A program made the translations under genes and the position numbers. A stretch of DNA of 27,435 nucleotides from a virus, in IMG/VR virus record IMGVR_UViG_3300045993_000178, positions 1-27,435 of that record. One strand, given 5' to 3'. Each line of letters opens with the position of its first letter. The stretch's first letter is position 1. Positions 1 to 27,435 of this stretch are shown here, one piece after another. The notes beneath the pieces are model-generated. The model did not search any database. It worked only from the letters and a program-made list of their open reading frames with translations, and was not told the DNA's origin.

Positions 1-767
1 CCAGTTCCACCAGCTCCGATGGTCTCCAGCTCGGGGAGACCTTCGATGGCCGTGATGCCCAGCTTGCTCAGGTTGTCCTTGAGGAGAGCCAGGATGGTCA
101 CGTTGGAGCTGTTGGCCGAGTTCACCACGCGGGTGCCGATGTCGATGTAGACCGACAGGGGCAGGAGGAGCTTGTTGGGCTTCTCCACACCGTTGGTGGT
201 CACCGTGACGGCCTTGATCATGTTGGCCGCGTCCCGGAGGATCAGGTCGCCGGTCTTGCTTGCCCAGGTCTTGGAAGCACCGGTACCATCGTTGGGGATG
301 GTCGCGGCGGTCAGGCCCGGGTAGTTCAGGAGACCGTTGATACCGTGAACCGTGTCACCGATCCATGCGATGATGTCGGCTTCCCGAGCATTGGCCTCGG
401 TGGCGTCCATGGCCTGGTTGGTGCTCAGGGGGTAGTTGGCCATTGCTGCCTCACGCACCTCCTGCTTGGTCCAGGTCGCCTTGTTCGCGATGGTGTGAAC
501 CTTGATGCTCTGCTCGGTGGCAGCGCGGGACACAGCCGGGATGTCGGTGGCACCGTAGGCCGCGACGATCTTGGCGCGACCGTACTTGGAGAAGGACCTC
601 CAGGTGATGGTCTTGGTGCCAGCGTTGTGGCGTCCGTTGACCGGGATAAACTCCTTCGACCGCATGTCGCGGTAGATGACATCCTTGGTCTCGGGAAGAA
701 TGGATTCGAGCTGACGGGCGAGGTAGATGGCCTCGCCAGCGTCCTGGTGGATCGTGTTCGGGTTCAT
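1..767 (-). CDS. Major capsid protein, DUF2184 type (3' end cut by window edge)
   Basis: The reading frame is open from an ATG at 767 to the window edge, giving 255 codons with no stop, so the C-terminus is missing. I translated it by hand; it starts MNPNTIHQDAGEAIYLARQL. The order 'ARQLE.I...KDVIYRDM....FIPVN', then a run like 'TITWRSFSKYGRAKIVAAYGATDIP', then 'TKQEVREAAM', then 'ANAREADIIAWIGD..HGINGLLNYPG' follows the HK97-fold DUF2184 capsid family, which forms the shell of many siphoviruses. A Shine-Dalgarno AGGAAAGG lies just upstream. It is the last visible gene of the minus-strand head operon, 27 nt after the cement gene, the usual place for a capsid gene. Family assignment is from recognised pattern, not from a search. 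Confidence 0.85.
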   Translation of the reverse strand, partial: MNPNTIHQDAGEAIYLARQLESILPETKDVIYRDMRSKEFIPVNGRHNAGTKTITWRSFSKYGRAKIVAAYGATDIPAVSRAATEQSIKVHTIANKATWTKQEVREAAMANYPLSTNQAMDATEANAREADIIAWIGDTVHGINGLLNYPGLTAATIPNDGTGASKTWASKTGDLILRDAANMIKAVTVTTNGVEKPNKLLLPLSVYIDIGTRVVNSANSSNVTILALLKDNLSKLGITAIEGLPELETIGAGGT

Positions 768-793
768 TTGTGTTCCTTTCCTGTGGGGCCGGT

Positions 794-1537
794 TTAGAAC
801 CGGTCTCCGTAGGTCATGGGTGCCGGGAGGATGGGAAGGCGGACCAGGGTGCCTGCGGCCGTGGAGTCGTAGTCACGCTTGACATAGGCTCCGACCACGG
901 TGCCAGCGGCTCCGAAGACGCCTGCGGTCGTGATGTAGGCAACATCTCCGGCTCCGAGGATCGTGGAAGCTGCCCAGATGTCGCAGAGGCGAGCAACCGC
1001 GATGTCTTCCCCGACAGCGAAGGTGCCCGAGCCACCGACGGTCGTGGGGACGCGGGTCGTGTACCTCGCCACGCCACGGAACTTCTGGCCAGAGGCGTAG
1101 GTGTAGGTGCCGGTGGCCTGGGAGGCGCCAAGGGTCACCGTGAAGCTGACAACGAAGGAGGCCTTGCCCTTCTTGCGGATCAGGAAGGTACGGCTGGTGC
1201 CGTCCGTAGTGTCCAGGATGGCTTCGACACCCGCGAGGGCATTGATGGCAGCCAGGAGCAGGGTACCGGTGTTGGCGTGCGAGGTCGTGAAGGTGACCGC
1301 GCCAATCGCCACGCCGTCCACGGTGCCGTTGATCACGTTCGACGTGACAAAGTCACCGCTGAACACAGCCTTGGCAGTGTCGAGTCCGTAGGGATAGGCC
1401 TTGTTCTCGTCGTTGTACGAGAAGATCAAGTCGCCAGGCTGGAGAGTCGCGACGGCAGCGGTGATGCTGTCGACCTCGATGTCGTTGGAGTCGCACACCC
1501 CGCGAAGGGCAGTGTCAGGAAATCCGTATGCGGCCAT
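794..1537 (-). CDS. Head decoration / structural cement protein
   Basis: A 247-aa protein rich in Ala, Gly, Thr and Val with predicted beta strands and almost no charged helices. It begins MAAYGFPDTALRGVCDSND and ends in a PILPAPMTYGDRF tail. Such proteins between the protease/scaffold and the DUF2184 capsid gene in this phage type are structural cement or decoration proteins that stabilise expanded capsids. The start at ATG 1537 is preceded by AAAGGA at 8 nt. The spacing to the capsid gene is 26 nt, so the two are very likely made from the same message in large amounts. The function rests on position and composition; I see no catalytic motif. Confidence 0.65.
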   Translation of the reverse strand: MAAYGFPDTALRGVCDSNDIEVDSITAAVATLQPGDLIFSYNDENKAYPYGLDTAKAVFSGDFVTSNVINGTVDGVAIGAVTFTTSHANTGTLLLAAINALAGVEAILDTTDGTSRTFLIRKKGKASFVVSFTVTLGASQATGTYTYASGQKFRGVARYTTRVPTTVGGSGTFAVGEDIAVARLCDIWAASTILGAGDVAYITTAGVFGAAGTVVGAYVKRDYDSTAAGTLVRLPILPAPMTYGDRF

Positions 1538-1561
1538 GGTAGTAGTCCTTTGCTTCTGGGG

Positions 1562-2095
1562 TTACTTGGAAGGCTTCCAGGCGTTGGCCATCTTGGCCTC
1601 CGCGCTGTCTGCCTGGATGGTGGGAGTCTTGGGAGGAACGCCGTCCGCGAGGGACTGGCGCTGGCCTGCATCCGGGTTCACGCGGTCAGCGAGAACAGCG
1701 CAAGCTGCATCGAAGTGGGCCGCGAGGGCAACACCTTCGAGGCTGTCGGCCTGGACCTTGGGCATCGCAGACTTAATCGCGGCCTTGCGGATCTCGTCGG
1801 TCGAGTCTTCCGCCTTGACCGAGACTCCCAGCTCCTGGACCTTGGCAACGAGGGCCAGCTGGTCCTTGACGCCGTCCGCGATCTTCTGGGGGATCGAGGC
1901 CTTGAGGTCCGAGGCGTCCGCGTTCACGGTCTCCAGGGCGGCATTGGCCGCGCTGAGCTTGGCTTCCGCGTCGGCCTTGTCGGCTTCGAGCTTGGCGATG
2001 CCAGCGACCTTGGCGTTCAGGCCATCGATGTGAGCAGCGACGGCTTCGGGGACCTCATAGGCCACCTCCTGTCCGTCCAGGTGAATCTTCTTCAT
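1562..2095 (-). CDS. Nested scaffold protein from internal in-frame start
   Basis: Inside the protease gene and in the same frame, ATG at 2095 is preceded by AGGAGAGG with a 6-nt spacer, a stronger ribosome site than most gene starts here. It would make a 177-aa protein beginning MKKIHLDGQEVAYEVPEAVA, which is exactly the helical scaffold part (coiled-coil-like stretch around its residues 30-60). The arrangement is the same as lambda C/Nu3, where the protease gene contains the scaffold gene as its 3' part. The site is read from the sequence; that it is used is inferred. Confidence 0.6.
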   Translation of the reverse strand: MKKIHLDGQEVAYEVPEAVAAHIDGLNAKVAGIAKLEADKADAEAKLSAANAALETVNADASDLKASIPQKIADGVKDQLALVAKVQELGVSVKAEDSTDEIRKAAIKSAMPKVQADSLEGVALAAHFDAACAVLADRVNPDAGQRQSLADGVPPKTPTIQADSAEAKMANAWKPSK

Positions 2096-3019
2096 GTGGT
2101 TCCTCTCCTGTTCGGAGTTTTGGTGGCCAACGGCCTGATTGCCGTCGGTGTGTTGGACAAGGACACCGAAAGATTCGGCTCCGTCGAATTGCAGATGGAG
2201 AGCATCCCCGCCCCTGGGAACATCGACCAGGGCAACGTGGTTGTAGCGGATCTGGGTCTGGATTGCATCATAGGGGATTCCTCCCCAGACTCCAGGGACC
2301 TTGTAGACCTGGCGGCCGATCTCCATGTTCTTGTACTGGCCGTCGGCTGGGTCTTCCTGGTAGCCCATGACGGGGTAGGAGACGTCCCCCTCAGTGACCA
2401 GGACAGCGGAGTACCCGCAGGAGAGGCCTGTACGGCCGGCCTTGGCATCCGCGATGGCCTGGGCTTCCTTGATCGTGATGTCCGCATACACGTTGTAGGC
2501 GTCATTCTCGATCTCTTCCCCTAGGGATCCCACGGCAACCTTCTGGAAGTTCTCCGGGGAGACACCAGAGGCTGGGTGCCCGTTGGTCAGGGTCGCCAGC
2601 TCCAAGGTGTCCATGGACTCTTCGTTGAAGACTTCCTCGGGAGGCCGGAATCTGTTCTCGACCCTGCCCCCGGTCATGAGGTAGCGGAAGACACCAGTGC
2701 AGGTGACTGCAGCGCATCCTTCATAGAAGCCGTCGGCCGTCTCCTTCATGGGCTCCGTGTGCCGAACGTGTTCGTTCAGGGGACCCCAGTAGTCTGCGTG
2801 GAGCGTGGCACTGTCTGCCATGGGCTTCTTGGCCTTGGTCCCCTTGGGAGCCATGCAGCTATCCGTGGCGCACTTGCCGTCTGCCATGGGCTCCCCACAG
2901 GTAGGGCAGCAGGTATTGGAGTCCACGCCCTTGGAACCAATGCCCTTGGGAAGCTCGCAGACACAGGGATCCTGGTTGCAATCGGGGCAAGGTGCTTTGG
3001 GGTCTTTGGTTTTGGCCAT
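1562..3019 (-). CDS. DUF2213-type prohead protease fused to scaffold
   Basis: A 485-aa protein in three parts. Residues 10-55 hold clustered cysteines (CPDCNQDPCVC, then CCPTCGEP and GKCATDSC) that look like a metal-binding N-terminus. Residues about 85-285 match the DUF2213 capsid-maturation protease fold, with TGRP-like entry replaced by 'RFRPPEEVFNEESMDTLELATLTNGHPA.GVSP', then GLSCGY and IRYNHVALVDVPRGG. Residues 309-485 form an Ala/Lys/Glu-rich helical segment typical of scaffolds. The role is to shape and process the procapsid. Start ATG 3019 has AGGAGATC upstream. An internal Shine-Dalgarno and ATG at 2095 probably yields the scaffold separately (see nested entry). The cysteine N-terminus is unusual to me. 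Confidence 0.8.
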   Translation of the reverse strand: MAKTKDPKAPCPDCNQDPCVCELPKGIGSKGVDSNTCCPTCGEPMADGKCATDSCMAPKGTKAKKPMADSATLHADYWGPLNEHVRHTEPMKETADGFYEGCAAVTCTGVFRYLMTGGRVENRFRPPEEVFNEESMDTLELATLTNGHPASGVSPENFQKVAVGSLGEEIENDAYNVYADITIKEAQAIADAKAGRTGLSCGYSAVLVTEGDVSYPVMGYQEDPADGQYKNMEIGRQVYKVPGVWGGIPYDAIQTQIRYNHVALVDVPRGGDALHLQFDGAESFGVLVQHTDGNQAVGHQNSEQERNHMKKIHLDGQEVAYEVPEAVAAHIDGLNAKVAGIAKLEADKADAEAKLSAANAALETVNADASDLKASIPQKIADGVKDQLALVAKVQELGVSVKAEDSTDEIRKAAIKSAMPKVQADSLEGVALAAHFDAACAVLADRVNPDAGQRQSLADGVPPKTPTIQADSAEAKMANAWKPSK

Positions 3020-3077
3020 TGGGATCTCCTGGACTCAAATTATCCTAAAAACACAGATGGCAAAGGGAAAAACGCAA

Positions 3078-3179
3078 CTAGGCGCGGAAGGTCACGGGGC
3101 GGCCGACGTATCCGGCACCGATGTCGAGGTCCGCGTTTCCGTTGGCAGTGAGGGCCGGTGCAGCGAGTTGGAAGGCCAT
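3078..3179 (-). CDS. 33-aa head-operon protein
   Basis: A short frame of 34 codons including TAG, sitting in the gap between the MuF and protease genes. It encodes MAFQLAAPALTANGNADLDI followed by GAGYVGRPVTFRA. The ATG at 3179 has a near-ideal AAAGGAG six bases upstream, the best reason to call it real. I do not recognise the family. Its place in the operon makes a virion or assembly role likely, for example a small cement or capsid-associated peptide. Confidence 0.55.
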   Translation of the reverse strand: MAFQLAAPALTANGNADLDIGAGYVGRPVTFRA

Positions 3180-3236
3180 GAGTGCTCCTTTAGCATTTGC
3201 GGAAAGTGGAATCCTTGGAGGCTTGGGGATGGGAAA

Positions 3237-4250
3237 TCAGCTAGGCCATGGACCCTTGCCCATTTCGGCCAGGACGTAGGGGTCTTCCAGGAGGCTCTCG
3301 TCAATAGGCTTCAGGAGGTCTTGCCATCTCGACGCGGCCAAACAGCGGCACTGGATCTCAGTCCCCGGGCCTTCCATGGGATCGTTCATCCCCCTGGAAA
3401 CCTCTTTCCCAGTGGAAGGGTCGATCCAGATTCCAGGCTTCCCGTAGACCCCGATCTTGCCCTCTGCTCCCCAGTGGCTCGGCCTCGCCGTGGGGTACCT
3501 GCCCCCAGGGTTGCCACGGACCCGTTCATCTAGGGCTGTCCTCCAGGTGTAGGTGTCCAGGCCCATGTCCTTGGACCTCTTCTCGACTAGCTGGGCTGTG
3601 AGCTTGCCGATCTGGTCCCTAGCAATCAGGCGTGCTCGGTTGTAGGACATCTTGTTGGTCTTGAGGATATCCAGGAGGAGCTGCTCGGGGCGCTTGCCAT
3701 TGGTCACGGCATCGAGGGCCATGGACTCCATGCGGCTGAGGTGCTCCCCGACGAGGGACTTGACTAGCTGGCGATTGGTAGCCGTCCAGTCCCCGACGGC
3801 CTTCTGCACCCAAGGCTCTGTTGGATCGTAGACCATTCCCAAGGCGAGCTGCCGTTCAAGGGAGAACCGCTTGGCAACCCAGGCATTGACAGACTCTGCC
3901 GTCTCCGTAGTGGCTTGGGCTTCCTGGCCTTCCAGGTCCATGGAGAACTGTTCGGTCTGGAGGGGCTTGGTCAGGGAGAGGATCAGGGTCTGTGCGTCCT
4001 CGTCCATGGTCCAGATGGTGTAGCCGTCTTCCTGGTACCGCTTCAGGATCCCAGCGTACTCGTTCTTGGCCCACTTGGTGCTGATGTCTGCTAGGCGTGC
4101 CACGAGGCGCAGGAGCCGGGTCTGGTAGCGGACCTCTGGTAGCTTAGGGTACTTGGGCACCACGGCCCTAGGCAGCTTGGGACGGCCCTTGGAGCGGATG
4201 ATCTCCTTACGCCGTGCTTCCGTCAGGAGGTGGAGGAAAGTCTGGTCCAT
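3237..4250 (-). CDS. MuF/SPP1 gp7-like minor head protein
   Basis: A 337-aa protein with the hallmarks of the phage Mu F-like domain (PF04233): a helical region with 'YNRARLIARDQIGKLTAQLVEK', then 'YTWRTALDERVRG', and the C-terminal cysteine/cysteine end 'GTEIQCRCLA'. The family is a minor head protein bound near the portal that helps head assembly or early ejection. Its ATG at 4250 follows the portal stop directly (TAAATG), with no intergenic base, so translation is coupled. The N-terminal 150 residues are helical and less typical. Length is within the normal range for this family. Confidence 0.85.
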   Translation of the reverse strand: MDQTFLHLLTEARRKEIIRSKGRPKLPRAVVPKYPKLPEVRYQTRLLRLVARLADISTKWAKNEYAGILKRYQEDGYTIWTMDEDAQTLILSLTKPLQTEQFSMDLEGQEAQATTETAESVNAWVAKRFSLERQLALGMVYDPTEPWVQKAVGDWTATNRQLVKSLVGEHLSRMESMALDAVTNGKRPEQLLLDILKTNKMSYNRARLIARDQIGKLTAQLVEKRSKDMGLDTYTWRTALDERVRGNPGGRYPTARPSHWGAEGKIGVYGKPGIWIDPSTGKEVSRGMNDPMEGPGTEIQCRCLAASRWQDLLKPIDESLLEDPYVLAEMGKGPWPS

Positions 4251-5702
4251 TTACTTGGCCGGAACCTTGGCCTTGGGCATGGAGGGTGCCGGGATCTTTG
4301 CAGGCTTGGCTCCAGGAGCTGCCTTGCCCTGGCCTGCGATCTGTGCTTCCAGGGCAGCGATCTCCTCGTCTGCCTTTGCTTCGGGATCGAAGTTGGCCGA
4401 CAGCCTGGTCTCGAAAGAGTACTTGGTGCCCCCGAAGCGGGAGGCTCGGATCTCATCTACGGCGTCAAGTGCTCCCATGCCCTCGTAGATCGCGTCTATT
4501 TCCGCCTGGGTCTTCCTGGTCTCCGCGATCTCCTTCTCACTGGGAGTGCTGAGGGGGCGGAACTCAAAAGCCTCGTCAGGCTTCAAGCCAACGGACGGCC
4601 CCACGAACTCCACCAGGCGTGCGATGATGGGCCGGAGCTTGATCTCCTGGTCTGCCTGGATGCTGGCGTAGTAGGTCTTGGAGGCCTCCTCATCAGAGCC
4701 TCCACCCCCTAGGCCAGAGGAGGGGATGCCGTAGAGGCGGGGAACAGGGATCTCGGCAACGGCTGCCAGTTCCTCGCGGAAGATCATGGCCGCTTCACGC
4801 CAACCGGATAGGGAAAGGGAGTCCCTGGAGAACTCTCCGCCCTCAGGCAGGAGGATCATGTTCAAGACTGACTTGCCCCGGGCAATAGTGTCCATGACCG
4901 CATTGAGCTGGCTCTTGGCGTCATCTGCGCCGGCGAGCAGGTCCATGAGTCCAGGGATCTTCTGGACTGCAATGGTCGCCTCGTGGATCAGGTTGGCAAA
5001 TGCCTTCTGCGTGGAGTCGCTGTTGGACATCTGCTCGAAGATGGCTTGGAACCGGCCCATGCCCCAGTACAGGTACTTCCACTCCTCTGCGCTGTTCAGG
5101 TCCTCAGGGACCGGGATGCCCTTGGACACGATGCAGCGGGAAGCGTGGACTGAGAGCTGCCCTTGGCCATCGACTGCGAATCTGCGCTGGATCCGGAAGC
5201 GTTCGATGTCCTCGAAGTAGGGGGACCGGGGATCTGTTCCCAAGTCGTTGTTCGTATTCAGGCAGAGGGAAGCCGGGTACACCTTCAGGAAGGTGATCGG
5301 CCGATTGGCATTCTTGGAAACCGGCTCCTCGACGCTCAGGGAGTTGTCCAGGCCCCCCATGACCATGATGCCGCCTCTGTAGAGTTCCGTCCAGGTCAGG
5401 AGGTTCTTGAGGTGGGTGCGTGCTTGGATCTTGTCCAGGGCAGCCAAGATCTTGCCGTCTGGGTCCCCCGGGAACTGGATCCAGGAGCGGATCATGTCGT
5501 CGGGGCGGCAAGAGACGATCTTGCGCCCAAGGCCTCCTCCCGTGTAGATCGAGGTCAGTTCCACGTCGTCCCGCATGTGGGAACGAAGGTACTGAGAGAA
5601 CATCGTGCGATCCTGCTGGCCGCCGTAGCCGACAAGTGCATTGGCCAGGGAGTCCGTGTGGGCTGTCCTGGTGATGGGGCGTCGGCCGAATTCTGCTGCC
5701 AT
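4251..5702 (-). CDS. Portal protein, DUF1073 type
   Basis: A 483-aa protein with the features of the DUF1073 portal family: 'LTSIYTGGGLGRKIVSCRPDDMIRSWIQF' near residues 50-80, 'LYRGGIMVMGGLD', 'FLKVYPASLC', then the stem/crown part 'PVPRLYGIPSSGLGGGGSDEEASKTYYASIQADQE'. The portal is the dodecameric ring through which DNA is packaged by the terminase encoded just upstream. The last 40 residues are an Ala/Pro/Lys-rich flexible tail. Start ATG 5702 has CCGGAG six bases upstream and lies 46 nt after terL. Confidence is high from both motif order and neighbours. Confidence 0.88.
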   Translation of the reverse strand: MAAEFGRRPITRTAHTDSLANALVGYGGQQDRTMFSQYLRSHMRDDVELTSIYTGGGLGRKIVSCRPDDMIRSWIQFPGDPDGKILAALDKIQARTHLKNLLTWTELYRGGIMVMGGLDNSLSVEEPVSKNANRPITFLKVYPASLCLNTNNDLGTDPRSPYFEDIERFRIQRRFAVDGQGQLSVHASRCIVSKGIPVPEDLNSAEEWKYLYWGMGRFQAIFEQMSNSDSTQKAFANLIHEATIAVQKIPGLMDLLAGADDAKSQLNAVMDTIARGKSVLNMILLPEGGEFSRDSLSLSGWREAAMIFREELAAVAEIPVPRLYGIPSSGLGGGGSDEEASKTYYASIQADQEIKLRPIIARLVEFVGPSVGLKPDEAFEFRPLSTPSEKEIAETRKTQAEIDAIYEGMGALDAVDEIRASRFGGTKYSFETRLSANFDPEAKADEEIAALEAQIAGQGKAAPGAKPAKIPAPSMPKAKVPAK

Positions 5703-5748
5703 GGATGCTCCGGACTTAGGGTATTTGGGGAAAATAGGTTCCAGAGGG

Positions 5749-7257
5749 CTATTTAGGCAGGAAGAACGAGATTCCAGGCTTTTTGGTCACGTTGGAGGGG
5801 AAGAACTCGCGGACCATGGAGGCAAGGGAGTCTGGGGCGTCGTCGTGGTCTGCGTGTTCGTTGTAGCTGGTGACCATCGACAGATACTCCTCCTGGATGT
5901 CGGAGTCCCAGACAAGAGAGGGCCAGACACCGAGGAGTTCCGTGGTGATCTTGACGTGCTTGTTCTGGGACTCCTGGTAGCCCGGGATGCCCTTTGCGTC
6001 CTTGGGGATGGAGATCAGAAGCCCCTGGGCCTTGAAGGCGGCAGCTAGGTCGCGGAGCACGAAGCCCTTGTCTGCATTCCGTTCGGCCGTGATCTTGGAC
6101 ACCCGGTACTTCTTGCAGATCTTGACGATGTCCTGGACCCTGAGGTTCACGTGTTCTGGCCAGCAGAACCCAGCCACCTGGATCTTGTCCCCAGGGAGCC
6201 TTTGGCCAATGGAGAGGGCAGTCCAGTCTTCCCCATCAAAGGCGGCGTCTAGGTGGGCTACAACAGGCGCGGGACGGATGCCAGGACTCCAGGGCCTCAT
6301 GTCTGCAAGGTCGGAGAACAGCATACCCTCGTCAGCCACGGCCGGGTTCAGGTCGTAGTTGGCGGCTTCCTGGGAGCGGGAAATCTTGCGGAACCGTTTG
6401 CCGTCCTTGCGGGTACCCCAGATGGCGGACTCATACTCGGCGTCCGACATGAGGAAGGTGCCGTGGATCTGTTCCCCGGTCTTTGGGTCTATCCTAGGGC
6501 GGTGGGCGAACTTGATAGGGTCTTTCAGGCACTGCCAGGCGTCCTCTCGGTGCCAGGGGGTTCCTATCCAGTGGCACGTGCCTGACTTGTCCACGATGTT
6601 GGTCTGGATCTCGTTCACGGCCGCTATGGTCTTCAGGCGCACGGCTGCCGAGTACTGGGATTCGCGGGTGATGAAGTCGTCCCCAAGGACCCGGTCGCAG
6701 TGGAAGCCCGTGAAGTCCTGGAGAATGCCCCATGCCGTGATGGAGCCCTCTTTGGTACTTGTCCGCTTGAACTTGTATAGGATCTCGTTCTCTCGGTCGT
6801 AGGATGTCGCGGTACACCCTTCCCCGTAGAGCGTCTCAAAGAGCTGGACCACGGCCGGGTGCTTCATGTTCCGGGCGATGGTCTCCATAGAAGACTTGGC
6901 AGCCGTGAAGGTTCCTCGGACCAGCATCACCCGATCATCGCGGCGGTCCATAGGAAGGGTCCAGTTCCAGATGGTCCCGACCTCTGAGATGTCCGTGGTC
7001 TTGAGGCTTCCACGATGGGCCATCAGAGGGTCATTCCGAAGCCAGACTGCTTTGATCCACTCGGAGTGCAGGCCTGGGGGTACTGGGAGGCCTGCGTACT
7101 TGGGGTGGAGGTCCCCAGTGTGGGAGATTAGCCAATCCTTTCCGAGCATCTGGCCAAGGAGGGCGGGATCGTCCCAGATCAGTTCCACCTCGGCCGGTGT
7201 CCAGAGGCGTCCCGGCTCCGGGAGGTCCCCCAGGCGTGCTTTACTTCGTGGAGCCAC
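5749..7257 (-). CDS. terL: Terminase large subunit
   Basis: A 502-aa packaging motor. ATPase part: a deviant Walker A region around GTFTAAKSSM, Walker B 'CDRVLGDDFITRES' and the coupling motif 'CHWIGTPWHRED'. Nuclease part (RNase H fold): 'VAHLDAAFDGEDWTALS', 'KITAERNADKGF' and 'DHDDAPDSLASM', giving the acidic metal-binding residues. I take GTG 7257 as the start: it overlaps the terS stop by 17 nt, while the open frame further up (to a TTG at 7377) only mirrors terS coding sequence in another frame. No in-frame ATG occurs until about 30 residues in. It cuts concatemers and pumps DNA through the portal encoded next. Confidence 0.9.
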   Translation of the reverse strand: MAPRSKARLGDLPEPGRLWTPAEVELIWDDPALLGQMLGKDWLISHTGDLHPKYAGLPVPPGLHSEWIKAVWLRNDPLMAHRGSLKTTDISEVGTIWNWTLPMDRRDDRVMLVRGTFTAAKSSMETIARNMKHPAVVQLFETLYGEGCTATSYDRENEILYKFKRTSTKEGSITAWGILQDFTGFHCDRVLGDDFITRESQYSAAVRLKTIAAVNEIQTNIVDKSGTCHWIGTPWHREDAWQCLKDPIKFAHRPRIDPKTGEQIHGTFLMSDAEYESAIWGTRKDGKRFRKISRSQEAANYDLNPAVADEGMLFSDLADMRPWSPGIRPAPVVAHLDAAFDGEDWTALSIGQRLPGDKIQVAGFCWPEHVNLRVQDIVKICKKYRVSKITAERNADKGFVLRDLAAAFKAQGLLISIPKDAKGIPGYQESQNKHVKITTELLGVWPSLVWDSDIQEEYLSMVTSYNEHADHDDAPDSLASMVREFFPSNVTKKPGISFFLPK

Positions 7258-7996
7258 AGACGAACCCCTGGGAGGCCCAGCGCTGCTGAGCACGGGCAGC
7301 CAAAAGGGCGAATTCTTCCTTCTGGTCGGAGGTCGCCTTGCCCACGTCCTGAACTTGGACCTTCTGGACCTCGACAAAGATGCCCAGGTGTCGGCCTAGG
7401 AGTTCGAGGGCCTTCATCTTGTCGTGCAGCTTGACCTTCATGGAGCCACCGCCCTTGTCGGTCCCCTTGGTCTCGGAGACCTCGGCAACCAGGGCGATGT
7501 CCTCTGGGCGCATGGTCTCAGAGTCCTTGAGGATCACGCCGTTGGGTCCCCAGGACATGATCGCCGTGGGCTTGGAGAAGGCAACAAGGGCCAGTTCAGC
7601 CAGGACAAGGTCTGCAGTGATCGTGGTCCGGGTCATTTGAGCTTCAACAGCACGTGCAATCGCGTCTTTGACCTTGGGGAGCTTCAGCATGCCGCTGGCC
7701 ACGATATGGGCAGACTTGGGGGAGTACCCTGCTGCCCTGGCTGCCCTGGTCCCGTTGTGGTCCACGAGGTACTCGGAGACGAACAGGGCTTGCTTGGGGT
7801 TCAAGGGGCCGCCGGGAGCGTTCTGCCAGTCAGGGACCAGGTCTGCACGCTTCTTGGCATACGAGGTCGCGCTCTTGGCGTACCGCTTCCTGGGCTTCAG
7901 GTCCTTTGCCCCCTTGGGCCGGCCTCTCGGGATGGGAGGAACAACCTTGGGGGGTTTTGGTTCATCAGGATTCGAGTTTTTGGGGTTTTTAGCCAT
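7241..7996 (-). CDS. terS: Terminase small subunit (Terminase_2 family)
   Basis: A 251-aa DNA-recognition subunit of the packaging motor. Residues 1-60 are basic and Pro/Lys-rich with an AT-hook-like RGRPKGAKD. Residues about 65-120 match the Terminase_2 helix-turn-helix: 'LNPKQALFVSEYLVDHNGTR.AA..AGYS' and 'ASGMLKLPKVKDAI'. The C-terminal part is helical and would form the oligomer. It is the first gene of the late operon. The ATG at 7996 has no convincing Shine-Dalgarno, unlike nearly all other genes here, and lies right after a pair of 14-bp direct repeats; late control may therefore act at this point. Confidence 0.88.
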   Translation of the reverse strand: MAKNPKNSNPDEPKPPKVVPPIPRGRPKGAKDLKPRKRYAKSATSYAKKRADLVPDWQNAPGGPLNPKQALFVSEYLVDHNGTRAARAAGYSPKSAHIVASGMLKLPKVKDAIARAVEAQMTRTTITADLVLAELALVAFSKPTAIMSWGPNGVILKDSETMRPEDIALVAEVSETKGTDKGGGSMKVKLHDKMKALELLGRHLGIFVEVQKVQVQDVGKATSDQKEEFALLAARAQQRWASQGFVCGSTK

Positions 7997-8000
7997 GCTG

Positions 8001-8046
8001 AAAAACTACCCAATCTGAAGATCATCGGGGACAAAAACTACCCAAT
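8001..8046. repeat. Two 14-bp direct repeats, 32 bp apart
   Basis: AAAAACTACCCAAT occurs at 8001-8014 and again at 8033-8046, perfectly conserved and 32 bp centre to centre, or three helical turns, so both copies face the same side of DNA. The proximal copy ends 4 bp from the terS start codon. This is the expected look of an operator or activator site pair for the late operon. Confidence 0.6.
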
Positions 8047-8111
8047 GGCCTTGGAAGCCTTATGGCATGGGGCTTTGGGGCACCTTAGTGGTTCAGGGGT
8101 GTGAAAACTCT

Positions 8112-8162
8112 CAAATGGCCTACCCCACGTTTGGAGAACTCCCAAAGGGAGTAGGCCATTTG
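8112..8162. repeat. 12-bp perfect inverted repeat
   Basis: CAAATGGCCTAC at 8112-8123 is the exact reverse complement of 8151-8162, with a 27-bp loop that itself can pair TTTGG with CCAAA. It could be a terminator for the minus-strand gene ending at 8218, although no T-run follows, or a protein-binding or RNA regulatory element upstream of terS. Confidence 0.5.
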
Positions 8163-8172
8163 GAGAACGGGG

Positions 8173-8212
8173 CAGTTGATCCCAGTTGATCCCAGTTGAT
8201 CCCAGTTGATCT
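8173..8212. repeat. Four tandem copies of CAGTTGATCC
   Basis: The 10-bp unit CAGTTGATCC is repeated at 8173, 8183, 8193 and 8203; the fourth ends in T. The unit length equals one helical turn and each carries a GATC. A fifth copy lies inside the glycosyltransferase gene at 9729-9738, where codons explain it. The array sits between the stop of the 8218 gene and the late operon and resembles a cooperative protein-binding array. Confidence 0.65.
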
Positions 8213-8217
8213 AGCCC

Positions 8218-8703
8218 CTAGGCCCCCAGATCCATCCACTCCGGCCTAGAGGCCTTGGTCCAGCGCATGGGAACCTTCATGGTGGTCTGCTTGAGCTGGT
8301 AGAGGGCTTGGTAACTCTCGACGATGGTAGGACGGATGCAGGACTCTGGGCCGGCGAAGACAAAGGGGGTCATAGTTCCCCCTTCCATGGGAAGAGAAGG
8401 GGCCAGGGGGATCAGGAGCCTCCAGGAGGCGTGGACCTTCCCGGGATACCGATGCTCGTATTCAGCATGGAGCCAGAACAGAAGCAGGTGGAGCCAGTTG
8501 TAGTTGGCCAGGGAGGCGGCTGCCCACTTGGTGCAGGGGTGGTTGGCGTGTGTGGGCTTGTAGCCGTCGGGGACCGGGTCGCCAGCCTGATGGCGGACGG
8601 TGCAAAGGATCTGGGTGGTCTCCAGAATCATCTTGACAACGTGGGTGTCGCAGTGGGCTAGGGCGGCCGCCTGGGGGTCTCGGTCGAGGACGAAGATGTT
8701 CAC
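8218..8703 (-). CDS. Conserved phage protein with CDxHVVKMI motif, function unknown
   Basis: A 161-aa protein beginning MNIFVLDRDPQAAALAHCD and continuing THVVKMILETTQILCT, then 'THANHPCTKWAAASLANYNWL'. I know this pattern (MNIFVLD.DP..AA..HCD.HVVKMI) as a widespread phage family but not its function; conserved His and Cys residues suggest metal binding or catalysis. I choose GTG 8703, which has AAAGG at 7 nt; the upstream in-frame ATG 8730 falls inside a leader hairpin (8725-8736) of the transcript. It has its own promoter at 8747-8775 and stands alone between the late operon and the modification/repair operon. Confidence 0.75.
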   Translation of the reverse strand: MNIFVLDRDPQAAALAHCDTHVVKMILETTQILCTVRHQAGDPVPDGYKPTHANHPCTKWAAASLANYNWLHLLLFWLHAEYEHRYPGKVHASWRLLIPLAPSLPMEGGTMTPFVFAGPESCIRPTIVESYQALYQLKQTTMKVPMRWTKASRPEWMDLGA

Positions 8704-8724
8704 TTGGAAGCCTTTGGTAGAAGG

Positions 8725-8775
8725 GGCCACATGGCCGCTTCATAGAAATGTAGACATGACCACTTTATTTGTAAA
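8725..8775 (-). promoter_or_regulatory. Promoter and 5' hairpin for the 8218-8703 gene
   Basis: On the minus strand: -35 TTTACA (8770-8775), 17-bp spacer, -10 TACATT (8747-8752). The transcript would then fold GGCC-ATGT-GGCC (8725-8736) before the AAAGG/GTG start. This matches the promoter-plus-hairpin scheme used at seven other sites in the window. Confidence 0.65.
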
Positions 8776-8790
8776 GGGGCTTTGGCCCCC
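8773..8790 (-). terminator. Possible terminator of the 8831-11497 operon
   Basis: Reading the minus strand, GGGGC-CAAA-GCCCC (8776-8789) is followed by TTT. It lies 41 nt past the last stop of the operon. The T-run is short and overlaps the next promoter's -35, so termination may be partial. Confidence 0.4.
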
Positions 8791-8830
8791 TGGCCCCCTG
8801 CTGCCATAGCACCCTGGTCCCCATAGCTGC

Positions 8831-9073
8831 CTACAGCGGGATCTCATCCAGGTGGCTATGCTCCTCTTGTTCTAGCCCCCTAGCATAGGCAGCGAACACT
8901 GGATCGCTGGTACAGTCCTCACAGGTGCATGGGGGCTTGCTCTTGGCCGTGATACTAGGGGGAACAGGTCCTAGGGCCTTTTGGAGGGCCAGACGGGTGT
9001 GGAGGCGGATAGAGCCTTTGTCGTGCTCGTTGGGGATTCCAGGATCTGGACGATTGAAGCCATAGGGTCTCAT
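8831..9073 (-). CDS. 80-aa cysteine-containing orphan protein
   Basis: The ATG at 9073 overlaps the stop of the preceding gene as ATGA, which fixes this start over longer versions of the frame. The product starts MRPYGFNRPDPGIPNEHDKG, carries CTCEDC at residues 49-54, and ends in an acidic tail with a His pair. I do not recognise a family. It is the last gene of the operon; the three close cysteines may bind metal. Confidence 0.6.
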   Translation of the reverse strand: MRPYGFNRPDPGIPNEHDKGSIRLHTRLALQKALGPVPPSITAKSKPPCTCEDCTSDPVFAAYARGLEQEEHSHLDEIPL

Positions 9074-9264
9074 AGCTCTTGGCCCCTGGAGTGTGGGCCT
9101 GGAAGGTTTCCTGGCTCGTGGTCTCCACATGCTTCGGTATCTGCTGTCCTGGGCCAGTCTGCGTATGGGAGGATCCCTGGCCTGTTCCTGGTTGGTGCGT
9201 GTCTTTGGCAGACACCGTCCCTGGAAAGGCGGCGGTAGAATCTGCAGGAGAGGCATTGGCTCAT
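9070..9264 (-). CDS. 64-aa CxxC...C-x-R-H zinc-knuckle-like protein
   Basis: The ATG at 9264 overlaps the stop of the dimer glycosylase as ATGA. Motif order is C4-x2-C7-RFY, then GVC19QRH22APT, then DWPRT and AC46GDHEP. This follows a common small phage/proteobacterial pattern (CxxCRFW...G.CrR.aPt...WP.T....CGe.eP) thought to bind metal, function unknown. The longer frame open upstream is only a shadow of the glycosylase and glycosyltransferase genes. Call is strong for existence, weak for role. Confidence 0.7.
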   Translation of the reverse strand: MSQCLSCRFYRRLSRDGVCQRHAPTRNRPGILPYADWPRTADTEACGDHEPGNLPGPHSRGQEL

Positions 9265-9677
9265 CCTACTGCCTCTGGGGCCAGGGAAAGTCGGATCCTG
9301 TCCATGTCGTCTGCGATCTTGGTCTTTCGGAGATAGGCGAGAGAAGCCTTGTAGTCGGCTTTCGAGTGGTGGGGATACCAGAGGTCGTTCAGGGGTGCAG
9401 GGTCCTCGTGGAGGGGCCAGGGTTCGTGCTTGCGGCCTCTGTAGTTGGGGTCTTGCCACTTGGGGGATGGCTTGAAGCCACGGGAGCGGAGTTCGTGGAC
9501 GAGGTGGCGATGGTAGGCGATGAGGTAGGGCCAAGGGTGTCTGGACACGAAGAGGAGGGCAGGGCGTTGGGAGCCCCATTGCCGGCCTCTGAGGTTGCAG
9601 ACGGTGGCGTGGATGCACAGGAGGAGCCTGCGCGGGATGTAGGGGAGCAGGTGGGGATGGGGGAGTCCGATGCTCAT
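9261..9677 (-). CDS. Pyrimidine dimer DNA glycosylase homologue (endonuclease V / PF03013-like)
   Basis: A 138-aa protein whose N-terminus, LPHPHLLPYIPRRLLLCIHA, and middle, 'RGRQWG', 'YLIAYHRHLVHELRSRGFKPSP' and 'DPNYRGR', follow the bacterial branch of T4 endonuclease V-like pyrimidine-dimer glycosylases. Those enzymes flip out a UV dimer, cleave the glycosyl bond with the N-terminal amine and then nick the strand. Here Ser2 would be exposed after Met removal, but the spot where the family has HREC (Glu taken as the catalytic acid) reads HATVC at 23-27, so Glu appears replaced by Thr25. It overlaps both neighbours by ATGA. It may be active, altered in chemistry, or binding-only. Confidence 0.7.
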   Translation of the reverse strand: MSIGLPHPHLLPYIPRRLLLCIHATVCNLRGRQWGSQRPALLFVSRHPWPYLIAYHRHLVHELRSRGFKPSPKWQDPNYRGRKHEPWPLHEDPAPLNDLWYPHHSKADYKASLAYLRKTKIADDMDRIRLSLAPEAVG

Positions 9678-10516
9678 GTGGTGGCCTTCTTGTGGCAGGG
9701 GCTGATGATCTTCGGGACGGAGCGATCCCAGTTGATCCCGTGGTGCATGCGGGGGTTGTGGATGCCCATGGTTGCAACCCTCACGGAGGATGGCTGGGTC
9801 ATCACGGTGTAGAAGGATTTGATGTAGGTGCCGTTCTGGAGGTAGGCTTCGGTCATGCCGCCGGCAGACTTCTGGGTCTGCATCTGGCAGAGCTGGAGAC
9901 GCCAGATCGTGAAGAAGACGCCCCCGAGCTTTCCGTGGTGGATGTAGGTGTTCACGTCCTCGTTGAGCTTGCCCAGGAAGTCGAAGGGCCGATCGACAGA
10001 GCAGATGAAGCTGTTCATGGCCTTGCGCTTCACCTCAGGCTCTGTGGGGTCGTATCCGCCGATGTGGTCCCCTCCCTGGCTGATGGCAACGGAGAGGATG
10101 GGAGTGGCTTCGAGGAAGTCCGCGAGGTAGCTGAACATCCGATCCAGGTGTCGGATCGAGTAGCCCTTGTCTGGGGTCCGGATCATGAACGAGGTGTAGT
10201 CGTCATCCAGCTGGACGAAGTACTTGAAGCCCAGTTCCTTGGCGATTCGGAAGGAGGCATTTCGGGCATAGACGGTGCTGGCACGCTTGTCGAAGTTGTC
10301 GAATACGTCGAACTTCTTGACCTCTTCCAGCTTGTCGAACAGGACGATGTTCTCGGCCCCGTACTTCTTGCAGTATTCCGGGTAAGTGGCATCCTCTGTG
10401 TCCATGAGGAGCACGACGCGGCCGGAGTACCCAGCACGCTGGAGGGCGCTGATTGTCCGGACGTTGTTGGGCCTTCCATGGGTGATGATGAATACGACAA
10501 AGTCCTCCTTACGCAC
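9674..10516 (-). CDS. TET-associated-type glycosyltransferase (GT-A fold)
   Basis: A 280-aa protein. It opens with FVVFIITHGRPNNVRTISAL (from residue 6), then 'VVLLMDTEDATYPEY', 'YGAENIVLF', YARN at 83-86 and the metal-binding acidic run QLDDDY at 102-107. This order matches the phage TET/JBP-associated glycosyltransferases that add sugars to modified bases; generic GT-A transferases are the alternative. GTG 10516 is chosen: it overlaps the previous stop by 8 nt and has GAGGTG upstream; the frame above it lies inside the previous gene. The TGA overlaps the glycosylase ATG. No TET/JBP dioxygenase or hydroxymethylase is in the window, so the acceptor base is unknown. Confidence 0.7.
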   Translation of the reverse strand: MRKEDFVVFIITHGRPNNVRTISALQRAGYSGRVVLLMDTEDATYPEYCKKYGAENIVLFDKLEEVKKFDVFDNFDKRASTVYARNASFRIAKELGFKYFVQLDDDYTSFMIRTPDKGYSIRHLDRMFSYLADFLEATPILSVAISQGGDHIGGYDPTEPEVKRKAMNSFICSVDRPFDFLGKLNEDVNTYIHHGKLGGVFFTIWRLQLCQMQTQKSAGGMTEAYLQNGTYIKSFYTVMTQPSSVRVATMGIHNPRMHHGINWDRSVPKIISPCHKKATT

Positions 10517-10940
10517 TGGGCACCTCGGTCTTGGTGCGGAGGGCGTGGGTGTGCGCCTCGATCTCGGAAGAGAGCTTGACATAGCCGTTCCGGATCGCGT
10601 CCTCGAAGTCGATCAGGACGAGGGCGGAGTCCTCCATGAGCTGCTGGACTTCCGGCTCCGAGTGGGCATAGTAGTCGGCGATCAGGGAGTAATTGAAAAC
10701 AATGTGCCGAGTAGCTGCCAAGCGCAGAAAAGCCTTGTCAATGGGGGACACGGAAGACCGTTCGATGGCCGCCAGGAGGGCGTGGTATTTGCCCTCCCTG
10801 ACGAACTCGTGGGTGAACGGTTTCTGGTTCTTCGGTTCGTAGATCGGGGCGCAGATCCTATTGGTATACAGGCCTGCTTCCTGGCCCTCGCCAAGTGCAG
10901 TTTCGATGGTGTCTTCTTCGCCGAAAAGGTCAATGCTCAA
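10509..10940 (-). CDS. 143-aa orphan with N-terminal clamp-binding-like motif
   Basis: TTG at 10940 is chosen because GGAGG lies 5 nt upstream and it overlaps the previous stop as TTGA; longer versions of this frame only shadow the neighbour. The protein starts MSIDLFGEEDTIE; SIDLF matches the bacterial sliding-clamp-binding pentapeptide pattern (Q/x-x-D/S-L-F), and the phage polymerase begins with a similar FFDLFGEEEE. The rest is helical: 'YHALLAAIERSSVSPIDKAFLRLAATRHIVFNYSLIADYYAHS..EVQQLMEDSALVLIDFEDAI..GYVKL'. It looks conserved but I cannot name the family. It is immediately upstream of the glycosyltransferase and overlaps it. Confidence 0.7.
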   Translation of the reverse strand: MSIDLFGEEDTIETALGEGQEAGLYTNRICAPIYEPKNQKPFTHEFVREGKYHALLAAIERSSVSPIDKAFLRLAATRHIVFNYSLIADYYAHSEPEVQQLMEDSALVLIDFEDAIRNGYVKLSSEIEAHTHALRTKTEVPSA

Positions 10941-11497
10941 GGGAGCCTCCAAAGCCAGGTGATGAGGGATGGGATTCTTTTGTACATGGGAAGTTGGAGA
11001 GCACGATCCAGGGATTCTGAGATGTCCTGGAGATCGCGGTCGGAGAGGGGCCGTTGGTAGGCCTGGGTTGCAAGAAGCCAGTTCCAGAGGCGCTTGTACC
11101 AAGGCTCCCGGAAGAGGTCGGAGAGGACTTGGTCGATGTCGTCGTTCTGCTCGTCTGATTGCCGAAGGACGTTGGACAGCTTCTGCCCCGCTCGGACGGC
11201 GTCGGCATAGGGTCCGTAGAGCACGGGAGCCTTGGGAGTGAAGACCCCGAACTCTGTGACCCAGGGTTCCGAAATGTCCATGTAGCCCGGGCGCACGGCA
11301 GTGGCCGTCGATGCTTCGGGGCCGGGTGTGCTCAGGATCCCATTGATAGACCTCCGGAGGATCTGCGCAACGTGGTTCAGGGGATCATGGGGGCGTGCGA
11401 CAGCCAGGTCCCAGTAGATTTCCAGGCTTGTCAGGTAGCACGTACCTGCAGTGGTTGTCTCCAGAAGGTCTCGGACGGTCGGTGGTTTCGTTTCCAT
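10937..11497 (-). CDS. 186-aa orphan, first gene of the modification/repair operon
   Basis: ATG 11497 (METKPPTVRDLLETTTAGTC) has AAGGAT just upstream and follows a promoter and leader hairpin, so it is preferred to the in-frame start at 11536, which lies before the hairpin base. I see no catalytic motif. Features are a Tyr/Trp-bearing N-terminal helix, a middle stretch 'EPWVTEFGVFTPKAPVLYGPYADAVRAGQ', an acidic QSDEQNDDID patch and a Trp-rich C-terminus (WYKRLWNWLL, ending TWLWRLP). It overlaps the next gene by TTGA, so all six genes of the operon are translationally linked. Confidence 0.65.
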   Translation of the reverse strand: METKPPTVRDLLETTTAGTCYLTSLEIYWDLAVARPHDPLNHVAQILRRSINGILSTPGPEASTATAVRPGYMDISEPWVTEFGVFTPKAPVLYGPYADAVRAGQKLSNVLRQSDEQNDDIDQVLSDLFREPWYKRLWNWLLATQAYQRPLSDRDLQDISESLDRALQLPMYKRIPSLITWLWRLP

Positions 11498-11512
11498 TGA
11501 ATCCTTGTTCCC

Positions 11513-11571
11513 TGGCCGGCTACATGTGCCAGCCACACTCCAAACATAGCACCCCCAGCTCTAAAAGTAAA
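11513..11571 (-). promoter_or_regulatory. Promoter and 5' hairpin of the modification/repair operon
   Basis: Minus strand: -35 TTTACT (11566-11571), 17-bp spacer starting TTTAGAG, -10 TATGTT (11543-11548). The transcript then folds an 8-bp hairpin, TGGCTGGC-ACATGTA-GCCGGCCA (11513-11535, one G-U pair), 15 nt before the ATG. -35, -10 and spacer start are identical to the plus-strand promoters at 15988 and 24371. Confidence 0.75.
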
Positions 11572-11577
11572 GGGGTT

Positions 11578-12063
11578 CTATGAGAAAAGATCGACCAGCC
11601 CTGGGATTTCCCGGTAGTCCTCTGTCCAGGGGCCGAAGCGGGCCGCGTCCCCAGCCAGCTGGTCGGCTGCCTCGTTCCCAGGATCCCCATTGTGGCCACG
11701 GACCCATTCGAGGGCCAGATTGGGGCCAAGTGCCCTGGCAGTAGGGAGGATTCGGAGCCAGAGATCGCGGTTAGCCGAGGGCAAGTGGCCAGAAGGGCTG
11801 CAGAGGTGCTTGCGGAGACCGTGGATCGCATACTGGGAGTCTGAACGGATAAGGACACTCCCGGAAGGCCCGACTGCTTCTAGGGCCATCAGAACGGCTA
11901 GAAGCTCGGCCCGTTGGTTCGTGGAACTCGGGAAGCCCTGCTTCAGGGACTCCGTCGTACCATCGGGGAACTGGAGGAGCACGCCGGCCCCCGACTTACC
12001 GCCGGGATTTTTCAGGCACGATCCGTCTGTATTGGCGATGGTTGCTTGGGGGCGGTGTTCCAT
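11578..12063 (-). CDS. rnhA: Ribonuclease HI
   Basis: A 161-aa RNase H that cleaves RNA in RNA:DNA hybrids, normally removing primers or R-loops. All catalytic features are present: TDGSC with Asp13, NQRAELLA with Glu53, SDSQYA with Asp75, and RGHNGDPGNEAAD with His124 and Asp134. Length is typical for the bacterial type without an extra N-terminal domain. ATG 12063 is chosen over an upstream GTG in the same frame; the only promoter found ends its -10 about 7 nt before this ATG, so the message may be leaderless. It lies beside the candidate origin, fitting a role in primer handling. Confidence 0.93.
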   Translation of the reverse strand: MEHRPQATIANTDGSCLKNPGGKSGAGVLLQFPDGTTESLKQGFPSSTNQRAELLAVLMALEAVGPSGSVLIRSDSQYAIHGLRKHLCSPSGHLPSANRDLWLRILPTARALGPNLALEWVRGHNGDPGNEAADQLAGDAARFGPWTEDYREIPGLVDLFS

Positions 12064-12074
12064 TCCCCTAAAAT
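12046..12074 (+). promoter_or_regulatory. Possible divergent plus-strand promoter
   Basis: TTGGGG (12046-12051), 17-bp spacer, TAAAAT (12069-12074), reading away from RNase HI into a 43-codon frame at 12108. The -10 shares its A/T bases with the -10 of the opposite promoter, so the two would compete. The leader TCCCT...AGGGA (12084-12103) could form a small hairpin. Confidence 0.35.
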
Positions 12075-12097
12075 ACACCAAGGTCCCTATTTGTAAA
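12070..12097 (-). promoter_or_regulatory. Minus-strand promoter of RNase HI
   Basis: -35 TTTACA (12092-12097), 16-bp spacer, -10 TATTTT (12070-12075). The distance from the -10 to ATG 12063 is about 7 nt, where transcription would be expected to begin, pointing to a leaderless transcript. It is the only member of the promoter set with a 16-bp spacer and no hairpin before the start codon. Confidence 0.55.
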
Positions 12098-12107
12098 GGG
12101 AGCCAAG

Positions 12108-12239
12108 ATGCCTTTCTTTGCCGAAGGGCTTCCAGAGGGGCTATCTTTGCCTATGAGCAAGACGGGGAAGCCCTTCCCCCGAACTCAGTATCTGGGGATT
12201 CCCCTGGACCCTATGCTGAGAAGCTCCAGAGAGGCCTAG
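12108..12239 (+). CDS. 43-aa putative small protein
   Basis: ATG 12108 has GGGAG five bases upstream and opens a 43-codon frame, MPFFAEGLPEGLSLPMSKTG onwards, ending TAG at 12237-12239. The stop lies inside the left arm of a 14-bp hairpin, as expected for a short gene with its terminator. Pro/Gly-rich, no family recognised. It could be a chance frame; the ribosome site and hairpin are the only support. Confidence 0.4.
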   Translation: MPFFAEGLPEGLSLPMSKTGKPFPRTQYLGIPLDPMLRSSREA

Positions 12240-12269
12240 CCATGTGTCCCATGCTGCTAGGCCTCTCTG
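12227..12269 (+). terminator. 14-bp perfect hairpin, likely terminator
   Basis: CAGAGAGGCCTAGC (12227-12240) is the exact reverse complement of 12256-12269, with a 15-nt loop, followed on the plus strand by TTTCC. It ends the small frame at 12108 and would insulate RNase HI from the plus-strand region. The T-run is weak, so a protein-binding palindrome is the alternative. Confidence 0.5.
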
Positions 12270-12480
12270 TTTCCGGGCTTCCATGGGATCCCTAGCCTGC
12301 CACAGTCCTAGTTGGCCAGTCCTAGACCCCTAGCTGCCCTGTTCCACAGTCCATAGCAGCCTAGCCATAGCTCCCAAGGCTGCCACAGGCCTAGTTCCAG
12401 GGGTTTCCAGGGGTCCCTAGCCTCCCTGGCTGGCCACAGCAGCCCCAGGGAGCTACAAAAACAAAGAAACTAAGGAAGCT
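12230..12480. repeat. CTAG/CCACAG repeat cluster next to AT-rich patch: candidate replication origin
   Basis: Nine CTAG tetramers fall between 12236 and 12420, where about one would be expected at this GC. Four CCACAG copies (12300, 12344, 12383, 12434) are spaced 39-51 bp; three continue as GTCCTAG, GTCCATAG or GGCCTAG, giving a degenerate iteron-like unit. An A-rich stretch (about 12455-12480, ACAAAAACAAAGAAAC) follows, the usual look of an unwinding element. The place between divergent gene blocks and beside RNase H supports an origin. No gene is supported within 12270-12480. Confidence 0.35.
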
Positions 12481-12489
12481 GCCTTGTAA

Positions 12490-12682
12490 TCTTAGGTGGT
12501 GGGGCCTCAGGAGCTGGACACAGGCTACGCCCCTGGAGGACCTGGCAAGCGGCATGGCCTTGGGAGCCTTGACACCTCTGCTAGGGGCTTTTCCCCCGGC
12601 ATTTCCAGTAGCATAGACCCTTCCGATCTATGCCCTCCAGGTTCGTAGCCTGTGCCCTGTTCCTGAGGTCCCACCACCAAGA
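12490..12682 (+). ncRNA. Candidate structured RNA with about 45-bp closing helix
   Basis: Left arm 12490-12529 pairs with 12644-12682: TCTT, GGTGGTGGG, CCTCAGGA and CACAGGCTACG are all matched by complements in order. The helix continues after a CC/TT internal loop with CCTGGAGG (12532-12539) against 12634-12641. Inside, GCATAGA (12611-12617) pairs with 12627-12633 and GGGG-CTTTT-CCCC forms another stem. Two differences between the arms are G-U pairs if the plus strand is the RNA and A-C mismatches if the minus strand is, which favours a plus-strand transcript. No promoter of the usual type precedes it, and no known RNA family was recognised. Confidence 0.45.
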
Positions 12683-12732
12683 CTTTGACATCTTAGTATG
12701 GAGCCGCCCCTATCGCAGTCCACAGGTCCGGA

Positions 12733-12987
12733 GTGCCCCTGAGTTATCCGGAAACCTACTGTCTCGCAGGCTTACACATGGGAAGATACTTTCAGGAAGG
12801 CTACTGTAAAGGGTCCAAGTGCAAAAAAGTTTCGAGGTGCCGAAAGTACTCCACTACAGGGGGCCTCCTGACTAGATTCCATCCCAACAGTATCCCCGAC
12901 GCGAGGGAGGCCTTGGAAACGGGGCTGCCTGCGGACCACCGGGGGTCTTCCCCTCTCCCAACGCCTCTAGGCTCCTCCAAGGCCTAA
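12733..12987 (+). CDS. Putative small cysteine-motif protein
   Basis: An 84-codon frame starting at GTG 12733 (weak CAGG upstream); an internal ATG at 12778 would give 69 aa. The core YCKGSKCKKVSRCRKY has C-x4-C-x5-C-x2-Y spacing, a pattern I recall from small phage and bacterial proteins of unknown role. The second half is Pro/Ser/Gly-rich and overlaps strong hairpin sequence (12950-13007), so part of the frame may be shaped by RNA structure rather than coding. Existence is uncertain. Confidence 0.4.
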   Translation: MPLSYPETYCLAGLHMGRYFQEGYCKGSKCKKVSRCRKYSTTGGLLTRFHPNSIPDAREALETGLPADHRGSSPLPTPLGSSKA

Positions 12988-13007
12988 GCGCAACCCGGGG
13001 AGAGGGG
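12950..13007. repeat. 10-bp inverted repeat CCCCTCTCCC
   Basis: CCCCTCTCCC (12950-12959) pairs perfectly with GGGAGAGGGG (12998-13007); the 38-nt loop has its own short stems. It spans the end of the putative frame at 12733 and is one of several hairpins in the strand-switch region. Confidence 0.5.
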
Positions 13008-13024
13008 TCTTGGGGTTCCAGATG

Positions 13025-13058
13025 TCGGCCGCCTCTGCTCCCTAGAGTACGCGGCCGA
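13025..13058. repeat. 8-bp GC-rich inverted repeat, possible terminator
   Basis: TCGGCCGC (13025-13032) pairs with GCGGCCGA (13051-13058) around an 18-nt loop; AGA/TCT can extend the stem past a bulge. It lies shortly before the strong promoter at 13129 and could stop plus-strand transcription from the structured region. Confidence 0.4.
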
Positions 13059-13128
13059 TCTCTGGGCCTCCTTTCTACACTGCTTTCCCAGGATACGGAA
13101 GAAAGTGCAGAAAGTTGTACCCAACCCC

Positions 13129-13183
13129 TTTACTTTTAGGGTGGGAGGTTGTAGATTGTATGTATGAGGGTCGCGTGACCCTC
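13129..13183 (+). promoter_or_regulatory. Promoter and 5' hairpin of the small-gene cassette
   Basis: -35 TTTACT (13129-13134), 17-bp spacer TTTAGGG.., -10 TAGATT (13152-13157), then hairpin GAGGGTC-GCGT-GACCCTC (13166-13183) and CCAAAGGAATC before the ATG. The block from -35 through the hairpin and ribosome site is nearly repeated at 15988-16056. Confidence 0.75.
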
Positions 13184-13201
13184 TAAACCAAAGGAATCCA
13201 G

Positions 13202-13486
13202 ATGCTCATCGAAGTCAAGACCGGGAAGAAGTTCGGCAAGGTCCAGGAGTACTTGGTCAAGGATGGTCGCAAGGTCGTCGCCAAGATCACAGACGCAGAC
13301 CAGGAGTCCATGCGGCACCTCGACAAGGCCCAGCGCTTCCTAATCGTCATGAACGGATGTGCCTTCTTCCGCCCCACTGGCCGCGATGCAGTCGAGTTCG
13401 TGCGGAGCATCCTCGAAGACAGGCTGAATGCTTTCGGCGGATCTTCCAAGGTCGTGGCTCGCGGCCTGGAGTGCTTCGGAGCATGA
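13202..13486 (+). CDS. 94-aa orphan, first gene of small-gene cassette
   Basis: ATG 13202 has AAAGG upstream. The protein starts MLIEVKTGKKFGKVQEYLVK and is a mixed, compact, lysine-rich sequence with likely alternating strands and helices, including 'SMRHLDKAQRFLIVMNGCAFFRPTGRDAVEFVRSIL'. No family recognised, no membrane segment. It is expressed from the strong promoter just upstream and overlaps the next gene by ATGA. Early position suggests a host-directed role, by inference only. Confidence 0.7.
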   Translation: MLIEVKTGKKFGKVQEYLVKDGRKVVAKITDADQESMRHLDKAQRFLIVMNGCAFFRPTGRDAVEFVRSILEDRLNAFGGSSKVVARGLECFGA

Positions 13487-13725
13487 AGCCCCAGACCCAC
13501 ACCATCAACGGCCAGACCTTCGAGCCGCTGCCCGACTACCTCCGGGGCTGGATCCCCGGGGTTCTCGGCCTCCCTATGGCCAACAGGACCACCAGTTTTG
13601 AGATCACCCGTGGCTGGGTACAGGGAGGCAGGGATCGCCACTTCCACGGCCTCCGTAGCTCCTGCATCACCAACATGCTCTGGCACGCCATCCTCCAAAA
13701 CCAGTGCCGAAAGGTCAAATCATGA
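13483..13725 (+). CDS. 80-aa orphan protein
   Basis: ATG 13483 overlaps the previous stop (ATGA), with CGGAG just ahead; this decides against the longer frame upstream. It starts MKPQTHTINGQTFEPLPDYL and contains RGWIPGVLGLPMANRTTSFE and a His/Cys-bearing tail, 'HFHGLRSSCITNMLWHAILQNQC'. No family recognised. It is one of a run of seven genes overlapping by 4 nt. Confidence 0.6.
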   Translation: MKPQTHTINGQTFEPLPDYLRGWIPGVLGLPMANRTTSFEITRGWVQGGRDRHFHGLRSSCITNMLWHAILQNQCRKVKS

Positions 13726-13880
13726 AAATCATTGCCAAGTACCCTGGATTCCTTGCCGTGGCGCCGTTCACGGGGCCCAAGGGCCGCGTGCAAGTGGCTG
13801 GCTGGGGGAATACCCGTCTGGAGGCCATGGCTGCCTGCGGAGACCTCGTGGCGACCTTGGATTCAGAGGTGGGACGATGA
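13722..13880 (+). CDS. 52-aa orphan protein
   Basis: ATG 13722 overlaps the previous stop (ATGA) and has AAAGGTC six bases upstream. Product starts MKIIAKYPGFLAVAPFTGPK, then GRVQVAGWGNTRLEAMAACG; it looks like a small beta-sheet protein with one helix. No family recognised. It sits inside the overlapping cassette. Confidence 0.6.
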   Translation: MKIIAKYPGFLAVAPFTGPKGRVQVAGWGNTRLEAMAACGDLVATLDSEVGR

Positions 13881-14044
13881 AGACTTCCCAAGTCATCTGG
13901 ATGCTCGCGTGTGTCTTTCAGGGGCTCCTGCTGACGATTGTCGGGCTCAACTTCCTGACGTGGCAGTTCTGGGCCTTCCTGATCCTCCAGGCGATCTATG
14001 GCGTCTCGTTCTCGATCTCCAACAATAAAGGCTCCCAGCCATGA
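13877..14044 (+). CDS. 55-aa small membrane protein
   Basis: ATG 13877 overlaps the previous stop (ATGA), with AGAGGTG upstream. Nearly the whole chain is hydrophobic: about residues 5-24 (VIWMLACVFQGLLLTIVGL) and 27-46 (TWQFWAFLILQAIYGVSFSI) form two likely membrane helices with a very short turn, ending in a polar tail. A phage inner-membrane protein such as a superinfection-exclusion or host-membrane factor is possible. A holin is less likely because the gene is in an early block. Confidence 0.65.
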   Translation: MKTSQVIWMLACVFQGLLLTIVGLNFLTWQFWAFLILQAIYGVSFSISNNKGSQP

Positions 14045-14463
14045 CCATGCCCCTTTGTGCCGAACAGGCCATCAGAGATCAGATCGCGGAACTCAAGGCC
14101 AAGCTGCCTGCCATTCCCCACGAACGTGCGGAGCCCTTGCACGTGGTCGTGTCCAGGGTCTACAAGGATGGGGCTTCCCACATCAGGACCGAGGACATTG
14201 CCAACGACTGGAAGCGTGTGGGTGGAAGCATCCGGGATGCCGTGAAGCAGGGGGGTGAAGTTGTCCTGAGGCCCCTGTACTCCGGGGAGCAGCCGCTGGA
14301 GGTGAAGGAGTACCCGAGCACGAAGAGAATCCGGGCACTGGAGGAGGCTTTGGAGAGGCTGTTGCGCCACTCCCACAACTTTGGAGGGGGGTGTTCCCTT
14401 TCCGACGATCTTGCCAACGCCCGCGCAGTCCTCAAGCCCACCACCGAAGGAGAGAAGCTATGA
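14041..14463 (+). CDS. 140-aa orphan protein
   Basis: ATG 14041 overlaps the previous stop (ATGA). Starts MTMPLCAEQAIRDQIAELKA; N-terminal helix, a middle 'TEDIANDWKRVGGSIRDAVKQGGEVVLRPLYSG', and a C-terminal helical half with 'TKRIRALEEALERLLRHSHNF'. Soluble. The family is not recognised. In the same overlapping run as its neighbours. Confidence 0.65.
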   Translation: MTMPLCAEQAIRDQIAELKAKLPAIPHERAEPLHVVVSRVYKDGASHIRTEDIANDWKRVGGSIRDAVKQGGEVVLRPLYSGEQPLEVKEYPSTKRIRALEEALERLLRHSHNFGGGCSLSDDLANARAVLKPTTEGEKL

Positions 14464-14684
14464 GCTACACCGACGCTGACCTCCGGGTCCTGCGCCGTTC
14501 CTGCGGAGAAGGGGCGATTGTCTGCGGTGTTCCGTTGCATGAGGTGGTCGACGAACTCCTCACTGGAGAAACTCATCCGGGACAGCGCCGGAAATACATG
14601 TCCTGGCTGGCGGAGAAGGTCGCCGAGCTTGATGGCTTGCGTTGCGCCCTCTCCCACCCTGTCGCCGAGAAGGAGGGCGCATGA
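14460..14684 (+). CDS. 74-aa orphan protein
   Basis: ATG 14460 overlaps the previous stop (ATGA) and has a strong GAAGGAGAG upstream. Starts MSYTDADLRVLRRSCGEGAI and is mainly helical, with a HEVVDELLTGETHPGQRRKY stretch. It could be a small helical DNA- or protein-binding factor; no family recognised. Confidence 0.6.
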   Translation: MSYTDADLRVLRRSCGEGAIVCGVPLHEVVDELLTGETHPGQRRKYMSWLAEKVAELDGLRCALSHPVAEKEGA

Positions 14685-14992
14685 CCCCCGACACCTGCCC
14701 CTACTGCGGGGCTCCACTCAAGACGGGAGAATACCCAACCACATGGGGGTGCGGGTCTATCACATTCAAGATCGAAGGGCAGTACACCCAATCCCCCGAG
14801 TGCGCCCGCTACGTCCGGACACGGATCAGCCAGTTGAGGAGGATGGCGGAACAGGCATTTCGCGTGTGGGATCGCCTGCCACTGTGGGATCGCCTGCCAC
14901 CAGGACGCAAGACGATCCGTCACGCGCAACAGCTCGCCCGCTTCCGTTCCGCCTGCCTCCGCGAGATCGAGCGACTGCGGGGCGGGGCATGA
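14681..14992 (+). CDS. 103-aa zinc-ribbon-like protein
   Basis: ATG 14681 overlaps the previous stop (ATGA), with GGAGGG upstream. The N-terminus carries CPYCGAPL at 6-13, then WGCGS and 'GQYTQSPECARYV', the order seen in small phage zinc-ribbon proteins. The C-terminal half is a basic helix. An 18-bp perfect tandem duplication (14865-14900) encodes two WDRLP units between the two halves. Function unknown; nucleic-acid or protein binding is likely. Confidence 0.65.
   Translation: MTPDTCPYCGAPLKTGEYPTTWGCGSITFKIEGQYTQSPECARYVRTRISQLRRMAEQAFRVWDRLPLWDRLPPGRKTIRHAQQLARFRSACLREIERLRGGA
14865..14900 (+). repeat. 18-bp tandem duplication in coding sequence
   Basis: TGTGGGATCGCCTGCCAC is present twice head to tail (14865-14882, 14883-14900), adding six in-frame residues and giving VWDRLPLWDRLP in the zinc-ribbon protein. 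Perfect identity suggests a recent slippage or duplication event. Confidence 0.8.
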
Positions 14993-15039
14993 GCTACGGA
15001 ACTCGACCTAGCACGGAGGTCCGTCATGCCTCCGGATGA
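14989..15039 (+). CDS. 16-codon coupling ORF
   Basis: ATG 14989 overlaps the previous stop (ATGA); the frame (MSYGTRPSTEVRHASG) ends 13 nt after the next gene's ATG at 15026. It may do no more than carry ribosomes onto the next start, which has its own GGAGG. Could be chance. Confidence 0.3.
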   Translation: MSYGTRPSTEVRHASG

Positions 15040-15967
15040 CCTGATCGTCTCTATAGGAGACCTAGACCCAGATGCCCTCGCGATCCTCAGAGACCTGCTC
15101 TCCAAAGGGGATCTGCACTTTGAGCACAAGCCCCTAGCTGCAGACCCTGGGTTCCGGGCTCCTACATGGGTCCAGGAAGCTGTGCGACACCTCCACAAAG
15201 TCCAGGACGGCACGTTTCCCCAATGGGCTAAGCTCCCAGCCCCCTGGCTGGAGGCCCACTACCCTAGGCCTATGGTACCAGTCGCTTGGGACGAGGTCCA
15301 TTCCATGTGCCTCAGGGCCTTGGTTTCCATGCTCTCCGACCAGACCTACAAGAAAGGCTCTAAGTTCTTCCCGGAGACCGTGCAGGATTGGTTCCTAGCC
15401 ACCCCGAACCGGAAGCCTCGGTGGTCCTGCTTCCTCCGATACGCCGGCCTCCCAGATGTCCGGGGCTCCTTGTCCTCCGACCTCCAAGGGACCTGCTTCG
15501 ATCCGGTCTCTGATGCTCCGACGCTGAAGATCCAGAGGATCCGAAACTCTATGTCCCCAGAGGCTGTGGAGGCTGTGGAGAAGGCGTTGAGCAAACCGGG
15601 TGCTAAGTCCTACGGGGCGGTGGGCTGGGAACGGGCAGGCCGTCTGTATGGCTGGTGGCAAGGGTCTGAGAGATACCGCGACCAGTTCGGGGAGCAGCTA
15701 GACCGCGTGGAAGGGATGCGCCATTCCGTGAGATGGAGAAAGGCGCTAGGATCCTTCCCTGGCCTTGTTCGTCTGTGCGTCCTATGGCCTGACCAGGGGA
15801 CGTGGGGCGGCTGGTTCCCGATCCCCGGGGAACCTACTTGGGAAGTCTTCTGCGACTGGGTGGCCAGGGAGCAGGGGCTGTGGCTTATGGAGCCAGGGGA
15901 TGTAGGCCCGTTCAGCCATGAGGAGCCGGCTGCCAGGGAGTGGGAACAGGTCTTCCAGATCCCGTGA
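15026..15967 (+). CDS. 313-aa orphan, last gene of cassette
   Basis: ATG 15026 with GGAGG 6 nt upstream. A long, Trp- and Pro-rich soluble protein starting MPPDDLIVSIGDLDPDALAI, with an acidic N-terminus, 'PTWVQEAVRHLHKVQDGTFPQWAKLP', a basic central part and many tryptophans towards the end ('WGGWFPIPGEPTWEVFCDWV'). I find no nucleotide-binding or nuclease motif. Codon use looks less GC-biased than its neighbours (more CTA and AGG), a possible sign of separate origin. Function unknown. Confidence 0.7.
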   Translation: MPPDDLIVSIGDLDPDALAILRDLLSKGDLHFEHKPLAADPGFRAPTWVQEAVRHLHKVQDGTFPQWAKLPAPWLEAHYPRPMVPVAWDEVHSMCLRALVSMLSDQTYKKGSKFFPETVQDWFLATPNRKPRWSCFLRYAGLPDVRGSLSSDLQGTCFDPVSDAPTLKIQRIRNSMSPEAVEAVEKALSKPGAKSYGAVGWERAGRLYGWWQGSERYRDQFGEQLDRVEGMRHSVRWRKALGSFPGLVRLCVLWPDQGTWGGWFPIPGEPTWEVFCDWVAREQGLWLMEPGDVGPFSHEEPAAREWEQVFQIP

Positions 15968-15987
15968 AAATAAATGCTCCCAACCCC

Positions 15988-16042
15988 TTTACTTTTAGAG
16001 TGGTTGGATGTATGTTTGTTGTATGAGGGTCGCGTGACTCTC
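15988..16042 (+). promoter_or_regulatory. Promoter and 5' hairpin for the 16062 gene
   Basis: -35 TTTACT (15988-15993), 17-bp spacer, -10 TATGTT (16011-16016), then GAGGGTC-GCGT-GACTCTC (16025-16042). Compared with the hairpin at 13166, one C has become T, still pairing as G-U, so the fold is kept. CCAAAGGAATC follows, identical to the other copy. Confidence 0.75.
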
Positions 16043-16061
16043 TGAACCAAAGGAATCAACC

Positions 16062-16313
16062 GTGAACCTCTACAAGATCCACCGTCCAGACCCCGCCCAG
16101 GTTGGGTATGATGAGTGCGCTGGATTCGTGATCCAGGCAGAAGATGAACAACAGGCACGGACCAGAGCATCCGCTCATTGCGGGGACGAGGGGCCTGGTG
16201 TCTGGGAGGACTCCGACTGCTCGAATGTGCAAGTTGTGGCAACGAGGGTCAAGCAGCTAGGCCCCTCAGTGGCCCCGGATGGGATCGTCCTTACTGACTT
16301 TCGCGCAGGCTGA
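16062..16313 (+). CDS. 83-aa conserved phage protein of unknown function
   Basis: GTG 16062 has AAAGG at about 8 nt. Starts MNLYKIHRPDPAQVGYDECA and ends GIVLTDFRAG; between them 'FVIQAEDEQQARTRA' and 'VQVVATRVKQLGPSV'. The frame MNLY.I......YD.....V.A.DE..AR......W......V..IG.A....GVILA.F.AG is a common short phage family without known function. It is the only gene between two promoters and so forms its own unit. Confidence 0.75.
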   Translation: MNLYKIHRPDPAQVGYDECAGFVIQAEDEQQARTRASAHCGDEGPGVWEDSDCSNVQVVATRVKQLGPSVAPDGIVLTDFRAG

Positions 16314-16317
16314 CCCC

Positions 16318-16371
16318 TTTACACAAAGCCATTCATCCCTTATTTTTAAAGGCGCCAGGGAAGTACCTGGC
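16318..16371 (+). promoter_or_regulatory. Promoter and 5' hairpin of the helicase operon
   Basis: -35 TTTACA (16318-16323), 17-bp spacer, -10 TATTTT (16341-16346), then hairpin GCCAGG-GAAGTA-CCTGGC (16354-16371) and CAGGAC before GTG 16391. The spacer differs completely from the TTTAGAG type, but the hexamers, distance and hairpin position are the same. Confidence 0.7.
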
Positions 16372-16390
16372 CCCAACCTACAGGACAACC

Positions 16391-18064
16391 GTGAACCTCA
16401 CGAAGACCAACACCCCTATCCCCTGCCCCAAGGGCTCCAAGGCTTTCCAGCCGACTGGCACTGGCAAGCTGTGGATCAACTGGACGACTCCAGGTGCTGA
16501 GTGGCGTAGGATCCTGGAGATCGTGAAGCGGCTCCCAGACCGCCGTTGGAACGGAGACCTCAAACTCTGGGAGGTCCCGGATACTGCAGATGCCAGAAGC
16601 CTCCTGCTGTATCACGGTTTCCAACTCCTTGGAGGCTCCTCTGCCCCGGTGGCTATCGGAATGCCTGGGGTACCTGCAAAGCAGGCCCTTGCCCCCTGGG
16701 TGCCGCCGTGGAAGGACGTGGAGATCCCGGATCTGGGAATCGCCTTCCGGCCGTACCAGATTGAGGGGCTTCAGATGCTTCGGTACCGGAACGGCCGAGG
16801 TGGTCTGTTCCTGGACATGGGTACCGGCAAGAGTCTGACTGCCCTGGGCTGGGTGAAGCTCAACCAAGACTTCGAGCGGGTGGTGGTCATCGCGACATCC
16901 TCGACCAAGACCCAGTGGCCCCGGGAGGCCAAGAAGTGGGGAATCCAGATGCCTTTCTGGGTCCTCTCCGGCCGAACGCCCCATGGACTCCCGAAGAAGG
17001 GGGCCGTGGTCCTGAACTGGGACATCCTGGAAGCCTGGACCGATGCCCTGGTGGAATGGAACCCCCAGACCGTGATTGCCGACGAGGTCCAGGCCGTCGG
17101 GAATCCCAAGGCGAAGCGGTCCAAGGCCTTCCTGAAGCTCACGGACAACCGAGGAGTTGTAGCCCTCTCCGGAACCCCTGCCAGGACCTGCCCTGCCCAG
17201 CTGTACACGGTTCTCCACGCCCTGGATCCCAAGACCTTCCCGGACCACTGGCGCTACCTGAACCGGTACTGTGATCCGAAGTCCAATGGATTCTCGACCA
17301 CGTACAAGGGCTCCACGCACGCGGAGGAGCTGCACGGGAAGATCCGACCCCTTGGTATCCGCTACACCAAGGATGACGTGCTCAAGGACCTCCCAGACCG
17401 CGTCTACACGCCGGTGCTGATGGACTGCACGATGTCGGACGAGTACCAGGAAGCTCAGGACAGGATTCTGGGAATGCAAGGGTACTCCCCCGGCCAGATC
17501 CGGGAACGCTTGGGGGCCTTGACTGCCTCCGCCTTCGAGATGAAGAAGGACGCCGTGATCGACTGGATTGCAGACTTCCTGGCCACCGGGGAAAAGCTGG
17601 TCGTGTTCGGCTGGCACATCGCAGTCCTGGACTACCTGGAAATGCACCTCGGCAAGCAGTGCGTCCGAGTCTCTGGGGGCGTGTCCAAGGATGCCAGGGA
17701 ACTAGCTGTCCGGAGGTTCGTCAACGACGATGCCTGCAAGGTCTTCCTGGGGAACATCCAGGCAGCCGGCGTCGGGATTGACGGACTCCAAGCGGCCTGC
17801 TCCAACGTGGCGTTCGTGGAACTATGCTGGAGTCCTGCAGACCTGGACCAGGCCGAGTCGAGACTTCACCGCCTGGGGCAGAAGTCCTCAGTGAACGTCT
17901 ACTTCCTACTGGCTGCTGGGACCATCGACACCGTGATGGCTGAGGCCCTGGAGTCTCGGAAGAATGCACTTCGCGTCGTGGTAGACGGGAAGACGGAAAC
18001 CAACGAAGACGAGTCCATCGTGGCGATGGTCCGCAATCTCACTACGAAAGAAGGCTCCAAGTGA
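16391..18064 (+). CDS. SNF2-family (SMARCAL1-like) DNA helicase/translocase
   Basis: A 557-aa superfamily 2 ATPase. Residues 1-110 hold a small N-terminal part ('ILEIVKRLPDRRWNGDLKLWEVP') like the HARP segment of annealing helicases. Motifs follow in order: RPYQIEGLQML (Q-like, 120-130), DMGTGKSLT (Walker A, 142-150), ADEVQAV (DExx, 230-236), LSGTPA (motif III, 259-264), 'NIQAAGVGIDGLQAA' (V) and 'DQAESRLHRLGQKS' (VI, arginine finger). Such proteins re-anneal or remodel forks and are common in phage replication blocks. GTG 16391 follows CAGGAC. The TGA overlaps the next start (GTGA). Confidence 0.9.
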   Translation: MNLTKTNTPIPCPKGSKAFQPTGTGKLWINWTTPGAEWRRILEIVKRLPDRRWNGDLKLWEVPDTADARSLLLYHGFQLLGGSSAPVAIGMPGVPAKQALAPWVPPWKDVEIPDLGIAFRPYQIEGLQMLRYRNGRGGLFLDMGTGKSLTALGWVKLNQDFERVVVIATSSTKTQWPREAKKWGIQMPFWVLSGRTPHGLPKKGAVVLNWDILEAWTDALVEWNPQTVIADEVQAVGNPKAKRSKAFLKLTDNRGVVALSGTPARTCPAQLYTVLHALDPKTFPDHWRYLNRYCDPKSNGFSTTYKGSTHAEELHGKIRPLGIRYTKDDVLKDLPDRVYTPVLMDCTMSDEYQEAQDRILGMQGYSPGQIRERLGALTASAFEMKKDAVIDWIADFLATGEKLVVFGWHIAVLDYLEMHLGKQCVRVSGGVSKDARELAVRRFVNDDACKVFLGNIQAAGVGIDGLQAACSNVAFVELCWSPADLDQAESRLHRLGQKSSVNVYFLLAAGTIDTVMAEALESRKNALRVVVDGKTETNEDESIVAMVRNLTTKEGSK

Positions 18065-18690
18065 TTCTTGGCAAATCGGCAATCCGGTGGGCTTGTTCCG
18101 CCGGGGAAATCAAGCTCCTGAACGACGAGGGGCAGTGGCTCCCGGAGTGGTCTGGAATGCTCCGAGGGGAACCGGACCCCATCGCCCTGCAGCCGGCTTC
18201 CATCGACCTGCACTTCGGCAACGAGTGGCTGGTGCCGAAGCCGAACACGCTCATGGAGGTGCCGATTCCCAGTGCTCCAAAGTTCTGCCGAGCCCTCCAC
18301 GCCACAGATTCCAAGGTTCCCGTGGAATACGAGACCACGGTTGCCGATTCCCTCTGGATCCCCGCCCACGGCTTCGTGCTGGTCCGGACCCGTGAGGTCA
18401 TCGGGATCTCGGACCTCCTATTCGGGAAGGTCGAGGGCAGGAGTTCAGTGGGACGCCTTGGCCTGATCGTGGAGACGGCCGGCGTGGTCGATCCAGGGTT
18501 CCAGGGTTCGGTGACCTTGGAGCTAGTCAACGTGCTCCCCAACCCCCTTCTGGTCCACGCTGGTATGCGCGGCTGCCAGATCACCTTCACGAGGGTCGAG
18601 GGGTCCACGGAAGGTGGGTACAAGTCCTCCAAGTACCAGGGCCAGGTCCAGACTACGGGAAGCCTTCTGCACAGGGACTTCGAGAAGTGA
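18061..18690 (+). CDS. dcd: dCTP deaminase
   Basis: A 209-aa trimeric enzyme of the dCTP deaminase/dUTPase superfamily that turns dCTP into dUTP. Signatures: LQPASIDLHFG (43-53), VEGRSSVGRLGLIVETAG (124-141) with the substrate arginine, VDPGFQGSVTLELVN (143-157) with Glu154 where E. coli has catalytic Glu138, and a terminal YQGQVQTTGS. Whether it also hydrolyses dUTP cannot be told. GTG 18061 overlaps the helicase stop (GTGA). It supplies dUTP for dTMP or a modified pyrimidine, and sits next to a polymerase with a UDG-like domain. Confidence 0.88.
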   Translation: MILGKSAIRWACSAGEIKLLNDEGQWLPEWSGMLRGEPDPIALQPASIDLHFGNEWLVPKPNTLMEVPIPSAPKFCRALHATDSKVPVEYETTVADSLWIPAHGFVLVRTREVIGISDLLFGKVEGRSSVGRLGLIVETAGVVDPGFQGSVTLELVNVLPNPLLVHAGMRGCQITFTRVEGSTEGGYKSSKYQGQVQTTGSLLHRDFEK

Positions 18691-20117
18691 AAAGAACCAT
18701 CATTGAGGCTACCTCAGAGCGTGACATCCTCTCATGGATGATCAGCTCCGACGATGTCTTCCGGCATATTGTCTCCAAGTGGGACAGCTCCCGCCTCTTT
18801 GAGTCCCAGTTCTCCAAGACTGTCGCCTCCTGGATCCACGAGTGGGCAAAGCTGGAGCCGGCCAAGGCACCGGGGCAGTCGATGTCCCAGATCTACGCTA
18901 TCCACCAGTCTGAGGTGGCCGACGAGACCACGAGCCGGGCGGTTGCTGAGTTCCTGCAGAACCTGTCCCGCGACTGGTCGGCGGCCGAGCCCCTTTCCGC
19001 CCCCTTCGCAAAGGACCAGGCTGACCTGTACTTCAGGCGCCGGACCGTCTCCAGGGCTCTTGAAATGGCACAGAGGGCACTGGAAGCGAACACCACCCCG
19101 GATGGACTGGCCACAGCAGAGAATGCCTTTCTGAGTTTCTCGCGTGCTGCCGACATGGGCTACCAGATCGTGGACCTACTTCACGATGCCCACGAGATCG
19201 AGGACGCCTACACCAGCGAGGATGAGACGGTCTTTCACATGCCTGGCTGCCTAGGGCAGATGCTTGGCCCCATGATCCGAGGGGACTTCCTGGGAATCCT
19301 TGCCAGAGAGAAGATGGGCAAGAGTTTCATGGTGGACCTAGTGGCACTCAGCGCCATGTTCCAGGGGAAAAAGACCCTGATCGTGGACTTCGAGCTGGTC
19401 AAGAAGCAGAAGTCCAGGCGGCTCTGGGGCCATCTGCAAGGCCGGCCGAGGTCTGCCATGGAGGTCTCGTTGCCCTCGTTCTCGAACACCGGGGAGATCC
19501 TATTCACCAACAAGACGATCCCTGGAGTTAGCCCCAGCCTCCGGGACATCGAGGAGTTCCAGAAGGGGGTCCGTCGGACTTCTCAAGGCGGCTCCACGAA
19601 GTTCGTGAACGTCGGCGGCAAAGGTATGGACATGCGAGCCCTCAAGAACATGCTCCGGGACCTTCGGACCGTCCATGGCTGGGTCCCGGATGTCATTATC
19701 TTCGACTCCCTGGACTATGTGAAGTCAGGGGCCAAGGAGAAGCTTGACAAGCTGGAGGAGATCTGGCTGGAGGCGCGTGGGATCGCCCAGGACATGGACT
19801 GCGTGGTCGTGAGTCCTTCCCACACGGGCAGGCAGTCCAAGCGGGAGAACGGTACTGAAGACGACGTGTCTGGCAACCTTGCCAAGATCCGCACAGTCAC
19901 GAAGACCATGGTGCTGAACCAGACCCCAGTAGAGAAGCAGTGGGGCATCATGCGCGTGACCTCGAACATCAGCCGCGACGAGGGGACCAGTACCGACCAA
20001 GTCGTGATGCTGCAGCACCTGGGGATCAATCGGCCCTATCTGGACAGCCGCTGGCTTTCCCAGGTGAAGAGTGATCTGGTGTACCGGCCCAAAGGAAAGT
20101 CAGACATTCTCGACTAG
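18687..20117 (+). CDS. DnaB-like replicative helicase
   Basis: A 476-aa protein. Residues 10-55 resemble the DnaB N-terminal helical domain ('ERDILSWMISSDDVFRHIVSKWD'). The RecA-type ATPase domain has AREKMGKS (206-213; a Walker A whose first Gly is Ala), VDFELVKKQ with Glu236 in the usual catalytic place, and PDVIIFDSLDYV (Walker B, Asp340), then a SHTGRQSKRENG loop. The role would be unwinding at the fork as a hexamer; no primase domain is fused. GTG 18687 overlaps the dcd stop (GTGA). The modified Walker A is unusual. A RecA-like recombinase is the alternative, but the N-terminal domain argues for DnaB. Confidence 0.75.
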   Translation: MKRTIIEATSERDILSWMISSDDVFRHIVSKWDSSRLFESQFSKTVASWIHEWAKLEPAKAPGQSMSQIYAIHQSEVADETTSRAVAEFLQNLSRDWSAAEPLSAPFAKDQADLYFRRRTVSRALEMAQRALEANTTPDGLATAENAFLSFSRAADMGYQIVDLLHDAHEIEDAYTSEDETVFHMPGCLGQMLGPMIRGDFLGILAREKMGKSFMVDLVALSAMFQGKKTLIVDFELVKKQKSRRLWGHLQGRPRSAMEVSLPSFSNTGEILFTNKTIPGVSPSLRDIEEFQKGVRRTSQGGSTKFVNVGGKGMDMRALKNMLRDLRTVHGWVPDVIIFDSLDYVKSGAKEKLDKLEEIWLEARGIAQDMDCVVVSPSHTGRQSKRENGTEDDVSGNLAKIRTVTKTMVLNQTPVEKQWGIMRVTSNISRDEGTSTDQVVMLQHLGINRPYLDSRWLSQVKSDLVYRPKGKSDILD

Positions 20118-20122
20118 ATCCC

Positions 20123-20178
20123 TTTACAACTAGGGGATCGGTCGCTATCTTAGAACATGAACAAGGCCCGTGTGGGCC
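20123..20178 (+). promoter_or_regulatory. Promoter and 5' hairpin of the clamp/polymerase unit
   Basis: -35 TTTACA (20123-20128), 17-bp spacer, -10 TATCTT (20146-20151), then GGCCC-GTGT-GGGCC (20165-20178) and AAAGGAGAAACAGG. The hairpin lies over an in-frame ATG at 20157, supporting the later ATG at 20196 as the real start. Confidence 0.75.
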
Positions 20179-20195
20179 AAAGGAGAAACAGGAAC

Positions 20196-20423
20196 ATGAG
20201 AGCAACAATCGGAGGCACCGAGGAGGCTGTGGACCGTTGGGTCCTTAGCCGTGTGCCGTGGCAGTGGTGCTCGGTGCCCATGATCATGATGCACCTTGGC
20301 GTCTTCGGCCAGAAGACCGAAGAGGAAAAGATCCTGGCATCCCTCAAGCGTCTGGTGGCTCGCAAGGCCGTCGGGAACCGCGACAAGGGGCTCTCCATGT
20401 ACAAACGCCTCAAAGACTCCTAG
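20196..20423 (+). CDS. 75-aa putative winged-helix protein
   Basis: ATG 20196 is favoured over 20157 because the leader hairpin lies between them and AGG ribosome sites follow it. The protein starts MRATIGGTEEAVDRWVLSRV and has 'CSVPMIMMHLGVFGQKTEEEKILASLKRLVARKAVGNRD', the rhythm of a small winged helix (helix, turn, helix, basic wing). It could be a regulator or an accessory replication factor. Immediately upstream of the clamp gene. Confidence 0.55.
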   Translation: MRATIGGTEEAVDRWVLSRVPWQWCSVPMIMMHLGVFGQKTEEEKILASLKRLVARKAVGNRDKGLSMYKRLKDS

Positions 20424-20459
20424 AACCACCCCATAGCACCCCCCAACAGAAAGACACCC

Positions 20460-21548
20460 ATGAACATCCAACTCAACGCACTTCGTACTGCCCTGGACCT
20501 CGTGCTCCCGGCAACTGGCGACTCCAAGATCGAAGGGGCAGATGCCGCTGTCTTCTCCGACGGCTGGGTCCACACCTATTCCAGCGAGCAGGGGGTCAGC
20601 ATCTCCGCTCCCGTCCCCGATCTCGCAGGACTCACGGCCGCGATCAAGGCCAAGGAACTCTCCCGCGTCGTCAAGAAGCTCAAGGGGGACGTGGTCGAAA
20701 TCTCCAAGACCGAGACCTTCCTGTCCTTCACCTGTGGCACGACGGAAGGCGAGATCATCCTGCAGCCGGACACCCTGTCCCATGCCTTGGCCTCCCTGGG
20801 CCTCTCGGACCTCGAAGAACTCTGGCAGCCGGTTCCCATGGGAATGAGGACTGCCATCGCCCTCGTCCGCTTGGAGAACCACCGAGAGCAGTTCCCCGTG
20901 GTCCGCTTCTCCGGCGATCTGGTGGTTGCAGTCACGGCGTCCCGCTGGAACTACGGCACGGTCCACGGCGACCCGATGCCTGCGTTCTCCGTCCACACGG
21001 AAGCAGCCAAGACCCTGCTGACCCTCGGGGAACTCTCCCGCTACGCGGTCAGGGACCTCTGGGCGCACTGGCAGACAGAGGCCGGCACCGTGTTCTCCGC
21101 CAAGATCCAGGACGGCGATGGCTTCCCCACGAAGAAGGTCCTGGGAACCCTGAACGACATCAAGCTCACGCCTACAAGCTTCTCGGTTGCCATGCCCAAG
21201 GACCTCGGGGACAAGGTGGCCGTGGTCTCCGTGTTCTCGTCTGAGGACCAGAAGTCTGGCACCCCGATGGTCGAGGTCACGGTGAAGGGCAAGGAGATCC
21301 GGCTGGCGACGGCCAACAGCGGCGGCAAGGTCAAGGACAAGTGCATCCTGGATGCCGCCGTCCCCGACAGCGTGGAAGTCGTGTTCCAGGCTTCCGTCCC
21401 CTACCTGGAAGAGGCCGCGAAAAAGGTCACCACGATGTCCGTGGTCCCGCTGGAGGCCAAGACCAAGAGCGGGGACACCGTGATCCAGCCCCGACTCGTG
21501 TTCCAGGGGCAGGACTTCACCCAGGTTATCTCAGTGGATGTGAAGTAG
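20460..21548 (+). CDS. DNA polymerase sliding clamp (beta-clamp-like)
   Basis: A 362-aa protein of DnaN length. Starts MNIQLNALRTALDLVLPATG; the pattern 'L..AL..VLPATG....EGADAAVFSDGWVHTYSSEQGVSISAPVPD' in the first 55 residues fits the first domain of a beta clamp, and the chain goes on with beta-rich segments of about 120 residues and ends 'FTQVISVDVK'. It would tether the polymerase to DNA. Support comes from length, pattern and the presence of a clamp loader at 25087; sequence identity to cellular DnaN is low, so this is a fold-level call. Confidence 0.65.
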   Translation: MNIQLNALRTALDLVLPATGDSKIEGADAAVFSDGWVHTYSSEQGVSISAPVPDLAGLTAAIKAKELSRVVKKLKGDVVEISKTETFLSFTCGTTEGEIILQPDTLSHALASLGLSDLEELWQPVPMGMRTAIALVRLENHREQFPVVRFSGDLVVAVTASRWNYGTVHGDPMPAFSVHTEAAKTLLTLGELSRYAVRDLWAHWQTEAGTVFSAKIQDGDGFPTKKVLGTLNDIKLTPTSFSVAMPKDLGDKVAVVSVFSSEDQKSGTPMVEVTVKGKEIRLATANSGGKVKDKCILDAAVPDSVEVVFQASVPYLEEAAKKVTTMSVVPLEAKTKSGDTVIQPRLVFQGQDFTQVISVDVK

Positions 21549-21558
21549 ATTCTCAGTC

Positions 21559-21572
21559 CCCCGGAAACGGGG
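21559..21572 (+). other. GAAA-tetraloop hairpin upstream of the tRNA
   Basis: CCCCG-GAAA-CGGGG, a perfect 5-bp stem closed by a GNRA loop, lies three bases before the tRNA. No T-run follows, so it is more likely a processing or stability element than a terminator. Confidence 0.5.
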
Positions 21573-21575
21573 ATT

Positions 21576-21648
21576 GCCTCCCTAGCTCAATTGGTAGAGC
21601 AATGCCTTTGTAAGGCGGGGGTTACGGGTTCGATTCCTGTGGGAGGCT
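21576..21648 (+). tRNA. tRNA-Thr (anticodon UGU)
   Basis: A 73-nt cloverleaf: acceptor GCCTCCC/GGGAGGC, D-arm GCTC-AATTGGTA-GAGC, anticodon arm ATGCC-TTTGTAA-GGCGG with TGT at the anticodon place (reads ACA; one stem pair is A-G), variable GGGTT, T-arm ACGGG-TTCGATT-CCTGT, discriminator T. CCA is not encoded. It lies in the message between the clamp and polymerase genes. ACA is rare in this phage, whose Thr codons are mostly ACC and ACG. Confidence 0.92.
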
Positions 21649-21768
21649 TTCGAGGGTCGCGGTAGAACGGATCCAGGACCTCGTCCCACGGTGGGCCTGT
21701 GGTCGGGGAAACCTCCGGGAAACGGGCTTCGCGCCCCTCGATCCATTTTTCATAGGAGATTCAGCCTC

Positions 21769-24366
21769 TTGGCAAACAAGCCCTTTTTCGATTTGTTCGG
21801 TGAGGAAGAAGAACCTGTAGCTCCCAAGAGGACTACGGGCCAAGGGTGCGAGTCGTGCCAAAGGTACAAGGGGTGCCAGACCCCCAAGTTCCCAGTATCC
21901 GGACAAGGGGCCAAAGGGATCCTCCTGATCGCTGAATCCCCAGGGCCAAGCGATGATTCCCAGGGACGGCCTCTATACGGGGATGCCGGGGCACTCATCC
22001 GCACGGAACTCCGAAAGCACGGAATCGACGTGGAGCGGGACTGCTGGACAACCCACGCGATCCGTTGCCACCTCCCAAACGACTGGAAGGACCAATCCGA
22101 CAAGGCCCTGGATGGAGAACGGGCCAAGGCTGCCAAGGAATGCCGTCCCAAGCTCCATGCAGACGTTTTGGCCTTGCGGCCCTCCTTCATTATGCCCCTC
22201 GGTCCCGTGGCTGTACAAGCCCTCCTAGGCGACCGCTTGGCAGGTAGGATGTCTGGGACCCAGCCGACGGCATTCATCGGCCAGTGCATCCCCGACCAGG
22301 ATCTGCAGGCGTGGGTCTGCCCGATCCCTGGACTCAAGCACACGCTCAAGCTGGAGAAGAAGCGGGACGTGCAAGAGTTCTTCCGGCGCCACGTTGCCAA
22401 GGCGTGCCAGTACGTGGGGAAGCCGGTGCCCCGCGCCTTCGGGCCGGCCGATGTCACGATCATGGAATCCGCAGCCGAGTACACGAATCTCCTGAGGACC
22501 ATCCAGCCTGGAATGGATGTTGGCTTCGACTACGAGACCACTGGACTGAAGCCCCAACGTGAAGGGCACAAGATCATCTGCGCAGCCGTCGCCTGGGGAC
22601 CTCCAGGGAAGGTCCACGCGTATTCCGGGAAGTTCTACGCCGGCGATCCGGAGTTCATGGCCGAATGGGTCCGGGTGGTCACAGATCCGGAGATCGGGAA
22701 GACAGCACACCAATCCCAGTTCGAGGACATGTGGACCAAGGTGCTCGGAGGGGGACACTGGGTCCAGGGGTGGCGTGCCGACACCTGCCTGGATGCGCAC
22801 ATCGTGAACAATGAGGCCCCTACCAGCCTCAAGTTCCTGGCCTACACGGAATTCGGGATCCTAGGGTATGACCACGAGGTGGACCCCTACATCGGGTCCA
22901 AGGAAAAGGGCGGGAATGAGTTCAACCGCATGGAGGAGTTCTTCAAGAAGTGGCCGACCAAGATGCTGACCTATTGCGGAATGGACGCCATCGCATCTGA
23001 GGAGGGGCGGCACCGGCAACGGGAGACGCTCAGGGAGTACACCCCCCAGCTCAGGGGCTCCAGGTTCTTCATGAGGTCGGCGCCGGAGCTGGCCAGGGCT
23101 TCCCATGTTGGGATGCGTCTGGACACTGGGATGCTGGAGGCCAACAAGCGCAAGCTGGCCGTGGACATGGACGAGACGCTGAAGAGGATCCAGTCCTATC
23201 CGTCGGTTCCCAAGGACTTCAACCCGAATGCTGCCCCCCAAGTCTCCAAGCTTTTCTACGACATCCTTGGTCATAAGATCGGGCGCGGAGGAAGGGTTGC
23301 GGACGAAACGGCACTCCAGTCCTTCGGTACCCCGCTGGCAATGGACGTGCTGGCTTGGAAGAAGATGCACAAGCTGTCTTCCACCTACATCGATGGGTTC
23401 CTTCGGGAGGCCGTAGGCGGGGTGATCCACCCGTCCTACTCCCTGAACAAGGTGGTCACCTACCGGTCAAGCAGCCAAGATCCCAACTTCCAGAACATCC
23501 CCAAGCGGGACCCCATTGCCAAGAAGGCGATCCGCTCCGCGATCAAGCCCCGTCCGGGGCATATCCTGATCGAGGCCGACTACAAGGCTGTCGAAGTGTC
23601 TATCGGCTACTGCAACCACCACGACGCCAACATGGGAAGATACCTGACCGACAAGTCTTCGGACATGCATCGCGACGGAGCGTCCAAGATATTCCTGCTC
23701 CCCGGGTCCGACGTGAAGCCCTATCGTGGGGACACCAAGATGCTCTGGACCTTTGCTGAGTTCTACGGATCCAAGGCGGCGGCCTTCGGGGATGCTACGT
23801 ACGGGGAAGTGACCCTGGCCGTCTGGGAATACCTCCAAGTCCATCCAGAGCTGCTAGCCCACATGGGAAGCCAGGGAATCAAGACCCTCGACGCCCTACA
23901 GGAACACTTGGTGGCGTGCGAAAAGGACCTCTGGACCAATATGTTCCCAGACTACGAGCAGTGGAAGCGGGACACGTGGCGGTTCTACCAGGACAACCTC
24001 TATGTCCCCTTGAAGACCGGCTTCCGGTGCTGGGGACCCCTCGGCTACAACGATGCCACGAACTACCCGATCCAGGGGCCGGCATTCCACTGCCTCCAGT
24101 GGACCATGGACGAGTCAGCCCCACGCATCCGAGACATCGCCGGAGAAGAAGAGGCGGCTGTCTGCTGTGAGATCCACGACGCCTTGGTCATCGACTGCCA
24201 CCCCAGGCATGCGGAGAAGGTCTGCGAGATCGTGCAGGAGTGGGGAACCCGTAGGCTTCCCCAGGCGTGGACCTGGATCGACACCCCCTTGACCATCGAG
24301 ATCGAAAGCTCTTTGGTGAACGGCTCCTGGGCGGACATGGACCTCGTCGAAAAAAGATCCTTCTAA
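21769..24366 (+). CDS. polA: UDG-like domain fused to family A DNA polymerase
   Basis: An 865-aa replicative polymerase. Residues 27-215: family 4/5-like uracil-DNA glycosylase domain with CESC (27-30), LLIAESPG (52-59), GRPLYGDAGALI, TTHAIRC (94-100), KECRPKL and LKHTL. Residues 250-425: 3'-5' exonuclease (DYE at 254-256, HQSQFED, YCGMD at 402-406). Polymerase: SSSQDPNFQNIP, motif A EADYKAVEV with Asp604, motif B R653..K657....YG667, motif C EIHDALV (802-808), where the usual HDE reads HDA. TTG 21769 is chosen: AGGAG lies upstream and the product begins MANKPFFDLFGEEEE, a clamp-binding-like motif; the longer frame reaches into the tRNA trailer. A similar fusion is known in SPO1. Confidence 0.9.
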   Translation: MANKPFFDLFGEEEEPVAPKRTTGQGCESCQRYKGCQTPKFPVSGQGAKGILLIAESPGPSDDSQGRPLYGDAGALIRTELRKHGIDVERDCWTTHAIRCHLPNDWKDQSDKALDGERAKAAKECRPKLHADVLALRPSFIMPLGPVAVQALLGDRLAGRMSGTQPTAFIGQCIPDQDLQAWVCPIPGLKHTLKLEKKRDVQEFFRRHVAKACQYVGKPVPRAFGPADVTIMESAAEYTNLLRTIQPGMDVGFDYETTGLKPQREGHKIICAAVAWGPPGKVHAYSGKFYAGDPEFMAEWVRVVTDPEIGKTAHQSQFEDMWTKVLGGGHWVQGWRADTCLDAHIVNNEAPTSLKFLAYTEFGILGYDHEVDPYIGSKEKGGNEFNRMEEFFKKWPTKMLTYCGMDAIASEEGRHRQRETLREYTPQLRGSRFFMRSAPELARASHVGMRLDTGMLEANKRKLAVDMDETLKRIQSYPSVPKDFNPNAAPQVSKLFYDILGHKIGRGGRVADETALQSFGTPLAMDVLAWKKMHKLSSTYIDGFLREAVGGVIHPSYSLNKVVTYRSSSQDPNFQNIPKRDPIAKKAIRSAIKPRPGHILIEADYKAVEVSIGYCNHHDANMGRYLTDKSSDMHRDGASKIFLLPGSDVKPYRGDTKMLWTFAEFYGSKAAAFGDATYGEVTLAVWEYLQVHPELLAHMGSQGIKTLDALQEHLVACEKDLWTNMFPDYEQWKRDTWRFYQDNLYVPLKTGFRCWGPLGYNDATNYPIQGPAFHCLQWTMDESAPRIRDIAGEEEAAVCCEIHDALVIDCHPRHAEKVCEIVQEWGTRRLPQAWTWIDTPLTIEIESSLVNGSWADMDLVEKRSF

Positions 24367-24370
24367 CCCC

Positions 24371-24434
24371 TTTACTTTTAGAGTGGGATGTTGTATGTTT
24401 GATTCAAGGGGGCCGAGTTGGTTCCCTGGGACCA
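24371..24434 (+). promoter_or_regulatory. Promoter and 5' hairpin for 24445-24997
   Basis: -35 TTTACT (24371-24376), 17-bp spacer starting TTTAGAGTGG, -10 TATGTT (24394-24399), hairpin TGGTTC-CCTG-GGACCA (24419-24434, one G-U), then AGGAG and ATG 24445. The -35 begins 5 nt after the polymerase stop. Confidence 0.75.
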
Positions 24435-24444
24435 GGAGCAGAAG

Positions 24445-24786
24445 ATGACCAACGCCGAACTTCAGAAGTGCAACGCCCGTCGGGAAAAGTTCCGCTCCAT
24501 GTTCGCTGACTTTCATCACATTGCTGGAGTGGCCTTCTACGCCTTCGCTGCTCGCCACTCCGATCCGATGGAGTTCATCCCGGTCGCAGTCTGCCCCTCG
24601 CCTCTGGGAGTTTACGGCTCCTGCGATATCATCGGATGCGTGGACGGTAAGTTCGCCAGAATCCCCTCCAAGGATTGCGACCTCCTGATCCCGACCTCCG
24701 AGGAATGGACTGCCCAGTCGTTCGCCCTTTACGCCGCCCGCTTCGGAATTACCTTCGGCGGAACCCCCGCAGTAAAGGCAGCCTGA
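24445..24786 (+). CDS. 113-aa orphan protein
   Basis: ATG 24445 with CAGGAG at 7 nt; longer versions of the frame run through the leader hairpin. Starts MTNAELQKCNARREKFRSMF, then a His- and Phe-rich part 'ADFHHIAGVAFYAFAARHSDP' and a beta-like half with CPSPLGVYGSCDIIGCVDGK. No family recognised. First gene of a two-gene unit with its own promoter. Confidence 0.65.
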   Translation: MTNAELQKCNARREKFRSMFADFHHIAGVAFYAFAARHSDPMEFIPVAVCPSPLGVYGSCDIIGCVDGKFARIPSKDCDLLIPTSEEWTAQSFALYAARFGITFGGTPAVKAA

Positions 24787-24787
24787 G

Positions 24788-24997
24788 ATGCCCTCCAATC
24801 CCCTCTGCTACCCCAGGGACTGGCTCTACAACCAGGAGGGCTTCCAGTTCCTGGGAGTCTTGGCAGACGGCACAGAGGTGCCTGGAATCGTTCGCAAGGA
24901 CATTGCTGAGTTTCACCACGCGGAGTTCCCAAGCCGTCCGGATCTCAGGTTCCCTGACTTCGTTGGCTGGAGAAAGATTCCCGACCAGACCCCTTAA
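24788..24997 (+). CDS. 69-aa orphan protein
   Basis: ATG 24788 is one base after the previous stop. Starts MPSNPLCYPRDWLYNQEGFQ and holds 'FLGVLADGTEVPGIVRKD', suggesting a small beta fold, then FPDFVGWRKIPDQTP. Its stop overlaps the -35 of the next promoter. No family recognised. Confidence 0.6.
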   Translation: MPSNPLCYPRDWLYNQEGFQFLGVLADGTEVPGIVRKDIAEFHHAEFPSRPDLRFPDFVGWRKIPDQTP

Positions 24998-25049
24998 CTT
25001 TTGCCCCTCAGTCCCTTAGATTTCACACCCAAAGGGGCCAAGTAGCCCC
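24994..25049 (+). promoter_or_regulatory. Promoter and 5' hairpin of the clamp-loader operon
   Basis: -35 TTAACT (24994-24999), 17-bp spacer, -10 TAGATT (25017-25022), hairpin GGGGC-CAAGTA-GCCCC (25034-25049), then CAGGAGAAGAG. Same layout as the other units with one change in the -35. Confidence 0.7.
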
Positions 25050-25069
25050 GGAACCAAACAGGAGAAGAG

Positions 25070-25102
25070 ATGACTACCCCCAACGAATGGCACAAGAAGT
25101 GA
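25070..25102 (+). CDS. 10-codon leader ORF overlapping the clamp-loader start
   Basis: ATG 25070 has the ideal AGGAG six bases upstream, yet encodes only MTTPNEWHKK and stops at 25102, 13 nt past the clamp-loader ATG at 25087, which itself has no ribosome site. Translation of the AAA+ protein therefore probably depends on this leader, by re-initiation or by a -1 slip in its run of five C (25077-25081). Confidence 0.55.
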   Translation: MTTPNEWHKK

Positions 25103-26076
25103 CTGCCCTCGCCACCCGCATCCGCCCTTCCACCTGGGAAGCCATCCAGGGCCACGAGAAGACCATTGCCGCGATCAAGGCCCACTTGGACCTCCAGGCC
25201 GACAAGGTCCCCCATGCCTTTGTCCTCACAGGAAGCCCTGGCACTGGAAAGACCACCATTGCAAAGCTCATCGCTGCACACTTGGTCCCGGACCTGGACG
25301 ACCAGATGCTGTGCGTCAAGGAGATCGACGCTGCAAGCTACTCGGGAGCCGAGGACACCCGCGCCCTTCGTGAGGAGGTCCGCACCAAGCCGATGGCCAA
25401 TGCGCCCATGGTCGTGATCGTGGACGAGATCCACCGCCTCAGCCCCACGGCCAAGGACGTGCTGCTCAAGATCGTGGAGGAGTCCGGGGAAGGTTCCCTC
25501 AGCCACCTGTACTGGATCCTCTGCACCTCCGAGTCCGAGAAGCTCCCCGTGGCCCTCCAGCGCCGGGCCAAGTGCTTCGACCTGAGCCCCGTTCCTGACG
25601 CCCGCGTCAGGGTCTTGCTTGCCAAGGCCTGCAGGGATGAGGGCTACCAAGTCCCCAAGGAACTCAGGGACCGGATCATCGTGGCTGCCCAGGGCTCCCC
25701 GGGCATGGCCCTCAGCATCCTGGAGACCATTGCCCCCAACTGCACCGAGACCATGAGTCCCAACGAGATCGAGGCCATTGGCCAGGGGATCAAGGGGCCG
25801 AGTGCAGCGTCGGAGAATCTGGCCAAGGCGCTCCTGGAAGGGGCAGGCCGTGCAGATGTTCGCCGGATCCTGCAGGGGATCAAGGCCGACGGGAAGGAAG
25901 CTGAGTCTGTCCGCCGTGGCGTGCTTGGCTACTGCGAGGCAGCGTACCTCGGCAACTGGCACAAGGATCCGGACCGCGCACTGGAGATAATGGAAGTTTT
26001 CTGCGCAGGCAACACCTTCGACAGCGGCTGGTCGGGACTGATCGTCCTGGCTCTCAATGCCGCAGGGAGCAACTGA
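25087..26076 (+). CDS. AAA+ clamp loader subunit
   Basis: A 329-aa ATPase with RFC/DnaX features: 'PSTWEAIQGHEKTIAAIKAHL' near the N-terminus, Walker A GSPGTGKTT (49-57), Walker B VVIVDEIHRLS (109-119), sensor 1 WILCTSE (143-149) and LQRRAKCF, where clamp loaders carry the SRC arginine finger (here RAKC). The C-terminal helical part is shorter than in DnaX, closer to the T4 gp44 and RFC small-subunit size. It would open and load the clamp encoded at 20460. The start lacks its own ribosome site (see leader ORF). No second loader subunit is seen in the window. Confidence 0.82.
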   Translation: MAQEVTALATRIRPSTWEAIQGHEKTIAAIKAHLDLQADKVPHAFVLTGSPGTGKTTIAKLIAAHLVPDLDDQMLCVKEIDAASYSGAEDTRALREEVRTKPMANAPMVVIVDEIHRLSPTAKDVLLKIVEESGEGSLSHLYWILCTSESEKLPVALQRRAKCFDLSPVPDARVRVLLAKACRDEGYQVPKELRDRIIVAAQGSPGMALSILETIAPNCTETMSPNEIEAIGQGIKGPSAASENLAKALLEGAGRADVRRILQGIKADGKEAESVRRGVLGYCEAAYLGNWHKDPDRALEIMEVFCAGNTFDSGWSGLIVLALNAAGSN

Positions 26077-26078
26077 AG

Positions 26079-26522
26079 ATGGAACTCAATTTCACCCAAG
26101 ACGTGAAGCTCAACCGCCTGCACCTGGACGTGGCCGCTGAACAGCAGGCCGGACTCATGGGCCGCTACGGGTCCGCCGTCGCGGAAGCCCAGAAGGCAAG
26201 GGACGAAGCAGAGAACCGCTTGGAACTCCGTTCCGGGGAACTCTGGATTGAGCTGCGTACCGAGCAGGTCAACGGCAAGGCTGCAACGGCCGACGATGTC
26301 AAGAACATGGTTGCCAAGCACCCCGAGGTCAGCCGGCTCAAGCAGGAACTGGCCGACGCTGGCTACAACCTCAAGCTGTCCCAGGCAGAAGAACGTGCGA
26401 TCAATGCCAACAAGGACATGATTGAGACCCTCCAGCGCCTCCATGGCGCATCCTACTTCGCGACCCCGACGGCATCCTCGGGACGTGAAAACCTGCCGGG
26501 CTATCGTCCGTCGGGAACCTGA
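26079..26522 (+). CDS. Coiled-coil protein, possibly UvsY-like recombination mediator
   Basis: A 147-aa, strongly helical protein 2 nt after the clamp loader, starting MELNFTQDVKLNRLHLDVAA. Alternating charged and hydrophobic residues from about 20 to 60 and 85 to 125 give two long helices broken by 'NGKAATADDVKNMVAKHP', then a LHGASYFATP tail. Proteins with this plan lie next to phage ssDNA-binding genes and some are UvsY-like mediators that load the recombinase; I cannot confirm this from sequence alone. The helical hairpin and neighbour (SSB) are the evidence. Confidence 0.55.
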   Translation: MELNFTQDVKLNRLHLDVAAEQQAGLMGRYGSAVAEAQKARDEAENRLELRSGELWIELRTEQVNGKAATADDVKNMVAKHPEVSRLKQELADAGYNLKLSQAEERAINANKDMIETLQRLHGASYFATPTASSGRENLPGYRPSGT

Positions 26523-26556
26523 AAACACAGAACCCAGAAACAAGGAAATCAGCATC

Positions 26557-27435
26557 ATGGCATTCGACATCAGCAAGTTCAAGAAGAACGCAGACGTTTC
26601 CAAGGCAGCCGAGGGGCTTGCCAAGGCCAAGGAAGCCGTCGGCCAGGACGTGGGAGGTGGAGGATGGACCTCCGTCCTCGACGTGTCCAAGGTCCCCTAT
26701 GCGACCAAGTGGTGGAAGCCCACGGCCGGGACCCACTACATCGACATCATCGGCACCCTCGTCACCAGTCCCAGGAATCCCTCGGTTCGCAACGGCTCCA
26801 TCAGCATCGGGGACTACGACTTCGGACTCACGGTCTGGGTCCACCCGGATTCCAAGGGCGGCGGTCCCAAGGGGCTGCACCACGTCTGCCTCAAGCGGAA
26901 TGGCTATGCCAATTCCTGCCCCCGATGCGAAGAGTACTTCCGGAAGAAGGAGGACGGGGGATCGTGGGTGAAGGGTGTGAAGGGGTCCGGCAATTCGGTC
27001 CACCGCACCAGCGAGCGTGCATTCATGATCGTGGTTCCCCGCGAGAATGCGAAGACCCCTGGCACCCAGGCGTTCCTCTGGGATGCTTCCGCCCACTCGT
27101 TCACCAGCGAACTCCTCGAAGAGGCCAATGCGCTCTCCGGTGGAGGCCAGCCCACGTTCTTCTGGTGGCCGACCGACCAGGGCAAGACGGTCCAGTTCGA
27201 CGCGGTGCCCAGCGATCTCGACAAGGCCTTCGATTTCAAGCGGATCAAGTTCCATGATCGCCCGGAGTCCGTGGGAACGGCCCTGTACGAGAAGTGGTCG
27301 TTCTCCTTGGACGAGATCCTCACCATCGCAACTGCCCAGCAGATGCAGGACGACATGGACGGGGCTCCCAGTGCCGAGGATGCACCTCCGGAGGAGCCCC
27401 AACGGCGCACCTACCACACGGAAGAGGAAGACGCC
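26557..27435 (+). CDS. gp32-like ssDNA-binding protein (3' end cut by window edge)
   Basis: Open for 293 codons from ATG 26557 (AAGGA upstream) to the edge. Starts MAFDISKFKKNADVSKAAEG. Residues 105-124 hold HH, C111, C121 and C124; the C-x9-C-x2-C spacing equals the zinc site of T4 gp32. An OB-like core follows ('VHRTSERAFMIVVPRE', 'AFLWDASAHSFTSELLEE') and the visible end is acidic (SAEDAPPEEPQ, EEEDA), as in SSB tails that bind partner proteins. It coats single strands at the fork and during recombination. Confidence 0.8.
   Translation, partial: MAFDISKFKKNADVSKAAEGLAKAKEAVGQDVGGGGWTSVLDVSKVPYATKWWKPTAGTHYIDIIGTLVTSPRNPSVRNGSISIGDYDFGLTVWVHPDSKGGGPKGLHHVCLKRNGYANSCPRCEEYFRKKEDGGSWVKGVKGSGNSVHRTSERAFMIVVPRENAKTPGTQAFLWDASAHSFTSELLEEANALSGGGQPTFFWWPTDQGKTVQFDAVPSDLDKAFDFKRIKFHDRPESVGTALYEKWSFSLDEILTIATAQQMQDDMDGAPSAEDAPPEEPQRRTYHTEEEDA

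Follow-up and report, generated by a model that had tools for sequence, protein, structure and literature searches.

The pre-primer for replication of plasmid ColE1 is a non-coding transcript, RNA II; at the origin it remains hybridized to the DNA, RNase H trims it, and Pol I extends it (PMC5043065). Structured RNAs have also been described in phages. The put RNA of HK022 is about 70 nt long and comprises two stem-loops (PMC9378689). GOLLD and ROOL are large, ornate non-coding RNAs that were found by comparative genomics (PMC12286853), as were the manA and wcaG motifs, which are candidate structured RNAs of cyanophages (PMC2864571). Phage structured RNAs are a known kind, and the RNA described here is proposed as a new family of them outside Rfam, with two known members.

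The window, that is, the whole stretch of DNA analysed (27,435 nucleotides), corresponds to the 27.4-kb viral record IMGVR_UViG_3300045993_000178, from an unclassified phage. A region of about 1.1 kb (12082-13201) separates two diverging gene blocks in it. The leftward block contains capsid, protease, portal, terminase, a glucosyltransferase-like gene and RNase HI, and the rightward block contains helicase, dCTP-deaminase-like, DnaB-like, sliding-clamp-like, UDG-family-A polymerase fusion and clamp-loader-like genes, the names of the capsid, portal, clamp, clamp loader and dCTP deaminase being taken from reading the translations, without a database match. This strand-switch region lies near the maximum of the cumulative GC skew, which coincides with the change in gene direction. 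Within it, in otherwise non-coding DNA, a plus-strand ORF of 69 aa (12778-12987) with several cysteines near its start (GYCKGSKCKKVSRC) begins opposite the predicted promoter of the RNA and gave no Pfam match. Regarding the gene blocks, a single frame of 891 aa (21691-24366) carries a uracil-DNA glycosylase domain N-terminal to a family-A DNA polymerase, and the gene at 9674-10582 matches the PHROG for beta-glucosyl-HMC-alpha-glucosyltransferase, a hint that DNA bases may be modified. The only tRNA gene of the window is found at 21576-21648.

The first-pass annotation had pointed to a large nested hairpin in the strand-switch region, at 12490-12682. This hairpin was confirmed, its fold closing at about 12490/12682 and its two arms of 45 nt, located 94 nt apart, being 87% complementary (P1 in Table 1). 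The stems described inside its loop, GCATAGA/TCTATGC (12633-12611) and GGGG/CCCC (12601-12579), were also found, as was the side stem at 12227-12269, a perfect stem of 14 bp; further side stems are visible in the sequence at 12950-13007 and 13025-13058. Moreover, the view that such a helix is unlikely to arise by chance was borne out, as none of 200 dinucleotide shuffles folded as well on either strand with RNAfold, the folding energies being -116.5 kcal/mol for the plus strand (z -7.2) and -130.5 kcal/mol for the minus strand (z -10.2). When windows of 200 nt were scanned over the whole record, the hairpin ranked first (minus strand, z -9.6) and second (plus strand) out of 546.

A homologue was found via TerL (64% identical) in an IMG/VR contig of 8.7 kb, hereafter L004. 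Its positions 1513-1836 align with positions 12753-12432 of the window with 68% identity at the DNA level, in the same place and orientation, and RNase HI (58% identical) is the next gene downstream of the RNA in both phages, while the genes beyond it differ. The loops of the two sequences, folded independently, presented the same nested branched shape with helices at matching positions, a shared shape that arises in 1.7% (L004) and 3.9% (window) of shuffles. Furthermore, L004 scored 68.8 bits with a covariance model derived solely from the window, compared to 39.9 bits with a sequence-only model (+29 bits for structure). Of the 54 pairs compared between L004 and the window, 34 were identical, 9 were changed on both sides, 5 were changed on one side, 2 were deleted on both sides and 4 were broken, these counts being taken from a structure-aware alignment with one homologue. 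The hairpins P0, Pa and Pb, located 5′ of the long stem, also covary with L004 in a hand alignment. Regarding the covariance model from related phages that had been proposed as a check, pairs were kept by compensatory change, but in one homologue only, and the covariation rests on that homologue and on an alignment biased towards the structure. When the structure was projected through an alignment with L004 based on sequence alone, in which hairpins of unequal length are misaligned, the overall result was not significant, with P-values of 0.18-0.76 for the hairpin when the structure of the window was used and a best P-value of 0.02 when that of L004 was used.

All four broken pairs were located in the lower part of P1, in which the 5′ arm has changed and the 3′ arm hardly at all. 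A separate constraint, perhaps binding of a protein or a tertiary contact, probably keeps the 3′ arm conserved. Conservation could also be that of a gene for a small protein, as a minus-strand frame stays open for 78 codons (window) and 94 codons (L004), and short stretches of it match, such as SRGVA-VQL and VA-WGC. However, the peptides differ between these stretches, some indels break the frame (their lengths not being multiples of three), and no excess of third-position substitutions was found in the RNA region, whereas such an excess was clear in the RNase HI gene, so that a small-protein gene is highly improbable.

Concerning the strand, the argument from G-U pairs, by which the plus strand had been taken to be the RNA, turned out to point the other way, since these pairs are commoner on the minus strand (7 vs. 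4). In addition, the inner loop was folded without the long arms, giving z-values of -2.36 (minus) vs. +0.84 (plus) in the window and -2.39 (minus) vs. -0.09 (plus) in L004, relative to shuffles. Because the loop beats the shuffles on the minus strand only in both phages and G-U pairs are more numerous there, the minus strand is the most likely RNA, and a structured RNA of that strand is very probable. By contrast, when the plus-strand structure predicted for the full region of the window was projected through the sequence-based alignment, fewer pairs were broken than expected (P = 0.0045), a result that weighs somewhat against the minus-strand call. The same results bear on an element acting at the DNA level, in which the inverted repeat would work as a cruciform or protein-binding palindrome with no RNA involved. 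The nearly perfect long arms of the window and the strong structure on both strands would suit such an element, but the restriction of the loop structure to the minus strand in both phages would not; moreover, the G-U pairs of the loop would be A-C mismatches on the opposite strand, and, in L004, it is the branched interior that was kept, the outer arms having decayed. Overall, a DNA-level element is improbable.

The structured nature and strand-switch position attributed to the hairpin as an RNA were upheld, but its limits were not, given that the RNA extends 5′ to about 12775 and 3′ to about 12430 at least. It is therefore a non-coding minus-strand RNA of about 340 nt, running roughly from 12775 to 12430 and extending past the hairpin. 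The features of the locus are listed in Table 1. Three hairpins precede the long stem (P0, Pa and Pb), of which Pb is tentative, as it is absent from the MFE structure of the full region in the window. The loop of Pa (CAGGGGC) is invariant in the window and L004 and could be the pseudoknot partner of GGCUCC at 12705-12700, with both sides being invariant. Inside the long stem, PB, PC and PD meet in a three-way junction that is closed by PB. The conserved block stops near 12430, beyond which L004 still aligns, more weakly, to about 12385, and the 3′ flank is likely to be within the transcript.

Table 1. Features of the structured RNA and its surroundings in the window. Comparisons are with the homologue L004; RNA features are predicted.
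Feature	Coordinates	Strand	Remarks
sigma70-like promoter TTTACA-N16-TATCTT	12783..12810	-	Consensus match only, 9/12 positions; predicted RNA start near 12775
5′ hairpin P0, CCUGC/GUAGG	12755..12770	-	Predicted; CUACC/GGUAG in L004, 3/5 pairs changed on both sides (hand alignment)
Hairpin Pa, UCCGGA/UCCGGA	12727..12752	-	1/6 pairs changed on both sides (hand alignment)
Hairpin Pb, CCUGU/AUAGG	12709..12726	-	Tentative; 1 pair changed on both sides, 1 on one side (hand alignment)
Long stem P1, 5′ arm	12634..12678	-	Changed where the 3′ arm is unchanged
Hairpin PA, inside loop	12611..12633	-	3 pairs changed on both sides, 1 on one side, 2 deleted on both sides
Stem PB, CUGG 12608-12605 / CCAG 12545-12542	12542..12608	-	2/4 pairs changed on both sides
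Hairpin PC	12579..12601	-	2 pairs changed on both sides, 1 on one side, 0 broken
Hairpin PD	12547..12577	-	2 pairs changed on both sides, 3 on one side, 0 broken
Long stem P1, 3′ arm	12495..12539	-	12510-12529 (CGUAGCCUNUGUCCAGCUCC) differs by one base only
Conserved 3′ flank, U-rich then GGGG	12385..12490	-	Alignment score 30, 0/1000 shuffles
Eight CCTAG direct repeats	12235..12420	.	Iteron- or operator-like cluster just downstream of the RNA
RNase HI gene	11578..12081	-	Pfam RNase_H 2.3e-25; next gene 3′ of the RNA, same strand

The promoter-like site at 12810-12783 was the only one on either strand of 12080-13210 (mean of 0.4 in shuffles). The RNA, located 3′ of it, stands at the head of the leftward operon and on the same strand, and RNase HI stays the next gene though later genes differ. 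All this would suit a cis-acting leader of that operon (RNase HI through terminase, portal and capsid), whose nascent fold would alter elongation or termination, or would control the first gene, RNase HI. The former would be akin to the put RNA of HK022, an antitermination RNA by which pausing and termination are suppressed in cis. A terminator-like site follows the RNA in L004 (1915-1927, beyond its repeats and before RNase HI), and put RNAs sit 3′ of early phage promoters and work without a dedicated protein (PMC9378689). However, a length of about 340 nt is far from the 70 nt or so and two stem-loops of put, no terminator was found in the region of the window, and about 350 nt lie between the RNA and the start of RNase HI. 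A leader, in either variant, is somewhat unlikely.

With respect to known families, the first reading of the sequence had recognized none, and this was consistent with Rfam 15, where the window gave only a tRNA above the gathering threshold; a permissive Rfam search gave no matches at all in the hairpin core or in L004. Homologues besides L004 were not obtained from INPHARED (blastn) or PLSDB, from pattern scans of IMG/VR or scans of GTDB, from IMG/VR scans with the helicase, TerL and RNase HI proteins, or from covariance-model scans of the fetched loci and their whole records. A number of candidates were discarded: L007 was a pattern match by chance, without protein or RNA similarity, while the weak model matches (L119, L115 and L133) and the nhmmer matches (L077 and L081) reflected the fetching motif, or chance. 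In L006, a more distant relative, stable hairpins occur at 5287-5353 and 5566-5636, between its oppositely read gene blocks, the second one being branched and followed by a T-rich stretch; they are unrelated to the RNA by sequence or covariance model and were rejected as homologues.

A total of 19 TerL-related records were searched, and both the RNA and RNase HI appeared only in L004, so the co-occurrence amounts to two cases, many or most of the compared records being partial (fragments). The constant adjacency to RNase HI in these two cases would be left without explanation if the RNA were a stand-alone, trans-acting one, binding a host or phage protein as a decoy or scaffold, or regulating infection, and no match to a known family speaks for such a role either. 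Nevertheless, the elaborate fold and own promoter-like site would fit it, as would the conservation of the P1 3′ arm beyond the needs of pairing, which is expected of a protein-binding site. A trans-acting role is, on the whole, unlikely.

The DNA following the RNA was rich in short repeats. The eight copies of CCTAG, five of them extended to CCTAGC, have spacings of 8 to 56 bases, and CTAG is otherwise thin in the region. No other part of the window is as dense in 5- and 6-mer repeats as their cluster (12235-12420), and Markov simulations gave P-values of about 0.0002 (CCTAG) and 0.009 (any 5-mer). In the same place, L004 presents four copies of CGGGAA, its densest hexamer direct repeats, which were marginal compared to simulation (0.055). 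In both phages, the densest short direct repeats appear right after the RNA with different sequences, and they look like iterons or operator sites. Moreover, the G-richness of the transcript 3′ of the RNA was modest in the window (skew +0.19) and clearer in L004 (+0.43), a G-rich, hybrid-prone tract being weakly supported in the window. Other motifs were observed in related loci, namely an operator-like palindrome (TGTACATTATGTACA) at 2087-2101 of L004, just 5′ of the RNase HI start, and seven copies of AAAACT within 200 bases at 8991-9200 of L006, the densest repeat of that locus.

The analysis thus shows that the sequence folds, that one homologue keeps this fold, which strand is the RNA (statistically) and that RNase HI lies next to it. 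Among the roles suggested by the first-pass annotation, that of an origin primer RNA is the mechanism tentatively favoured here. The RNA may be an origin transcript that RNase HI would process into a primer, a reading that is possible rather than probable. According to it, a non-coding RNA of about 340 nt would be made leftward, on the minus strand, from the promoter at 12810-12783, and would fold into a 5′ domain of small hairpins followed by the long stem P1, capped by PA and the three-way junction of PB, PC and PD. RNA polymerase would continue into the repeat-bearing DNA at 12420-12235, where the folded RNA would favour a persistent RNA-DNA hybrid; the phage RNase HI would trim this hybrid to a primer, and the phage family-A DNA polymerase would extend it. 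The origin reading is supported by the co-occurrence of the RNA and RNase HI, the adjoining repeats, the UDG-family-A polymerase fusion and the strand-switch position, as well as by the same branched fold in both phages, with its nine double-sided pair changes and +29 bits. Family-A polymerases and DnaB-like helicases are common in phages, and RNA priming is not implied by them. Against an origin role, the RNA does not resemble the 3′ end of ColE1 RNA II in sequence, the short repeats could be repressor sites, and the modest G-richness, the terminator-like site before RNase HI in L004 and the number of cases (only two) also count. Leader or antitermination and trans-acting roles come close behind, being nearly as likely. 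The broader proposal, that a tailed dsDNA phage starts replication from a folded origin RNA from which its own RNase HI makes the primer, with a ColE1-like logic and a new RNA family, is more doubtful.

As a structured RNA with covariation support and outside Rfam, this RNA joins a small set of large phage RNAs, and its pairing with RNase HI ties a folded phage transcript to RNA-DNA hybrid processing in a concrete, testable way. If the origin reading is true, a tailed phage would have an RNA-primed origin of the plasmid type; if it is false, the RNA would still be useful as the seed of a new RNA family.

Compared with the described systems, the RNA resembles manA and wcaG in being a candidate structured RNA of phages, but those motifs are mostly found in the 5′ UTRs of metabolic genes, and the Rfam manA family had no match here. 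It shares with GOLLD and ROOL, some of which occur in phages, a large non-coding nature and an elaborate fold, although it is smaller, has no Rfam match and lies away from the only tRNA gene of the window. GOLLD and ROOL are often near tRNAs. Like the put RNA of HK022, it is a structured phage RNA just after a promoter and upstream of a long operon, but its size (about 340 nt) and its long stem with a branched head set it apart from put as described. In the case of ColE1 RNA II, a likeness to its 3′-end sequence was discarded by local alignment against shuffles (P = 0.09 for the window and 0.33 for L004), and a counterpart of RNA I, which is antisense to the RNA II 5′ end and controls copy number, was not apparent; a scan for sigma70-type sites gave no plus-strand promoter-like site in 12080-13210. 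With no sequence relationship to RNA II, the likeness is one of logic and not of membership; the fold is different, and here the RNA is phage-borne, with an RNase HI of the phage itself, and the hybrid and the priming are putative steps. A transcript of the ColE1 type would be structured and would start at a promoter several hundred bp before the origin; here, a predicted fold and a promoter-like site are present. The two systems would have in common a structured non-coding transcript, the availability of an RNase H and of a Pol I-type polymerase, and repeat- or G-bearing DNA downstream.
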